In this document: piece by piece, positions 1 to 64,000 of the stretch
Layout: each line of letters opens with the position of its first letter
Position numbering within the stretch: position 1 is the stretch's first letter
Assembly (NCBI RefSeq): GCF_000483485.1
Contig: NZ_KI519609.1
Location: 1,269,460 to 1,333,459, forward strand
Origin: Thiomicrorhabdus chilensis DSM 12352
Lineage (GTDB): Bacteria > Pseudomonadota > Gammaproteobacteria > Thiomicrospirales > Thiomicrospiraceae
DNA: 64,000 nucleotides
Direction of reading: 5' to 3'
Translations under genes and position numbers: made by a program
The notes under the pieces: generated by a model
What the model saw: the letters and a program-made list of their open reading frames with translations, nothing else
The model's database searches: none
Told to the model about the DNA's origin: nothing

Positions 1-1
1 A

Positions 2-919
2 TTGGCGGATGCCCAGTTATTGCATTTTATTCCGGTCAAAGACGCGACCGTCAGAATTCTAAAGCTGAAAAAGGGCGAGTTGGATATCGTTCAAAATGAC
101 CTGTCGCCTGAGCTGGTGAACTACGCCGAAAATCAGGACGAGTTGAAAGTCGATTGGCACAGCGGCACCAATTTTGGTTATATCGGATTCAACTTCGAGG
201 ATGCGTTGCTCAAGCAAAAGGCTTTGCGGCAGGCCATCGCCATGGGCATCGACCGTAAGGCGGTGATCAATGCCATTTTTGGCGGCCACGCGCGTCTCGC
301 TGGCGGGTTGCTGGTACCGGAACACTGGTGCGGCGTGCCGGAAATAAACGGCTATCCTTATGATCCGGTACAGGCTAAAGCGCTGCTACAACAAGTAAAG
401 ATTCCAGCAGGCCTGCTCAATTCCGAGGGTTTGATTGAACTCAGCTATAAAACCTCTAACGATCCCACGCGGATACGTCTGGCCACCATTTATCAGTCCC
501 AACTCAGGAAAATAGGCATTCAGCTCAAAATACAGAGTTATGACTGGGGAACCTTTTACAGCGATATCAAGCAGGGGCGTTTCCAGCTTTACAGCCTGGC
601 TTGGGTAGGTGTGAAAAGCCCGGATATTTTTCAATATGTGTTTGACAGCGCCGCCATACCGCCTAATGGCGCCAACCGCGGACGTTATCGGGATGAAAGG
701 GCTGACCACTTGATTCGACAGGCCTCTACGCAAACCCAGCAAAACGAACAAGCGCGACTTTACCGTACCTTGCAAATTCATTTGCAGGAGACGCTGGCCA
801 CGGTTCCATTATGGTACGAGGATCAATACGCGGTAAGCCGCAAACAGGTATCAGGGTATCAACTTTATTCAGATGGGCGATTAGACGGCTTATTGAATGT
901 GCAGAAACGACAGGTTTGA
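2..919 (+). CDS. Peptide ABC transporter substrate-binding protein, family 5 (3' part)
   Basis: The visible 305 residues are the C-terminal part of an extracellular solute-binding protein of family 5 (SBP_bac_5; DppA/OppA/MppA type); the 5' end lies outside the window. Supporting features are the stretch LRQAIAMGIDRKAVINAIF, the PYDPVQAKALL segment where the ligand lobe resumes, and a C-terminal VPLWYEDQYAV region. The family delivers oligopeptides in the periplasm to an inner-membrane ABC permease. No permease follows directly; DppB/DppC-type permeases lie 10 kb downstream and could be its partners (inference). A 7-bp hairpin (931-937 with 948-954) follows the stop but lacks a T-run. The exact ligand cannot be read from the sequence. 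Confidence 0.88.
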   Translation: MADAQLLHFIPVKDATVRILKLKKGELDIVQNDLSPELVNYAENQDELKVDWHSGTNFGYIGFNFEDALLKQKALRQAIAMGIDRKAVINAIFGGHARLAGGLLVPEHWCGVPEINGYPYDPVQAKALLQQVKIPAGLLNSEGLIELSYKTSNDPTRIRLATIYQSQLRKIGIQLKIQSYDWGTFYSDIKQGRFQLYSLAWVGVKSPDIFQYVFDSAAIPPNGANRGRYRDERADHLIRQASTQTQQNEQARLYRTLQIHLQETLATVPLWYEDQYAVSRKQVSGYQLYSDGRLDGLLNVQKRQV

Positions 920-964
920 AATTTGGAGACAGCCCTACCAGAATCGATAGGGCTTAGGCGGATA

Positions 965-994
965 GAAAAGGTTCAAGTGTAAACTCCTGAACCT
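965..994 (-). terminator. Rho-independent terminator of the DUF2202 gene
   Basis: Read on the minus strand, AGGTTCA (994-988) pairs with TGAACCT (975-969) around a 12-base loop and is followed by TTTTC. It lies 29 bases beyond the DUF2202 stop codon, the expected place for its transcript end. Confidence 0.7.
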
Positions 995-1022
995 CTCCCT
1001 TATTTGTTAAGCCTTTATTAGA

Positions 1023-1736
1023 TTAGCGTCTTCCGCCTCTTCCTCTACCACCAGTTTGCGTGTCGGTGGTATTGGTATTACCGGTTTCCATGTCAGAATT
1101 AACGATTGCATCAAACTCTTCCTGAGAGATATGCACCGGCGTATAGTCAAATCCACCTTGTAGAATCAAGCTATAAAAACTTCTTAGATGGTTTCTGGAA
1201 CCCTTCAGTAAGTTACTGTAAACGTTGGTAATATCTGTCTTTTTAATGATGTTCAGCTGTTCTTGCAAGTCGGCAATATCCAACTCTTCAATTTGTGCTC
1301 CAACCATCAATGCCGCTTCATAGCTTTGCGAACCGGAATCAACCAGGGCGTGATAAAGTTCGGTGAAAGCCGGGTCGGTATAATCGCCAATCGCATCAGA
1401 TTTGACCGGATCTTCGATGTTGTATTTCACCAATAACTCGGCCACTTTGTCGGTGTGGGTTTGTTCAGAATTGGCGATATTCTGGAAAATCGGTACACCC
1501 CAACGATTGTAAAGCGTCAAATAAACATCACGAGCCAATTTCTCTTCTTCTCGCATGAACTTGAGGCTGGTGCTTTCAAAGGTAGTCAGTTGAGAAGTGG
1601 TAGTCGTCGTACTACTGGTGCTGCTTGTGTTGGTTTGGTTGTTCTGCTGCCATTTACCCCCGGCTGCCTGAGCAGAAGTGCTGCCAGCCAAAAGTGCAAT
1701 AGATAAAACCGTTGTTTTTAAAATAAGATGTTTCAT
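1023..1736 (-). CDS. Secreted ferritin-like DUF2202 protein
   Basis: A 237-residue protein with a typical Sec signal peptide (about residues 1-24, ending AQA), then a Ser/Thr/Asn/Gln-rich low-complexity linker (about 30-50) and a helical DUF2202 domain (about 52-205). The family hallmark EEEKLARD sits at residues 63-70, and further acidic and His residues (SEQTHTDKV, QIEEL) could bind metal, as in ferritin-like folds. The tail is Gly/Arg-rich (GRGRGGRR). The start is set by an AAGGAAGG ribosome site five bases upstream. Family function is not established; an extracytoplasmic metal or oxidative-stress role is inference. Its long leader carries a c-di-GMP-I riboswitch and terminator, so expression probably responds to c-di-GMP. 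Confidence 0.85.
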   Translation of the reverse strand: MKHLILKTTVLSIALLAGSTSAQAAGGKWQQNNQTNTSSTSSTTTTTSQLTTFESTSLKFMREEEKLARDVYLTLYNRWGVPIFQNIANSEQTHTDKVAELLVKYNIEDPVKSDAIGDYTDPAFTELYHALVDSGSQSYEAALMVGAQIEELDIADLQEQLNIIKKTDITNVYSNLLKGSRNHLRSFYSLILQGGFDYTPVHISQEEFDAIVNSDMETGNTNTTDTQTGGRGRGGRR

Positions 1737-1851
1737 TTAACCTTCCTTTTTAAAGTCGAGTGCAATTCGGTAACCTGTGTTCAGCTAAAGTGAATTGCTA
1801 TTGTCAAAGTGACCATTTAAAAATTGAAGGCACAAAAATGTGGGAAGAGAC

Positions 1852-1889
1852 AAAAATAAGATCTGTTATCGGAAATCAAACAGCTTATT
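1852..1889 (-). terminator. Riboswitch expression-platform terminator
   Basis: On the minus strand AATAAG-CTGTT (1889-1879) pairs with AACAG-(AT)-CTTATT (1867-1855), giving 11 base pairs with a two-base bulge and running into TTTTTG. It starts four bases after the aptamer core, as expected for a transcriptional riboswitch platform. Whether ligand favours or prevents this hairpin cannot be told by eye. Confidence 0.65.
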
Positions 1890-1968
1890 ATTTGGCAACC
1901 GGCTATCTTACTGAGTAAGACCCTTGGCTTTCCGTCCTTGCTTCACAACAAGTTTGGCACAACAAATA
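1890..1968 (-). ncRNA. Cyclic di-GMP-I riboswitch (GEMM-I class)
   Basis: Read on the minus strand, the segment follows the GEMM-I layout. It opens with GCCAAAC, then a hairpin CUUGUU/AGCAAG capped by a GUGA (GNRA) tetraloop. The signature GGACGGAAAGCC follows (class consensus GGACGCAAAGCC), then AAGGGUCU, a stem GUCUUAC/GUAAGAU, and the closing AUAGCCGGUUGCC. These match the conserved positions of the class, including the tetraloop that docks in the second helix; the C to G change inside the signature is the main departure. It lies about 155 bases upstream of the DUF2202 start and is followed by an intrinsic terminator, which points to transcriptional control. An Infernal search against RF01051 would settle it. 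Confidence 0.85.
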
Positions 1969-2169
1969 ATGTTTCAGTCAATTCAAAATACGTTTCGAAT
2001 CAACTTGGTTTGTATTGTAGGCAGCTAAATTCAGAAATACCCTCACCCTAACAGGTGAAATTAGAAGAATTACCGATGGAATTTTTTATAGGGTTCGATA
2101 AGAAAATCCGTAAGCTGCATAAAATCATTTAAATCGTCTGTCCTACAGGCAAGACTGGCTCAGTTAAGT

Positions 2170-3264
2170 TCATTCTTTTGTCAGTTTGATGGGCAGACGT
2201 TTATTGCCCCATGTGCCGGGTTGTTCTTCAAATACCCCGGCAATGGGCGTTTGACAGTTGGCGCATTTGCCATGGTCCAGATGCCAATCGTAGATTTCAT
2301 AGTATTGTCGGCCAATGACCTTTTGCTGACAATTTGGACAGTAGGTGGCTTGTCCATCCGCATGGATCACATTTCCGGTATAGACATATTTCAAACCGGC
2401 TTTCATGGCGATATTTCGAGCCATCTCCAAAGTCGATTTGGGAGTCGGTGGATTATCCATCATGCGGTAATCGGGATGATAAGCGGTGAAATGCAACGGC
2501 ACCTCATCTCCACAGTGTTGAATGATCCATTGGCTCATGGCTTCGATCTCAGACGGCGAATCGTTCTCGCCCGGGATCAGCAACGTAGTGAGCTCCAGCC
2601 AGCAATCGGTTTCATTAGCGACATATTCGATGGTATCCAACACAGGCTGCAACTTGGCGCCGGTCAATTTTTCGTAAAACCGTTCATTGAAGGCCTTCAG
2701 GTCTATATTGGCCGCGTCCATCCATTCAAAAAACTCTTTACGCGGCGCTTCGCTGATATAACCGGCGGTCACAGCCACATTTTTAATACCATGGGCCCGA
2801 CAGGCTTTTGCGGTATCGATGGCATACTCATAAAAAATGACTGGATCGTTATAAGTATAGGCGACGGAAGCACATTGGTGCTTTTTAGCAGCCAGTGCCA
2901 GGGCTTCGGGATCGGCTTGATCCAGCAGGCGATCCATGTCACGCGCTTTGGACATGTCCCAATTCTGACAGAACTTACAGGCCAGATTGCATCCGGCGGT
3001 GCCGAATGACAAAACGGCGGATCCAGGCAGGAAATGGTTGAGCGGTTTCTTTTCAATGGGGTCGATGCAAAAACCGCTGGAACGGCCATAAGAGGTCAGC
3101 CACATCTGGTCATTTTTTCTGCCACGGACAAAACAGAATCCACGTTGCCCCTCATGAAGTTTGCACTCCCGGGGACACAAGTCACACTGTATTAATCCGT
3201 TTTCTAATGCATGCCAGTGTTCAACCGGAATGACGGAAGGATGTTCTAAATCCACATTTTTCAT
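2170..3264 (-). CDS. amrS: AmmeMemoRadiSam system radical SAM enzyme
   Basis: A 364-residue radical SAM protein of the AmrS family (related to PFL-activating enzymes). The CxxxCxxC cluster that binds the [4Fe-4S] is CNLACKFC at residues 92-99. An N-terminal Cys set (C27, C30, C34) and a C-terminal CPNC...CANC pair look like extra metal sites and are usual for this family. It is divergent from amrB-amrA, which encode the other two parts of the system, with a 77-bp AT-rich region between. The triad is conserved in bacteria and archaea, but its reaction is unknown; an RNA or protein modification role has only been proposed. Start at ATG 3264 follows AAGGTAACAAAG. Confidence 0.93.
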   Translation of the reverse strand: MKNVDLEHPSVIPVEHWHALENGLIQCDLCPRECKLHEGQRGFCFVRGRKNDQMWLTSYGRSSGFCIDPIEKKPLNHFLPGSAVLSFGTAGCNLACKFCQNWDMSKARDMDRLLDQADPEALALAAKKHQCASVAYTYNDPVIFYEYAIDTAKACRAHGIKNVAVTAGYISEAPRKEFFEWMDAANIDLKAFNERFYEKLTGAKLQPVLDTIEYVANETDCWLELTTLLIPGENDSPSEIEAMSQWIIQHCGDEVPLHFTAYHPDYRMMDNPPTPKSTLEMARNIAMKAGLKYVYTGNVIHADGQATYCPNCQQKVIGRQYYEIYDWHLDHGKCANCQTPIAGVFEEQPGTWGNKRLPIKLTKE

Positions 3265-3341
3265 CTTTGTTACCTTGAAAACTTAAATCAATATAATTAT
3301 ATATGGTTGTAACTTATTAATATTTCAAGGTTTGATTTTGT
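3265..3341. promoter_or_regulatory. Divergent promoter region of amrS and amrBA
   Basis: This 77-bp AT-rich spacer holds overlapping TATAAT hexamers on both strands (3292-3297 on plus, 3301-3296 on minus). Neither has a good -35 at 16-18 bp, so transcription start sites remain uncertain. Confidence 0.4.
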
Positions 3342-4160
3342 ATGAATGCCAATCCACGCATCAAAGAAGCCGCTGTTTCGGGCTTGTTTTACCCGAATAA
3401 TTCATTTGAGTTGCACAGCATGTTCGATCAGTGGTTCGTCAATCCAGTTGATTCGTCAGCTGTTGAGGAACCGCCAAGAGCATTGATTTTGCCTCATGCC
3501 GGTTATGTATATTCGGGTAAAACGGCAGCGAAAGGCTATGCCTTATGGCAGGGAGCGGCAGATAAAATTAAAACCGTTGTGGTGATGGGGCCTGCCCACA
3601 GAGTCGGTTTTCAAGGCATCACCACCGTGGATTTCGATGCCGTGGAGACACCGCTTGGAGCATTGCAAATAGATGCAAAATTACGAGATTCGCTGTTGGC
3701 TGAGTTTCCACAGGTGGAAATTTCAAATTATGCTCAGCAGCTGGAACACAGTCTGGAGGTGCATTTTCCATTTATTAAATACCTTTTGCCTGACGTGAAA
3801 GTGTTGCCATTATTGAATGGCAGTGTGCAACCTGCTGAGGTTGCCGCTGTGTTAAGAACCTTGTGGCAACAAGAGGGTGTGTATTTTGTCATCAGCAGTG
3901 ACTTAAGCCACTTCCATTTTTACGAAGAAGCACAGCACATCGACCAACAAACAGCCGAGATGGTCAATCATGGTCAATGGCAGGAGTTGAATGGCGAACG
4001 CGCTTGCGGTTATAAAGGCATACAAGGATTACTGGAACTTAAAAATGACAATCCATTTAAAATTCAGATGCTTGAGTTGATTAATTCAGGTGATACGGCG
4101 GGTGACAAGTCACGAGTCGTCGGCTATGGGGCTTGGGTGATCAGTGAGGAGAGACCATAA
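3342..4160 (+). CDS. amrB: AmmeMemoRadiSam system protein B (Memo family)
   Basis: A 272-residue Memo-like protein, full length for the family. Conserved metal-site motifs of the Memo/extradiol-dioxygenase-like fold are present in order: LPHAGYVYSGKT near residue 50, GPAHRVGF, SSDLSHFHFY, and ERACGY towards the C-terminus. Human MEMO1 uses the equivalent His, Asp and Cys residues to bind metal (iron or copper). The stop codon is directly followed by the amrA start, so the two are co-transcribed and probably translationally coupled. No catalytic activity is established for the bacterial protein. Confidence 0.92.
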   Translation: MNANPRIKEAAVSGLFYPNNSFELHSMFDQWFVNPVDSSAVEEPPRALILPHAGYVYSGKTAAKGYALWQGAADKIKTVVVMGPAHRVGFQGITTVDFDAVETPLGALQIDAKLRDSLLAEFPQVEISNYAQQLEHSLEVHFPFIKYLLPDVKVLPLLNGSVQPAEVAAVLRTLWQQEGVYFVISSDLSHFHFYEEAQHIDQQTAEMVNHGQWQELNGERACGYKGIQGLLELKNDNPFKIQMLELINSGDTAGDKSRVVGYGAWVISEERP

Positions 4161-4757
4161 ATGACATTATCCGTTAGCGAACAAAATTATCTTTTGGGCG
4201 TGGCCAAACAGAGCATCGAACACGGTTTAGAACACGGTGTTCAAAAACCGCCCGGATCCTACAACTTACCTTTGAGTTTTCAGCATTTTGAAAATGAGCA
4301 GGCCTGCTTTGTTACCTTAAATAAAGAAGCTCAACTGCGCGGATGCATCGGTACTCTTGAAGCGACAAGGGCATTGATTGAGGATGTTTCCCATAATGCG
4401 TTTCATGCCGCTTTTTCAGACCCGAGATTCAGTCCCCTTGATATCCAGGAGTTGGAACGACTGAATATCGGAATATCGTTATTGAGTCCACCACAGGAGA
4501 TGGAATATTGTCAGACAATGGAGGATTTGCTAGAGCAATTAAAGCCAGAAGAGGACGGCTTAATTATCAGTGACGGGGCTCGACGAGCGACCTTTTTACC
4601 TTCCGTTTGGGAGCAACTGCCCGACAAAAGGCAATTTGTACACTATTTGATGCGCAAAGCCGGGATATCGGTTTGGTCGGAAGGCATACGTTGCGAGCGC
4701 TACCGTTCTCATTCGTTTGATCTGGGCTGGCATCGCATTGAATCTTATGCAGGGTGA
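4161..4757 (+). CDS. amrA: AmmeMemoRadiSam system protein A (AMMECR1 domain)
   Basis: A 198-residue single-domain AMMECR1 protein. The signature LRGCIGTLEA, the most conserved part of the family, lies near residues 56-65, followed by HNAFHAAFSDPRF. It begins immediately after the amrB stop (TAA-ATG). The Cys in LRGCIG is a candidate functional residue (inference). Its biochemical role is unknown, but it almost always occurs with AmrB and AmrS, as here. A strong terminator follows 70 bp downstream. Confidence 0.92.
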   Translation: MTLSVSEQNYLLGVAKQSIEHGLEHGVQKPPGSYNLPLSFQHFENEQACFVTLNKEAQLRGCIGTLEATRALIEDVSHNAFHAAFSDPRFSPLDIQELERLNIGISLLSPPQEMEYCQTMEDLLEQLKPEEDGLIISDGARRATFLPSVWEQLPDKRQFVHYLMRKAGISVWSEGIRCERYRSHSFDLGWHRIESYAG

Positions 4758-4828
4758 TACTGGGTTGAATAAGTAGAGTTTCTAGCAAACAATATGTTTT
4801 TAATGGCATGCCGTGAAGTCCACAAAAT

Positions 4829-4860
4829 CGGCGATTTAATTTCCAATCGCCGGTTTTTTC
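4829..4860 (+). terminator. Terminator of amrBA
   Basis: CGGCGATT (4829-4836) pairs with AATCGCCG (4845-4852) around an 8-base loop, followed by GTTTTTTC. It separates amrBA from the exporter operon. Confidence 0.85.
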
Positions 4861-4871
4861 ATTTGCTTAAT

Positions 4872-4880
4872 TGGTATACT
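4872..4880 (+). promoter_or_regulatory. Candidate extended -10 promoter of the exporter operon
   Basis: TGGTATACT fits an extended -10 element (TGn-TATACT). There is no good -35, as is usual for this class. It lies about 65 bp upstream of the membrane fusion gene and just after the amrBA terminator. Confidence 0.45.
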
Positions 4881-4944
4881 TTAGAAGACACGCAGTGTCC
4901 TCCCTTTTTCTATTCAGCGTATATTCAGCCTTATGGAGTGGTTC

Positions 4945-6021
4945 ATGCAAACCAAAACCAAAACGCGCCTCGGTGTTCTTTTTGTCGGTCTTTTATTCGC
5001 CATCGCCCTTTACGGGTTCATCAATTCTCGTCCGGAAAGTGTTCCTGACAACCTGATCAAAGTAAACGGCCGAATTGAAGGTGAGCATCACCTGGCTTCG
5101 ACTAAAGTAGCCGGCAAGGTCTTTGAGGTGAAAGTGGCCGAAGGCGACCAAGTTCAAAAAGGACAGGTGCTGGCGGTGCTGGATGATGCGCAAATAAGGG
5201 CAAAAGTCACTCAGGCCGCCGCGGCATACGGCGCCTCGCTGGCCAATTACAAAGCCTCTAAGACAGGCCTGCTGGTTTTTGAAAAGCAGACACCATTGCA
5301 AATTGAGTCCTCACAAGCGCAATTAACCCATGTTCAAGCCGCCTTAAAAGCCGCTCAAGCCAGCGAAGAGCAAGCCAGGGTGGATTTGAAACGGATGCAG
5401 AAGCTTTATAAAAAGAAAGCGGTCTCCGAGCACGATGTAGAGAATGCGGCTTTAAACTTGAAAACATTGCACGCCCAAGCAGTGACGGCTGAAACGGCGG
5501 TAGACCAGGCACGTAAGGCCTTGGCCTTGGTGGAACTGGGTTGGCAGGAATTAGCGGCTAAACGTGAAGTGACCGAGGCAGTCAAAGCCCAGACATTACA
5601 AGCTCAGGCAGGGCTGATGGAGGCCATGAGCGTTTTGGATGACATGAAAATTCGTTCGCCGATCGATGGCGTGGTCACCACCAAACTAGTCAATGAAGGT
5701 GAAGTCATCAACAGTGGCACCGGCCTGTTCGACATCGTTAACTTGGATCAGGTTTTTCTTAAAGGCTATATTGCCGAAAACCAGATCGGTAAAATTCATT
5801 TGGGGTTAAAGGCCGATCTTTACCTGGACTCATTGCCGGATAGACCGTTTGCTTCCGAAATTCGTTATATTTCTTCTCAAGCTGAATTTACCCCTAAAGA
5901 GGTACAGACTCAGGAAGAACGCGTGAAGCTGGTCTATGTAATCAAACTGTATCTGCAAGAAAACCCTCAACATCGAGTGACCCCCGGCTTACCTGCCGAT
6001 GCTTACATTCATATTGAGTGA
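4945..6021 (+). CDS. HlyD-family membrane fusion protein (YbhG-like)
   Basis: A 358-residue periplasmic adaptor. It has an N-terminal membrane anchor (about residues 8-26), a biotinyl-lipoyl half (KVAGKVFEVKVAEGDQVQKG), a long Ala/Gln-rich coiled-coil hairpin (about 80-220), the second lipoyl half (IRSPIDGVVTTKLVNEGEVI) and a beta-barrel domain. It would link the inner-membrane ABC transporter to an outer-membrane channel. ATG 4945 is chosen over ATG 4933 because GGAG at 4935-4938 is correctly spaced for it. First gene of a four-gene operon matching E. coli ybhGFSR in order. Substrate unknown; the E. coli system has been linked to drug and Na+/Li+ efflux. Confidence 0.9.
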   Translation: MQTKTKTRLGVLFVGLLFAIALYGFINSRPESVPDNLIKVNGRIEGEHHLASTKVAGKVFEVKVAEGDQVQKGQVLAVLDDAQIRAKVTQAAAAYGASLANYKASKTGLLVFEKQTPLQIESSQAQLTHVQAALKAAQASEEQARVDLKRMQKLYKKKAVSEHDVENAALNLKTLHAQAVTAETAVDQARKALALVELGWQELAAKREVTEAVKAQTLQAQAGLMEAMSVLDDMKIRSPIDGVVTTKLVNEGEVINSGTGLFDIVNLDQVFLKGYIAENQIGKIHLGLKADLYLDSLPDRPFASEIRYISSQAEFTPKEVQTQEERVKLVYVIKLYLQENPQHRVTPGLPADAYIHIE

Positions 6022-6031
6022 CGAGCGTAAA

Positions 6032-8017
6032 ATGCCTGCCATTATTGAAGTCAGCCAGCTAACTAAGTGCTACAGAAAACACCCCGCGGTCAAGTCGGTT
6101 GATTTAAACGTCAGCCAAGGTGAGATTTATGGTTTGATTGGTCCGGACGGGGCCGGAAAAAGCAGTGTCATGCAGATCCTGGCCGGTGTTTTGCGTTACG
6201 ATTCGGGGCAGGTCAAGGTTTTTGGCCAATCACTGGCAAGCGATAAGGACGCCGAAACCATCAAATCCAGAATCGGGTTTATGCCGCAAGGGTTGGGGTT
6301 GAACCTTTACCCGGAACTCACCATTGAAGAAAACATCAATTTTTTTGCTGATTTACGTAATGTGCCCAAAGATGAAAGGGAGCAACGCAAACAGCAGTTG
6401 CTGGATATGACCCAGTTGAATGCATTTCGTGACCGTCCGATGAAAAACCTGTCTGGCGGAATGAAGCAGAAACTGGGATTGGTTTGTACCTTGATTCATA
6501 AACCGGAATTGGTGATTCTGGATGAGCCGACCACCGGTGTCGATCCGGTTTCGCGCCGCGATTTCTGGGAGATACTCTCTTATCTGGTTCAGCATGAACA
6601 GATGACGGCGTTGGTTTCCACTTCCTACATGGATGAGGCGGAGCGTTTTCAAAACCTATCTTTTTTCTATGAAGGCAAAGTGCTTGCGCAAGGCGAGCCC
6701 GATTCCATTCTTGAGGATGTAAAAGGTTGGGTGGCCGAATGTTATTGTGGTGAGGCACTGACATTTTATCAGCACCTTAAAACGCTGTTCTCTCAGGTTG
6801 AAATTATTGGGGAGCGCATGCGAATCGTGGCATTGGGCAGCAGCAAAGAGGACTTTGAAATGCAGCTTAATAACCTCTTGAAAGAGTTTGGATTGGTGCA
6901 TGATTTGTTTATTCGACCGATTGAACTGGAAGACGTGTTTATTGGACTCCTGGCGCGTTGGAGACAGAAGGAAAGCGACAATGATATCCAACAACAGGCA
7001 GGGGCGATTGAAGTTTCTGCTATCCAGTTCGAAGAACGCCCTGCTTTTGATCCGAAGGAATTAATGATAGAAGCCAAGTCTTTAAGTCGTTTTTTTGGTG
7101 ACTTTGTGGCCGTGGATGAAGTCAGTTTTGACGTCAAAGCCGGTGAGATTTTCGGCTTGCTGGGTGCGAATGGAGCCGGTAAAAGTACCGCCATCAAGAT
7201 GTTGACAGGCCTGCTCAAACCTTCCCAAGGGTATGGGCACATATCGCAAAGCTCATTGAAAGACTCGGGTATCGACATCAAACAGAAAATTGGCTACATG
7301 TCACAATCGTTTTCATTGTATGCAGACCTGACAGTACATGAAAACCTCAAACTTTATGGTCAAATCTACGGTGTATCAAGAGGCAAGCTTAAGTCACGAA
7401 TTGAATGGGCGTTAAAAATGGGCAGCTTGCAAGCCGAAACCGATACGCTGGCCGGACGTTTGCCAATGGGCTTGCGTCAGCGTCTGGCATTGGGGTGCGC
7501 CTTATTGCACGAGCCTAAAGTGCTTTTCTTGGACGAACCAACCTCCGGCGTGGATCCGTTAGGACGACAGCAGTTCTGGGAAATCCTAGTTTCACTGGCA
7601 AAACTGAACGGCGTGGCCATTTTGGTGACCACACACTACATGAGTGAGGCAGAACATTGCGACAACTTGGCTTTAATGCAGAGTGGCCGAATTGTGGCTC
7701 AGGGAAGCCCTCAAAGTTTAAGGCAACAGGTCGCCGATGATTTGGGTCAAGTCATCAGCATTAGAGTTGACCGTCCCTATGATGCCTTGAGCATCCTAAA
7801 AAAGGCACAATATGAGCAGGCCTCCTTATTTGGCAAACGGGTGCATTTGTTTTCACTTAATCCGGAACAGACCCTCTCGGAAATAGAGCAAATACTCCAT
7901 ACTCAACAAGTGATGATTCGCGGCATACAGCAATTGTCGCCATCTTTGGAAGACGTGTTCATTCATTTCATCGAAACTGAACACTCTGATGCTGCTCACA
8001 GCAAGGAGGTTTCATGA
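6032..8017 (+). CDS. ABC transporter ATPase with two nucleotide-binding domains (YbhF-like)
   Basis: A 661-residue tandem ATPase. Domain 1 has Walker A GPDGAGKSS (residues 37-45), signature LSGGMKQ and Walker B VILDEPTTGVDP. Domain 2 (from about residue 345) has Walker A GANGAGKST and LFLDEPTSGVDP, but LPMGLRQ replaces the LSGGxxQ signature. One of the two composite ATP sites is therefore probably degenerate. The domains are joined by a linker rich in acidic residues. It overlaps the downstream permease by ATGA. ATG 6032 fits family N-termini better than the upstream in-frame ATG at 5999, which lies inside the preceding gene. Confidence 0.9.
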   Translation: MPAIIEVSQLTKCYRKHPAVKSVDLNVSQGEIYGLIGPDGAGKSSVMQILAGVLRYDSGQVKVFGQSLASDKDAETIKSRIGFMPQGLGLNLYPELTIEENINFFADLRNVPKDEREQRKQQLLDMTQLNAFRDRPMKNLSGGMKQKLGLVCTLIHKPELVILDEPTTGVDPVSRRDFWEILSYLVQHEQMTALVSTSYMDEAERFQNLSFFYEGKVLAQGEPDSILEDVKGWVAECYCGEALTFYQHLKTLFSQVEIIGERMRIVALGSSKEDFEMQLNNLLKEFGLVHDLFIRPIELEDVFIGLLARWRQKESDNDIQQQAGAIEVSAIQFEERPAFDPKELMIEAKSLSRFFGDFVAVDEVSFDVKAGEIFGLLGANGAGKSTAIKMLTGLLKPSQGYGHISQSSLKDSGIDIKQKIGYMSQSFSLYADLTVHENLKLYGQIYGVSRGKLKSRIEWALKMGSLQAETDTLAGRLPMGLRQRLALGCALLHEPKVLFLDEPTSGVDPLGRQQFWEILVSLAKLNGVAILVTTHYMSEAEHCDNLALMQSGRIVAQGSPQSLRQQVADDLGQVISIRVDRPYDALSILKKAQYEQASLFGKRVHLFSLNPEQTLSEIEQILHTQQVMIRGIQQLSPSLEDVFIHFIETEHSDAAHSKEVS

Positions 8018-9168
8018 AGTGGTCACGGGTGAAAACGGTTGCCATCAAGGAAATCATCGAGATCTGGCGAGATAAGCTCTATTTGTCGATGGCGTTTATG
8101 ATTCCAACGATGATGATGGTGGTTCTGGGATTTGGTTTGTCAATGGATGTTGAGAAGATTCCGTTTGTGGCGGTTGATTATGATCAAAGTCAGCAAAGTC
8201 GTGATTATCTGCATCGATTTATTGATTCTCGGTATTTTGACTATCGCGGCATGAAAGCCCATGAAAAACTTGCAGAACCTCTGATGATGCAAAATAAAGT
8301 CCGTTTTATTCTAGTGATTCCGCCCGGGTTTCAGCGGGATTTATTACAGGGTCAGCGCGTCCAAATTCAACCGGTTATCGATGGTCTGTTCACTTTTCAA
8401 GCCAAGGTAGTCAAAGGTTATGTCTCCGCCATCAATGCCAACTACAATCAAGAGTTGATGACGCAGTGGTTAAAAAAGAAGCAGGGCATGAATTCCCATG
8501 AGATTGCGGCACTTTTGCAACCGGTCACTCTGGAAACACGCTATTTATACAATGAAAAGCTGAGTAGTTTGTGGTCGACCGGCTCGGGCATGATCATGCT
8601 GGTGATGCTGATGGCTCCGGCCATACTCACGGCTTTGGGTGTGGTGCGCGAGAAAGAGAGCGGTTCGATCTTCAATATTTACGCCTCAACGGTCACTCGT
8701 TCGGAATTTATTATCGGCAAAATCCTTCCTTACGTACTGATTTCAATGTTAAACCTGTTGATTCTTTCATGGATGGCTCTGGTTCTATTCGGTGTGCCTT
8801 TTAAAGGCGATCCGCTGTTGTATCTGACTGCTTCCCTGTTTTATGTAAGTTGCGCCACCGGCATAGGAATGCTGGTGTCGACGATGGTAAAAACACAGGC
8901 TTCTGCGGCTCTGATTACGATGTTGGGTACCATGATTCCGGGAATCATGATGTCCGGACTGTTAATGCCGGTTAATTCTATGGAGACCGCCGCCCGAGTG
9001 GAAGCGCATTTGTTACCTGCGATGTACCAACTCAATATTGTCTGGGGAAGTTTTCTAAAAGGACAAGGTTGGCCGGAACTGGGCACCAATGTCATGGTGT
9101 TGGCAGGCTATGCCATTTTGCTATGGAGTTTGTCCATCTGGCGTTTCCGTAAAAGGGTGAACTCATGA
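8014..9168 (+). CDS. ABC-2 type permease (YbhS-like)
   Basis: A 384-residue inner-membrane permease of the ABC-2 family. An N-terminal membrane helix (about 25-45) is followed by a large periplasmic domain (FVAVDYDQSQQSRDYL onward) and five to six C-terminal helices. The conserved VVREKESGSIFNIYASTVTRSEFIIGK-type cytoplasmic loop precedes the second helix of the bundle. It starts in the ATGA overlap with the ATPase and ends in an ATGA overlap with a second permease. The two permeases would form the heterodimeric channel of the exporter. Confidence 0.9.
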   Translation: MKWSRVKTVAIKEIIEIWRDKLYLSMAFMIPTMMMVVLGFGLSMDVEKIPFVAVDYDQSQQSRDYLHRFIDSRYFDYRGMKAHEKLAEPLMMQNKVRFILVIPPGFQRDLLQGQRVQIQPVIDGLFTFQAKVVKGYVSAINANYNQELMTQWLKKKQGMNSHEIAALLQPVTLETRYLYNEKLSSLWSTGSGMIMLVMLMAPAILTALGVVREKESGSIFNIYASTVTRSEFIIGKILPYVLISMLNLLILSWMALVLFGVPFKGDPLLYLTASLFYVSCATGIGMLVSTMVKTQASAALITMLGTMIPGIMMSGLLMPVNSMETAARVEAHLLPAMYQLNIVWGSFLKGQGWPELGTNVMVLAGYAILLWSLSIWRFRKRVNS

Positions 9169-10307
9169 ATCGGTTGTGGTGGATTAGAGTCTATGCCTTA
9201 ACCAAAAAAGAACTGTTGCAGTTCTCGCGGGATATCGTTTTGCTGTTTGCTGTGGCCTGGTTTTTCACGGCAGAAATCTATATTGCTGGATCGGGTGTCA
9301 GCATGGAATTGAACAATGCCTCTGTGGTGGTGTTGGACCATGACCGCAGTGAGGCTTCCCGCGAATGGATCAGCCAGCTCAAACAACCTTATTACAATGT
9401 ACTCGGCCACGCCCAATCCCAGCAGCAAGCCAATGTTATGCTGGACAAGGGGGAAGTAATTGGGGTATTTGAAATTCCGGCGGATTTCCAAAAAAAGCTG
9501 TTACTCAATCAACAAACCTCGATTCAACTGCAGCTTGATGCCAGCAATATCATTCTGGGTACGCTGGCCAACAGTTATTCGGGATTGATGAATGCCGAGT
9601 ACAACCAACAGTGGATGCTGAAAAATTTGAAAGTGGTGGATCCGGATTCCATTCAGGTTCCCATGGTTGAAGAGCGCCAAAAAATCAATTACAACCCGGA
9701 AGGAAAAAGCACGTGGTTTATGCCCATCTCGGATATGATGACCGTCATCACGTTGTTGTCTCTGTTTCTGCCTGCCGCGATTGTCGTGCGTGAAAAGGAA
9801 CGCGGCACCATCGAGCAGCTTTCCGTGGCGCCATTATCGCCGTTTCAGATTCTGTTTCCGAAAATACTGGCCGCTGAAATCATCATTCTGATCGGTGTGG
9901 CGGTGTGCATTTTCGGAATCATCGGCAATGTTTTTCAAGTGCCTTTCCGAGGCAGTTTGCTTTCCTTCTTTATGGTGACAATGGTGTTTGTGTATGCGGT
10001 TTCCGGACTGGGCTTATTCATTTCCAGTGTCAGTCGCAATTTAGGGCAGGCGCTGATGGTATCCTTCATGTTGTTAATGCCGATGCTGTTGCTTTCCGGT
10101 GCCTGGACGCCGCGTGAGTCCATGCCGGATTTTCAGCAATACTTGATGTTTTTATCACCTTTGTCTTATTACATTGACATCGGGTACAGTATTATCCTCA
10201 AGGGCGCGACACTGCAACTGATGTGGCAACCATTGCTGCAACTTTTTGGTTTGGGCACGCTGCTGTTTTGGTTTGGTATCTGGCAGTTCAAACGTCAATT
10301 CAATTAG
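9165..10307 (+). CDS. ABC-2 type permease (YbhR-like)
   Basis: A 380-residue permease paralogous to the preceding one. It shows an N-terminal membrane helix (about 22-42), a periplasmic domain with VVVLDHDRSEASREWI, the cytoplasmic VREKERGTIEQL loop typical of ABC-2 permeases, and a C-terminal helical bundle ending in basic residues. It is the last gene of the operon and is followed 25 bp downstream by a very strong terminator. It probably pairs with the 8014-9168 product. Confidence 0.9.
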   Translation: MNRLWWIRVYALTKKELLQFSRDIVLLFAVAWFFTAEIYIAGSGVSMELNNASVVVLDHDRSEASREWISQLKQPYYNVLGHAQSQQQANVMLDKGEVIGVFEIPADFQKKLLLNQQTSIQLQLDASNIILGTLANSYSGLMNAEYNQQWMLKNLKVVDPDSIQVPMVEERQKINYNPEGKSTWFMPISDMMTVITLLSLFLPAAIVVREKERGTIEQLSVAPLSPFQILFPKILAAEIIILIGVAVCIFGIIGNVFQVPFRGSLLSFFMVTMVFVYAVSGLGLFISSVSRNLGQALMVSFMLLMPMLLLSGAWTPRESMPDFQQYLMFLSPLSYYIDIGYSIILKGATLQLMWQPLLQLFGLGTLLFWFGIWQFKRQFN

Positions 10308-10332
10308 CGCCAGTCAGTGCTTGAGTGGAGGG

Positions 10333-10365
10333 TTTTAGCAGGCCTGTTTGACAGGCCTGCTAAAA
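10333..10365 (+). terminator. Terminator made of two inverted CAGGCCTG motifs
   Basis: A perfect 15-bp stem (10333-10347 with 10351-10365) and a 3-base loop. Each arm contains one CAGGCCTG copy, and the arms begin and end in TTTT/AAAA, so it can work on both strands. It terminates the exporter operon. Two copies of the window-wide octamer forming a terminator is the arrangement seen for uptake sequences in Haemophilus and Neisseria. Confidence 0.9.
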
Positions 10366-10380
10366 ATCCATTGAAACCTT

Positions 10381-10409
10381 TTCAAACCTGGCGCAATCAA
10401 GGGTAGAAT
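10381..10409 (+). promoter_or_regulatory. Candidate sigma-70 promoter of the YkuD-DppBC operon
   Basis: TTCAAA (10381-10386), a 17-bp spacer and TAGAAT (10404-10409), lying 60 bp before the TTG start of the YkuD gene and after the exporter terminator. Confidence 0.5.
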
Positions 10410-10469
10410 ATTTTTGTTCAGGGCGTTTCGCCGGTTCAAATTCATTTAACTTTAAAGCAGCAGAACTTT

Positions 10470-10952
10470 TTGTCGTACTCAATCATAATTTCCATAACAG
10501 ACCAGACCTTAAGACTGCTTGAGGGGTCCAAGACTGTCTTGAGCTTTCCGGTCAGTACCGCTTTGAATGGATCAGGCAGCGAAAAGGACTCTGGCAAGAC
10601 CCCTCTGGGGAAACATGTGATCCGTGCCAAAATAGGTGCCGGGACGCCAATAAACAGTGTATTCATAGGCAGACGCCTGACCGGTGAAATCTATTCGCCA
10701 GCCTTAGCGGCCGATTATCCAGAACGTGATTGGATACTCAGCCGTATTCTGTGGCTTTCCGGCAAGGAGCTGGGGAAAAACCGCCTGGGACAGGTGGATA
10801 CCATGCAACGTTATATCTATATTCATGGCACCCCGGACAGCGAACCCATGGGCGAACCTAAGTCGCATGGCTGCATACGCATGCGAAACCGGGATATTGT
10901 GCAACTGTTTGACTTGGTTAAAACCGGGACAGAGGTGGATATTCAGGCATGA
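10470..10952 (+). CDS. Signal-less YkuD-fold L,D-peptidase (ElsL-like L,D-carboxypeptidase candidate)
   Basis: A 160-residue YkuD (L,D-transpeptidase) domain and nothing else. The catalytic signature is SHGCIRMRNRD with H133, C135 and R137, and the upstream HGT motif has H119. Start is TTG 10470; no upstream in-frame ATG or GTG exists after the TAG at 10404. There is no signal peptide or membrane anchor, so it should act in the cytoplasm. Short cytoplasmic YkuD proteins such as Acinetobacter ElsL are L,D-carboxypeptidases that trim tetrapeptides in murein recycling. It overlaps the DppB-type permease by ATGA, which supports a link to peptide uptake. A periplasmic crosslinking role is less likely. 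Confidence 0.8.
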   Translation: MSYSIIISITDQTLRLLEGSKTVLSFPVSTALNGSGSEKDSGKTPLGKHVIRAKIGAGTPINSVFIGRRLTGEIYSPALAADYPERDWILSRILWLSGKELGKNRLGQVDTMQRYIYIHGTPDSEPMGEPKSHGCIRMRNRDIVQLFDLVKTGTEVDIQA

Positions 10953-11872
10953 TTGCTTACCTTTTACGGCTATTGGGCTCGGTGATATTTGTTTCCTGGA
11001 TTGTGGGCACCTTGGTGTTTTTCCTGATTCACTTGGTGCCGGGCGACCCGGTGGCCGTGATGCTGGGCGATTGGGCGAATACAGCGGATGAAAACGCTCT
11101 CAGAGCACAACTGGGACTCGATCAACCGATTTTGATGCAATATCTGCATTACTTGCAGGGCCTGGTTCAGTTGGATCTGGGGCAGTCGCTGTTTTTTCAG
11201 CAGGATGTCTCGTCACTGATTGCCGAGCGCTTTCCAATGACCTTACAACTGGCTTTGATGGCTTTGGCGATTGCGGTTTTGATTGCCTTTCCTTTGGGGA
11301 TTTGGGCGGCGTTGCGGGCAGGCCTTTGGCCGGATCACCTGTCCATGAGCGTTTCCCTTCTGGGCGTGTCGATTCCAAATTTCTGGCTGGGGCCGATGCT
11401 GATTCTGTTTTTCTCTTTATTTTTGGGCTGGTTCCCGGTAAGCGGCGCTGATCAGGATTATTCCTGGGTGCTGCCCGCAATCACCTTGGGCACCGCCTTA
11501 GCGGCGATTCTGGCACGTATGCTCAGGGCTTCGCTGCTGGAAGTGATGCACGAAGATTATATTCGAACCGCCAAAGCCAAAGGGTTAAGCGGACGTCTGG
11601 TGTATGGCAGACACGCTTTAATGAATGCGCTGCTACCCGTGGTGACGATTTTAGGTTTGCAGTTGGGAACCTTGCTGGGGGGCGCGGTAATTACCGAAGT
11701 CGTGTTTGACTGGCCTGGATTGGGTCAACTGTTGGTTGAATCCATTCAACGCCGTGATTATCCGGTGGTGCAGGCGTGTATTCTGGTGATCAGTGTCGCT
11801 TACATCACCGTTAACGGCTTGACCGAATTAGTCTATGCGTGGCTAGATCCGCGTATCAGAATCCGTAAATAA
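10949..11872 (+). CDS. Di/oligopeptide ABC transporter permease, DppB/OppB type
   Basis: A 307-residue permease with about six membrane helices. It opens with an N-terminal helix and the family motif FFLIHLVPGDPVAVMLG. The EAA loop region (RMLRASLLEVMHEDYIRTAKAKGLSG) is at about 190-215, where the ATPase docks, and ITEVVFDWPGLGQLLVESI follows near the end. It overlaps the YkuD gene by four bases and is followed 11 bp later by a DppC-type partner. No ATPase gene is in the operon, so the ATP-binding subunit must be encoded elsewhere. Confidence 0.92.
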   Translation: MIAYLLRLLGSVIFVSWIVGTLVFFLIHLVPGDPVAVMLGDWANTADENALRAQLGLDQPILMQYLHYLQGLVQLDLGQSLFFQQDVSSLIAERFPMTLQLALMALAIAVLIAFPLGIWAALRAGLWPDHLSMSVSLLGVSIPNFWLGPMLILFFSLFLGWFPVSGADQDYSWVLPAITLGTALAAILARMLRASLLEVMHEDYIRTAKAKGLSGRLVYGRHALMNALLPVVTILGLQLGTLLGGAVITEVVFDWPGLGQLLVESIQRRDYPVVQACILVISVAYITVNGLTELVYAWLDPRIRIRK

Positions 11873-11883
11873 GGGACGCATAG

Positions 11884-12687
11884 ATGTTGCGATATGTCAG
11901 TTACAGTATCATCTTGATTTGGGTTTTGATGGCGGCGCTTGGTTTCTGGATTGGCGACCAGGCAAATGAGGTGATGCTCACTCAATTTCTGCAGCCTCCT
12001 GATACGCAGGCCTTATTGGGAACCGATCAGCTGGGCCGTCCTGTTTTGGAACGCATTGTATTGGGGGCTCAAACCTCTCTTTTTGTGGCGGTGGGCGTGG
12101 TGTTCTTTTCGGCCATCATCGGCACAAGCATTGGTGTGTACAGCGCTTACGCCGGGGGTTGGACCGACCGTATAATTACAAAAGTGATTGACGTTTTCTT
12201 GGCGTTTCCGGGCTTGTTGCTGGCCATCGCCTTGGCGGCCATTTTGGGGCCGGGAATTGAAAACGTGGTATTTGCTTTGGTGGTGGTGGGCTGGGTCGGC
12301 TATGCACGTCTGGCCAGGGCGCAAACACTGAGTTTGCGTAGTCGTGAGCATATATTAGCGGCCAGAACGCTTGCGATTCCGACCTGGTTGATTCTGTTTC
12401 GTCATGTGGTTCCTTTACTGTTGGCCCCTTTGGGCGTTGAAGCGACCTTTGGCATTGCCGGAGCTGTCATTTCAGAGGCTGGCCTGTCGTTTTTGGGGTT
12501 GGGCGTGCAGGCGCCGGATTCCTCTTGGGGCAATATGATCAAAGAGGGGACACGCTACCTTCTGGTTGCGCCGCACTTGGTATTGGCACCGGGAATCGCA
12601 TTAATGTTGGTGGTGTTGGCGGTGAATTTGATAGGCGATCAGTGGCGTGATCATCTGGATGTTAAGGCGCGCCATAACCGAGGCTAA
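11884..12687 (+). CDS. Di/oligopeptide ABC transporter permease, DppC/OppC type
   Basis: A 267-residue permease. It shows the DppC signature LLGTDQLGRPVLERIVLGAQTSL, where the usual GTD-x-x-GRD is GTDQLGRP. Later come VFLAFPGLLLAIALAAILG, the EAA loop LRSREHILAARTLAI, and the C-terminal LSFLGLGVQAPDSSWGNMI. Slightly shorter than typical (about 280-300). It pairs with the preceding DppB-type protein to form the channel. It converges on the MOSC gene 55 bp away with no clear terminator between them. Confidence 0.92.
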   Translation: MLRYVSYSIILIWVLMAALGFWIGDQANEVMLTQFLQPPDTQALLGTDQLGRPVLERIVLGAQTSLFVAVGVVFFSAIIGTSIGVYSAYAGGWTDRIITKVIDVFLAFPGLLLAIALAAILGPGIENVVFALVVVGWVGYARLARAQTLSLRSREHILAARTLAIPTWLILFRHVVPLLLAPLGVEATFGIAGAVISEAGLSFLGLGVQAPDSSWGNMIKEGTRYLLVAPHLVLAPGIALMLVVLAVNLIGDQWRDHLDVKARHNRG

Positions 12688-12742
12688 AGTTGCTTTGGAT
12701 GTGTCCACCCAAAAGATTGAGGTGCTGGGTTTAACGCCATCC

Positions 12743-13192
12743 TCAGAAACGTTTGAGAAGGCTGACTTTGTCGCCAAGCTGAATTTGCCCTTCTCGCAAC
12801 ACCTTGCAGCGTGCGCCGCCATACCAGTTGGGTGTCAAAGCCGCTTTCAGTCCGGGTGCCAAGGCTTCCATTCTGTCGCATGGATCGGTTTCCGCCGTAA
12901 TTTCCAGGAGAATGCTGCCAATCTGAACCTGTTGGCCGATCATGCTCTCGTCGAATTCTATATCGTCAATCAATAAATTGGCGCGTCGTTCCGACCAGTC
13001 GAGCTCTGTTCCTGCGAGCTCGCAAGCTTTATCCCAACTTTTAAGGGACAATAAAGTGACCTGGTTTTTACGTTTCTTGGAACCCTGATAGTCGTTTTCG
13101 AGTCCGTTTTCACGACTCACATAGATGCTTTGATGCTGGGTGATTGGCGCTTTTGATTCTGGATGGGTGGCGATGCCGATGAGTTTTGTCAT
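12743..13192 (-). CDS. MOSC domain protein
   Basis: A 149-residue stand-alone MOSC domain. Family landmarks are GLENDYQGSKKRKNQVTLL, SERRANLLIDD, the conserved Cys in TDPCDRMEA, and GARCKVLREGQIQLGDKV at the C-terminus. MOSC proteins are predicted sulfur carriers or molybdenum-cofactor-linked enzymes that use a conserved Cys; C104 (approximate) is the candidate here. No Moco gene is nearby, so the substrate cannot be inferred. It faces the peptide permease operon and is followed upstream by the structured 13.3-13.5 kb element. Confidence 0.85.
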   Translation of the reverse strand: MTKLIGIATHPESKAPITQHQSIYVSRENGLENDYQGSKKRKNQVTLLSLKSWDKACELAGTELDWSERRANLLIDDIEFDESMIGQQVQIGSILLEITAETDPCDRMEALAPGLKAALTPNWYGGARCKVLREGQIQLGDKVSLLKRF

Positions 13193-13307
13193 ACTTTGAA
13201 TCCGTTCTTTTCTCTAATGTATCTTTGTTAGCATATAAAAGCTATATGACATTCATTTGAAGATTGCCCATCCCTTTGGTTTTTGGGTATCATAGCCCGA
13301 AATGTAC

Positions 13308-13501
13308 TTAATGAGAACTTTGCACGAGTGGGGCGCGAAAGAAAAATGAGGAAAAAATTGGCTGGTTGAGGCGGAAAACGCAGCTAATAGCTGGCTATTA
13401 GCAAGTTGTGGCCCAACGGAAGTGCCCTTGGGGTACAACAAAAATCAGACGATTTTTAACCATTTTTATTCGTGCAACCATCTCGTGCAAAGCTCTCTTA
13501 A
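13308..13501. repeat. Inverted-repeat element, MITE-like or structured RNA
   Basis: Perfect 11-bp inverted repeats CTTTGCACGAG (13318-13328) and CTCGTGCAAAG (13482-13492) bound a 175-bp unit. With one gap and one mismatch the repeats extend to TTAA at both edges (13308-13311, 13498-13501), giving about 20-bp ends. Inside are a perfect 9-bp dyad (13383-13391 with 13394-13402), a CCCAA/TTGGG hairpin (13412-13416 with 13428-13432) and AAAAATC/GATTTTT (13440-13446 with 13451-13457). A TTG-initiated 62-codon frame on the minus strand (13441-13253) spans most of it without a good ribosome site. There is no transposase, so it would be non-autonomous. The TTAA edges could be target duplications or part of the repeats. 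Confidence 0.6.
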
Positions 13502-13513
13502 TAAAGGATAGAT

Positions 13514-14584
13514 ATGAACAACACAACGGGTGAATCCATGTCACTTGGTTCGGTGATGATTGACATTCAAGGCACGGAACTTCAGCCAGATGAAAAAGAA
13601 CGACTGCTTGACCCGAAAGTGGCGGGCGTTATTTTATTCACCCGTAATTTCGAATCCATTGAACAGTTGCAATCTTTGACGGCCTCTATCCATGCATTGA
13701 GGCATCCTCGCTTGTTGATAGCGGTTGATCATGAAGGAGGGCGGGTGCAGCGCTTTAGGGACGGGTTCACACGCCTTCCGCCAATGCGTACTCTGGGGCA
13801 ATTGCACGCCAAGGATGCCAAACACAGTTTTGCTGTTGCAGAAAAAATTGGCTGGTTGCTTGCCAGCGAACTGCTTTCAGTTGGCGTGGATTTTAGTTTT
13901 GCTCCGGTTGTAGACCTTGATTATGGTGGCAGTAAAGTGATTGGGGACCGTGCTTTTGCGATGAACCCGGTGACCGTCGGACAACTCGCTTTTCATTTGA
14001 TGACCGGGATGCGTAAAGCTGGGATGGCATCGGTGGCCAAACATTTTCCGGGGCATGGTTTTATCGAAGCCGATACCCATACCGAGATAGCCGTCGATGA
14101 ACGCCCGTTTGCGGAAATTCAACAAAAAGACATACAGCCGTTTTTAAGTCTGATTGAAAACGGGGTGGATGCGGTCATGCCGGCGCATGTGATTTATTCA
14201 AAAGTGGATGCGCTACCGGCAGGCTTTTCTACTCATTGGTTGCAGACGGTATTGCGCTCACAATGTCATTTTGAAGGTGCCATTATCAGCGACGATATGA
14301 GCATGCAGGCCGCAGCCGAATTTGGTCCGCCTGCTGAACGTGTCTTGAAGGCGCTTCAGGCTGGTTGCGACTTGGTGTTGGTATGCAACGATCCTCTGGC
14401 GGCCGATGAAGTATTGTCTAAACTGAATTGGCATGCCGGACCGCTTTCTCATGCGCGTTTGATTCGTTTGCATGCACACGACAAAATCGCGTATTCCAAG
14501 TTGCCTTATCATCCTTTATGGCAGGCTGCCGTCACCGAAATCAACCTTCTAAACCAATTAAACGATCAGCAGGAGTTAATTTAA
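13514..14584 (+). CDS. nagZ: Beta-N-acetylhexosaminidase NagZ
   Basis: A 356-residue family 3 glycoside hydrolase of the NagZ type. It removes GlcNAc from GlcNAc-anhydroMurNAc-peptides in the cytoplasm during peptidoglycan recycling. Motifs in order are MIDIQG, GVILFTRNF, IAVDHEGGRVQRF, the KHFPGHGFIEADTHTE loop that holds the catalytic Asp/His pair, and the nucleophile region IISDDMSM. ATG 13514 is preceded by AAAGGA; ATG 13538 is an alternative. It ends one base before the MscS gene start and is probably co-transcribed with it. An 18-base stretch of its coding sequence (13841-13858) recurs exactly in the upstream element. Confidence 0.95.
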   Translation: MNNTTGESMSLGSVMIDIQGTELQPDEKERLLDPKVAGVILFTRNFESIEQLQSLTASIHALRHPRLLIAVDHEGGRVQRFRDGFTRLPPMRTLGQLHAKDAKHSFAVAEKIGWLLASELLSVGVDFSFAPVVDLDYGGSKVIGDRAFAMNPVTVGQLAFHLMTGMRKAGMASVAKHFPGHGFIEADTHTEIAVDERPFAEIQQKDIQPFLSLIENGVDAVMPAHVIYSKVDALPAGFSTHWLQTVLRSQCHFEGAIISDDMSMQAAAEFGPPAERVLKALQAGCDLVLVCNDPLAADEVLSKLNWHAGPLSHARLIRLHAHDKIAYSKLPYHPLWQAAVTEINLLNQLNDQQELI

Positions 14585-14585
14585 T

Positions 14586-15740
14586 ATGGCGTGGGCAACG
14601 CAAACCTGGACCGAACTGGTCACGATGTTTGGTGATAATGTCTGGATTCTGATTGTCACCGGGATCTTATTCGTCACTGCGGTTATTGACCTGACACAAC
14701 GTACGATTCTGAAAATCCTACACTATCGCTTGTTGAAAAAAGAGAAGGTTTGGCTGGACAGTTTTGTGGATGCCGCGCGTTCGCCTGCTTCGTTTTTTAT
14801 CTGGGTCAATGGTTCGGTATTGACACTGACCACGGTGATCATGCACTTCGATGTGTATGTGGACATGATCCCGTTTATCCAGTCTTTTAAATCGACCATT
14901 CTGACTCTGTCATTTGGTTGGTATGTGATTCGTTTGGTGCATCGTCTAGAGTTACACTTAAAAGAATATGCCCGTGAAGACGAACGGCTAGACGCCGTCA
15001 CCGTAGAAGCGCTGGCTAAAATCATCAAACTGCTTGCTTTCATTCTTACCATTCTGTTCTTCTTGAACGCCTTTGGTGTCAGCCTGGCCGGTTTGCTAGC
15101 GTTTGGGGGGGTAGGCGGCATTGCGATCGGTTTTGCGGCTAAAGACCTGCTGGGCAATGTATTTGGCGGACTGATGCTGTATATGGACAAACCTTTCACG
15201 GTCGGTGACTGGATTCGTTCTCCCGACAAGGAAGTGGAAGGAACGGTCGAAAAAATCGGTTGGCGTATGACTACGGTGCGTACCTTTGATAAACGGCCTT
15301 TGTATATCCCCAATGGGATATTTTCCAATATCTCAATCGAAAACCCGTCGCGGATGACCAACCGGCGCATCAAGGAAACGGTGGGAATTCGTTATGCGGA
15401 CGTCAAACAGATGAATTCGATTACCGATGCGGTCAAGGTCATGTTAAGACAGCATCCGGAAATCGATTTGAATCAGACTATGATTGTAAACTTCAATCAG
15501 TTCGGGCCTTCATCGCTGGATTTCTTCATCTATACATTCACCAAAACCACCGAGTGGATACGTTTTCATGAAATCAAACAGGATATCATGTTAAAGGTCA
15601 GCGACATCATTGAAGCGCATGGTGCCGAGATTGCCTTCCCAACACGTACCTTGCATCTGGAAGCGGATAAAGGCGCTTTAAACTTGAATTCGGGAGTTGA
15701 AGAGAAGCAAGGCGAGGGCATCAAGAACGAGAGTTCTTAG
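14586..15740 (+). CDS. MscS-family mechanosensitive channel
   Basis: A 384-residue small-conductance mechanosensitive channel. Four to five predicted membrane helices fill the first 190 residues. The pore-lining TM3 motif GVGGIAIGFAAKDLLGNVFGG lies near 173-193 and is followed by the MscS beta domain (DKPFTVGDWIRSPDKEVEGTVEKIGWRMTTVRTFD). The start follows AGGAG at 14571-14575. Such channels release solutes under hypo-osmotic shock. Tight linkage to nagZ suggests co-transcription but no obvious shared pathway. A long palindrome containing CAGGCCTG follows. Confidence 0.92.
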   Translation: MAWATQTWTELVTMFGDNVWILIVTGILFVTAVIDLTQRTILKILHYRLLKKEKVWLDSFVDAARSPASFFIWVNGSVLTLTTVIMHFDVYVDMIPFIQSFKSTILTLSFGWYVIRLVHRLELHLKEYAREDERLDAVTVEALAKIIKLLAFILTILFFLNAFGVSLAGLLAFGGVGGIAIGFAAKDLLGNVFGGLMLYMDKPFTVGDWIRSPDKEVEGTVEKIGWRMTTVRTFDKRPLYIPNGIFSNISIENPSRMTNRRIKETVGIRYADVKQMNSITDAVKVMLRQHPEIDLNQTMIVNFNQFGPSSLDFFIYTFTKTTEWIRFHEIKQDIMLKVSDIIEAHGAEIAFPTRTLHLEADKGALNLNSGVEEKQGEGIKNESS

Positions 15741-15770
15741 GTGGTTAAAGCGGCGAGTTCAAGGTGTTTG

Positions 15771-15795
15771 AAACCAGCAGGCCTGCTGGTTTTGG
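15771..15795 (+). terminator. Perfect 22-bp palindrome centred on CAGGCCTG, probable terminator
   Basis: Positions 15771-15792 form a perfect palindrome around CAGGCCTG (15778-15785), ending GGTTTTGG on plus and in AAACC at the other edge. It lies between the convergent MscS and murB genes. As a hairpin it needs a loop of unpaired central bases. It resembles the other terminators that carry the octamer. Confidence 0.6.
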
Positions 15796-15859
15796 ATAGG
15801 TTTTTGCGCCTTTTAGCGGTGAGTTCTAGCCGTTTATCCATACCCGCCTAAAAAGAGGA

Positions 15860-16882
15860 TTAGATAATAATGACTTCCGGCTCTAGATGGATTCCAAACT
15901 TATGATCCACCGCATTTTGTACCATCTGCGACAGTTCGACAATATCCTGACCACTGGCGCCGCCCAGGTTTTCCAGGATCAACGCATGTTTGTTCGACAC
16001 TCTGGCTTTGCCGTGTCGCTGGCCTTTCCAGTTGGCTTGTTCAATTAACCAAGCGGCAGGGATTTTGTATTGTCCGTCCAGGGTCTTATGGTGAGGCAGG
16101 TCGGAATAGGTCTCGAGCATTTCTTCAAAGTAGGCGGGGCTAATGACTGGATTCTTAAAGAAACTTCCGGCATTGCCGTATATTTCTGGATCCGGTATTT
16201 TTGACTGACGAATCTTAATGACTTCGTCATAGATCATTTTCGGAGTGAGTTCCGATTTGGGTATTTCAGATAAAGCGTTTTTAAGGGGCTCGAACATCAA
16301 GTTGGGATGACCCGCATGCAGTTTTCTTAAACGGAAGGTGACCCGGTGAACCAAAACCTTGTCGGCCAACTCCTGTTTGAACACACTGGTGCGATAACCG
16401 AAATTACATTCCGCATTACGAAATTCGGTCCGTTGGCCATTGTAGAGGTTCAATGTTTGAACACGGGTGATCGCATCCCGCGCCTCTGCACCATAAGCGC
16501 CGATATTCTGAACAGGTGCCGCGCCGACGGTTCCGGGAATCAGAGCAAGATTCTCCAAGCCCCAAAGGTCATGTTCGACCGTATAAGTCACCAAGTCGTG
16601 CCATTTCATCCCGGCGCCGACCGAAATCCACACGTTGTCTTCATCGGTTTTCACGACTTTAAGTTTTTTGAATGCACAGTGAACCAAAACCCCTTCAATA
16701 TCGTTTGTAAGCAACATGTTACTGCCACCGCCTATAATTCGCCAAGGCAGGGAGGAGAGTGTCAGATCGGAGCGCAAGGTCGCAATATCACTTTGTCGGC
16801 TGATTTCGACGTAGTATTGGGCTTTCACATCGATCTTAAAAGTGTTGTGTTTTTTAAGTGAATAGTTGGCCTGAATGTGCAT
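15860..16882 (-). CDS. murB: UDP-N-acetylenolpyruvoylglucosamine reductase MurB
   Basis: A 340-residue MurB of the type I class (E. coli length 342). It reduces UDP-GlcNAc-enolpyruvate to UDP-MurNAc with FAD and NADPH in the cytoplasm. The FAD-binding part shows WRIIGGGSNMLLTND, GAGMKWHDLVTYTV, LALIPGTVGAAPVQNIGAYG and the GYRTSVFK region. The catalytic Ser lies in GNAGSFFKNP, and the late Glu in HLEPEVIII. It is divergent from the symporter gene with only 50 bp between. An AAAGAG ribosome site precedes ATG 16882. Confidence 0.96.
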   Translation of the reverse strand: MHIQANYSLKKHNTFKIDVKAQYYVEISRQSDIATLRSDLTLSSLPWRIIGGGSNMLLTNDIEGVLVHCAFKKLKVVKTDEDNVWISVGAGMKWHDLVTYTVEHDLWGLENLALIPGTVGAAPVQNIGAYGAEARDAITRVQTLNLYNGQRTEFRNAECNFGYRTSVFKQELADKVLVHRVTFRLRKLHAGHPNLMFEPLKNALSEIPKSELTPKMIYDEVIKIRQSKIPDPEIYGNAGSFFKNPVISPAYFEEMLETYSDLPHHKTLDGQYKIPAAWLIEQANWKGQRHGKARVSNKHALILENLGGASGQDIVELSQMVQNAVDHKFGIHLEPEVIII

Positions 16883-16891
16883 TTTACTCTT

Positions 16892-16900
16892 TGATATAAT
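16892..16900 (+). promoter_or_regulatory. Candidate extended -10 promoter of the symporter gene
   Basis: TGATATAAT is an extended -10 (TGn-TATAAT) 32 bp before the symporter ATG, in the 50-bp divergent spacer with murB. No good -35 is seen. Confidence 0.5.
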
Positions 16901-16932
16901 GATTTCGAGGGGTTAATTATAAAGGAAGATGC

Positions 16933-18378
16933 ATGAGTCAATTGAAACTTTCTGAAGAAGGTTGGTCAAATCAAACCATATTCATTCTAGCTGCGATCGG
17001 CTCGGCCGTTGGATTGGGGAATTTATGGAAATTTCCTTATATTACCGGTGAAAATGGCGGAGGGGCGTTTGTACTGGTCTACTTGGCCTGCATCCTGTTG
17101 ATCGGTATTCCGGTTCTACTTTCAGAACTCGCTTTGGGCCGCGCCGGCCAAGCCAATCCAGTCCAAAGCATGGCCAACCTTTCCCGCCAGAATTCGGCCA
17201 GCCCTTTATGGTTTCTACTGGGGCTCAATGGCGTTCTCGCTGCCGCACTCATCCTCTCTTTTTATACGGTCGTTGCCGGATGGGGTGCCGCCTATTTTTT
17301 TGAAAGTTTGCAAGGGGCGTTTATTGATATTACGCCGGATCAGGCCGGTACACATTTTGAAGGCCTGCTTCATAACCCCTATGAACTGATGTTTTGGCAC
17401 AGCGCTTTATCGCTGTTAACCGCCATCGTCGTCGCAAAAGGTGTCAAAAGCGGCATAGAAAGAGCCATCAGTTTTTTAATGCCGGGGCTGTTGCTCATTC
17501 TGTTGGTGCTTTTGGGTTATGCGACCACAACCGGTGCGTTTGGCCAGAGTTTCGGTTTCTTATTTTACCCCGATTTCACAAAACTCTCCTGGGCGGCCGT
17601 TTTAACCGCCATGGGTCACGCTTTTTTCACGCTCAGCATCGGGTTAGGCACCATGATGGTGTATGGGTCATATTTATCAAGAAAACACTCCATCGTAAAG
17701 GCGGGAATGTGGATTGCATTTGCCGATACACTGGTGGCTTTATTGGCCGGGCTTGTTATTTTCTCGATTGTATTTGCCAACGGTTTGCAAGCGGGCTCAG
17801 GTCCAGGCTTGCTGTTTCAAACCTTGCCGATCGCCTTCGGTCAAATGACGGGAGGGTGGTTTTTTGGTACCTTGTTTTTTGCGCTGGTTGTCATGGCGGC
17901 GCTCAGTTCTTCTATTTCACTGCTAGAGCCGGCGGTGAGTTGGTTTGAACAGAACTGGGATATCAAACGCCTTAAAGCGGCTTGGTTGCTTGGCTTTATA
18001 ATTTGGGTAGTAGGCATCGGCAGCGTACTTTCTTTTAACGATTGGGCAGACGTACACTTTTTGGGTGAGCGTAATTTTTTTGAAAGCGTGGATTTTCTAA
18101 CCGCCAATATCATGCTGCCTCTCGGCGGGTTACTGATTTCTGTGTTTGTTGCTTGGGTGATGAAACAAGAGCAACGATATGCTGAGATTGAACTCGAACA
18201 AGGGGCCATGAAATGGTTGCTTATGGATTTGCGTTGGATAGCGCCAGTGGCCATTTTGATTGTGTTTGCCACCAATTTGGTCGGTGCGGAAAGCACTTGG
18301 GTGATGGTCACGGTCGCCTTGGTGGTTTATGCGGTTTATGTGGTCAACGCCATCCGCAACGGACATTTAAATGGTTAA
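16933..18378 (+). CDS. Sodium-dependent transporter of the neurotransmitter:sodium symporter (SNF/NSS) family
   Basis: A 481-residue polytopic protein with about 11-12 membrane helices. The NSS signature IGSAVGLGNLWKFPYITGENG in TM1 carries the sodium and substrate site. A second conserved block (GHAFFTLSIGLGTMMVYGSY) matches TM6-TM7. Bacterial members such as LeuT, MhsT and TnaT import amino acids with sodium; the substrate here cannot be told. The start follows AAAGGAAG. A bidirectional terminator closes the unit. Confidence 0.92.
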   Translation: MSQLKLSEEGWSNQTIFILAAIGSAVGLGNLWKFPYITGENGGGAFVLVYLACILLIGIPVLLSELALGRAGQANPVQSMANLSRQNSASPLWFLLGLNGVLAAALILSFYTVVAGWGAAYFFESLQGAFIDITPDQAGTHFEGLLHNPYELMFWHSALSLLTAIVVAKGVKSGIERAISFLMPGLLLILLVLLGYATTTGAFGQSFGFLFYPDFTKLSWAAVLTAMGHAFFTLSIGLGTMMVYGSYLSRKHSIVKAGMWIAFADTLVALLAGLVIFSIVFANGLQAGSGPGLLFQTLPIAFGQMTGGWFFGTLFFALVVMAALSSSISLLEPAVSWFEQNWDIKRLKAAWLLGFIIWVVGIGSVLSFNDWADVHFLGERNFFESVDFLTANIMLPLGGLLISVFVAWVMKQEQRYAEIELEQGAMKWLLMDLRWIAPVAILIVFATNLVGAESTWVMVTVALVVYAVYVVNAIRNGHLNG

Positions 18379-18406
18379 ACACACGGGCTTTAAAGTTCAC
18401 TAAATG

Positions 18407-18430
18407 AAAAGGAGGCAAATGCCTCCTTTT
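18407..18430. terminator. Bidirectional terminator
   Basis: AAAAGGAGGC (18407-18416) and GCCTCCTTTT (18421-18430) form a 10-bp stem with an AAAT loop. T-runs on both strands serve the convergent symporter and cyclic-nucleotide-binding genes. Confidence 0.9.
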
Positions 18431-18464
18431 TGGTATAACGCTTCAATAATTGATGTTGTAAAAA

Positions 18465-18944
18465 TTAATACTGGGCGGTGTATTGATTCTGAACCATGCG
18501 ATGCATTTCCAGATATTTGGCGTTCATTTTACGTTGCAAGATATGAGAGTAACGCAAGATAGAACGCATCACATGGAAGGTTACGAGTGGATGGGATTCC
18601 ACTAAAGCTTCAAAACGGTCACGGCGCAACAACAGAACTTCACTGTCTTTTTTGGCCACCAAACGCATGGAGTGTGGATTGCCGTCAATGAAACTCAATT
18701 CACCCGACATGCTGCCCTCCATCAATGTATCAATCGAGATTGAAGTGTCCGCTGACAACATTTTCAACACCTCGATTTTTCCGGTAATCAAAATGTAGAG
18801 GGTGTTATCCTGAGAACCTTCTTCAAATAAAATTTCACCTTTGCTGAGTTGACGGGTTTCAACAGCGCTGGCCAGCACCTCACAATCTTCAGTTGTCAGG
18901 TCTTGCCCTAAAACAGAATGGGCGATTTTTTGAGCGTCAGACAT
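18465..18944 (-). CDS. Cyclic nucleotide-binding domain protein without a DNA-binding domain
   Basis: A 159-residue protein with one cNMP-binding (Crp-type) beta-roll at about residues 20-135. It shows LSKGEILFEEGSQDNTLYILITGKIEVL and, around the phosphate-binding cassette, SGELSFIDGNPHSMRLVA. The cassette lacks the canonical Arg-Ser pair of true cAMP binders (FIDGNPHSMR), so ligand binding is uncertain. No helix-turn-helix follows; the C-terminal 25 residues are helical and end NQYTAQY. Such single-domain proteins often act as regulatory subunits. Role unknown. Confidence 0.82.
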   Translation of the reverse strand: MSDAQKIAHSVLGQDLTTEDCEVLASAVETRQLSKGEILFEEGSQDNTLYILITGKIEVLKMLSADTSISIDTLMEGSMSGELSFIDGNPHSMRLVAKKDSEVLLLRRDRFEALVESHPLVTFHVMRSILRYSHILQRKMNAKYLEMHRMVQNQYTAQY

Positions 18945-19064
18945 GAAATTCCTTTCTAAATTTAATGAATCTTCACTTTGATTTTACGCTTAATAAAATC
19001 GTAATTCCAGTGCCTTTAAGGCAATCATTCAGAAAGGTCAGAAGAGGCCGTCGGCGCAACTAAA

Positions 19065-19331
19065 TTAGGGGGTTGAGGGAGAGTGATTAGGAAGATCCAA
19101 GCGCTCGATGGGAAAAAACAGATCAAAAAACTGACCTATGCCGAACACAAAAACCAAAATCAGCGTAAAGACGATCAGTAATGAAAAGGCCTGTCTGTTT
19201 TCAATGAATTTTTCTCGCCACTTTTCACTTTTGAGCTGTGGCCAGATAAAGTATAAAAAGATCCCTAAAGCCAGTATCTGTAAGGCTAAAAGCAAATACT
19301 GAATGGAATGAGGCAGTTGCGTTTCGGTCAT
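19065..19331 (-). CDS. Small two-helix inner-membrane protein
   Basis: An 88-residue hypothetical protein. Two hydrophobic segments (about residues 11-29 and 45-66) are separated by a short charged loop (KSEKWREKFIENRQ), and the C-terminus is Pro-rich (NHSPSTP). I do not recognise the family. ATG 19331 is chosen; the longer open frame to 19445 would overlap dapE by 101 bases and adds an unlikely basic leader. It begins 13 bp after dapE on the same strand, so it is probably co-transcribed. Confidence 0.6.
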   Translation of the reverse strand: MTETQLPHSIQYLLLALQILALGIFLYFIWPQLKSEKWREKFIENRQAFSLLIVFTLILVFVFGIGQFFDLFFPIERLDLPNHSPSTP

Positions 19332-19344
19332 AATCGATTTTCTT

Positions 19345-20478
19345 TTAAGAGGCCAGCAAATTGACGAGCGTCTGATAATAAATCTCAGTGAGATGTTCAA
19401 GATCCGAAATGCTGACACGCTCATCGATCTGATGAATGGTTGCATTCAACGGACCCAGCTCGATGACCTGAGCACCGGTTGGCGCAATAAAACGTCCGTC
19501 GGAAGTGCCGCCTCCAGTAGACAATTCAGGCTCATAACCCATCACCGTTTTTGTCGCTTGAGTGACCGCTTGGATGAGCTCTCCTTGAGCGGGTGTGATA
19601 AATGGCAATCCGGAAAGACTCCAGTCGAGATCATAGTTTAGATTATGATGATCCAATACCGCATGGACGCCTTCTTTTAAGGTTTCCGGAGTGTGCTCGG
19701 TTGAGAAGCGGAAATTAAACAAAACCTCCACACTGCCCGGTATCACATTGGTGGCACCAGTGCCTGCGTTGATGTTTGAAATCTGGAAGGAGGTTGGCGG
19801 GAAGTATTCGTTGCCGTGATCCCACTGCAGATGCACTAGCTGCTCTAATGCTGGCGCCAGGGTATGAATCGGGTTTTCGGCGAGTTCAGGATAAGCGATA
19901 TGTCCTTGAATGCCTTTAATGGTCAAGTGTCCGCTCAATGAGCCGCGACGCCCGTTTTTAATCGAATCTCCGAGCTTTTTAGAACTTGACGGCTCGCCTA
20001 CCAGGCAGTAATCGAATTTCTCATTACGAGCCTCAAGCGTTTCGATGACCTTAACCGTGCCATCAATTGCTGGACCTTCTTCGTCACTTGTTATCAGATA
20101 ACCGATAGACCCGGCGTGTTGCGGAAAGTCACCAATAAAACGTTTGCAAGCCACCATGAAACAGGCGATGCTGCTCTTCATATCCGCCGTCCCGCGTCCA
20201 TACATCATGTCGCCTTCAATATGAGCGGAAAAGGGTGGGTGGCTCCATGCCGATTCAGGTCCGGTTGGCACCACATCCGTGTGCCCTGCAAAAACGATAA
20301 AAGGCCCTTGATCGCCTTTTCTGGCCCAGAGATTAGACACTTCACCAAACGGCATCGCTTCTATATTGAAGCCTAATGGACGCAGATAGTCGGCAATCAA
20401 ATTTTGGCAACCTTTGTCATCAGGTGTGACGGAATCGATTTGAATCAATTGTTGGGCTAGGGCAATGGTTTCGGACAT
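19345..20478 (-). CDS. dapE: Succinyl-diaminopimelate desuccinylase DapE
   Basis: A 377-residue M20 metallopeptidase-fold enzyme. It hydrolyses N-succinyl-LL-diaminopimelate in the succinylase branch of lysine/DAP synthesis in the cytoplasm. The di-zinc site motifs are [45 protein letters not shown] and the late [16 protein letters not shown]. Length equals E. coli DapE (375). Gene order with the downstream yffB homologue matches the conserved yffB-dapE pair, and dapD lies in the same neighbourhood. DapE and DapD together confirm the succinyl route. Confidence 0.96.
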
Positions 20479-20583
20479 GGTGTACTCTGCTTTTTATCGT
20501 TAAGGAGACTATTTTACGGCCTTCTACGAAGATATGATAAGAAAAATAATTTATACGGGCTTCTTTAAAAGACTTAAGTGTTA

Positions 20584-20925
20584 TCAGGACGCCAGTGCCT
20601 GGTATTCATCCAGTTTGAATCCGACTAGAATATGATCGTCGGTTTGTAACACAGGCCGTTTGATTAGGGTTGGCATTTCGCATAAAAGACTTAAATCGCT
20701 CTGATTCATTAAGTTGTCTTTCTGATCTTCGTTCAGCTGCTTCCAGCTGGTACTGCGTTTATTGACCAGAACTTCGATTGGTTGAAACTGCAACCAGTTT
20801 TGTATGGTCTCCAGCGAGAGTCCGTCTTTTTTAAAATCGTGGAAATGGTAGTTGATTTGTTGATTGTCTAAGAACTTGCGAGCTTTTCGTACGCTGTCGC
20901 AATTGGGTATGCCATATAAAATCAT
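20584..20925 (-). CDS. yffB: ArsC/Spx-family protein YffB
   Basis: A 113-residue thioredoxin-fold protein of the ArsC/Spx/YffB group. The N-terminal GIPNCDSVRKARKFL holds the single active-site Cys (C9 or C10), and LIKRPVL is the conserved late loop. It has neither the CxxC of Spx nor the extra Cys residues of thioredoxin-linked arsenate reductases, which favours the YffB subgroup. Adjacency to dapE is conserved in gammaproteobacteria. E. coli YffB is thought to be a glutathione-dependent reductase; the substrate is unknown. Confidence 0.88.
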   Translation of the reverse strand: MILYGIPNCDSVRKARKFLDNQQINYHFHDFKKDGLSLETIQNWLQFQPIEVLVNKRSTSWKQLNEDQKDNLMNQSDLSLLCEMPTLIKRPVLQTDDHILVGFKLDEYQALAS

Positions 20926-21210
20926 AATAATCCTAATTCAGGGTTAATCAGTTTTTTGAGGTAATGGATAATTTTAAAGCATTTTTAAGCAGATTGATGC
21001 TTGGAGCATAATTAATCCCTCCTGATTATTTCGAAATAAAAAATGCTGGCATCGAGATAAATCAGCAACTTCATGGTTTTCCGATAATTTGAGCAACATG
21101 CCTAAGCGCTTAATTTCACTTTTGAGGTGGATTTTTTTCTCTGTTTGATTCAAGAGCAGGTATACTTCTCGGTTAATTTATTTTTAACAATTAGGTAAGA
21201 GAGTAGCATT
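20926..21210. other. 285-bp divergent spacer of yffB and dapD
   Basis: No gene is supported here. The spacer is AT-rich. A TATACT (21161-21166) upstream of dapD has no -35 at a normal distance. No lysine-riboswitch core was recognised on either strand. Confidence 0.5.
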
Positions 21211-22110
21211 ATGACAATCAAACGAATCGGACACCGTTATAGCGATACTAAAACTGGCGCAACCTTGGATGTGTGGTTTCCACGTTCCAACAAGCAAATA
21301 GCCCGCAACTGTTTGGCTTTACAAGCCGGTTTGATTAAAAGTGATTTTGTTACCGTTGAAATCAATTCGGTTGATGACACGCCAGAGTCAGCGGAAGACG
21401 CTTACCTTCGTCTGCATTTGTTGTCGGAGTGTGCGGTCAAACCTCATGAAATCAACTTGGACGGTGTTTTTGGCTTGTTGACTAATGTTGCATGGACAAG
21501 CGCCGGGCCAGTTCTGCCATCTGAGGTTGAGAATCTGCGTGAAGCGATTGCCGGTGAAGCGCATCAACTTAACGTCACTTCGATTGACAAGTTCCCGCGC
21601 ATGACCGATTACGTGATTCCTGAAGGGGTACGTATCGGTAATGCCGACCGCATCCGACTAGGAGCGCATTTGGCACCTGGAACTACCGTGATGCACGAAG
21701 GGTTTGTGAACTTTAATGCTGGAACCCTTGGTAACTCCATGGTTGAAGGTCGCATCAGTGCCGGCGTGGTGATTGGTGAAAACACCGATATCGGCGGTGG
21801 CGCATCGATCATGGGGACGCTTTCAGGTGGCGGCAAGCAGGTGATTTCAATGGGTCAAAGAAACCTGTTGGGTGCCAATGCCGGACTGGGCATCTCGCTG
21901 GGTGATGATTGTATTGTCGAGTCAGGCTTGTATTTAACAGCCGGTACCAAGGTCAAAATGCCGGATGGCTCGATTGTGTCTGCGCGTGAATTGTCTGGCC
22001 AGTCTAAACTGTTGTTCCGTCGCCATAGCCAGACCGGTGCGGTAGAAGCCATCGTCACAGATGGTTCTTTGTGGGGTGGTTTGAACAGCGCACTACACAG
22101 CAACGATTAA
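21211..22110 (+). CDS. dapD: Tetrahydrodipicolinate N-succinyltransferase, actinobacterial-type DapD
   Basis: A 299-residue left-handed beta-helix acyltransferase that succinylates tetrahydrodipicolinate in lysine/DAP synthesis. The central and C-terminal parts show VRIGNADRIRLGAHLAPGT, MHEGFVNFNAGTLG, EGRISAGVVIG, DIGGGASIMGTLSGGGK and NAGLGISLGDDCIVESGLY. These resemble the DapD class known from Mycobacterium rather than the 274-residue E. coli class. The hexapeptide repeats and the Gly-rich loop are intact. Its pairing with dapE fits the succinylase pathway. The start follows AGGTAAGAGAG. Confidence 0.92.
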   Translation: MTIKRIGHRYSDTKTGATLDVWFPRSNKQIARNCLALQAGLIKSDFVTVEINSVDDTPESAEDAYLRLHLLSECAVKPHEINLDGVFGLLTNVAWTSAGPVLPSEVENLREAIAGEAHQLNVTSIDKFPRMTDYVIPEGVRIGNADRIRLGAHLAPGTTVMHEGFVNFNAGTLGNSMVEGRISAGVVIGENTDIGGGASIMGTLSGGGKQVISMGQRNLLGANAGLGISLGDDCIVESGLYLTAGTKVKMPDGSIVSARELSGQSKLLFRRHSQTGAVEAIVTDGSLWGGLNSALHSND

Positions 22111-22456
22111 TAAACACTCATACTCAGGACGGTTGCGGCTTTAGGCAGGTAGCCGTCTCTGATATCTTATGCATTCCTTGGTCTTCCTGACCGGGGAGTG
22201 AAGCCTAATATAGAACACTCTCACTTTCACTTCCTTTTCTGTGTTGTTGGCATTTATCCGACGTATTCAGCTCCTCTGCTCGCATCAATCAGCTTTTTAA
22301 GTTTTCTTAACAACCTTGAATATGCAGTTTTTATCTATTGGATGGGCAATTCAATAAGCCTAAATAATCCTAAATAGTTCGGGAATCTTTTGCAAAAATG
22401 GTAAAGTTTTTTGCTTGCTATCAATCAGAACAACAATCATGCAACGAAGGGGAACT
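22111..22456. other. 346-bp intergenic region, no gene seen
   Basis: No coding frame is supported. Just after dapD a 7-bp hairpin (GACGGTT 22128-22134 with AGCCGTC 22151-22157) is followed by a weak GGTC/GACC dyad and a GAGTG/CACTC dyad. These may form an untranslated tail or a small RNA, but there is no T-run to mark a clear terminator. Confidence 0.4.
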
Positions 22457-22834
22457 ATGGCAAACGTGTTAGGTTTGGATCATGTCAGTATTTTGGTAAA
22501 AGATGCAGAACAATCGGCACAATTTTATCGCACTCTATTAGGGTTGGAGATTTTGCCTCGCCCTGACTTGGGATTTCCAGGTTACTGGTTAGACTTAGGA
22601 GCGGAACAGAGCCTGCATATCATGCAACTGGACAACCCTAATGCGGGAACAGTACGTCCGCAGCACGGAGGCAGGGACTACCATTTTGCTTTACGTGTCG
22701 TTTCGATTGAAAGCTTCAAGACGCGGCTTGAGAATGAGGGCATTCCCTACACCCAAAGTCGTTCAGGAAGAAAGGCTTTGTTTGTTAAAGACCCGGATGA
22801 AAACGCCTTTGAACTATTTGAATACCATTCTTGA
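22457..22834 (+). CDS. VOC-family (glyoxalase/dioxygenase-fold) protein
   Basis: A 125-residue vicinal-oxygen-chelate protein made of two beta-alpha-beta-beta-beta modules: LGLDHVSILVKDAEQSAQFYRTLLGL at the start and DYHFALRVVSIESF in the second half. Metal-ligand candidates are the His of LDHVSI, the His of GRDYHFA and the Glu of NAFELFEY. ATG 22457 is preferred over upstream starts because GAAGGGG lies five bases before it. The enzyme class (lyase, dioxygenase, resistance protein) cannot be fixed from sequence. It stands alone, convergent with glnD. Confidence 0.85.
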   Translation: MANVLGLDHVSILVKDAEQSAQFYRTLLGLEILPRPDLGFPGYWLDLGAEQSLHIMQLDNPNAGTVRPQHGGRDYHFALRVVSIESFKTRLENEGIPYTQSRSGRKALFVKDPDENAFELFEYHS

Positions 22835-22857
22835 GCGCTTATTTAAGATAAATAGAC

Positions 22858-22886
22858 AGGCCTGCTTGTTTTGGCAGGCCGTGTTT
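22858..22886 (+). terminator. Terminator carrying CAGGCCTG between the VOC gene and glnD
   Basis: GGCCTGC (22860-22866) pairs with GCAGGCC (22875-22881) over an 8-base T-rich loop, followed by GTGTTTTTA. One full CAGGCCTG (22858-22865) forms the left arm. Confidence 0.75.
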
Positions 22887-22890
22887 TTAC

Positions 22891-25530
22891 TCAGGTTTCA
22901 ATTAAATCCAGCAGAGCCTGGATTAACTTATCCTTTTGTGTCTGTTCGGTGATGGCGCGATCATGCGTATCGCTGATTAAAAATACATCTTCAGCTTTCT
23001 CGCCCACGGTGTTGATTTTAGCGTCATGAATACGAATGTTGCAGGTCTTTAAGGCCAGTCCGATTCTGGAAAGCAATCCGGGAATGTCCTTGGTTTGAAT
23101 GCTAAGTTCGCTCAAGTGCTTGTTGATTTTGTGGAATGAAATTTCAGTGGGTGTTTCAAAACAGCGTACCCGGCGCGAGTTATGGAACGGCTGAACCTCG
23201 TGAGGTTCGATTTCAGGTAAGGCCAGTTGCTGTTGGATCTTTTCTACAATCGCTTTATGCATCTGTTTATCCGAAATGCTGTGCAACTCATTATCCAGTA
23301 TGTAAAGAATGACCAGCATCATCTTTGTTTGCGTGGAGTAAATGCGCGCTTCCATGATATTCAAATGGAGTTTGTCCATGGCCGACGAGATGTGGGCAAA
23401 CAGATAATCCCGGTCCGGCATGTAAATCATCAACTCCGTCGCACCGCGCTGGGTTTGGTTTTGGAGATGGATATGAATTTGGTCGAGTTCGGCCCGATAC
23501 AGCAGTTTGGTAATGCGGGCGACATCGTTTGGCGTTTGTCGACTGAAGAACTCGGTTTTGTTCAGACTATCCCAAAACGGTTGATAATCCAAAGACCTTA
23601 GGTCACGTTTTGCAAGCAAATCTTTGGCTCGTTCCTGAGTTTGCAGTGCCTTTTTAGCCCGGTTTTTCGGCGTGCTTGAGCGTTCATCCAGAACCTTTGA
23701 CGTCTCATTGTAGAGTTCCAGAAACAGGGCGTTTTTCCAGTCGTTCCACACATCGTCAGACGTGGCACAAACATCGGCGACCGTCAACAGGTAAAGGTAA
23801 TCCAAGTGTTGATGGTCTTTGACCAGTTCGGCAAAATGATGGATCACTTCCGGATTGCTCAAATCCTTTTTCTGGGCGATGCCCGAGAACTCCAGGTGAT
23901 GACGAACCAGCCAACTTAACAGAAGGCCGTCCTTTTCAGAAAGGTTGTGCTGATCGGCAAACTCCAGTGCGTCTTCGGCTCCCAATACTTCGTGCGCACC
24001 GCCGCGACCTTTAGCAATGTCGTGGAACAGGCCTGCTAGAAAGAGAATTTCCGGTTTGCAGATGGATTTGGCAATCTGGTGCGCAGTTGGGTATTCATAG
24101 GCGAATTCGTCCACAAAAAACCGGCGCAGATTGCGGATCACCAAAATGGTGTGGTCATCGACTGTGTAGGCATGAAAGATATTGAACTGCATGAGTCCGC
24201 TGATTTTCTTAAAAACCGGCAAATAGGCACTCAGAATGCCATAGCTGTGCATGCGTTTAATCGCGGCATTGACGCCATGAGGCTGACGGAAAATTTCGAT
24301 GAACAGGGCGTTATTGATGGTGTCATTGCGAAAATCCTCGTCAATCAAATGTAGGTTGTCGCGGATGGAGCGGATAGTATGCGAACGGATGCCTTCAATT
24401 TCCGGGTAGTGCTGCAAAATCAGGAATATCTCCAGCAGAGCCGAAGGAAACTGTTTGAATACCTCCGGGTGTTGGATATCCAGATACTGATCCACCGTCT
24501 TGAAACGTGTATTGATTTTTTTGATCTCCGGCTGGCCGGAATTAAAGATCTCTTCCCTGAAGTGCTGCAGCAGAATTTCATTGAGTTTGACTACATTCTG
24601 CACATTACGGTAATAGCTGTTCATAAACTGCTCTACCGCCATCTTCTCATCGGTATCCTGATAGCCAAACGTCTCCGCTATATGTTGCTGGTGATCGAAC
24701 AGCAGACGGTCTTCACGGCGTTTCTTGAAGCGGTGCAGGGCAAAACGTACCCGGTTCAGGTACTTGTAGGCGGCTTCAATTTCACGATACTCCTCAGTGG
24801 TCAAGAACTGATGCTGTAACAACTGGTTAATGGATGAGGCCTTGTAGTGACGTTTCGCCACCCAGTAGACGGTCTGGATGTCACGCAAACCACCTGGGCT
24901 TTCTTTAACATTGGGTTCCAGTTGATAGGTGGTGTCGTTGAAACGTTTGTGACGAGTTTCCTGTTCGGCGAACTTGGCTTGAAAAAAAGTCTGGCTTGGC
25001 CAAAAATCACTGCGGTTCCAAATGTTCATCAAGCCTTCATAGAGCTCGTAATCACCGGTGATCCAGCGCGATTCAAGCAGGTTGGTTGCGGTGGCCACGT
25101 CTTCAAGACCAGCGCTAACGCATTCGTCCACGGTGCGCAGTGCGTGACCGACATCGAAGCCCAAATCCCATAGAAAGGTTATAAATTGAGAGAATGCTTC
25201 TTGATTGCAGGCCGCTTCATCGGTCAAAATCAGCACGTCGATATCGGAATAGGGGTGCAGTTCACCGCGACCATATCCACCTACGGCCAGCAAGGCGGCC
25301 GGTACCTCGGCTGGAATAAAGTGATGCCAGATCTTTTTGAGAATTTGATCAATAAAAGTGGAACGCTCTTTAACCAGCTCAGCTACCGCGGCCCCTTGAT
25401 CATATTGCGAAAACTGATGTTCGGTAAATTGCTTCAAGGTTTCACGCCCAGCCTGTATGGCTTCAAAAGGGTTGCTACCTTGATCTAACGCCTGCACAAA
25501 ACTGGGAACCGTAGAGGGGGCTGAGCTCAT
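22891..25530 (-). CDS. glnD: [Protein-PII] uridylyltransferase / uridylyl-removing enzyme GlnD
   Basis: An 879-residue bifunctional nitrogen sensor (E. coli 890). It uridylylates PII when glutamine is low and removes UMP when it is high. Domains in order: nucleotidyltransferase with GGYGRGE (about 84-90) and the SDIDVL metal Asp pair; the GlnD helical domain; an HD domain with LFHDIAKGRGGAHE (about 500), which carries the removing activity; and two C-terminal ACT domains (from about 690 and 800) that bind glutamine. All key residues are present. The gene lies between dapD and map as in E. coli, with 80 bp to map on the same strand. Confidence 0.97.
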   Translation of the reverse strand: MSSAPSTVPSFVQALDQGSNPFEAIQAGRETLKQFTEHQFSQYDQGAAVAELVKERSTFIDQILKKIWHHFIPAEVPAALLAVGGYGRGELHPYSDIDVLILTDEAACNQEAFSQFITFLWDLGFDVGHALRTVDECVSAGLEDVATATNLLESRWITGDYELYEGLMNIWNRSDFWPSQTFFQAKFAEQETRHKRFNDTTYQLEPNVKESPGGLRDIQTVYWVAKRHYKASSINQLLQHQFLTTEEYREIEAAYKYLNRVRFALHRFKKRREDRLLFDHQQHIAETFGYQDTDEKMAVEQFMNSYYRNVQNVVKLNEILLQHFREEIFNSGQPEIKKINTRFKTVDQYLDIQHPEVFKQFPSALLEIFLILQHYPEIEGIRSHTIRSIRDNLHLIDEDFRNDTINNALFIEIFRQPHGVNAAIKRMHSYGILSAYLPVFKKISGLMQFNIFHAYTVDDHTILVIRNLRRFFVDEFAYEYPTAHQIAKSICKPEILFLAGLFHDIAKGRGGAHEVLGAEDALEFADQHNLSEKDGLLLSWLVRHHLEFSGIAQKKDLSNPEVIHHFAELVKDHQHLDYLYLLTVADVCATSDDVWNDWKNALFLELYNETSKVLDERSSTPKNRAKKALQTQERAKDLLAKRDLRSLDYQPFWDSLNKTEFFSRQTPNDVARITKLLYRAELDQIHIHLQNQTQRGATELMIYMPDRDYLFAHISSAMDKLHLNIMEARIYSTQTKMMLVILYILDNELHSISDKQMHKAIVEKIQQQLALPEIEPHEVQPFHNSRRVRCFETPTEISFHKINKHLSELSIQTKDIPGLLSRIGLALKTCNIRIHDAKINTVGEKAEDVFLISDTHDRAITEQTQKDKLIQALLDLIET

Positions 25531-25610
25531 GTTAAGGTTACTCGCTTAATTGGTTTAAGAGGTGGAAATCTTCATTTTACAATGGTCAGGCAAGAAGCAC
25601 GGCAATTCAA

Positions 25611-26396
25611 TTAAACGGGCAATACCGGCTTTTCACCTTCTCGCAAAGTAAAGATTTCATAGCCGTCTTCGGTGACCGTCAAAGTATGTTCCCATTGAGC
25701 GGACAGTTTGCGGTCTTTGGTGATGACCGTCCAGTTGTCCCCCAATAATTTCACTGCCGCCTTGCCAAGGTTGATCATTGGTTCGATGGTAAATACCATT
25801 CCGGGCTTGAGCACAATCTCTTTCAATTCCGGTGCGGCATAATGCAGTACTTGAGGCTCTTCATGAAAATCGGCACCGATGCCGTGGCCGCAATACTCTC
25901 TGACTACCGAGAAACCTTGCTGTTCAGCATGGTTTTGAATGGCGAGAGCCACATCATATAACGTCGCCTCCGGTTTGACTTGTTCTATTCCCAGCCACAA
26001 ACATTCTTGCGCAACTTGGCACAATCGGTGGGCAAAAGGTTTGACATCGCCCACTTCGAACATTCTGCTGGTATCGCCATGGTAACCGTCTTTAATGACG
26101 GTGACGTCAATATTGACGATATCGCCTTTTTTAAGTTTTTTGTTGTCGTCGGGAATGCCGTGACAGACTACGTGATTAATGGATATACAACTGGAAGCCG
26201 GGAATCCGTGGTAGTTGAGAGTAGCAGGAATAACATTTTGCTGGTTTGTCATATAATCATGCATAATACGGTTTAGCTCACCGGTGGATACACCGGCAAC
26301 CACATGGGGTTCAATCATTTCCAGAACCTCAGCGGCCAGTCGTCCCGCCAGTCTTAACTTTTGAATTTCTTGTGCTGTTTTGATTTTTATTGCCAT
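25611..26396 (-). CDS. map: Methionine aminopeptidase type I
   Basis: A 261-residue type I enzyme (E. coli 264) that removes the initiator Met from nascent proteins. The di-metal site is complete: Asp in VNIDVTVIKDGYHGDTSRMF (two Asp), His in EYCGHGIGADFHEEPQ, Glu in MVFTIEPMIN and Glu in QWEHTLTVT. The substrate-side His is in INHVVCHGIPDD. It is divergent from rpsB, the classic arrangement in gammaproteobacteria. Confidence 0.97.
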   Translation of the reverse strand: MAIKIKTAQEIQKLRLAGRLAAEVLEMIEPHVVAGVSTGELNRIMHDYMTNQQNVIPATLNYHGFPASSCISINHVVCHGIPDDNKKLKKGDIVNIDVTVIKDGYHGDTSRMFEVGDVKPFAHRLCQVAQECLWLGIEQVKPEATLYDVALAIQNHAEQQGFSVVREYCGHGIGADFHEEPQVLHYAAPELKEIVLKPGMVFTIEPMINLGKAAVKLLGDNWTVITKDRKLSAQWEHTLTVTEDGYEIFTLREGEKPVLPV

Positions 26397-26452
26397 AGTG
26401 TGATCGCTTTGATGTGAACCGCTAAAAATTAACCGAAATAGTAGGATTTAAA

Positions 26453-26481
26453 TTGTGAAATTGGGCGGAATATGATATAAA
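26453..26481 (+). promoter_or_regulatory. rpsB promoter
   Basis: TTGTGA (26453-26458), a 17-bp spacer and TATAAA (26476-26481). It is well placed in the map/rpsB divergent spacer and would give a leader of roughly 140 bases ahead of rpsB. Confidence 0.7.
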
Positions 26482-26537
26482 TGCCGCGCCTTTCGAATGA
26501 GAGGAATTCTAACAGAAAATCCGCACGTTTACCGAGA

Positions 26538-26592
26538 CATAAAACGGGGTGCTGGAAAACCTTTACTTAAGGTGTTTCGAGTTCGTTTTATG
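26538..26592 (+). promoter_or_regulatory. Structured rpsB leader, candidate S2 autoregulatory site
   Basis: CATAAAACG (26538-26546) pairs perfectly with CGTTTTATG (26584-26592). The inner part forms ACCTT/AAGGT (26559-26563 with 26569-26573). The element ends 38 bases before the rpsB start. E. coli rpsB has a structured leader through which S2 represses its own operon; the position here agrees, while sequence homology is not established. Confidence 0.55.
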
Positions 26593-26630
26593 GGTGAACG
26601 GAGGCCTAACCCCAAATTGGAGAAAAAATC

Positions 26631-27371
26631 ATGGCAAAAGTTACAATGCGCCAAATGCTAGAAGCCGGTGTTCACTTCGGACACCAGACCCGTTACTGGA
26701 ACCCTAAAATGGGTGAGTACATCTTTGGTGCTCGCAATAAGATTCATATCGTTAACCTTGAGAAAACCCTTCCATTATTCAATGATGCATTGAATGTCAT
26801 GGGCGGTGTTGCTGCAAACAAAGGTAAAGTGTTGTTTGTGGGTACTAAACGTGCAGCCCGTGATATCGTTGCTGAAGAAGCGACCCGTTGTGGCATGCCA
26901 TATGTAAACCACCGTTGGTTGGGTGGTATGTTGACAAACTTCAAAACCATTAAGCAGTCTATCAAGCGTTTAAAAGAGCTTGAAACCATGGAACAAGATG
27001 GTACTTTTGAGAAGATCACCAAGAAAGAAGCACTGATGATGCGTCGCCAGAAAGACAAGCTAGAGCTTTCTTTGGGTGGTATCAAAGATATGCGCGCCAT
27101 GCCAGATGCTATTTTCGTTATCGATACAGGTAATGAATCTATCGCCATCCAGGAAGCCAAGAATCTAGGCATTCCGGTTATTGGTGTGGTTGATACCAAC
27201 AACGACCCACGTGCTATCGACTATGTTATTCCTGGTAACGACGATGCTATCCGTGCCATCAAACTTTACCTATCGGCTGCGGCTGACGCTGTCATTGAAG
27301 GTAAAAACACCATTACAACTGCGGTTGAAGGTGATGATTTCGTAGAAGCTGAAGAAAAAGCGGCCGAATAA
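26631..27371 (+). CDS. rpsB: 30S ribosomal protein S2
   Basis: A 246-residue S2 protein (E. coli 241). It binds late to the 30S subunit near S1. Diagnostic stretches are [55 protein letters not shown] and [22 protein letters not shown]. The C-terminal tail is acidic (AEEKAAE). It is preceded by TTGGAGAA and is first in the rpsB-tsf unit, with an attenuating terminator before tsf. Confidence 0.98.
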
Positions 27372-27379
27372 AATTGAAC

Positions 27380-27405
27380 AGGCCTGGTCATAACCGGGCC
27401 TTTTT
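27380..27405 (+). terminator. Intercistronic terminator between rpsB and tsf
   Basis: AGGCCTGGT (27380-27388) pairs with ACCGGGCCT (27393-27401) around CATA with one G-U pair, followed by TTTTG. The left arm contains a CAGGCCTG copy. An intercistronic terminator that lowers tsf expression is also known in E. coli. Confidence 0.8.
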
Positions 27406-27440
27406 GTTTAACGAATTCACTCAAGATAAGGAATAACATT

Positions 27441-28325
27441 ATGGCGATTACAGCTGGTATGGTAAAAGAACTGCGCGAAATGACCGGCGCAGGTATGATG
27501 GATTGTAAAAAGGCATTGGCCGAAACCGATGGTGATATGGATGCTGCGGTTGAATTTCTTCGCAAGAAGGGCATGGCTGGTGCAGATAAAAAAGCAGGAC
27601 GTGTTGCAGCTGAAGGTGTGGTTGCAATTGCCGTTTCTGACGATAAGAAAAAAGCGGCTATCGCAGAAGTGAACTGTGAAACCGATTTTGTTGCCAAAGG
27701 TGACGAGTTCAAAGATTTCGCCAATGAAATCGCACAGATCGCATTGGCAAAAGGCACGACGGATATCGAAGCGTTAATGGGTGAAACCATGGCTAATGGT
27801 CAGACGATTGATCTTCGTCGTCGTGAACTCATCGCTAAAATTGGTGAAAATATCGCAGTACGTCGTGTTGAGCTGATTGAAACCAATGGCCAAATCGGTC
27901 AATACCAGCACGGCGAGAAGATCGGTGTTGTGGTCGATATGACTGGTGGCAATGAAGACTTGGCACGTGATGTCGCCATGCATGTAGCAGCATTGAAGCC
28001 AACAGCCGTTTCTGCGGATGACGTAGACCAAGAAATGGTTGAGAAAGAGCGTAATTTCCAGATCGAACAGGCAAAAGAAAGCGGCAAGCCAATGGAGATT
28101 ATCGAGAAGATGATTGAAGGGCGTATGCGTAAATTCCTTCAGGAAATCACGTTGTTAGGTCAGCCTTTTGTTAAGGATTCTGATCAGACTGTTGAAAAAC
28201 TTCTTAAATCAAATGATGCGTCTGTAAGTAGCTTCATTCGTTTGGAAGTGGGTGAAGGTATTGAGATTGAAGAAACCAACTTTGCGGATGAAGTCGCTGC
28301 GGCTGCAAAAGCAGTAACCGGTTAA
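27441..28325 (+). CDS. tsf: Elongation factor Ts
   Basis: A 294-residue nucleotide exchange factor for EF-Tu (E. coli 283). The N-terminal module MVKELREMTGAGMMDCKKALAE contacts EF-Tu, and NCETDFVAK in the core contains the TDFV motif that disrupts Mg2+ binding in EF-Tu. The dimerisation module and C-terminal module are complete. The start follows AAGGAATAAC. It lies 69 bp after rpsB. Confidence 0.98.
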   Translation: MAITAGMVKELREMTGAGMMDCKKALAETDGDMDAAVEFLRKKGMAGADKKAGRVAAEGVVAIAVSDDKKKAAIAEVNCETDFVAKGDEFKDFANEIAQIALAKGTTDIEALMGETMANGQTIDLRRRELIAKIGENIAVRRVELIETNGQIGQYQHGEKIGVVVDMTGGNEDLARDVAMHVAALKPTAVSADDVDQEMVEKERNFQIEQAKESGKPMEIIEKMIEGRMRKFLQEITLLGQPFVKDSDQTVEKLLKSNDASVSSFIRLEVGEGIEIEETNFADEVAAAAKAVTG

Positions 28326-28352
28326 TCAAACTTCTTTCTTAAGGCCATGGTC

Positions 28353-28395
28353 AGCTTTTGGTGGGTAACCACAAAAGCTTTCTGTGGCTTTTTTG
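28353..28395 (+). terminator. tsf terminator with a competing upstream hairpin
   Basis: CCACA (28369-28373) pairs with TGTGG (28383-28387) and is followed by CTTTTTTG, a short terminator. The same CCACAAAAGCT arm can instead pair with AGCTTTTGGTGG (28353-28364) to form a longer hairpin that would disrupt the terminator. This is an attenuator-like arrangement ahead of pyrH. Confidence 0.55.
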
Positions 28396-28478
28396 TATCC
28401 AAAAACGTTTTGTAAGAGGCTTTGTTTACGAGAGTTTCTTACAAAACGCTTAGGCTTAAATTCAGTAAGGAAAAAATC

Positions 28479-29198
28479 ATGGCATTGAAATACAAACGCA
28501 TTCTTTTAAAGTTTAGTGGTGAAGCACTGATGGGAAAAGGGCAGTTTGGTTTGGACGCCGACACCTTGAAGCAGGTGGTTGGTGAGGTTAAGGCGCTGCA
28601 TGATTTAGGGGTTGAGATTGGCATCGTCGTAGGAGGAGGCAATATTTTCCGCGGCGCCCAGATCCAAGGTGCTGGCATCCAGCGAACCACCGGGGATCAT
28701 ATGGGAATGATGGCAACCGTCATTAACGCGATTGCACTGCGAGATGTAATTGAAAGCGCCGGACTTTCATCCAGTGTGTATTCAGCGATGACGATTGAAG
28801 GCGTTTCCAGCGGGTTTAATGCCAATGAGGTAAAGAAACAGTTGGCAAACGGTAACATCGTTGTATTTGCGGCCGGAACGGGCAGTCCGTTTTTCACAAC
28901 CGATACCGCAGCGGCTTTGCGAGGCGTGGAAATCGATGCTGATATCGTATTGAAAGCCACTAAGGTGGACGGCATTTATACCGCAGATCCGGTCAAGGAT
29001 GCTTCCGCAACTCGCTACCAATCCCTTACTTACGATCAAGTGATACAGAAGAATCTGCAGGTAATGGATATGACCGCCTTTGTATTGTGCCGAGACCATA
29101 AGATGCCGATTCGTGTTTTTGATATGTTTAAAGACCATGCCGCCATTAGAATTGTTCAGGGTGAAGATGAAGGCACCTTGGTAAGCTCAGGAGAATAA
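28479..29198 (+). CDS. pyrH: UMP kinase
   Basis: A 239-residue hexameric uridylate kinase of the amino-acid-kinase fold (E. coli 241). It phosphorylates UMP to UDP. Motifs are [60 protein letters not shown] and [10 protein letters not shown]. The ATG at 28479 is favoured by AAGGAA at the right distance; an upstream in-frame TTG/ATG at 28422 would add an atypical extension. It ends two bases before frr. Confidence 0.97.
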
Positions 29199-29200
29199 AG

Positions 29201-29758
29201 ATGATAAATGAAATTCGTGAAGATGCTAAAAACAGAATGCAGAAATCTTTCGAGAACTTGGAAAGCAATTTTGCCAAGATTCGTACAGGTCGTGCACACC
29301 CAAGTATCCTTGACTCAATATCCGTTGAATATTACGGCTCTGAAGTGCCGATTAGCCAAGTAGCCAATGTCAATATTGAAGACGCGAGAACCCTGACGGT
29401 ACAACCTTGGGAGCAGCCAATGGTCGCGGTCGTTGAAAAGGCGATCATGACGTCCGACCTGGGCATCAACCCGTCAACCACCGGAAACTTGATCCGCATT
29501 CCTATGCCGCCGCTGACGGAAGAACGCCGCCGAGACTTTATCAAGGTGGCGCGCAACGAGGCTGAACAGGCTAGGGTAGCTATCCGTAATATCCGTCGCG
29601 ATGCCAACAATGACATCAAGACCTTATTAAAGGACAAGGACATTACCGAAGACGAGGCTCGCCAGGCAGAAGACCAGATTCAGAAAATTACCGATGAGAT
29701 CGTTGGCAAAGTTGACAGCTCTCTTGCGGAAAAAGAAGCGAGCTTAATGGAAATTTAA
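29201..29758 (+). CDS. frr: Ribosome recycling factor
   Basis: A 185-residue RRF, exactly the E. coli length. It splits post-termination ribosomes together with EF-G. Landmarks are [15 protein letters not shown], the hinge segment with SQVANV and LTVQPWEQ, and the helical [32 protein letters not shown] ribosome site lies in the last codons of pyrH. A long terminator follows, so the uppS group probably starts a new transcript. Confidence 0.98.
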
Positions 29759-29805
29759 GTCGATATTTACGCCGTTTTACGGCATAATCTACTGGTTTTT
29801 TCAAT

Positions 29806-29857
29806 AAAACGGCCTTTTCATCTATCGGATCTCTCCATGGTGAATGGCCGTTTTTTT
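29806..29857 (+). terminator. frr terminator
   Basis: AAAACGGCC (29806-29814) pairs with GGCCGTTTT (29846-29854), extended inward by TTCA/TGAA (29817-29820 with 29841-29844), and ends in a T-run. Confidence 0.85.
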
Positions 29858-29886
29858 CATCTAGGTTATCCGCTCAGGGGCTTGTT

Positions 29887-30624
29887 TTGCTTAAACCCAA
29901 AAACCAACAGCTAAGTATTCCACAACATATCGCCATCATTATGGATGGTAACGGCCGTTGGGCAAAAAAGCGTCTTCTCCCTCGTTTCATCGGTCATCAG
30001 AAAGGTTTGAATGCGGTCAAGCGTGTGGTCTCTCACTGTTCGGAACTGGGTGTTCGCTCTCTTACTTTATTTGCCTTCAGCACTGAAAACTGGCGTCGTC
30101 CAGAAGATGAGGTCAACAAGCTTATGGGCTTGTTTCTCAAGGCTCTGCAACGTGAAGTGGGAAAATTGGATGAAAACAACGTTAAACTTCAAATTATCGG
30201 AGATCGTTCCGCGTTCAGTGAGGAAATTCAAGCCAATATCGAACTGGCAGAGAGCCGAACAGCTGATAACGTAGGCCTTGTACTGAATATCGCGGCCAAC
30301 TATGGCGGCCGCTGGGATGTGGTGGAAGCGGTCAAGAAATGGCAAGAAAAGAATCCTCATAGCCCAATCTCTGAACTTGACGAGCAGGCGTTGGGCCAAC
30401 ATGTCTGTCTGGCAGGTCTGCCCGAACCCGACCTGCTGATTCGAACCGGTGGAGAGCAACGAATCAGTAATTTTTTAATTTGGCAAATGGCCTACACCGA
30501 GTTTTTTTTCACGCCCACTTTATGGCCCGACTTTGATGAATCTTCAATTGATGAGGCCATCCTCTCTTTTTCTCAGAGAGAAAGACGTTTTGGTAAAACC
30601 GGTGATCAGGTGAAATCATGCTGA
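29887..30624 (+). CDS. uppS: Undecaprenyl diphosphate synthase
   Basis: A 245-residue cis-prenyltransferase that elongates FPP with IPP to the C55 carrier for peptidoglycan and other wall polymers. Motifs are IAIIMDGNGRWAKKR (catalytic Asp), GHQKGLNAVKRVV, LFAFSTENWRRP, LNIAANYGGRWD and LIRTGGEQRISNFLIWQMAYTE. The start appears to be TTG 29887, seven bases after AGGGG; a later ATG (29941) would remove the catalytic motif. It overlaps cdsA by seven bases. Confidence 0.96.
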   Translation: MLKPKNQQLSIPQHIAIIMDGNGRWAKKRLLPRFIGHQKGLNAVKRVVSHCSELGVRSLTLFAFSTENWRRPEDEVNKLMGLFLKALQREVGKLDENNVKLQIIGDRSAFSEEIQANIELAESRTADNVGLVLNIAANYGGRWDVVEAVKKWQEKNPHSPISELDEQALGQHVCLAGLPEPDLLIRTGGEQRISNFLIWQMAYTEFFFTPTLWPDFDESSIDEAILSFSQRERRFGKTGDQVKSC

Positions 30625-31430
30625 AGCAACGTATTATCACCGCCCTGGTATTGGCAATCGGCTCGATCTTGGCGTTATTTTTTGCATCCGACTCCGTTTG
30701 GGTCGGATTGATGCTGGCGCTTTCTGTCATGGCAGCCTGGGAATGGAGCGGATTTGCCGGATTGACTCGCTCGCTACCCCGCATTATTTATGTACTAACG
30801 GTATTAGGCTCTAGTGTTTTGGGGATTTGGTTTTCCAACTTCAACTCAGTGCTGCTGTTAACATTGTTTGAGGTAGCGGTGTTGACCGTTTTCGTGGTGC
30901 GGTTCCAGCGCGCCAAAGGACAAAAAAGTGCCTCCTCAAACTGGAAAGTCTTGGGATTAGGGCTGTTGTTTATCGATCTATTTTGTGTGGCCATGATCGA
31001 GTTAAGGGCGCTGTACTCAGCTGAGTTATTGTTGTTAAGCCTGTTTACCATTTGGGCGGTCGATACCGGCGCCTATTTCAGCGGACGCAAATTTGGCCGT
31101 AAAAAGCTGGCACAATACGTCAGCCCTGGTAAAACCTGGGAAGGGGTTTACGGCGGCGTTTTACTGGCTTTCGTGGTTTCTTTTACTGGTTTGTATTTGC
31201 TCCAGCCAGATCTTAAGTGGCCTATGCTCGCCGTCTCTGCAGCGGCCGCTTTAATCGCTATGTTCTCAGTGATGGGGGATCTGTTCGAAAGTGTTCTCAA
31301 ACGTCAGGCGAACCTAAAGGACAGTGGCTCAATTTTGCCCGGGCATGGCGGGGTTTTGGACCGAATTGACAGTCTGCTAATCGCCGTTCCGCTTTTTTTG
31401 CTTCTTTGGCAGTTGGTGGTGCGTCAGTGA
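30618..31430 (+). CDS. cdsA: Phosphatidate cytidylyltransferase
   Basis: A 270-residue integral membrane enzyme making CDP-diacylglycerol from CTP and phosphatidic acid. Eight or so membrane helices are predicted. The C-terminal signature (SVMGDLFESVLKRQANLKDSGSILPGHGGVLDRIDSLL) is complete, and TIWAVDTGAYFSGRKFGRKKLA precedes it. It overlaps uppS, and its TGA shares one base with the rseP ATG. In Pseudomonas dxr lies between cdsA and rseP; here there is no gap. Confidence 0.96.
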   Translation: MLKQRIITALVLAIGSILALFFASDSVWVGLMLALSVMAAWEWSGFAGLTRSLPRIIYVLTVLGSSVLGIWFSNFNSVLLLTLFEVAVLTVFVVRFQRAKGQKSASSNWKVLGLGLLFIDLFCVAMIELRALYSAELLLLSLFTIWAVDTGAYFSGRKFGRKKLAQYVSPGKTWEGVYGGVLLAFVVSFTGLYLLQPDLKWPMLAVSAAAALIAMFSVMGDLFESVLKRQANLKDSGSILPGHGGVLDRIDSLLIAVPLFLLLWQLVVRQ

Positions 31431-32809
31431 TGAGTTTTCTGCTTTCTTTAATCGGCTTTGTCCTAGTCATTGGCATTCTGGTGACCATTCATGAATGGGG
31501 CCACTATCAGGTGGCACGTTGGTTTAACATCAAAGTCGTCACTTTTTCCATCGGTTTTGGGCGGCCTATCTGGAAACGCCAGGGCCCAGAGACGGAATAT
31601 CAAATTGGTCTGATTCCATTGGGCGGCTATGTTAAATTTGTTGACGAATCGGAAGGAGAGGTGGCCTCCGCCGATTTACCTCGAGCCTTTAACCGCCAAA
31701 GTGTTTATCGTCGTTTTGCGGTGGTCGCAGCGGGCCCCTTGGTGAATCTGATTTTTGCCTGGCTCGTTTTCTCCGCCACTTACCTGATTGGTGTCAGCGG
31801 GCTCAAACCTATTTTCGATCAACCCGTACCGTCCACTGCACTGGCTGAAGCCTTGCCGCAAAATCAGCAGGCCTGGTTGGTCACAGAGGTCGACGATCAA
31901 ACGGTCTCCACCTGGCTAAATGTGCGTGAAAAGCTATTGAAGTCACTGGTCAACAATCAGGATTCGATCTCTCTGACACTGCAATCAATGGGTAATGAGA
32001 CCCAACAACGCATTCTGCAAAATGTTTCGCTGGCATCTTTGGATTTGGACAATCCCTCTCAGAATTGGCTTCAAACACTTGGGTTTCAACCCATCAATAT
32101 CCCTATGCCAGCCGTTATTGGCGACTTGTCCGAGCAGAGTCCTGCGGGCCAAGCGGGACTACAGCGCGGGGATTTAATTGTTGCCATTAATCAGATTGAA
32201 ATTCAGGACTGGCAAGACGTGGTGATGGCGGTTCGTGCGCTCCCGGATGAGTCAGTTATCATCCATCTGCTAAGAAATGGACAAGCTACTACACTTCCGG
32301 TCACACTCTCACATAAACTGTCTCCAGAAGGTATAAAGCAGGGCTACCTTGGTGTGGGAGTCGAGGTGTCACAAGCGCGCCTGGCCGATTATACAACCAC
32401 GGTTCGCTACGGCATCATTGAATCTCTCGAACTTGGGTTAGACAAAAGCCTTGAACTGGTTATGATGACCTATAGCATGCTTAAGAAAATGTTATTCGGT
32501 GAGGTGGGATTGCAGAATTTATCCGGGCCAGTAAGCATTGCCCAGTTTTCCGGACAGGCGCTTGAGTCAGGCCTGATTGCTTTTCTTGGCCTGCTGGGAC
32601 TGTTAAGTTTGAGTTTGGGTCTGCTCAATCTTTTACCGATCCCCGTTTTGGACGGTGGGCATTTGGTTTACTATATTATCGAAATGGTTAAAGGCTCGCC
32701 GGTGAGTGATGCTTTCATGCAGGCAGGGCAAAAAGTGGGTTTGATATTGATTTTAGGGTTGACGATTCTTGCGTTAACAAATGATATTTTAAGAATTACA
32801 AATGGTTGA
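31430..32809 (+). CDS. rseP: RIP metalloprotease RseP (site-2 protease)
   Basis: A 459-residue inner-membrane zinc protease. It cleaves anti-sigma factor RseA in the membrane during envelope stress. HEWGH is at residues 21-25 in the first helix, a periplasmic PDZ region (about 215-290: SPAGQAGLQRGDLIVAINQ) follows, and the third zinc ligand is in LLPIPVLDGGHLVYY. ATG 31430 overlaps the cdsA stop by one base; the upstream in-frame start at 31406 lies inside cdsA and is not used here. bamA follows with overlap. Confidence 0.95.
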   Translation: MSFLLSLIGFVLVIGILVTIHEWGHYQVARWFNIKVVTFSIGFGRPIWKRQGPETEYQIGLIPLGGYVKFVDESEGEVASADLPRAFNRQSVYRRFAVVAAGPLVNLIFAWLVFSATYLIGVSGLKPIFDQPVPSTALAEALPQNQQAWLVTEVDDQTVSTWLNVREKLLKSLVNNQDSISLTLQSMGNETQQRILQNVSLASLDLDNPSQNWLQTLGFQPINIPMPAVIGDLSEQSPAGQAGLQRGDLIVAINQIEIQDWQDVVMAVRALPDESVIIHLLRNGQATTLPVTLSHKLSPEGIKQGYLGVGVEVSQARLADYTTTVRYGIIESLELGLDKSLELVMMTYSMLKKMLFGEVGLQNLSGPVSIAQFSGQALESGLIAFLGLLGLLSLSLGLLNLLPIPVLDGGHLVYYIIEMVKGSPVSDAFMQAGQKVGLILILGLTILALTNDILRITNG

Positions 32810-32810
32810 T

Positions 32811-35105
32811 ATGAGAAATAAATATTTTAAACACGCTGCCATGTATGGGCTTTTGTTTGGTCTGATGGGCAGTGCTGGAAGCAGTTACGCATTTATGGTC
32901 GACAAAATCGAGGTTGAGGGTGCGCAGAGAATCGGTTACGAAACTATCAATAGCTACCTTCCTGTTTCAGCCGGTCAAAATCTGGATGAGTCCATGATCC
33001 AGCAGAGCATTCAGAAACTCTATAAAACCGGTTTTTTTCAGGATGTCTCCTTATATCAGCGTGAACCGGGCATACTGGTTATTAAAGTGGTTGAACGCCC
33101 ATCCATTGCGGAAATTGAAATCGAAGGCAACTCCTTAATTGAAACCGATGACTTCATGGAAGCGCTAGGAGCCCTGGGAATCAAGAAAGGCCGTATATAC
33201 AACCAGGTTGAATTGGATCGTGTCATTGTAGACCTTAAGCGCCGCTACCAAAACCAAGGTTACTATGCTGCGGAAGTCAGCATTGTCAGCGACACCCTGC
33301 CTCGTAACCGTGTTGGTCTAAAAATTCAAGTAGAGGAAGGGGAACCGGCCACCATTGGCGCGATTCATCTAGTCGGCAATGACACCTATAACGACGACCG
33401 TCTGAAGTCTTTGTTAATGCTTTCTGAAACCGCTGGTTTTGGAGATGGGGACAAATATTCAAAACCCAAACTTCAGTCTGACTTGGAAGTCATCAAATCT
33501 TATTATATGGACAGAGGGTTCGCCGAATTTCAAGTTCGATCATCCCAAGTGAGCCTTTCACTCGATAAAACAAAGGTGTTCATTACCATCAACCTGACCG
33601 AAGGTCCGCAGTACACAGTCGAAAGTGTGAGTTTCACCGGTGAAACGCTTTTATCACCCGAGGAACTTCAATCACTTCAAAGCATTGAAACCGAAAGCCT
33701 GTTTTCAAGAAGTGAAGTCATCTCAACCCTTAATGCCATTCGTGATCGTCTCAGTGAAGAAGGTTATGCTTATGCCGAGGTCAAACCCGATACCGAATTG
33801 AACAAAGAGAACAGAACGGTGGCGGTTAAGTTTGATATCGAACCTAAAGAACGGGTTTATGTGCGCCGTATTGAAATCGAGGGTAATACTCGAACGCGAG
33901 ACTATGTAATTCGACGTGAGATGCGCCAGCTTGAAAGTGCGCCTTATTCACTGAAACAGGTCAGACGTTCTACAACGCGACTCAACCGACTTGGCTATTT
34001 CACCAAGGTTGATATTGACACCAAACGCATTTCGGCCGATCAAATCGACCTGGTGGTTAAAGTAGAAGAGCAATCTACCGGATCATTTACGGCCGGGGTC
34101 GGGTATTCACAGCTTGACGGCGTCAGTTTTAACATCGGGGTCTCAGAGCGTAATTTCATCGGGAGCGGCAATCAACTGGATTTCAAAGTTAACACCTCCA
34201 GTGCGCGAAAATCAGCGGACATCGGCATGACTAATCCTTATTTCACTGCCGATGGTGTGAGTTTCGGAACAGGCTTCTATCTGAGTGAAATCGATGCAGA
34301 AGAGCTGGGGGTATCGGATTACACCACCAACAATTTTGGGGTTCGTTTCTCTCTGGGTTATCCAATAAGCGAATACAGCCGAATCAATTACGGATTAAAA
34401 TTTAACGATCAGACTTTGATCTGCACCAATGAGTTTACCGTGTGTTCGGATTTTATTGACGAACAAAGCGATCACTCCACCTCTGCCATTATGAGCATGG
34501 GTTGGACTTACGATACTAAAAACGCCTATTACTTCCCCAGCAAGGGCCAGACCTTCAGTATTTCCGGTCAGGTGGTCGCTCCAATTTCCTCCGATATCGC
34601 TTTTTACAAGCTATTTATGGATGAAAAGTGGTATTATCCCCTATCAGAAAACTTTACAATGAAACTCAAACTGGGCTTGGCCTATGGTGACGGTTTAGGC
34701 AGTTTTGATCGTCTGCCGTTTTACGAACGTTTCTATGCCGGCGGTATTGGATCTGTGCGTGGTTTTGAACCCAACTCATTGGGTGACAAGTATGATTACA
34801 ACACCCAGGGAAGTGATCGTCCAATCGGCGGATCTTCACGTGCAGTATCAACCGCTGCCTTGGTGTTTCCAATGCCATTTGTTGATGATTCCAGTAATAT
34901 GCGTGTCAGCTGGTTCTTTGATGCAGGTAATGTATTTGACGATTCGGCCTCCTTTGACGTCGGTGAACTGAGAACTTCAACCGGTATCGGCTTCTCATGG
35001 ATCACCCCGGTTGGGCCACTGTCTTTTAGTTTGGCCAAGGCGATCAACTACACCGATGAAGACGATTTACAGACATTCCAATTTAATTTAGGTGTGCCTT
35101 TGTAA
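32811..35105 (+). CDS. bamA: Outer-membrane assembly factor BamA
   Basis: A 764-residue Omp85 protein. A signal peptide (about 1-25, ending SYA) is followed by five POTRA domains (about residues 26-420) and a 16-strand barrel. The conserved loop-6 motif appears as GSVRGFEPNSLG (family VRGF/Y), and the protein ends in an aromatic-rich beta signal, FQFNLGVPL. It folds outer-membrane proteins as the core of the BAM complex. ATG 32811 gives a basic signal-peptide start; ATG 32802 is three codons upstream and equally in frame, overlapping rseP. Confidence 0.96.
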   Translation: MRNKYFKHAAMYGLLFGLMGSAGSSYAFMVDKIEVEGAQRIGYETINSYLPVSAGQNLDESMIQQSIQKLYKTGFFQDVSLYQREPGILVIKVVERPSIAEIEIEGNSLIETDDFMEALGALGIKKGRIYNQVELDRVIVDLKRRYQNQGYYAAEVSIVSDTLPRNRVGLKIQVEEGEPATIGAIHLVGNDTYNDDRLKSLLMLSETAGFGDGDKYSKPKLQSDLEVIKSYYMDRGFAEFQVRSSQVSLSLDKTKVFITINLTEGPQYTVESVSFTGETLLSPEELQSLQSIETESLFSRSEVISTLNAIRDRLSEEGYAYAEVKPDTELNKENRTVAVKFDIEPKERVYVRRIEIEGNTRTRDYVIRREMRQLESAPYSLKQVRRSTTRLNRLGYFTKVDIDTKRISADQIDLVVKVEEQSTGSFTAGVGYSQLDGVSFNIGVSERNFIGSGNQLDFKVNTSSARKSADIGMTNPYFTADGVSFGTGFYLSEIDAEELGVSDYTTNNFGVRFSLGYPISEYSRINYGLKFNDQTLICTNEFTVCSDFIDEQSDHSTSAIMSMGWTYDTKNAYYFPSKGQTFSISGQVVAPISSDIAFYKLFMDEKWYYPLSENFTMKLKLGLAYGDGLGSFDRLPFYERFYAGGIGSVRGFEPNSLGDKYDYNTQGSDRPIGGSSRAVSTAALVFPMPFVDDSSNMRVSWFFDAGNVFDDSASFDVGELRTSTGIGFSWITPVGPLSFSLAKAINYTDEDDLQTFQFNLGVPL

Positions 35106-35150
35106 GCCATAAGGCGAGCACAGCATTTAGAAACAATTCAGGAAGGATAC

Positions 35151-35687
35151 ATGTTTAAAATTTCACAGTTCGTTTTAGCCGCTTTTTTATTGGCGCTTAC
35201 TTTAACAGCAAAAGCTGAAAGCTCGGTCAAACTTGGGGTTGTGAATGTCGCGCTATTGCTGGAGCAGGCACCCCAAGCCAAAGATGCCAGTGCGAATCTT
35301 GAGAAGGAATTTGCCCCGCAACAGGCCGAACTGAAAGCCTTAGCCAGCAAATTAGAAAAGAAGCAGAACGATTATCAGAAAAATAAAGCCGTTATGAGTG
35401 AAAGCCAACAGATGACGAAAGAGCGTGAAATGGCGATGATGACCCGTGAGATCCAACGCCGTCGCAATGATATACAAGAGTTGCTGAACTTGAGAAGAAA
35501 CGAAGAACTGGCAAAACTTCAAACGTTGGTGAACGACTCTATTAAAGCGATCGGAAAGCAGCAGGCATTTGATCTGATCCTTTATGAAGGCATTGCCTAC
35601 ACCAATAACCGTCTGGACGTGACACAAGATGTACTTAAACACCTGCAGCAAGTCAGCCAAAAACAACGTGCGGACTTTAACAAATAA
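35151..35687 (+). CDS. skp: Periplasmic chaperone OmpH/Skp
   Basis: A 178-residue OmpH-family protein with a signal peptide (about 1-22, ending AKA). The body is a long helical coiled-coil rich in Lys/Glu/Gln (EFAPQQAELKALASKLEKKQ...), the tentacle region of Skp. The C-terminal LILYEGIAYTNNRLDVTQDVLKHL strand is typical. It would hold unfolded outer-membrane proteins on their way to BamA, encoded just upstream. A good AAGGA site precedes the ATG. Confidence 0.95.
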   Translation: MFKISQFVLAAFLLALTLTAKAESSVKLGVVNVALLLEQAPQAKDASANLEKEFAPQQAELKALASKLEKKQNDYQKNKAVMSESQQMTKEREMAMMTREIQRRRNDIQELLNLRRNEELAKLQTLVNDSIKAIGKQQAFDLILYEGIAYTNNRLDVTQDVLKHLQQVSQKQRADFNK

Positions 35688-35696
35688 GCCTAAGCA

Positions 35697-36740
35697 ATGC
35701 ATTTAAGCACCTTAATTGAACAACTGGAATCCGCAGGCATTAGCATAGACCTAAAGGGGTCGGCTGATGTTGAAATCATGCAGGTTTCAAGCTTGTTAAA
35801 AGCCAAAAAAGGAAATATCAGTTTTCTTTCTGACAGCAAACGAATTAAAGAACTAGAATCCTGCCAAGCTTCGGCTGTCATTTTGAAGACACAGTATGCC
35901 GCCTCCTGTCGGCAAACTTGCTTGATTGTCGAAAACCCTTATTTTGTTTATGCCATGGTGGCGCAACTTCTAAACCCGGTGCCTCAATATGAACCGGGGG
36001 TTGCCCGCAGTGCAATGGTTTCTGCTTCGGCTAAAATCGGGCAGGGCGTCTCCATTGGAGAGCAGGTATTTATTGGTGATGATGTTCATATAGGCGATTC
36101 AACGGTCATCAGACCGGGCTGCGTTATTGAAGCCGGTGTGCATATTGGCGAAGGCTGCCATATCGCTCCCAATGTCGTGATTATGCATGACTGCTCGATT
36201 GGCAATCAAACTACCATAGAAGCGGGAACTGTAATTGGTGGTGATGGCTTTGGATGGGCCAATCACCAAGGAAAATGGATCAAAATCCCGCAAATAGGAA
36301 AGGTTCGGATCGGCAGTGGCGTATCCATCGGAAATAATTGCACCATTGATCGTGGTGCAATTGAGGACACGATCATTGAAGATGGCTGCATCATAGACAA
36401 CCTAGTACAGATTGCACATAACGTTCAGTTAGGTGAAGCCTGCGCTATTGCCGGACAAGCTGGATTCGCGGGCAGCACGCAACTCGGACAACATTGCACC
36501 GTTGCCGGACAAGCCGGGTTCGCGGGCCACCTGAAAGTGGCTGACAATAGCCATGTTCTGGCCAAGGCCGGGGTGACTCATAATTTAACGCAACCTGGCG
36601 TCTATGCTGGATTTCCAGCGATTGAGGTAGGGGAGTGGCAAAGAAACAGTGTCCGTTCACGGCAACTGGATAAGATGGCTAAACAAATAAAGGCTCTCCA
36701 AAAAGAGCTTAATACATTACAAGAAAAGCAGACTGATTAA
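35697..36740 (+). CDS. lpxD: UDP-3-O-acylglucosamine N-acyltransferase LpxD
   Basis: A 347-residue left-handed beta-helix acyltransferase of lipid A synthesis (third step). An N-terminal uridine-binding domain (about 1-100) is followed by about ten hexapeptide turns. GDGFGWANHQGKWIKIPQIGKV and the catalytic-His segment NVVIMHDCSIG / LVQIAHNVQLGE are present. The C-terminal helix ends KALQKELNTLQEK. It lies nine bases after skp in the canonical order skp-lpxD-fabZ-lpxA-lpxB. Confidence 0.96.
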   Translation: MHLSTLIEQLESAGISIDLKGSADVEIMQVSSLLKAKKGNISFLSDSKRIKELESCQASAVILKTQYAASCRQTCLIVENPYFVYAMVAQLLNPVPQYEPGVARSAMVSASAKIGQGVSIGEQVFIGDDVHIGDSTVIRPGCVIEAGVHIGEGCHIAPNVVIMHDCSIGNQTTIEAGTVIGGDGFGWANHQGKWIKIPQIGKVRIGSGVSIGNNCTIDRGAIEDTIIEDGCIIDNLVQIAHNVQLGEACAIAGQAGFAGSTQLGQHCTVAGQAGFAGHLKVADNSHVLAKAGVTHNLTQPGVYAGFPAIEVGEWQRNSVRSRQLDKMAKQIKALQKELNTLQEKQTD

Positions 36741-36783
36741 CAGATTCTGATAATTATGATTGATAACTTTGGATATTAAAAAC

Positions 36784-37221
36784 ATGATGGAAGTCAAAGA
36801 AATTTTTGAATATTTACCTCATCGTTACCCGTTTTTGTTGGTTGACCGAGTGACGGATTTTGTAAGTGGCGAATCCTTAAAAGCCTATAAAAATGTAACT
36901 TTTAACGAACCTCAGTTTACTGGTCACTTTCCCAATAATCCAATTATGCCGGGAGTCATGATCATTGAAGCCATGGCGCAATGCACTGGAATCCTTGCAT
37001 TTAGAAGCCAAGGGGTCAAACCTGACGGCACATCAATGTATTATTTAGCCGCGGTGGACAATTGCCGTTTTAGACAGCCTGCCGTACCTGGTGACCGTTT
37101 GGATTTTGAAGTGAAAACCCTTGGCAACAAACGTGGCATCTGGAAATTCGAATGCGTAACTAAAGTAGACGGAAAAGTCATCGCTTCTGCTGACCTGTTA
37201 TGTGCTGAAAGAAAGGTTTAA
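36784..37221 (+). CDS. fabZ: 3-hydroxyacyl-[acyl-carrier-protein] dehydratase FabZ
   Basis: A 145-residue hot-dog-fold dehydratase of fatty-acid elongation (E. coli 151). Catalytic motifs are [13 protein letters not shown] (His) and [12 protein letters not shown] (Glu). ATG 36784 ([17 protein letters not shown]) fits family N-termini better than the TTG at 36760. Its place between lpxD and lpxA reflects the shared hydroxyacyl-ACP pool of fatty-acid and lipid A synthesis. Confidence 0.96.
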
Positions 37222-37224
37222 ACA

Positions 37225-37995
37225 TTGATTCACTCAACAGCAATTATTGATCCACTTGCCAATATCGCAGAGGGCGTTCAAATCGGTCCTTACTGTGTGA
37301 TTGAGGGTGAAGTGACCATTGATGAAGGCACCGTTTTAGAATCCCATGTGGTCATTCAGGGACCAACGGTGATTGGAAAAAACAATCATTTTTTCCAATT
37401 TGGAAGTATCGGCGCCGCGCCCCAAGACAAAAAATACGCTGGTGAACCCACTTCTTTAGTAATTGGAGACGGCAATACTTTCAGAGAGAATGTAACCATT
37501 AACCGTGGAACGGTCCAGGATCGTGGTGAAACCTGTATTGGCGATGACAATTGGATAATGGCAGGTGTGCATATCGCGCACGATTGTGTCATTGGCAGCC
37601 ATTGTATTTTCGCCAACGCCACGGCTCTGGCGGGACATGTTCTGGTCAATGACTGGGCGATTTTGGGCGGATACACCTTGGTACATCAGTTCTGCCAGAT
37701 CGGTGCCCACAGTTTCTGCGGCATGGGCAGCGTCATCAACCAGGATGTTCCTAATTTCGTGGTGGTATCCGGCAACCTCGCCAATCCAAGGGGAATCAAT
37801 CTGGAAGGATTAAAACGTCGCGGTTTTACTTCAGAACAAATTCAGCTCATCAAAAAGGCCTACCGGAATTTATACCGTACGGGGAATAGGTTGTCGACGG
37901 CGATTGAAGAGTTGCGCGAGTTGAATGATGAATTAAACACCCTGGGTTCACTGATCCACTTCCTCGAAACATCAAACCGTGGCATCGTCCGTTAA
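37225..37995 (+). CDS. lpxA: UDP-N-acetylglucosamine acyltransferase LpxA
   Basis: A 256-residue trimeric left-handed beta-helix enzyme (E. coli 262), catalysing the first step of lipid A synthesis. The N-terminus MIHSTAIIDPLANI is typical and is read from a TTG start at 37225 after AAAGG. The catalytic His lies in MAGVHIAHDCVIG. The specificity region HVLVNDWAILGGYTLVHQFCQIG and the C-terminal helical domain (RGFTSEQIQLIKKAYR) are complete. It begins three bases after the fabZ stop. Confidence 0.96.
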   Translation: MIHSTAIIDPLANIAEGVQIGPYCVIEGEVTIDEGTVLESHVVIQGPTVIGKNNHFFQFGSIGAAPQDKKYAGEPTSLVIGDGNTFRENVTINRGTVQDRGETCIGDDNWIMAGVHIAHDCVIGSHCIFANATALAGHVLVNDWAILGGYTLVHQFCQIGAHSFCGMGSVINQDVPNFVVVSGNLANPRGINLEGLKRRGFTSEQIQLIKKAYRNLYRTGNRLSTAIEELRELNDELNTLGSLIHFLETSNRGIVR

Positions 37996-38002
37996 AATCA
38001 AA

Positions 38003-39178
38003 ATGGATGCTTCAAGCGCCTTAGAAAAACATCCTGCCCCGGTCATCGCGATGGTGGCAGGAGAAGCGTCTGGAGACACTTTGGGCGCCGATCTGATCAT
38101 CAGCCTAAAAAAACACTATCCCGATGCACGTTTTGTTGGCATTGGCGGGCCCAAAATGCTCGCACAGGGGTTTGAAAGCTGGGAGCCTATGGAAAAATTA
38201 TCCGTCATGGGCTTTTTTGAGGTGCTCAAACATCTTCCTGAACTGCTTAGAATCCGTAAGCGATTGATAAAAAAACTGCTTTTGCTCAAGCCTGATGTGT
38301 TCATCGGCATTGACGCACCGGATTTCAATTTTAAAATTGAAGCCACTTTAAGACAAAGTTCGATTACCAGTGTTCACTATGTCGGGCCTTCGGTGTGGGG
38401 TTGGCGGGAAAAGCGCTTAAAAAAAATCAAGCAGTATGTGGATGGCGTGCTGGTTCTGTTTCCTTTTGAACCCGATTATTATCACCGTTACGGCATTCCC
38501 GTTAAATTTGTTGGCCACCCTTTGGCGCATCAGTTCCCACTTGTTCCCGATACAATTTCAGCACGCAAAAAACTCAATCTTCCTGAATCCGGAAAACAAA
38601 TCACAGCCATATTGCCTGGTTCGCGTCTCAGCGAAATTGAGTCCATGGCTGACCTTTATATGCAGGCTGCCGCCAAATTAGCACTCATTTATCCGGATAT
38701 GATTTTCATTGTGCCATGTGTTAATGCCGTCGCTAAAACGCGCATTCAGAAATCCGTTCAAGAATATGCTGAAAATGCCCGCGTCTACCTGTTTGACCAA
38801 CAATCAAGGACTGTGCTGGAGGCTTGCGATCAAGTGATTGTCACATCCGGTACTGCAACACTTGAGTGCGCTTTGATGAAACGTCCCATGGTCATCGCCA
38901 TTAAAATCCATCCAATCTCGTACTGGATTATGAAGAAGCTGGCGACCACCCAATGGATTGGGCTGCCTAACATCCTTGCAGGTGAATCCATTGTGACTGA
39001 ACTGATTCAAGAGGAGGCCTCAGCCGACAAAATCGCTTTGCATCTTGGCCGCTTGGTTGTGGACAACGGCTTGCGCGAAAAACAGCTTAAAGCGTTTGAG
39101 CAACAGCACAGATCATTAAAGCAAAATGCGTCTGAATTGGCGGCCGCTGCCATTATTGATTGGGCAAATCTGCCATGA
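38003..39178 (+). CDS. lpxB: Lipid-A-disaccharide synthase LpxB
   Basis: A 391-residue GT19 glycosyltransferase joining UDP-diacyl-GlcN and lipid X. Motifs are [16 protein letters not shown] near the start, [41 protein letters not shown] and the late [12 protein letters not shown] 38003 is preferred; a GTG at 37979 would extend the protein by eight residues into the lpxA coding end, and no clear ribosome site decides between them. It overlaps rnhB by ATGA. Confidence 0.95.
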
Positions 39179-39804
39179 ATGGTCAACAGACGGACTTGTT
39201 CGATTTTCCGGAACAGGATTCCAATGTCCCTCATTCCTTCGTAATCGGTGTGGATGAAGTGGGAAGGGGGCCGCTGATCGGTGACGTGGTTGCCGCAGCC
39301 GTGATTTTGCCGGATGGATGCTCCCTTCCTTTGGCCGATTCCAAGAAACTCAGCGAACGCAAACGCATTGAGCTTGACCAAATGATAAGAGAAGAAGCGG
39401 TAGCTTACGCCATCGGTTGCGCTTCACCCGAAGAGATCGACGAGCTGAATATTCTTAATGCCACCATGTTGGCAATGAAAAGGGCCATTGAACAAGTTAT
39501 GTGTCAATCTGAAAACACTTGGCAAGTATTGGTAGACGGAAATCGCTGCCCACCTATAGATTGTCCTTGTCAGGCGATCGTCAAAGGAGACGGTAAAATT
39601 GCTGAAATCAGTGCCGCCTCAATTCTGGCTAAGGTTTATCGAGATCAGCAAATGGACAAATTAGATCAGCTGTATCCTCACTACGGTTTTGCGCAGCATA
39701 AAGGCTATCCTACCGTTAAACACCTCAAGGCCATAGAGGAACACGGTATGATTGAGGGGTACCGGAAATCCTTCAAGCCAATTAAGAACTTTTTGTCCGT
39801 TTAA
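39175..39804 (+). CDS. rnhB: Ribonuclease HII
   Basis: A 209-residue RNase HII that cleaves RNA in RNA-DNA hybrids and excises misinserted ribonucleotides. Catalytic acidic residues are in [25 protein letters not shown] and KVYRDQQMD. The ATG sits in the ATGA overlap with lpxB; a TTG 15 bases upstream is less likely. It ends the lpx operon. dnaE, the usual next gene, is absent. Confidence 0.96.
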
Positions 39805-39944
39805 ATAGACAGGCCTGCTAGAATTCCATACAAGTCGCTGTAAATGTTAATTGGCTTATTTACTAAATTTAGAAACCTGTATATCCTTAGGCTTACCGAT
39901 ATACAAGCGTTTGCTTCAATCCTATTACCAGTAAGGTTAAAAAC
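39805..39944 (+). promoter_or_regulatory. cheV upstream region with CAGGCCTG and an operator-like dyad
   Basis: A CAGGCCTG copy lies at 39810-39817. GTATATC (39879-39885) and GATATAC (39898-39904) form a 7-bp inverted repeat spaced by 12 bp, 40 bp before the cheV ATG. No good sigma-70 or sigma-28 (flagellar) promoter was recognised. Confidence 0.4.
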
Positions 39945-40925
39945 ATGAGTACAACACTAGAACAAGTTGAAAAAACAGCGCAACTGAGTAAAAACAACCA
40001 GTTGAGCCTGATGATTTTTCAGGTTCAGTTTCCTCGCGGAGATTCACAACCGCCTTATTATGGTATGAACGTCTTCAAGGTTCGCGAGGTGTTGGAAGCC
40101 CGGGCTTATGAAGTGTCCGAGATTCCCGATGCCAACTCGCTTGTGGAAGGCATGATCGAACTTCGTGGCGTTTATCTTCCGGTGATTGACCTGCCAAAAT
40201 GGATGGGGTTTGAAATGACTGAAGAGGAACGAGAAAAATCCATCATCATCGTCGCCGATTTCAGTCATAATTTTGTCGGTTTGCGGGTATCTCATATCCA
40301 TGGAGTGGAAGAGAAAGATTGGGCCAATATTCATCCTGCCGGCAACTACAAAGTGGACGTCAACACCAATCAAATCATCAACCATACCTATCTGGAAAAC
40401 AGTGAAACGCTTTGTTTTATTCTGGACATCGAGAAATTGCTCATTGAGGCCATGCCAACCATGGCAGAAAAGATTTTCGCATCGGCCAAAGACATCCAAG
40501 AAGACCAACACACCTTCAGTCCGCGCATCTACGAGAAAACCGTCTTGTTTGCCGAAGACAGCCAGGCGATTCAAAAATACATGGGAATGGTTTTCGACCA
40601 GCTCAATCTTAAATATAAAAGTTTTGATAATGGCCGTTTGCTACTCGATCATATCAATTCGCTAGAAAACCTGGACGGTATTTCAATGGTTTTCACCGAT
40701 CTGGAGATGCCGGTCGCTTCTGGACATACTGTCATAAAAGAACTGAAAGCCAACCCAAGAACTCGCCAATTGCCGATTATTGTGCATACCTCTATGACCA
40801 GTGAAAATAACAGCCGGGAAGTTTTGGCGATGGGCGCGGATTACTTTATCGGAAAAGTGGATACCGATCTGATTGTCGAGACAATCAATAAAGTGGATCA
40901 AGAAAAGTTTGCCGTCAAACAATAA
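39945..40925 (+). CDS. cheV: Chemotaxis coupling protein CheV (CheW domain plus receiver)
   Basis: A 326-residue protein. The N-terminal CheW-like domain (about 15-180) includes LVEGMIELRGVYLPVIDL. The C-terminal response-regulator receiver (about 203-320) has the acidic pocket LFAED, the phospho-Asp in VFTDLEMP, and Thr/Ser and Lys in IVHTSMTSE...FIGK. CheV couples receptors to CheA and dampens signalling when phosphorylated. No other chemotaxis gene is nearby, so it is an orphan. It is first in the insert between rnhB and accA. Confidence 0.93.
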   Translation: MSTTLEQVEKTAQLSKNNQLSLMIFQVQFPRGDSQPPYYGMNVFKVREVLEARAYEVSEIPDANSLVEGMIELRGVYLPVIDLPKWMGFEMTEEEREKSIIIVADFSHNFVGLRVSHIHGVEEKDWANIHPAGNYKVDVNTNQIINHTYLENSETLCFILDIEKLLIEAMPTMAEKIFASAKDIQEDQHTFSPRIYEKTVLFAEDSQAIQKYMGMVFDQLNLKYKSFDNGRLLLDHINSLENLDGISMVFTDLEMPVASGHTVIKELKANPRTRQLPIIVHTSMTSENNSREVLAMGADYFIGKVDTDLIVETINKVDQEKFAVKQ

Positions 40926-40939
40926 AGATTTCAGACACA

Positions 40940-40968
40940 AAAAAGGCGCATGATCAGTGCGCCTTTTT
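40940..40968. terminator. Bidirectional terminator between cheV and rpmJ
   Basis: AAAAAGGCGCA (40940-40950) and TGCGCCTTTTT (40958-40968) make an 11-bp stem with a 7-base loop, serving convergent cheV and the L36 gene. Confidence 0.9.
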
Positions 40969-40991
40969 ATTTCCGTGGTTAAAGTCGTCTT

Positions 40992-41117
40992 TTAACGCTG
41001 ACGTGCTTTAAACTTTGGATTAGTTTTGTTGATTACGTAGACTTTACCGCGACGCTTCACAACTTGACAGTCTTTATGACGTGTTTTTGCAGATTTTAAT
41101 GATGATAAAATTTTCAT
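40992..41117 (-). CDS. rpmJ: 50S ribosomal protein L36, zinc-independent (YkgO-type)
   Basis: A 41-residue gene. The translation begins [18 protein letters not shown] and continues [23 protein letters not shown]. This is the C-minus (YkgO) type of L36, with one Cys only and therefore no zinc ribbon. In E. coli such paralogues are induced by zinc starvation through Zur and replace the zinc-binding L36. The bidirectional terminator downstream and several palindromes upstream (41128-41139, 41150-41166, 41238-41255) flank it. None matches the E. coli Zur box well. Confidence 0.93.
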
Positions 41118-41440
41118 TTTTACAATCCCATAATTATGGTCAGATAATCAAAACCGATTCGGTTTTAGCTCAAATTTGAAGCGCGTATGTTACTGCTTTC
41201 TAATGGTATTGTCCAGTCAAAAGCCTTATAAACATTGAAATAATGACCATTATTTACCGTTCTCAAGCAAAAAATGATGGAATTGACGAGGGAAATTGAA
41301 CTACGTTCTGTTTTTTTGCGTTTTATGACGGACCAAAACGAAATATATAAACTCCCGTTTTGGCGAATAGAAATTCAAAATACTCAGCGTGATTCAGTAT
41401 AATCACTTTCCAAATTTCACTCTCAAAGGCCGCTCCCTAA
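41118..41440. promoter_or_regulatory. 323-bp divergent region of rpmJ and the helicase gene, rich in palindromes
   Basis: No gene is supported. Dyads are CCATAATTATGG (41128-41139, perfect, ten bases before the L36 start), AAAACCG/CGGTTTT (41150-41156 with 41160-41166) and an 18-bp perfect inverted repeat of AAATAATG arms (41238-41255). On plus, TTCAAA (41374-41379) with an 18-bp spacer to TATAAT (41398-41403) is a candidate promoter for the helicase gene, 38 bp before its ATG. Confidence 0.5.
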
Positions 41441-43402
41441 ATGGTTGCACACACAAAATCAGAACCTAAAACCATTGAGCACGTTATGGGCGAGTCCGGT
41501 GCGCTTTCTGAACTGGTTGAGGGCTATAGTCCCAGACAGTCACAGCTGGACATGGCGCATGAGGTGCAGCAGCTAATTGAGAGCGATGAGACCTTATTAG
41601 CTGAAGCCGGAACCGGTACCGGAAAGACCTTCGCTTACTTGGTTCCGGCACTGCTATCCGGTAAACAAATCATTATTTCAACTGCAACCAAAACCCTGCA
41701 AGAACAACTCATTCAAAAAGATTTGCCTACCTTGTTGAAAGCCTGCGGAGTCAAAGGCAAAGCCAGACTGCTCAAAGGGCGCGACAATTACCTCTGCCCT
41801 CAACGCTTGGAAATCGCCGAAACAACCGAACAGCACAGCCGGGAAGACTGGAAAAAATTGGCATTGATTCGAGATTGGTCGGAAAAGACCCTGCAGGGCG
41901 ACCGGGCTGAACTCGAGCACGTCCCTGAAAACGATGCCATTTGGCGCAAGGTCACTGCCAGACTTGAGTTTTGCCAAGCCGCTGAGTGTTTGTCAGAATC
42001 GGGTTGTTTTTACCCTAAGGTCAAAGAACAGGCCTCTGAAGCTCAGATTCTGGTTGTGAATCATCACCTTTTTTGTGCCGATTTATCCTTGCGTGAGCAA
42101 GGGTTTGGTGAGTTGCTTCCCGATGCGGATGTCTACATTTTTGACGAAGCGCACCAATTGCCGGATATCGCCGCACAGTTTTTGGGTTTCACCATCAGCC
42201 GTGGACAGCTTGAGGAATTGACCCGGGATATTCGACACGCTCAAAAAACCGAATCACCCGACAGCCAAGAGATTTCTGACCTGTGTTCGGGGTTTGATGA
42301 AAAGATCAAAAGCCTCAATGACACTCTTGGAAAGTGGGAAAAGCGCTGGACGTGGGAGCAACTCGAAAAAGAAGCCTTGTTTCAGGCTGAAATGAAAAAA
42401 CTGATCAACCAAGTCGGTTTTCTGGTTGAAAGCCTGAAAGTGATTGTTGAACGCGGCAAACAGTTAAACGCGGTCTACAAACGCGCCAAGGATATTGAGT
42501 CACAGTTAGCCGAATGGAATGCCAGCCAATCTGAAAACAAAATACGTTGGATTGAATCCTCGCAAGCTCGCTTTAAATTGAATTTAACCCCTTTAAGCGT
42601 CGCCAATGCGTTCAGCCGCCAAAGAGAGCAAATTGGCGGCGCATGGCTATTCACTTCTGCTACATTGAGTGTGCGTAACAAGTTCGATTACTTTGCCAAC
42701 CGTTTAGGCTTGGCTGAGGCTAAAACGGCCACGTGGCCCAGCCCATTCGATTACCCCAAACAAGGCCTGATATATCATCCGATTGGGCTGCCCGAACCCC
42801 GTAACCCCGACTATATCAAAATCTGCTTACGTGCCGCTTGGCCATTATTGAAAGCCAGCGAAGGGCGGGCATTCATGCTATTTACGAGCCACCGGGCCCT
42901 GCAAGAGGCCTATGCGATTTTGAAACAACATTGGGATGGCAAACTGCTGGTTCAGGGTGAGCTGCCCAAATTAACCTTGCTGAATCAATTCAAACTCTGT
43001 GATAAGGTGATTCTACTTGGTACAAGCAGCTTTTGGGAAGGTGTCGACGTCAAAGGAGAAGCCTTGAGGCTCGTGGTGATTGACCGAATTCCATTCGCGC
43101 CTCCTGACGATCCCATCGTTCAGGCGAGGGAAGCTTATTTGAAAGAAAAAGGCTTGAACGGCTTTATAAACTTTCAATTGCCGGAAGCCGTCATTGCCAT
43201 GAAACAAGGGGCGGGGCGTTTGATTCGTGATACCGAAGACAGTGGGGTGTTGATGCTTTGCGATCCCCGTCTAAGCAGCAAGCAATATGGAACCGTCATC
43301 CGCGACAGTCTGCCGGATTTTCCCTGGGTATACGATGCGAATAAAGCGATTGCTAAATTAAAGACGAACGGCCAGGTTACAGAAGAGATAAAAACAGTTT
43401 AA
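41441..43402 (+). CDS. yoaA: DinG-family ATP-dependent DNA helicase (YoaA-like)
   Basis: A 653-residue superfamily 2 XPD-like helicase (E. coli YoaA 636). Walker A is GTGTGKT (57-63). The Fe-S cluster Cys residues lie in DNYLCPQRL and CQAAECLSESGC. Motif II is IFDEAHQ; later motifs are FTSATLS, FMLFTSHRAL, LLGTSSFWEGVDVKG and QGAGRLIRD. E. coli YoaA works with the DNA polymerase III chi subunit at stalled forks. Adjacency to tsaB is conserved in gammaproteobacteria and supports YoaA over DinG. Confidence 0.92.
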   Translation: MVAHTKSEPKTIEHVMGESGALSELVEGYSPRQSQLDMAHEVQQLIESDETLLAEAGTGTGKTFAYLVPALLSGKQIIISTATKTLQEQLIQKDLPTLLKACGVKGKARLLKGRDNYLCPQRLEIAETTEQHSREDWKKLALIRDWSEKTLQGDRAELEHVPENDAIWRKVTARLEFCQAAECLSESGCFYPKVKEQASEAQILVVNHHLFCADLSLREQGFGELLPDADVYIFDEAHQLPDIAAQFLGFTISRGQLEELTRDIRHAQKTESPDSQEISDLCSGFDEKIKSLNDTLGKWEKRWTWEQLEKEALFQAEMKKLINQVGFLVESLKVIVERGKQLNAVYKRAKDIESQLAEWNASQSENKIRWIESSQARFKLNLTPLSVANAFSRQREQIGGAWLFTSATLSVRNKFDYFANRLGLAEAKTATWPSPFDYPKQGLIYHPIGLPEPRNPDYIKICLRAAWPLLKASEGRAFMLFTSHRALQEAYAILKQHWDGKLLVQGELPKLTLLNQFKLCDKVILLGTSSFWEGVDVKGEALRLVVIDRIPFAPPDDPIVQAREAYLKEKGLNGFINFQLPEAVIAMKQGAGRLIRDTEDSGVLMLCDPRLSSKQYGTVIRDSLPDFPWVYDANKAIAKLKTNGQVTEEIKTV

Positions 43403-43455
43403 TCAATCCCAGCAACATACCTCCGCTTATTTTACGGAATCAGGACCTTAAAAAC

Positions 43456-44178
43456 ATGAAGACCATTTTAGCCATAGAGACCTCCACTCAGGCTTGTTCA
43501 GTGAGTGTATTGCATCAAGGCAAGACCACTCAGATATTCGAACTCTTGCCACAAAAACATGCGCAACGGGTGTTGCCGATGATTGATGAAGTGCTGAATA
43601 CCCTAGGCTTATCGTCCGAGCAGATCGACTATTTGGCTTATGGCGAAGGGCCGGGAGCCTTCACCGGAATTCGTATTGCCGCCGGTGTTATTCAAGGATT
43701 GGCATTGGGCTGGAACAAACCCGTCATTGGCATTTCGTCCCTTGAAGCCATGGTATATCATAAGCTCATCAAACCCGAAAATGAGCAGGCTTGTAGGCCC
43801 ATTAAATGGGCTGCCATGATGGATGCGCGCATGCATGAAGTCTACCTTCAGACCGGAGTTTATTATCCTCAGGACGGGCACTGGCAAGCCTCCGAAGTCA
43901 GCCTGCTCTCCGAAGAACAGAGTAAAAGTCAGTTACAGGCCCTAACCGATTTAAACGCCTATCGGGGATATGGTGATGTTCGCGAAGCTTATCCTAAACT
44001 CAGTGAACTATTCGAAAACTGGCATGACAGTTTGCCAACGGCAGAATCCATCGCATTATTAGCCAGCATGAAGACCGAAACGGCAAAATTTATCGAAGAT
44101 CAGGTGCCATTGCCTCTTTATTTGCGAAACAATGTGGCTGAGACGATTGAACAGCGCCGACGAAACAAAGCCAGTTAG
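43456..44178 (+). CDS. tsaB: tRNA threonylcarbamoyladenosine complex subunit TsaB
   Basis: A 240-residue ASKHA-fold protein (E. coli 231). It bridges TsaD and TsaE in making t6A37 of tRNAs that read ANN codons. Typical parts are ILAIETSTQACSVSVL, the EQIDYLAYGEGPGAFTGIRIAAGVIQGLALG block, and MMDARMHEVYL. It follows the helicase gene by 53 bp. The product lacks the metal site of TsaD, as expected. Confidence 0.95.
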   Translation: MKTILAIETSTQACSVSVLHQGKTTQIFELLPQKHAQRVLPMIDEVLNTLGLSSEQIDYLAYGEGPGAFTGIRIAAGVIQGLALGWNKPVIGISSLEAMVYHKLIKPENEQACRPIKWAAMMDARMHEVYLQTGVYYPQDGHWQASEVSLLSEEQSKSQLQALTDLNAYRGYGDVREAYPKLSELFENWHDSLPTAESIALLASMKTETAKFIEDQVPLPLYLRNNVAETIEQRRRNKAS

Positions 44179-44330
44179 TCCTGCAAAAGTGTTGAATGCC
44201 TATAAAATAGGCAACTAAGCAGAAGTTTAAGACTTTATTGATTTTTTTTGATTTGACCATTGCTTACACACACTTTTATCCACAGTATTTGTGAATAAAA
44301 AACATGGAATTTTAAAGGAAGAGGTTGGTT

Positions 44331-44795
44331 ATGCATCATTATCAAAGTATTTTAGTCGCAGTCGATTTTTCAGATCACAGTAGTCAGGCTTTGGCTCGTG
44401 CAATCCAACTTGCCGGTTTTTACAATGCAACGTTGGATGTTATTCATGTGGTCGATGTTCCCACTTATCCGGTTCTTGAAGATGTCGCAGTGACCGGCTT
44501 GCCGGGTGTCTGGGATCCGGAGCTGACCGAAACGATTATGCAAAATGCCCATCAGAACCTGAATAAGCTTTTAAGCCAGCACGGTCTGTCCGAACATCGG
44601 GCCCACTTGGTCAACGGGATTCCAGAGGATGAAATTCTTCGTTTTTCCGATCAGCATGCCATTGAGTTGATAGTGATGGGCAGGCACGGGCTTAGAGGCT
44701 GGCAGAGACTGCTGGGGTCGACCACCGATAGCGTGTTGCACAATGCCACATGCGATGTATTAACCGTTAAAACCGACAAAGAACAAAATCGATAA
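44331..44795 (+). CDS. Universal stress protein (UspA family, ATP-binding type)
   Basis: A 154-residue USP domain. The start ILVAVDFSDHSSQALARAI is standard, and the ATP-binding G-2X-G-9X-G(S/T) motif reads GRHGLRGWQRLLGST near residues 124-138. This places it with the nucleotide-binding UspFG-like group. ATG 44331 has AAGGAAGAGG six bases upstream; the TTG two codons earlier is not needed. A secreted protein of unknown function follows 20 bp later, probably in the same operon. Confidence 0.92.
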   Translation: MHHYQSILVAVDFSDHSSQALARAIQLAGFYNATLDVIHVVDVPTYPVLEDVAVTGLPGVWDPELTETIMQNAHQNLNKLLSQHGLSEHRAHLVNGIPEDEILRFSDQHAIELIVMGRHGLRGWQRLLGSTTDSVLHNATCDVLTVKTDKEQNR

Positions 44796-44815
44796 ATATT
44801 AAGAGGATTCTCTTC

Positions 44816-45682
44816 GTGCTTCGCAAGATCAAGAATTTTAATTTCAAAGTATTAAAACTGCTTTCCTCAAGTTTGCTCACTTTAAGTTTAGTGCTGACCG
44901 CTAGCGGGGCCCATGCCCAGTCGTTCTCGCTTGGCGAAACCGTGTTTGTGGCCTTTCCTCAGGCCAACATCAAAGACGACGCTTTCATTGTCGGTCAAGT
45001 CACCGCCATTACTCAAAAAGGGGATTTTCAGATAGCGGTTCAGGATTACGTTGAAGGCCACGACTATGGTTCTTCCTGCGTCCCGATCAGCAAAAATACC
45101 CAAGATCAGGGCTTAGGTTCCGGCTGGGAGATCTGGCAAGATACGACCAAATTGGATACCAAGCAACTCGAGTACATCGTTCCCAAAAGTCAGGTGATGA
45201 AATTGGATGACGGTAAGCATTATTTTGTTGAACGCAATAATGTTTATATTGTGTTTGGACGATGGAAATCCGATGCGCCTATGCTTACCGTTGAAAGACT
45301 GCAAAGAGCCGAAAGGGAAGCACAAAGCGCGGGTTTGAAAGCAATGTTGCCCGCATTTGAATTGGCCATTCTGCACCGTAAAAGCTTTTATGGTGACTAC
45401 GGAAGGCCATTGATGGCTTTTGAAGCTGTGGCGCCGCTGAACAAGGCCCTTAATGCAGCATTAGAACTGTTCCAAAAAGACCAACTATTGGAATCTTTGT
45501 GGCGCGCAAAACCTAGAAATTGGGAAGAAATAGGGCATTCAAGCCGCCACTACTTTGCGATTGAAGCGATTGATAAAATTGTAGAAGATGCGCAGGACCA
45601 GCTCTATGAAGAGGGGCTGGAAAAAGCAGAGGCAGACGAGTTGCAACGTTTAAGAGAGAAGTTAACGCAATTCAAACGCTAA
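44816..45682 (+). CDS. Secreted protein of unknown function
   Basis: A 288-residue protein with a GTG start nine bases after AGAGGA. The signal peptide (about residues 1-35, ending AHA) has a long hydrophobic run LLSSSLLTLSLVLTAS. The mature part begins with a small beta-rich domain (about 36-150, SLGETVFVAFPQANIKDDAFIVGQVTAI), where two Cys residues are not evident as a pair (one Cys in SSCVPIS). It continues as a charged helical region (about 155-285). I do not recognise the family. Linkage to a universal stress protein suggests a stress or envelope role (inference only). Confidence 0.75.
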   Translation: MLRKIKNFNFKVLKLLSSSLLTLSLVLTASGAHAQSFSLGETVFVAFPQANIKDDAFIVGQVTAITQKGDFQIAVQDYVEGHDYGSSCVPISKNTQDQGLGSGWEIWQDTTKLDTKQLEYIVPKSQVMKLDDGKHYFVERNNVYIVFGRWKSDAPMLTVERLQRAEREAQSAGLKAMLPAFELAILHRKSFYGDYGRPLMAFEAVAPLNKALNAALELFQKDQLLESLWRAKPRNWEEIGHSSRHYFAIEAIDKIVEDAQDQLYEEGLEKAEADELQRLREKLTQFKR

Positions 45683-45752
45683 TTAATATTAAAGTTATAA
45701 AAGTAGGCGACAAAATAAGCCATAAAGTTCAAACGATTAAAACAAAATTTTA

Positions 45753-45784
45753 AAAGCAGCACGCTAGAACGCGCTGCTTTATTT
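45753..45784. terminator. Bidirectional terminator
   Basis: AAAGCAGC (45753-45760) and GCTGCTTT (45773-45780) with T/A-rich flanks on both sides, between the convergent secreted-protein and cytochrome genes. Confidence 0.75.
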
Positions 45785-45807
45785 GATGCTCTGGTGATCA
45801 GAACGTT

Positions 45808-46098
45808 TTAGGGCTTTTCAAAATGATAGTATTCCTGGTTGAGGTAGTCGGCTAACTGCTCAACTTCCTCTTCCCAGAAGCCCGTATTTAAGTTGTTATT
45901 GCAAAACTCGACGGCTTTAACCAGCTTCGGGTAATCCGTTGTTTTCTGAGGGTCGTAAGGCTTTGCTGCATGACATTTCATGCAGTCTGCTTTATCATGC
46001 AAAGCCTTACCCGGATGTGGTTCAGCAAAGACGGTTGATGTAAACAGCATAAGGCTACTGCCAAAAGTAAACATAAAGCGATTTGAAGTGTCTTTCAT
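45808..46098 (-). CDS. Small periplasmic monohaem c-type cytochrome
   Basis: A 96-residue protein. A signal peptide (about 1-25, ending VFA) precedes one haem-c site, CMKCH (CxxCH), at about residues 38-42. The remainder is helical and ends LADYLNQEYYHFEKP. The second Cys region (VEFCNNNL) is not a haem site. A later Met ligand is not evident. ATG 46098 follows AAGGAGAC; the longer open frame to 46164 is rejected. Probably an electron carrier; partner unknown. It is divergent from ycaO with 147 bp between. Confidence 0.8.
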   Translation of the reverse strand: MKDTSNRFMFTFGSSLMLFTSTVFAEPHPGKALHDKADCMKCHAAKPYDPQKTTDYPKLVKAVEFCNNNLNTGFWEEEVEQLADYLNQEYYHFEKP

Positions 46099-46245
46099 AA
46101 TTGTCTCCTTGACGGCATGGCTAGACACTTCCATTCTACTGCTTTCGCGAAACGGAAATATCAAAATAATTTATTGAAATATAAGATATTTCCACCCTTT
46201 ATAAACCCCATCATTCTTAAGTGATTAAGCTAGAGATTTTATTCA

Positions 46246-47967
46246 ATGAGTGAATTAACCTACATCAAAGGCAAGGACGCCTGCCTGGAAACCTCAATAG
46301 AACGGATGCAGTCCATTTTAAAAGACGCGGGCTTTGATATTGTGGAGGCCTCTTGGCTAAACCCCGTTCCTAATGTGTATTCGGTACACATCTATGATCG
46401 TAACTGCCCAGGCCTGTTTACAAACGGAAAAGGCACCAGTCGAAAAGCGACCTTAGCCAGCGCCTTAGGCGAATTCATTGAACGTCTGTCTACCAATTAC
46501 TTTTTTTCCGATTACTGGTTGGAAAACGACCGTCACGAAACCAAGCAGACTTGGCTATATTACCCGAACGAAAAGCAGGTGGATCCGGTCGAATTCAGGA
46601 GTTGTTTGCCTGAACACCTATGGACGTTTTATGATGCGGATCAGGCTTATCAGCCCGAGGATCTGCTCAGTTTGAACGACAGCAATCAAGTGGTGCGCGG
46701 CCTGCCATTGGTGGCTGAACACAGTCGCCAAACCGCTTATTTCCCCATGAGTTTGTTGAGCAACCTCTATGCAAGCAACGGCCTGTCTGCCGGCAATACC
46801 CTGCTGGAAGCGCAAGTTCAGGGGCTCTCCGAAGTATTTGAACGCTGGGTAAAAAATAAAATCATGCGGGAAAATCTCTGCCTGCCGGAGGTGCCGCAAA
46901 CCATCATCGGTCAATTTAACACTGTTGTACAAGCGATTGAATCCCTGAAGCAAGAGGGCATTGAAGTCTCTGTTCGAGACGCGTCCCTTGGCGGGCACTA
47001 TCCGGTTATCAATGTCACTCTGTTTGAGCAGAAGAGTGGGCGGTGTTTTGCGTCATTCGGCGCCCACCCAATTTTCGAAGTGGCTCTGGAAAGAACGCTT
47101 ACAGAATCACTGCAGGGCAGACAACTCGGCCAGCTGGACGGCTTCCAGACACCTGTTTTTGACGAACAGGCGGTGGCTGAGGATGAAAACATCGAAAACC
47201 ATTTCATTGACTCCAGCGGCTTGATTCATGCCCGTTTCATCAGTCAAGAGGCGGACTTTGAATTCCACCATTGGGATTTTTCAGGCAGCACCCAGCAACA
47301 GTGGGAGCAACTGGTCAAGCTAGTGGTTGATCTCGGAAGCGATGTCTATGTGGCAGCCTATGAGCATTATGACTTACCGGCCTGTCGCATCATTGTTCCC
47401 GGCCTGTCTGAAATCTATCCATGCCAGGAACTGGTTGAAAGCAATCAAAATATCGGGCGAGAACTCAGGGAGATTGTACTTTCAATCCATCCCGACTGTG
47501 ACTTCGCAGAACTTTTGGAGTGGTTCGATTCGCTGGGTCTAAGTGAACATCAAGGGATCGCTTCTTTGGTCGGTTTAATGCCCGACCCCGGCAGTTACTG
47601 GGGGCAAATGAAAGTCAGTGATTTCAGATTTTGGCTGGCGCTGGCAGCGAAAGACTATGAGACGGCATTGGACTCCATTCAGGAATCTTTATTCTTTATT
47701 GACCCGACCAGCGAATGGGGCACGCGTTATAAAGCATTTGAATTCAGCCTGGAAATGCTTATCAATGAACAGGCCTGCTCATTTTCTGCAGAGCAACTCT
47801 TCGGTACTGAACTGGCCCAGAAGGTCTGGCTTAACATCCAGGGGGAAGAGCTATTTTTCGGTGAACCCTTGGCATTAGACGTTTTCAAACAGTCCGACAG
47901 GCATCAGCAACTATTGAAAATCTATAACAAAGTCAGGGAAGTCAAGCAGGCCTGGTTTAACGACTGA
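46246..47967 (+). CDS. ycaO: YcaO protein (RimO-associated ATP-dependent cyclodehydratase-family factor)
   Basis: A 573-residue protein with close resemblance to E. coli YcaO (586). The opening FIPGKDA-like YIKGKDACLETSIERM and the segment EASWLNPVPNVYSVHI are recognisable. The YcaO ATP-binding motifs are GKGTSRKATLASALGEFIERLS and EAQVQGLSEVFERWVKN, followed by SFGAHPIFEVALERTLTE. The C-terminal third is a TPR-like domain. YcaO enzymes use ATP to activate backbone amides; the E. coli protein is linked to RimO and methylthiolation of ribosomal protein S12. No precursor peptide or RimO gene is next to it, so a stand-alone role is likely. Confidence 0.94.
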   Translation: MSELTYIKGKDACLETSIERMQSILKDAGFDIVEASWLNPVPNVYSVHIYDRNCPGLFTNGKGTSRKATLASALGEFIERLSTNYFFSDYWLENDRHETKQTWLYYPNEKQVDPVEFRSCLPEHLWTFYDADQAYQPEDLLSLNDSNQVVRGLPLVAEHSRQTAYFPMSLLSNLYASNGLSAGNTLLEAQVQGLSEVFERWVKNKIMRENLCLPEVPQTIIGQFNTVVQAIESLKQEGIEVSVRDASLGGHYPVINVTLFEQKSGRCFASFGAHPIFEVALERTLTESLQGRQLGQLDGFQTPVFDEQAVAEDENIENHFIDSSGLIHARFISQEADFEFHHWDFSGSTQQQWEQLVKLVVDLGSDVYVAAYEHYDLPACRIIVPGLSEIYPCQELVESNQNIGRELREIVLSIHPDCDFAELLEWFDSLGLSEHQGIASLVGLMPDPGSYWGQMKVSDFRFWLALAAKDYETALDSIQESLFFIDPTSEWGTRYKAFEFSLEMLINEQACSFSAEQLFGTELAQKVWLNIQGEELFFGEPLALDVFKQSDRHQQLLKIYNKVREVKQAWFND

Positions 47968-48010
47968 ACTGTTTTAGCGACTGAATAAACCCGTACTGAC
48001 AACTGCAAAC

Positions 48011-48040
48011 AAAAAGCCCTCATTAATCGAGGGCTTTTTT
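48011..48040. terminator. Bidirectional terminator between ycaO and the DUF481 gene
   Basis: AAAAAGCCCTC (48011-48021) and GAGGGCTTTTT (48029-48039) form an 11-bp stem with a 7-base loop. Confidence 0.9.
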
Positions 48041-48086
48041 ATATCGATACAACAAAGCGGGAGAGGTCTCCCGATCAAATCCAAGA

Positions 48087-48806
48087 CTAGAAGTCGTACA
48101 TCAAAGTAATGATGGTTTGTGTGTCATCTTTCTTAATGCCCGGTGCCGGATCGCTGTTGCTGCGGTACTGATAGGTTGCTTTCATGCTCAGACTGTCGGC
48201 CATTTTGACTTTGATTCCCGTATTGGTTTCAATCTTGGTCTGCTCAGCCCCAGCGTAAAGAATGGCATCTTGGGTGAATTTGACGTGTTCATTGAATTTA
48301 TAGCTGTAATCACCTTTCAGGCGCCCAATCGCCTGGGAGGTGTCATCCGAAGTAGTGTAATCGGTGGACTGGTAACCGATACCAGCTTCACCTCTTAACA
48401 ACGTAACCTCATCTTTAATAAAGGTTTTACCTAGACCGATTGAGAACAGGGAATCCAGATCAATGTCCGCGAACTTGTCCTGTTCGAATCGCGCCTGAAC
48501 AAAACTGTAATAGTTTTTGCTCTCGTTATAAAAGCGGTTGTACTGCAAATCGGCGACATAACGTTCTTGGGTTTGGTCACCATCTTCAGATTTGTTGCTG
48601 ACCTCAAAGGCCGATTTGAATTCATAGACCTTCTGAATATAGTCCAGTTTAAGCGCACCATAAACGGCTGTGCTCTCGGTGTTACCGGTGGTATTGGTGT
48701 AGCCGATCTCACCGGCTCCTTTTAAACCAAACTCGTCGGCAAAGGCGCTGGTGCATAGGGCGCTTGAAAGTAATGCCGTGGTCAGCATGACGGATGATTT
48801 CTTCAT
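48087..48806 (-). CDS. DUF481 outer-membrane beta-barrel protein (YdiY-like)
   Basis: A 239-residue protein with a signal peptide (about 1-23, ending AFA) and a DUF481 domain of alternating hydrophobic strands (EIGYTNTTGNTESTAVYGALKLDY onward). It ends in a C-terminal Phe (TLMYDF), the usual beta-signal for BAM insertion. Length and pattern match E. coli YdiY-type proteins. Function of the family is unknown; some members are acid or salt induced. Its leader forms a hairpin (48843-48876). Confidence 0.88.
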   Translation of the reverse strand: MKKSSVMLTTALLSSALCTSAFADEFGLKGAGEIGYTNTTGNTESTAVYGALKLDYIQKVYEFKSAFEVSNKSEDGDQTQERYVADLQYNRFYNESKNYYSFVQARFEQDKFADIDLDSLFSIGLGKTFIKDEVTLLRGEAGIGYQSTDYTTSDDTSQAIGRLKGDYSYKFNEHVKFTQDAILYAGAEQTKIETNTGIKVKMADSLSMKATYQYRSNSDPAPGIKKDDTQTIITLMYDF

Positions 48807-48842
48807 TTTACTTTTCCTGATTTTATAAAATTATAATTATAA

Positions 48843-48876
48843 AGACGGGACGTTAAAACAACGCAATCAACCGTCT
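48843..48876 (-). promoter_or_regulatory. Hairpin in the DUF481 gene leader
   Basis: On the minus strand AGACGG/CCGTCT (48876-48871 with 48848-48843) encloses CGTT/AACG (48863-48860 with 48854-48851), followed by TTATAATTATAATTTT. It lies 37 bases before the start codon. It may be a leader terminator or simply a stabilising hairpin. Confidence 0.35.
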
Positions 48877-49068
48877 ACTAGAAATTTAAAGCGCCGCATT
48901 ATATCAAATAAATAATCGGCTTATAACTTAGGCTTAGTTTTTGTATAAATTTCTGGATGTTCGTCCGTAGAAAAAAATAAGACATAAAGCCCAGTCATAT
49001 AGAGCACTTGAAAACGAAGTTTGTTAGAATATCGTAAATATTCATACAACCAATGATGGAATTTGAGA

Positions 49069-50025
49069 ATGAAATTAGATTTTTTAGATTTTGAGCAGCC
49101 TATTGCTGAACTAGAAGCCAAAATTGATGAGCTTCGTCACCTAGATGGCGGCGATATGGATTTATTGCATGAAATTGCCGCCTTGGAAACCAAGAATAAA
49201 AATCTAACCGAATCGATTTTCAAAAGCCTGACGGATGTTCAGGTGGCTCAGGTTGCCAGACACTCTCAAAGGCCCTACACACTGGATTACATCAAAGAAA
49301 TTTTCACCGACTTTAAAGAGTTGCATGGTGATCGTGCTTTTGCCGATGATTACGCAATCGTAGCGGGCCTAGCGAGACTGGATGGTCAGTCGGTGATGGT
49401 CATCGGCCAGGAAAAAGGTCGTGACACCAAAGAAAAAATCAAACGAAATTTCGGCATGCCACGCCCGGAAGGTTACCGCAAGGCTCTGCGCCTGATGAAA
49501 ATGGCAGAACGTTTTAACTTGCCCATTGTGACCTTTATCGACACGCCGGGCGCTTACCCTGGAATCGATGCCGAAGAGCGAGGTCAAAGTGAAGCCATTG
49601 CACGCAACTTGATTGAAATGGCCGAGCTTAAGGTTCCAATTGTTTGTACTGTCATTGGAGAGGGCGGTTCTGGTGGTGCCTTGGCGATTGGCGTTGGTGA
49701 CGTGACCATGATGATGCAGTACAGCACCTACTCGGTTATCTCTCCAGAGGGCTGTGCTTCAATATTATGGAAAAACGCGGCCAACGCCAAGGATGCCGCC
49801 GAGGCGCTTGGCATTACCGCTCCGCGCCTTAAGTCTCTTGGTCTGGTCGACCATATTATTCCAGAACCGCAGGGAGGCGCCCACCGCAACCCTAAAGAAG
49901 CGGCCGCAAGCTTGAAACAGGCCTTGAACATTCAACTGTCAAAGCTTGCTGAAGAGTCTATCGAGACGCTTCTTGAAAAACGTTACCAGCGTTATATGGA
50001 TTACGGAAATTTTGACGTCGCTTAA
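49069..50025 (+). CDS. accA: Acetyl-CoA carboxylase carboxyltransferase subunit alpha
   Basis: A 318-residue protein (E. coli 319). The alpha half of the carboxyltransferase makes malonyl-CoA for fatty-acid synthesis. Recognisable parts are [63 protein letters not shown] and [19 protein letters not shown] 49069 is chosen over TTG 49063. It restarts the ancestral cluster order after the insert that begins at cheV. Confidence 0.97.
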
Positions 50026-50154
50026 TTCAGCAACTTTTAGCTGATGCTCGATACACGGCCTCGATTCGTTGAGTCGATTCCATACTCTAGACGTTAGTCT
50101 TTCTAACCGCTATAGGATTAAAAGGAGTTTGTAAGACTGGCCCATCAAACCCTC

Positions 50155-51519
50155 ATGTCTGAATTCATACGTTTCAAAACGCAATGTCATTCAGACAATC
50201 GACTCTATCTTGCCTACAGCGGCGGCCTGGATTCCACAGTATTACTGCATTTGTTGGCAACCGATTCCGATTTGAAGGATCGGGTGTATGCTTTACACGT
50301 CAACCACCACCTGCAACCCGAATCTTCTCATTGGGCTGAACACTGTGCAAAAACCTGTCAGCAATTTAAGATCCCGTTTCAATCGTTAAGCGTTGAAATC
50401 AACTGTAGCCGCCGACAAGGAATCGAATCAGTCGCAAGAAACCTTCGCTACACAGCCTTGAAGGGGCAACTATCAGAAGGCGATACCTTATTGACCGCAC
50501 ATCATCAGCGTGATCAAGCCGAGACTTTTTTGTTGAATTTGAGCCGCGGAGCCGGTGTTCACGGCTTGTCTGCTATGCCAGAATGTAAAAGGCTCAACTT
50601 GCCGGCAGACGCAACAGCTGAACATAAACGTCCCTTACTGAGGGTTCCTTACCCAGAACTACTGGCTTATGCCGAAGCCATGGGGCTAAACTGGATAAGT
50701 GACCCAAGCAATGAGAATTGCGACTTCCGCCGAAATTTGATCCGACATAGAATTTTGCCTGAATTTGAGCAGGCCTGGCCAAATATCAGCCAGCAAATTG
50801 CCCGCTCGGCAGAATTCATGCAGGAAGCTCAGACCCTAATGGATAAAAATGCCCGCATTCAATTACAACAAGGGGATTTCGATCAATTTTACATTGACCT
50901 GAATGACCTAATGGATTTGGATTGGGTTGAACAAAAAAATGTATTGAGATTCTGGGCGAAACAGGTGGCCTGTTTTCAACTCGGTTTTCAGCCACTGCAA
51001 TGGATAGAGGAACACCTCCATGAAAACAACTGTGTCACCGCCATGCTTCAATTGCCTATGGGGGAATTGAGGCTCTACCGCAAAAAACTCTATTATCTCA
51101 ATCAAGGGTTCAAGAAATACCAATATAATTTCAATGAGATACTTTATCTTATTGAAAGAGGTTCTAGTAAACTAAAAGAGCAAAAAGAGCGTTGTTTCAA
51201 ACTCGAACTGCCACACAGTTGGCTGACAAAAAACAAAGATCGTTTGAAGCTTTGCAGCCTCCAGGAAAATGCGGATATCAGCCGAAAGAAACTAAAAAAA
51301 TGGTTCCAGTCAAAAGGCATTCCGCAATGGCAAAGGGATTATTGGCCAGTCTTAACCCTGGACGGGAAGCCAGTAGCCATTTGGGGTATTCAGGCAAGTT
51401 TTGTCGAAACAGACATGGAAACTTCTGAAACTGCTTGCCTCAGACTCACTGAAGAACAGATTCACCAGCTTTCGACCGGCCATTTCATCGAGCAGATAAA
51501 GGCGCAGAAAAAGCCCTGA
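50155..51519 (+). CDS. tilS: tRNA(Ile)-lysidine synthase TilS
   Basis: A 454-residue N-type ATP pyrophosphatase (E. coli 432). It makes lysidine at C34 of tRNA-Ile2, switching AUG to AUA reading. The PP-loop SGGLDS is at residues 22-27; VNHHLQPES, LLTAHHQRDQAETFLLNLSRGAG and the NLIRHRILP segment follow. The substrate-binding middle and C-terminal domains are present. It is typically next to accA. Confidence 0.95.
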   Translation: MSEFIRFKTQCHSDNRLYLAYSGGLDSTVLLHLLATDSDLKDRVYALHVNHHLQPESSHWAEHCAKTCQQFKIPFQSLSVEINCSRRQGIESVARNLRYTALKGQLSEGDTLLTAHHQRDQAETFLLNLSRGAGVHGLSAMPECKRLNLPADATAEHKRPLLRVPYPELLAYAEAMGLNWISDPSNENCDFRRNLIRHRILPEFEQAWPNISQQIARSAEFMQEAQTLMDKNARIQLQQGDFDQFYIDLNDLMDLDWVEQKNVLRFWAKQVACFQLGFQPLQWIEEHLHENNCVTAMLQLPMGELRLYRKKLYYLNQGFKKYQYNFNEILYLIERGSSKLKEQKERCFKLELPHSWLTKNKDRLKLCSLQENADISRKKLKKWFQSKGIPQWQRDYWPVLTLDGKPVAIWGIQASFVETDMETSETACLRLTEEQIHQLSTGHFIEQIKAQKKP

Positions 51520-51546
51520 TGACAAGCCTAAAAATATTAAATAACA

Positions 51547-51575
51547 TTGATGGCAGGCTGGTTTTACGCTATAAT
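51547..51575 (+). promoter_or_regulatory. pyrG promoter
   Basis: TTGATG (51547-51552), a 17-bp spacer and TATAAT (51570-51575), 61 bp before the pyrG start. Confidence 0.75.
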
Positions 51576-51636
51576 TCGCTTCCATTCTGAAACATCAAAA
51601 TCTTGATTTCCAACCTTTTCAATAAAGTGTAATTAG

Positions 51637-53262
<1,626 letters not shown>

Positions 53263-53274
53263 GAAGGATTGACT

Positions 53275-54108
53275 ATGGACTTATGTCATTTTAAAGTGGG
53301 AATTGATCAGCCTTTGTTTTTAATAGCCGGGCCGTGCGTCATCGAGTCCGAACAGTTGGCGATCGACACCGCTGGACAGCTTAAGGAAATGACGTCTGAA
53401 CTGGGTATTCCGTTTATTTTCAAATCTTCTTATGACAAGGCCAACCGAACGTCAACCTCAAGTTTTCGTGGATTAGGTATTGAAGAAGGGCTGCGTATCC
53501 TGCAAAAGGTTAAGGACGAAATTGGAGTTCCGGTGCTGACCGATGTGCATGAGGACACCCCTTTAGAAGAGGTGGCATCGGTTGTCGATGTCATGCAAAC
53601 CCCGGCTTTTTTAGTTCGCCAAACCAACTTTATCCAGAAAGTGTGCAGCCAGGGCATTCCGGTCAATATTAAAAAAGGTCAATTCCAAGCCCCGTGGGAT
53701 ATGGATCAAGTGGTCGCCAAGGCTCGTGAAGTCGGTAACGAAAACATCATGGTCTGTGATCGTGGCACCTCGTTTGGCTACAACACTTTGGTTTCGGACA
53801 TGCGCGGTTTGGCCAGCATGCGTCGCACCGGTTGTCCGGTCGTGTTTGATGCCACCCATTCTGTACAACAACCGGGTGGGCAGGGCGCCTCATCAGGCGG
53901 GCAGAGAGAGATGGTTCCGGTCTTGGCTCGAGCTGCGGTTGCCGCAGGTATCTCAGGATTGTTTATGGAAACCCACCCAGACCCTGAAAACGCTTTGAGT
54001 GATGGGCCAAACATGTGGCCGCTTGGTAACTTGAAGCCTTTGTTACAGACACTGAAGCACCTCGATGACTTGGTTAAAGCCGAAGGGTTTATTGAAAACT
54101 CTCTTTAA
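53275..54108 (+). CDS. kdsA: 3-deoxy-8-phosphooctulonate synthase
   Basis: A 277-residue KDO-8-phosphate synthase (E. coli 284) joining arabinose-5-phosphate and PEP for the LPS inner core. Motifs are [39 protein letters not shown] and [13 protein letters not shown]. Presence of NIKKGQF with Asn in the metal position typical of the metal-independent group suggests that class (inference). ATG 53275 has AAGAAGGA upstream; the TTG two codons earlier is rejected. Confidence 0.97.
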
Positions 54109-54173
54109 AACAAAGTGTCATGCGTTTGTTACATAAACTTTATATAATTGCTTAATTTTAAAATTTTAGTTAA

Positions 54174-55469
<1,296 letters not shown>

Positions 55470-55515
55470 TAACCGGGGCTGTAAATGCCCTGTGTTCTTT
55501 CATCAAGTCATATAT

Positions 55516-55812
55516 ATGAAACGTATTTATATCATTCTAGGCTTCATTGTCTTGATACTGTTGGCTCGCTTGCTCTCCTCTGAAGGGGGGCTTAGCGAGC
55601 TTTTTGCTTTACAGAACCAATTACAACAACTGGAAGGCGAACTCGATCAACAGCTCTCTATCAATACGACGCTTGCCCAGCAAGTTCAGGATCTTAGCGA
55701 GCAGGACAGCGCAGTCGAAACCTTAGCAAGACAAACCCTTGGTATGATTGCCCAAGATGAAGTCTTTATCGAAGTCATTGAGCCCAAAAGCCCGCACACT
55801 TCTTCAGAATAA
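55516..55812 (+). CDS. ftsB: Cell division protein FtsB
   Basis: A 98-residue bitopic protein: short cytoplasmic start, one membrane helix (about 3-20, IYIILGFIVLILLARLL), then a periplasmic coiled coil rich in Leu/Gln (LFALQNQLQQLEGELDQQL). It ends with VETLARQTLGMIAQDEVFI, the region that meets FtsL/FtsQ. The DivIC/FtsB family and its place after eno support the call. ATG 55516 gives the standard length; the upstream in-frame start at 55492 would add eight residues. ispD, often next, is absent. Confidence 0.92.
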   Translation: MKRIYIILGFIVLILLARLLSSEGGLSELFALQNQLQQLEGELDQQLSINTTLAQQVQDLSEQDSAVETLARQTLGMIAQDEVFIEVIEPKSPHTSSE

Positions 55813-55932
55813 ACTACGATCGATAAAAAGCCCACACCCATTTCCATCCCACCATTTCATCTTTAAAAACATCCTGTTATAAATCAGCAGGCCTGTCCAA
55901 ATCCGTTTAATGTGTCTATTCAATGTATCTGC

Positions 55933-56493
55933 TTAATGTGCCTTTAACAGTACATAAAGACTTCCTGTACCACCATCTTTGGGCAAACAGCTACTGAATG
56001 CAAGCACGGCTTTAAGCTGCCTTAAACGGCGATTGGCGAGGTTTTTTAAGACGGGGCCGCTGGTTTCTGAGTTATATCCTTTGCCATGAATAACCAGTAG
56101 GCTACGTTTTTTTGCCCTATACAGGCGCTCAATAAACAACTGCAAAGCTTGGTCTGCGGCTTCTTCCGTCATGCCGTGCAAATCCAGACTGGCTTCAATC
56201 GGAAATTCACCTTTTTTCAGTTTGGCCAAGTCCTGCAAACGCATCCCTTTTCTGTGAAAGAGCAAACTATCATAGGCGCCGACACTATCCGCAGGTTCAT
56301 CAATGTCTATCAAATGCACCTCTTCGCTTTGATGCTGACGGTTTTTATTGCGCACCTGACGCATGGTTTGCTGATAGCGATTTTTCGGCTCAATCGCATC
56401 ATTCAGCGAAACCTTGGCTTTTTGCTTAAGCGGTTGCACATCCTGCATGGCTGAGTTAAATAGGGATTTCTCTTCTTCTGACAACCTAGACAC
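55933..56493 (-). CDS. smrA: Smr-domain protein (SmrA-like endonuclease)
   Basis: A 186-residue protein. The N-terminal half is basic and contains FNSAMQDVQPLKQKAKV, shared with SmrA/YdaL proteins. A C-terminal Smr domain (about 100-185) carries LDLHGMT, VIHGKGYNSE and the GGTGSLYVLLK end motif. The family is related to the MutS2 C-terminus and has nicking-endonuclease activity in some members; recent work links Smr proteins to ribosome rescue. It is divergent from surE with 49 bp between. Confidence 0.88.
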   Translation of the reverse strand: MSRLSEEEKSLFNSAMQDVQPLKQKAKVSLNDAIEPKNRYQQTMRQVRNKNRQHQSEEVHLIDIDEPADSVGAYDSLLFHRKGMRLQDLAKLKKGEFPIEASLDLHGMTEEAADQALQLFIERLYRAKKRSLLVIHGKGYNSETSGPVLKNLANRRLRQLKAVLAFSSCLPKDGGTGSLYVLLKAH

Positions 56494-56542
56494 TATATAA
56501 TCTTCTTATTCTAAAACCTTAAGATATCGGATATTCTACCTG

Positions 56543-57310
56543 ATGAAAATTCTACTCTCCAATGACGATGGGTACTTGGCACCGGGAATACGTGTATTAT
56601 TTGAAGCGCTGAAACAGCAAATTGCATTCGAATCCCTGTTAATGCTGGCCCCGGACCGAAACCGCAGTGCCGCCAGTAATTCTTTGACATTGCTTGAACC
56701 CTTACGAATTCAGCATCACCCCGATAACTTATCGGATCCAAATTGCCGTATTTATAGCGTAAATGGAACGCCTACCGATTGTGTACACCTCGGCATCAAC
56801 GGGGCTTTGGATTTCCAGCCTGATATCGTGCTTTCAGGCATTAACGATGGCGCCAATATGGGGGATGATGTTCTTTATTCCGGAACCGTTGCCGCCGCGA
56901 CAGAAGGGCGGTTTTTAGGCAAACCCTCCATTGCGATCTCATTATGCGGAAATCAGCATTTTGACACCGCCGCGCACGTTTTGGTCACCTTCCTCCAAAA
57001 TCTACCACCGATCAATCCCGACACCATCATCAATATCAATGTCCCCGATATTCCCTTATCCCAATTAAAAGGCATTAAAATTACCCGCTTAGGCAAGCGC
57101 CACTGTTCCGAGCCTGTGGTCAAGCAGCAGGATCCGCGAGGCAAGCCCATTTATTGGATCGGTCCGGCAGGAAACGCGGCAGATGCCGGAGAGGGCACCG
57201 ACTTTCACGCGGTTGAACAAGGGTATGCATCTATTACTCCTTTGAAAATTGACCTTAGCCACTATGAGATGATGGATACGTTAGAAAAATGGGCACAGAA
57301 CACTCCCTAG
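56543..57310 (+). CDS. surE: 5'/3'-nucleotidase SurE
   Basis: A 255-residue SurE phosphatase (E. coli 253). The N-terminal metal motif is LLSNDDG (residues 4-10). [29 protein letters not shown] and [25 protein letters not shown] follow in the family order. It dephosphorylates nucleoside monophosphates and short polyphosphate and is linked to stationary-phase survival. It starts the conserved surE-pcm-nlpD series. Confidence 0.96.
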
Positions 57311-57396
57311 TTTTAAACACACAAACGGCACACCGCATTTTAAGCAGGCCTGTTGATTATCCCACTTCCGTCATCAAACAAAACCAGGGAGTAGGG

Positions 57397-58038
57397 ATGA
57401 CCTCGCAACGCACCCGTGATCGTTTGATCAGCCGCCTAATCAACTTGGGAATAAACGATGAGCGGGTTTTACAGGTCATGCGCGCCGTTCCTCGTCACTG
57501 CTTTTTGGACGAGGCGATGGGCACCCGGTCCTATGAAGACACCGCTTTGCCGATCGGCTATGGTCAAACCATCTCTCAACCCATCGTCGTTGCCAGCATG
57601 ACGCAGTGGTTACTGGCGGATACACAGCAACAGCCTATGAATAAAGTGCTTGAAATCGGCACCGGTTCGGGCTATCAAACTGCCATCTTGTCCTTACTGG
57701 TCTCAAGCTTGTATACGGTTGAACGCATTGAGCCATTGATGAATAAAGCACAATCCATACTCACTCAACTGGAACTCGATAATATTACCTTTGATGTCAG
57801 CGACGGTCACTGGGGATGGCCATCCATGGCACCATTTGACGGCATCATCTCGGCCGCGGCACCTGAAAAACTTCCCGAAGAATTGATTTCACAACTGAGA
57901 ACCGGAGGCCGATTGGTCATGCCCATTGGCGAAGAAGAACAGCTGCTCTATGGTTTTGTCAAAACCTCGACCGGCATCAAAAAAACCTGTTTGGGTGAAG
58001 TATTATTTGTGCCAATGAAGCAAGGGATCGAAGCATGA
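57397..58038 (+). CDS. pcm: Protein-L-isoaspartate O-methyltransferase
   Basis: A 213-residue SAM-dependent methyltransferase that repairs isoaspartyl residues in aged proteins. Motifs are TALPIGYGQTISQPIVVASMTQWL, the SAM-binding VLEIGTGSGYQTAILS, GHWGWPSMAPFDGIISAAAPEKLPEEL and GGRLVMPIGEEEQ. ATG 57397 (MTSQRTRDRL) matches Pseudomonas N-termini and has GGAG five bases upstream. An in-frame ATG at 57289 would overlap surE and add 36 residues. It overlaps the next gene by ATGA. Confidence 0.94.
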   Translation: MTSQRTRDRLISRLINLGINDERVLQVMRAVPRHCFLDEAMGTRSYEDTALPIGYGQTISQPIVVASMTQWLLADTQQQPMNKVLEIGTGSGYQTAILSLLVSSLYTVERIEPLMNKAQSILTQLELDNITFDVSDGHWGWPSMAPFDGIISAAAPEKLPEELISQLRTGGRLVMPIGEEEQLLYGFVKTSTGIKKTCLGEVLFVPMKQGIEA

Positions 58039-58613
58039 GTCTATTTTCCTCTTTGTATGATAAAACCTTAATGTGGGCACAGCATCCCAAAGCCCCTTGG
58101 TATCTTGGCGGTATGAGTTTTGCCGAATCATCATTTTTTCCCATTCCTCCTGACGTCATGCTCATGCCGATGGCACTTGCCAAACCTGAAAAAGCATTCC
58201 ATTTTGCCTGGATCACCACTGTTTTTTCATTACTTGGGGGGCTTCTTGGTTATGCCATTGGCTACTGGCTGTTGGAGTCGATCTGGCCAATGATCCAATC
58301 AGTCGGCTATGAAGCCAAATACCATCAGATCGAAGGCTTTTTTAAGGAATACGGGGTATGGATCGTATTTGCAGCGGGATTCAGCCCGATTCCCTATAAA
58401 CTCTTTACAGTCACGGCCGGGGCAACTAATATGGCCTTACTGCCTTTTTTACTCGCCTCATTTGTCGGTCGTGGCGCACGTTTCTTCCTTGTCGCCTGGT
58501 TAATGAAAATCGGCGGGGAACGTTATGAAGCCAATATCAGAAAATGGATAGATTGGCTGGGTTGGATCGTCGTAATTTTGATTGGACTCTATTTGGGTTT
58601 TAAACTGCTGTAA
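58035..58613 (+). CDS. YqaA/DedA-family inner-membrane protein
   Basis: A 192-residue membrane protein of the SNARE-associated (DedA/YqaA) group. It shows MSFAESSFFPIPPDVMLMPMALA, the DedA-type FxxxxPxxP segment, then about four membrane helices, including FAAGFSPIPYKLFTVTAGATNM and VGRGARFFLVAWLM. These proteins are linked to lipid-carrier recycling and proton-motive-force homeostasis. It lies between pcm and nlpD, in the same operon by overlap. Confidence 0.88.
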   Translation: MSLFSSLYDKTLMWAQHPKAPWYLGGMSFAESSFFPIPPDVMLMPMALAKPEKAFHFAWITTVFSLLGGLLGYAIGYWLLESIWPMIQSVGYEAKYHQIEGFFKEYGVWIVFAAGFSPIPYKLFTVTAGATNMALLPFLLASFVGRGARFFLVAWLMKIGGERYEANIRKWIDWLGWIVVILIGLYLGFKLL

Positions 58614-58633
58614 TGCAAAGATAAGGAGGAAAA

Positions 58634-59389
58634 ATGATGTTTGACTATGTCTATACGGGGTCGCATCCATCGCCTATAGTCAACAAAACATTTTCCCTAT
58701 TCCTCCCTTTGGTGCTTGTTTCAATGCTTGTCGGCTGCTCCAGCTCTCCTAACCGGAGTTCCGACTCGCTCCAGCTAGACTCCAAACACCCATCGTCATC
58801 CTCACAAAAAACCTTTTCGGTCTGCAGAAGTCCATATAAAGTGGTTTGGGGTGATACCCTGAGCGGGATTGCCGTGAAATGCAAAATCAATATGGATCAA
58901 TTGGCACAGGCCAACAACCTGTTGCCACCGTACTTCCTCAAAGTAAATCAAAAACTTATTTTGCCTAACAGCGGGAAAGCGGCGCAACGACAGTTTGAAA
59001 AACACCGTAAAGCCGCCGGTGCCGAAAAATGGAAATGGCCGATGAATTCCCAGCTGCAACATCGTTTCATTCGAGATTCTGCCGGATTGAATGCACTGGA
59101 AATATATGGACTGCCAGGCCTGGAAATCAAATCGGTGCAACAAGGTGAAGTGGTCTATGCCGGAAATGGCATCACACACTATGGCCTAATGGTGATGATC
59201 AAACACCCAAGCGGCTATCTGAGCACCTACGCTCACAATAGCCGACTGATGGTAAAATCGGGTCAAACGGTCAAAGCTGGACAAGTCATTGCCACCCTGG
59301 GAGCAAGCGGCCAGACGGAGCGTCCAAAACTCTATCTGGAAGCGCGCTACCGTGGTCGAAAAGTCGACGCAAAAAAACTTTTCAGGTAA
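58634..59389 (+). CDS. nlpD: Lipoprotein NlpD, degenerate LytM activator of amidase
   Basis: A 251-residue lipoprotein. The signal sequence ends in the lipobox LVGC (Cys near residue 36) and a Ser-rich linker follows. A LysM domain comes next (about 70-115, YKVVWGDTLSGIAVKCKINMDQLAQANNL), then a C-terminal M23/LytM domain (about 140-251). The usual catalytic HxH is replaced (PKLYLEARY) and the first His site is YGL, so it should not hydrolyse murein but activate an amidase such as AmiC, as NlpD does. AAGGAGG precedes ATG 58634. rpoS, the usual neighbour downstream, is not there. Confidence 0.92.
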   Translation: MMFDYVYTGSHPSPIVNKTFSLFLPLVLVSMLVGCSSSPNRSSDSLQLDSKHPSSSSQKTFSVCRSPYKVVWGDTLSGIAVKCKINMDQLAQANNLLPPYFLKVNQKLILPNSGKAAQRQFEKHRKAAGAEKWKWPMNSQLQHRFIRDSAGLNALEIYGLPGLEIKSVQQGEVVYAGNGITHYGLMVMIKHPSGYLSTYAHNSRLMVKSGQTVKAGQVIATLGASGQTERPKLYLEARYRGRKVDAKKLFR

Positions 59390-59401
59390 CTCATTACCAC
59401 T

Positions 59402-59776
59402 TCATGCCTGCATGATTAGGGCCAAAACGACCTCTCTATCCTCTGTCGTCAGGACATTATAGGTACGGCACGCAGCCAAATTATCCATGACTTCAAGCCC
59501 AACGCCATGCTGTGCGCAATAGGCAAACAGTTTTGGCTCGGGAAACACCTGACGCTCTCCAGAACCCAGCAGGATCACTTCAGGTTTAAGAGCAAAAAGT
59601 TCATCCAAATGTTTCGTTTCCAAATGTTCGATATGGGAACACGACCAGTTCTCCACCAACTCCTTATGCGTTAAAAAACAACTTTGATTGACAATGCGAT
59701 CATTGATTTTGACGCATCCAGGGTCATAGCGTTTTACCATAAAAACATTTGAATCCCGATGTTCGGTAAATTTCAT
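59402..59776 (-). CDS. Mth938-like (DUF498 / NDUFAF3-family) protein
   Basis: A 124-residue single-domain protein. It contains KINDRIVNQSCFLTHKELVENW, the Rossmann-like core PEVILLGSGERQVFPEP and GLEVMDNLAACRTYNVL, typical of the Mth938/DUF498 family. The human relative NDUFAF3 assists complex I assembly. The bacterial role is unknown. Convergent with nlpD (12 bp apart), it occupies the place where rpoS is often found. Confidence 0.88.
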   Translation of the reverse strand: MKFTEHRDSNVFMVKRYDPGCVKINDRIVNQSCFLTHKELVENWSCSHIEHLETKHLDELFALKPEVILLGSGERQVFPEPKLFAYCAQHGVGLEVMDNLAACRTYNVLTTEDREVVLALIMQA

Positions 59777-59862
59777 AAAATTGCCCCATTTTAGAAGAGT
59801 TGAGTGCGTACTAGCAACACCCTGAAAAGCGCTATTAAAGCGGATTTATTGGCGATTTACAA

Positions 59863-59890
59863 TTGACGAAATGAAATGTTTCTGTATCAT
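59863..59890 (+). promoter_or_regulatory. alaC promoter
   Basis: TTGACG (59863-59868), a 16-bp spacer and TATCAT (59885-59890), in the divergent spacer 67 bp before the alaC ATG. Confidence 0.65.
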
Positions 59891-59956
59891 TAGTCGTTTA
59901 TAAAAAAATTCTATTTTACCGCTTTTTTGCGTGGCTTACAGAAGGCTCTATTCGTG

Positions 59957-61150
59957 ATGGAAGAATTCCAGAGAATTAAAAGACTCCCTCCCTATGTATT
60001 TAATATCGTCGGCGAACTAAAAGCCGAGGCTCGCAGAAGAGGCGAAGATATTATCGATTTCGGCATGGGAAACCCAGATCAGGACACTCCAAAACACATT
60101 GTCGATAAACTGATTGAAGTGGTTCAACGCGAGGGTACGCACCGTTATTCTGTATCTCAGGGAATTCCGCGCTTACGCAAGGCCATTTGCAACTGGTATA
60201 AAAGCAAATATGACGTTGATCTTGATGCGGATACGGAAGCCGTGGTCACCATCGGTTCAAAAGAAGGGCTGGCTCATCTTGCACTGGCCACCGTTGAAAA
60301 AGGGGACACGGTACTGGTTCCAAATCCAGCCTACCCGATCCACCCTTATGGTTTCGTCATCGCCGGAGCAGACATTCGCCATGTACGCATGACCCCGGAT
60401 GTAGACTTTTTTGACGAACTTGAAAAAGCCATTAAAGAATCCTGGCCAAAACCGAAAATGCTGGTACTGAACTTTCCCGGCAACCCGACCACGCAAACGG
60501 TCGATCTGGAATTTTTCGAAAAAGTCATTGCCATTGCTAAAGAGCATAACATCTGGGTGATTCATGACTTGGCTTATGCCGACATTGTGTTTGATGGTTA
60601 CAAAGCGCCGTCTATTTTGCAGGTTGAAGGTGCCAAAGACATTGCGGTTGAGTTTTATACGCTTTCCAAAAGCTATAACATGCCAGGATGGCGTGTCGGT
60701 TTCATGGTCGGTAATCCGGTTCTGGTCAATGCCTTGAAACGCATGAAGTCTTATCTGGATTACGGCACCTTTACGCCCATTCAGGTTGCCGCCATCGCCG
60801 CGCTGGAAGGTCCGCAGGATTGCGTGCAAGAGATTTGCGACATGTACAAATCGAGACGCGATGTGCTGTGCCAGGGATTGAACGCCATTGGCTGGAAAGT
60901 CGAGCCTCCTAAAGCGACGATGTTTGTTTGGGCGCCCATTCCGGAAGAGTACAAATCCATGGGATCAATCGAGTTTTCCAAGAAACTTCTGACCGAGGCA
61001 AAGGTTGCGGTTTCCCCAGGCGTTGGCTTTGGGGATTATGGCGATGACCATGTGCGTTTCGGCCTGATCGAAAATGAACACCGCACCCGGCAAGCGATTC
61101 GCGGCATCCGTGACATGTTCCGTAAGGACGGTCTGATTAAACAGGATTAA
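59957..61150 (+). CDS. alaC: Alanine transaminase AlaC (class I/II aminotransferase)
   Basis: A 397-residue PLP enzyme close to E. coli AlaC (412). It shows [61 protein letters not shown] and the PLP Lys in [17 protein letters not shown] late [19 protein letters not shown] completes the fold. AlaC makes alanine from pyruvate and glutamate. ATG 59957 is chosen; upstream starts in frame give an atypical extension. It lies 47 bp before hom; the alaC-hom-thrC order is common in gamma- and betaproteobacteria. Confidence 0.93.
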
Positions 61151-61197
61151 AAATCCATCACTCTTTGTACAAACACAGAAACAGGAATCAAAGCGCA

Positions 61198-62508
61198 ATG
61201 AAAACAGTTAAAGTAGGCCTAATCGGATTCGGTACAGTCGGTGGCGGTACCGTTGATATTCTGAAAAACACCTTACCGGAAATCCAGCGTCGTATTGGCC
61301 AAACTGTTGAAATTACGATTATTGCCATGCGTGATCTTCAGCGAACTCGCCCGGTTGATACCGGGGATATTCCGCTGACCGATCAAGCTTCTGATGTGGT
61401 CAACCATCCAGATGTTGAGATTGTGGTTGAATTGATGGGGGGAACCAGCGTCGCTAAATCCCTTTTGGAAACCGCAATCCGTAACGGTAAACATGTCGTG
61501 ACCGCCAACAAAGCCCTGATTGCCGAACACGGCAACGAGCTGTTCGCATTAGCGGAAAAGCATCAGGTCATGATTGCTTATGAAGCTGCTGTAGCCGGCG
61601 GCATTCCCATCATCAAAGCTTTAAGAGAAGGCTTGGCGGGCAATCGGATCGAGTGGTTGGCCGGCATCATCAACGGAACAGGAAACTATATTCTCACCGA
61701 AATGAAACAGCCAAACGCCGACTTTTATCAAGTGCTTAAAACTGCTCAAGAATTGGGTTATGCGGAAGCGAATCCGACCTTTGATGTCGAAGGGATTGAT
61801 GCCGCGCATAAATTGACTATTCTCGCCTCCATTGCATTTGGAATCGAACTTCAATTTGATAAGGTCTACACGGAAGGAATCAGCAGAGTGACTGCGGATG
61901 ACATCCGTTATGCGGAGCAAATGGGCTATGCCGTTAAACATCTAGGTATTGCAAGCCGAACCGCGACCGGTTTTTCACTTAGGGTGCACCCGACCCTGAT
62001 CCCCGACAATGTCCTGATCGCAAACGTAAATGGCGTGATGAATGCTGTCATGGCGTATGGCAATCATGTTGGTCCAACCATGTATTATGGGCCCGGGGCG
62101 GGAGCGGGACCCACTGCTAGCGCGGTCGTAGCCGATATTATCGACGTCATTCGCTGGAAACATCAGCCAACTGAAGACCGAGTCCCGGCTTTAGGCTTTA
62201 AAGCCGATCAGATGAAAAATCAGCCGGTTGTCGACATCGATGAAATCGAGACCGCTTATTACATTCGTTGTTTTGCACTGGATCACGCCGGTGTATTGGC
62301 TAAAATCACCACCATTCTAGCGGATTACGAAATCAGTGTTGAACACATGCTGCAAGAACCGAGCACCAACAACAGCAAAGACGCCACCTTGGTTATGGTC
62401 ACGAATACGGTTAAGGAAAACAAACTGAACCAGGCCTTGCAGACTTTGCAGGCACTGGATGAGATTGACGGTGAGATCATGCGCATTCGCGTAGATGCTC
62501 TAGGATAA
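61198..62508 (+). CDS. hom: Homoserine dehydrogenase
   Basis: A 436-residue monofunctional enzyme reducing aspartate semialdehyde to homoserine for Thr and Met synthesis. The NAD(P)-binding start VGLIGFGTVGGGTVDIL, the VVTANKALIAEHG loop, AVAGGIPIIKALREGLAGNRIEW, GIINGTGNYILTEM, the substrate region ANPTFDVEGIDAAHKL and a C-terminal ACT domain (about 355-430) for Thr feedback are present. ATG 61198 is preceded by AGGAA. thrC follows. Confidence 0.96.
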   Translation: MKTVKVGLIGFGTVGGGTVDILKNTLPEIQRRIGQTVEITIIAMRDLQRTRPVDTGDIPLTDQASDVVNHPDVEIVVELMGGTSVAKSLLETAIRNGKHVVTANKALIAEHGNELFALAEKHQVMIAYEAAVAGGIPIIKALREGLAGNRIEWLAGIINGTGNYILTEMKQPNADFYQVLKTAQELGYAEANPTFDVEGIDAAHKLTILASIAFGIELQFDKVYTEGISRVTADDIRYAEQMGYAVKHLGIASRTATGFSLRVHPTLIPDNVLIANVNGVMNAVMAYGNHVGPTMYYGPGAGAGPTASAVVADIIDVIRWKHQPTEDRVPALGFKADQMKNQPVVDIDEIETAYYIRCFALDHAGVLAKITTILADYEISVEHMLQEPSTNNSKDATLVMVTNTVKENKLNQALQTLQALDEIDGEIMRIRVDALG

Positions 62509-62567
62509 CTGCCCCAGGGATATCCACTCGCTCATTAGGCCTGATAATTAAAAAATTTGAAAATATT

Positions 62568-62607
62568 ATGCAGAACAAGATCGCGCTGAGTGCGCGATGA
62601 ACTGCAT
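62568..62607 (+). promoter_or_regulatory. Two-part hairpin between hom and thrC
   Basis: ATGCAG (62568-62573) pairs with CTGCAT (62602-62607), enclosing ATCGCGC/GCGCGAT (62580-62586 with 62592-62598) and a TGAGT loop. No T-run follows, so it is more likely a processing or leader structure of thrC, ending 29 bases before its ATG. Confidence 0.45.
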
Positions 62608-62636
62608 CAAACAAACTCAATGCGTTGGACAAATCT

Positions 62637-64000
62637 ATGAACTTTACTGAAACACGTGGCAATGATGGTCAGTTTCCTTTGGAAATGACTTTTTCACAAG
62701 CGATTCTCAGCCCCATGTCTTCTTTTGGAGGCTTATATTCACCCAAATCTTTGCCCGATTTAGGCCTGCCGTTTCTTGAAAAACATTTGCAGTCGGATTA
62801 CAAGACTCTAGCAACTGCGATATTGGCCGAGTTTGAAGTTGATATTGAGCAATCAATCATCGATGAAGCTTTGAGTTTATATGATCAGTTTGATGACCCT
62901 CAAAACCCGGTACCGGTGGTTAAAGTCCGGGACGACCTCTATGTCAGTGAGCTTTACCATGGCCCAACACGAGCGTTCAAAGATATGGCTTTGCAGCCTT
63001 TTGGTACCGTTTTGTCGGCCATTGCCAAGGCACGAAATGAAAAATACCTGATCCTAGCGGCCACCAGCGGCGACACGGGCCCAGCCGCATTGGACACTTT
63101 CAGAAACCGTGAAAATGTCCAGGTAGCCTGTCTGTACCCTGAAGGCGGAACCTCTGACGTACAAAGACTGCAAATGGTCACGGAAAATGCTCCAAACCTT
63201 AAGGTCATCGGCATCAAAGGCGATTTTGATGATGCTCAGAGCGCGCTTAAGAAGCTACTGACTTCGGACTCCTTCAAGGCCAAATTGCAGGAAAATCAAA
63301 TTTCACTATCGGCCGCCAACTCGGTCAACTTCGGCCGCATTATCTTCCAAACCATCTACCACCTGCACAGCTACCTTGAGTTGATTCGCCAGGGTGCCAT
63401 TCAGATGGGTGAAAAGGTGTACTTGAACGTGCCCAGCGGTAATTTTGGAAATGCACTGGGTGGTTATTATGCCTTCAAGATGGGCTTACCGGTGGAGAAG
63501 ATCCTGATTGCCTCAAACAGCAACAATGTGTTGACCCAATTCATCCAAACGGGTGTCTATGATTTGAGAGATCTAAACGTCATTCCAACCAGCTCGCCTG
63601 CAATGGATATTTTGAAATCCTCCAATATCGAACGCATTTTATTTGATCTGTTTGGCGCACAACGCACCAAAGAGTTGATGCTGGCGTTGGATAAAGAAAA
63701 ACATTACGCTTTGACCCAAAGTGAATTGGCGGAGATTCAAGCGGTCTTCTCGGCTGACTTCTGTACAGATGACGAAGGGGAAGCCTATATCAAGCAAGCC
63801 TTTTCAGAAGGCTACCTGATGGATCCTCATACCGCAACCTGCTTCAAGTCCTACGACACTTGCCGCCAACATCCTGAGCTTAAAACCATTGTTTACTCAA
63901 CCGCGGAATGGACTAAGTTCTCACCGATCATTGCGAACGCTTTGACTGGAAAGAGCGGATTACATGACATTGAAGCTCTGAAAGTCATCTCTGAGCAGGC
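62637..64000 (+). CDS. thrC: Threonine synthase (3' end outside the window)
   Basis: The visible part is 454 codons with no stop. It is the PLP-dependent fold-type II enzyme converting phosphohomoserine to threonine. MNFTETRGNDGQFPLEMTFSQ is followed by SSFGGLYSPKSLP and the PLP Lys in YHGPTRAFKDMAL (Lys115). ATSGDTGPAALDTFR, VYLNVPSGNFGNALGG and SSNIERILFDLFG match the long bacterial class. ATG 62637 has GGA seven bases upstream. It completes the hom-thrC pair of threonine synthesis. Confidence 0.95.
   Translation, partial: MNFTETRGNDGQFPLEMTFSQAILSPMSSFGGLYSPKSLPDLGLPFLEKHLQSDYKTLATAILAEFEVDIEQSIIDEALSLYDQFDDPQNPVPVVKVRDDLYVSELYHGPTRAFKDMALQPFGTVLSAIAKARNEKYLILAATSGDTGPAALDTFRNRENVQVACLYPEGGTSDVQRLQMVTENAPNLKVIGIKGDFDDAQSALKKLLTSDSFKAKLQENQISLSAANSVNFGRIIFQTIYHLHSYLELIRQGAIQMGEKVYLNVPSGNFGNALGGYYAFKMGLPVEKILIASNSNNVLTQFIQTGVYDLRDLNVIPTSSPAMDILKSSNIERILFDLFGAQRTKELMLALDKEKHYALTQSELAEIQAVFSADFCTDDEGEAYIKQAFSEGYLMDPHTATCFKSYDTCRQHPELKTIVYSTAEWTKFSPIIANALTGKSGLHDIEALKVISEQ

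Follow-up and report, generated by a model that had tools for sequence, protein, structure and literature searches.

The window, a stretch of 64,000 nucleotides of the Thiomicrorhabdus chilensis DSM 12352 genome, contains an intact host nagZ gene coding for a beta-N-acetylhexosaminidase, in whose leader lies a foldback element flanked by a probable promoter on one side and the nagZ ribosome-binding site on the other (Table 1). In the nearest relatives the nagZ leader is uninterrupted and aligns across the insertion point, providing an empty site, and the -10 region of the probable promoter is discernible in relatives without the element. An earlier note on the letters of this DNA had delimited an inverted-repeat element at 13308-13501; the element is real, but this span wrongly included the target-site duplications, and the MITE proper occupies the 185 bp at 13313-13497, in a plus orientation set by its conserved core. 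The TTAA seen at both edges in that note proved to be part of an exact 5-bp target duplication, TTAAT, its matched ends with 11 perfect base pairs correspond to terminal repeats that match at 15 of 16 positions (11 perfect), and its perfect dyad is the apical hairpin of the core. This core is made up of two internal loops, AGGC/AAC and GCA/AA, followed by the apical hairpin, and is split in the window copy by an extra 25-bp hairpin. An open minus-strand frame of 62 codons, suspected from the outset to be incidental, was rejected as a gene because no frame stays open across most other copies. Two further Rfam matches were observed elsewhere in the window, namely a c-di-GMP-I riboswitch at 1891-1968 on the minus strand (58 bits) and a t44 RNA at 26504-26610 on the plus strand (50 bits).

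Table 1. Coordinates of the MITE, its parts and the surrounding nagZ features in the window
Feature	Position	Strand	Basis or remark
Probable native nagZ promoter, TTGCCC-18-TATCAT	13264-13293	+	9/12 match; 5' of insertion
Left target-site duplication, TTAAT	13308-13312		Exact 5-bp direct repeat
MITE	13313-13497	+	BLAST copies, target duplications, covariance model matches
Left terminal inverted repeat, GAGAACTTTGCACGAG	13313-13328	+	Sequence and end pattern
Conserved core, TTGAGGC...GCAGCTAATAGC..GCTATTAGCAAG...CAAC	13366-13441	+	Alignments, consensus fold
Apical hairpin of core, GCTAATAG-CTGG-CTATTAGC	13383-13402	+	Fold
Extra 25-bp hairpin (GTGGCCCAACGGAAGTGCCCTTGGG)	13408-13432	+	Divides 185-bp from 160-bp subfamily
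Right terminal inverted repeat, CTCGTGCAAAGCTCTC (GAGAGCTTTGCACGAG read on the minus strand)	13482-13497	-	Sequence and end pattern
Right target-site duplication, TTAAT	13498-13502		Exact 5-bp direct repeat
nagZ ribosome-binding site, AAAGGA	13503-13508	+	Sequence; directly outside element
nagZ, beta-N-acetylhexosaminidase, intact host gene	13514-14584	+	NF003740, 455 bits (cut-off 207)

BLAST searches of the window genome recovered 11 matches to the element, as did the covariance model (11 full-length places), and further copies were obtained from its relatives. The end pattern in this genome occurs as pairs of ends about 160, 185 and 205 bp apart, along with two miniatures of 27-33 bp (positions 397740 and 2109674 of G000; L073 and L087), which are barely more than two joined ends; one of the two is flanked by a 5-bp duplication, and they result from palindrome-mediated deletion or else are mobile at that length. 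Within the genus 24 of 32 genomes are carriers, the richest relative having about 200 left and about 200 right ends and another about 75. Exact 5-bp duplications flank 141 of the 234 collected copies, and at most one mismatch separates the duplicated flanks in 189, as against a mean of 3.4 and a maximum of 10 exact duplications when the flanks were re-paired at random in 500 trials. The duplications are A+T-rich with no fixed motif. Copies range from 158 to 185 bp in length, conserve no reading frame and are intergenic in 117 of 118 cases in one set and 54 of 54 in another; a search for the window element on plasmids or phages gave no match. Insertions in the nagZ leader itself are found in three of the 32 genomes, that of the window and two others in which the element has independently settled a few bases upstream of nagZ. 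These latter two lie at 1326-1484 of L166 and 1315-1475 of L171, with a second copy nearby (178-299 of L166).

The many copies, 16-bp terminal repeats, 5-bp duplications and empty sites, together with the insertion sequence described below, whose ends are the same, establish that the window feature is a MITE, i.e. a short element without genes of its own, served by a transposase from elsewhere and inserted in the nagZ leader. The MITE reading of the earlier note is thereby upheld. It had been offered there as an alternative to a folded RNA, an opposition which dissolves, since the RNA option merges with the MITE through the covariation and one-strand folding described below; the accompanying rule, that many copies would indicate a MITE and a single conserved copy an RNA, fails here.

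Sister genomes contain IS5-family insertion sequences of ~1.25 kb (about 1,250 bp) with the ends GAGACCTTTGCACGA(G/A), whose transposase of 326-328 aa is recovered by the NCBIfam IS5_4 equivalog with 260 bits (cut-off 140). Three copies in the sister-genus genome G060, with one GAGACCTTTGCACGAG end, are bordered by the exact 5-bp duplications AATAA, AAGAT and AAGCT, and those in G014 and G023 show no clear duplication; terminal repeats and duplication length are the same as those of the MITE. Queries with PF01609, with PF05598 and with the protein itself found no intact IS5 transposase of this type in the window genome G000, and none of the MITE-rich genomes G000, G001, G003, G012 and G024 yielded a DUF772 (PF05598) transposase. 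One of these, the sister genome G001, retains a decayed 5' piece of the insertion sequence, with a perfect end spaced correctly relative to the start of the gene. Because the IS5-family elements of sister genomes share both the ends and the 5-bp duplications, we infer that an IS5-type transposase probably moves the MITE in trans. The likeness between the two is confined to the outer ~16 bp, and the core and interior of the MITE are absent from the insertion sequence; hence, an origin of the MITE by internal deletion of the insertion sequence is unsupported. MITEs with GAGACCTTTGCACGA ends and other interiors, mostly with 5-bp duplications, were also observed in Zhongshania and in the uncultured proteobacterium LinL3_bin-0713 (L241, L251, L287, L235; L230, L272, L286). 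Those of LinL3_bin-0713 contain ATTCCCGC..GCGGGAAT repeats, which presumably resemble Neisseria dRS3.

The folding of the window copy far exceeds chance, with an MFE of -87.2 kcal/mol on the plus strand (z = -10) and -73.5 kcal/mol on the minus strand (z = -9.2). Compensatory changes run along the entire hairpin, the result of the covariance analysis that had been suggested as a check. In a narrow set of 30 representatives from the genus and Thiotrichaceae MAGs, 26 of the 60 predicted pairs show double changes, totalling 115 double-change cells as against 31.7 in shuffled controls and no more than 21 in slid ones. A wide set (alignment A3, with a mean column identity of 66%) shows double changes in 54 of 63 pairs, a covariation score of 0.664 (0.223 shuffled, 0.09-0.124 slid) and 365 double-change cells (126 shuffled, 40-81 slid). 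Folding is more stable on the plus strand in 132 of 133 copies, with the strand call of the covariance model and the fold being not fully independent of each other, and in 22 of 22 members of a set near-identical to that of A3; the consensus energy is -72.6 kcal/mol on the plus strand vs -28.6 on the minus strand. With pairs picked in a strand-neutral manner, by Watson-Crick counts only, G.U exceeds A.C in 37 pairs of the narrow set and the reverse holds in 9, and the wide set has a weaker excess (26 vs 11 pairs, p = 0.02), the copies being related and the counts accordingly not strictly independent. Changes common to several copies, which are the older ones, comprise 29 G.U types vs 7 A.C types, whereas rare and recent changes are nearly balanced (33 vs 30). 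A mutational C-to-T asymmetry was considered as the source of the G.U excess and rejected, as unpaired columns and rare changes are free of such a bias. Since the older changes favor G.U and the recent ones do not, these data suggest that selection acts on the multiplying copies for single-strand folding. This strand is most likely RNA; the assignment stays putative because single-stranded DNA also tolerates G.T better than A.C. Relative to neighboring genes the copies display no sense preference (46 sense vs 57 antisense, p = 0.32), nor do they show one relative to GC skew, taken as an indicator of the replication strand, and no internal promoter was identified in the element. With copy orientation unbiased to both gene sense and GC skew, selection through host transcripts fits poorly, and the absent gene-orientation bias speaks against a simple function within host mRNAs.

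The same core recurs far beyond the genus with other ends. A covariance model derived from the copies of the genus and Thiotrichaceae (R1), which scores the window copy at 120 bits on the plus strand and 54.5 on the minus strand, was run on 143 Gammaproteobacteria genomes, sampled evenly across the class and each from another family, and matched 25 of them at full length; several of the 25 contain ten or more copies, and the interiors of the elements thus found are alignable. A second model (R2), built from 24 of the sequences found with R1 and scoring the window copy at 82 bits on plus and 37 on minus, matched 49 of 299 Pseudomonadota genomes, many of them within one family of another class. 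In a scan of other loci totalling 221 kb there were two matches, each showing the core motif, and the model appears specific. Named carriers include Cupriavidus megaplasmids, and a search on plasmids for the forms at L400, L404, L477 and L478 found none. The best-conserved bases are the unpaired AGGC and AAC of one internal loop, GCA and AA of the next, and the apical AATAGC..GCTATT. Together, these sequences make up a superfamily, spread over many Pseudomonadota, of foldback elements of ~160 bp that have both the fold and the unpaired bases of a ~65-nt core in common.

The outer stem, comprising the terminal repeats, is wholly different between groups, and about ten end types can be told apart. 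The type GAGACCTTTGCACGAG is associated with 5-bp duplications, and GGAACCTCTGATTAATTC and GGAAGCTCTGAATAAG with 4-bp duplications of the CTAG, TTAA, TTAG and CTAA type; further types are GGAAGGTGCGAACAAG, GTGGTGTTTCGC, TGGACTGTAACAG, GTCGACTGAGATT, GTCCTGTCTCGCC, AGAAGGTGTGAG and AGTCCACTGAATC, the rarer ones being represented by one or few copies each, without clear duplications. We take GGAAGGTGCGAACAAG to resemble the end of IS5 itself. The Zhongshania elements have GAGACC ends, yet the core model does not match them, and as ends thus occur without the core and the core with other ends, the two are separable. GAGACC and GGAACC ends resemble each other and that of G158 looks intermediate, the other ends being without visible likeness; the ends may have been swapped or may have drifted, and both fit.

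Smaller hairpins were also observed in and around these MITEs. A separate dispersed family of 26-37 bp, AAACGAAGAACTYG-(variable stem-loop)-CRAGAA, is present in 17 of the 32 genus genomes, with 46 members in G012 and none in the window's genome (loci L015, L035, L135, L137, L307, L311, L328-L357); reversed-pattern controls gave one match in all. Because these hairpins occur outside MITEs as well as inside them, where they occupy three different positions and face either way, they look mobile on their own, and uninterrupted MITE copies suggest that they insert at AA. RAYT (Y1) transposases were considered as the source of the CGAAGAACT hairpins and rejected, none being found near the hairpins. 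Other hairpins of 16-28 bp with CCC..GGG stems occupy fixed positions in the MITEs, the same ones being mirrored on both arms (L082, L024, L213, L255, L003, L016, L266, L060); among the loci collected they are almost exclusively inside MITEs.

Based on these observations, we consider it highly probable that the element is, taken as a whole, a MITE with IS5-type mobilisation, belonging to a superfamily with a strand-selected fold. A more specific proposal, somewhat less likely than not, is that of a mobile structured-RNA module: a strand-specific core of ~65 nt would have spread through Pseudomonadota inside ~160-bp foldback elements, with outer stems exchanged or remodelled for different IS5-type (perhaps also other) transposases, such that the RNA core is the selected unit and the ends are replaceable. 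At the present locus, insertion into the nagZ leader duplicated the 5 bp TTAAT. On the broader reading, an IS5-type transposase would cut and join at the 16-bp ends, the folding strand would be RNA from read-through transcription of the flanks, in this case the nagZ leader RNA, and multiplying copies would be selected for strand folding, with inserted copies decaying neutrally. The core might allow the element to be tolerated where spacers are transcribed, or might bind a host or transposition factor. As for nagZ, its sense RNA would carry a stable fold that leaves the ribosome-binding site free, and its mRNA would gain a 185-nt hairpin near the 5' end, with a possible effect on stability or translation.

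It is possible, if unlikely, that the element is an ordinary MITE with a functionless interior, whose arm symmetry arises through end recognition by the transposase and arm-to-arm copying (template switching). The copy family, ends and duplications are typical of a common MITE, and the presence of similar small inserted hairpins at mirrored sites on the two arms suggests copying between them. However, such copying gives Watson-Crick pairs and not a G.U excess on one strand, unpaired asymmetric bases (AGGC, AAC, GCA/AA) are kept across groups with unrelated ends, and the covarying pairs are 60-80 bp away from the ends, distant from the transposase site. It is likewise rather unlikely that the relevant form is a single-stranded DNA hairpin, seen by a recombinase or transposase in the manner of attC or REP hairpins. 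An imperfect strand-specific hairpin that keeps its unpaired bases, the tolerance of DNA hairpins for G.T and an orientation unbiased towards transcription would all agree with it, whereas the clean short duplications and terminal repeats like those of DDE insertion sequences indicate double-strand transposition, and the survey of Y1 transposase loci revealed no partner of the single-strand transposase or integrase type. Finally, the strong fold and its placement downstream of the promoter and ahead of the ribosome-binding site would suit a riboswitch or attenuator that is conserved at the locus and regulates nagZ in cis as an RNA in its own right. This reading is very improbable and already at odds with the empty sites of the closest relatives; most of the 32 genomes lack the element in the nagZ leader, the same sequence precedes unrelated genes, and no Rfam family exceeded its gathering score. 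Co-option after insertion is possible.

The MITE described here has parallels among known elements. ERIC/IRU, Correia (NEMIS) and similar MITEs of gamma- and betaproteobacteria are intergenic foldback elements of 100-160 bp, which are often transcribed within mRNAs. They are in general terms alike as small intergenic foldback MITEs and differ in ends and core, as judged by their descriptions; to our knowledge, these do not mention a core that is conserved while the ends are interchangeable. REP/REPIN sequences with their RAYT transposases are likewise mobile palindromes in which folding matters, but they are short and Y1-moved, unlike the present elements, whose ends are of IS5 type and whose duplications are 5 bp or YTAR. 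The integron attC site is a strand-specific imperfect hairpin with conserved unpaired bases, found in cassette arrays and recombining with IntI; the element resembles it in the hairpin and differs in that no context of cassette arrays or IntI was seen. QMITE1 and QMITE2 of Coxiella burnetii are gammaproteobacterial MITEs present in transcripts, some giving small RNAs, and QMITE2 has a nested palindrome, but, compared by description, they differ in their duplications of 2-4 or 7-11 bp and in size (PMC5896051). The MITEs of Thiomargarita differ in having 10-bp direct repeats or TATAG ends (PMC4853749). The IS5-family insertion sequences ISPg1/ISPg9 and the MITE BrickBuilt, both of Porphyromonas gingivalis, share with our elements the terminal inverted repeat GAGACCTTTGCA, an IS5-family partner, duplications of 4-5 bp, an intergenic location and long predicted stem-loops (PMC4596501). 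BrickBuilt differs as a Bacteroidota element of 23-nt tandem repeats for which a shared core is not reported and BLASTn gave no match outside P. gingivalis (PMC4596501). Searches of open PMC full text with the end and core strings returned this P. gingivalis paper as the only relevant one among the hits, and an earlier description of some members is possible. In Rfam, too, no family corresponds to the core. As far as we found, the conserved strand-biased core common to MITEs with unrelated ends is new, the element as a MITE being of a known kind.

MITEs are usually viewed as deletion leftovers of insertion sequences, with an irrelevant interior. Here the interior is conserved over many bacterial families while the ends change, and it shows base-pair covariation together with a preference for one strand that is missing from recent mutations. 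Should the core act as RNA, then small transposons carry a selected RNA, one that is unnamed as far as we found and that the covariance model can now detect in any genome. If it instead acts as a DNA hairpin, then a DDE-type MITE depends on single-strand folding. On either reading, it becomes possible to test why the MITEs of bacteria take the form of hairpins.
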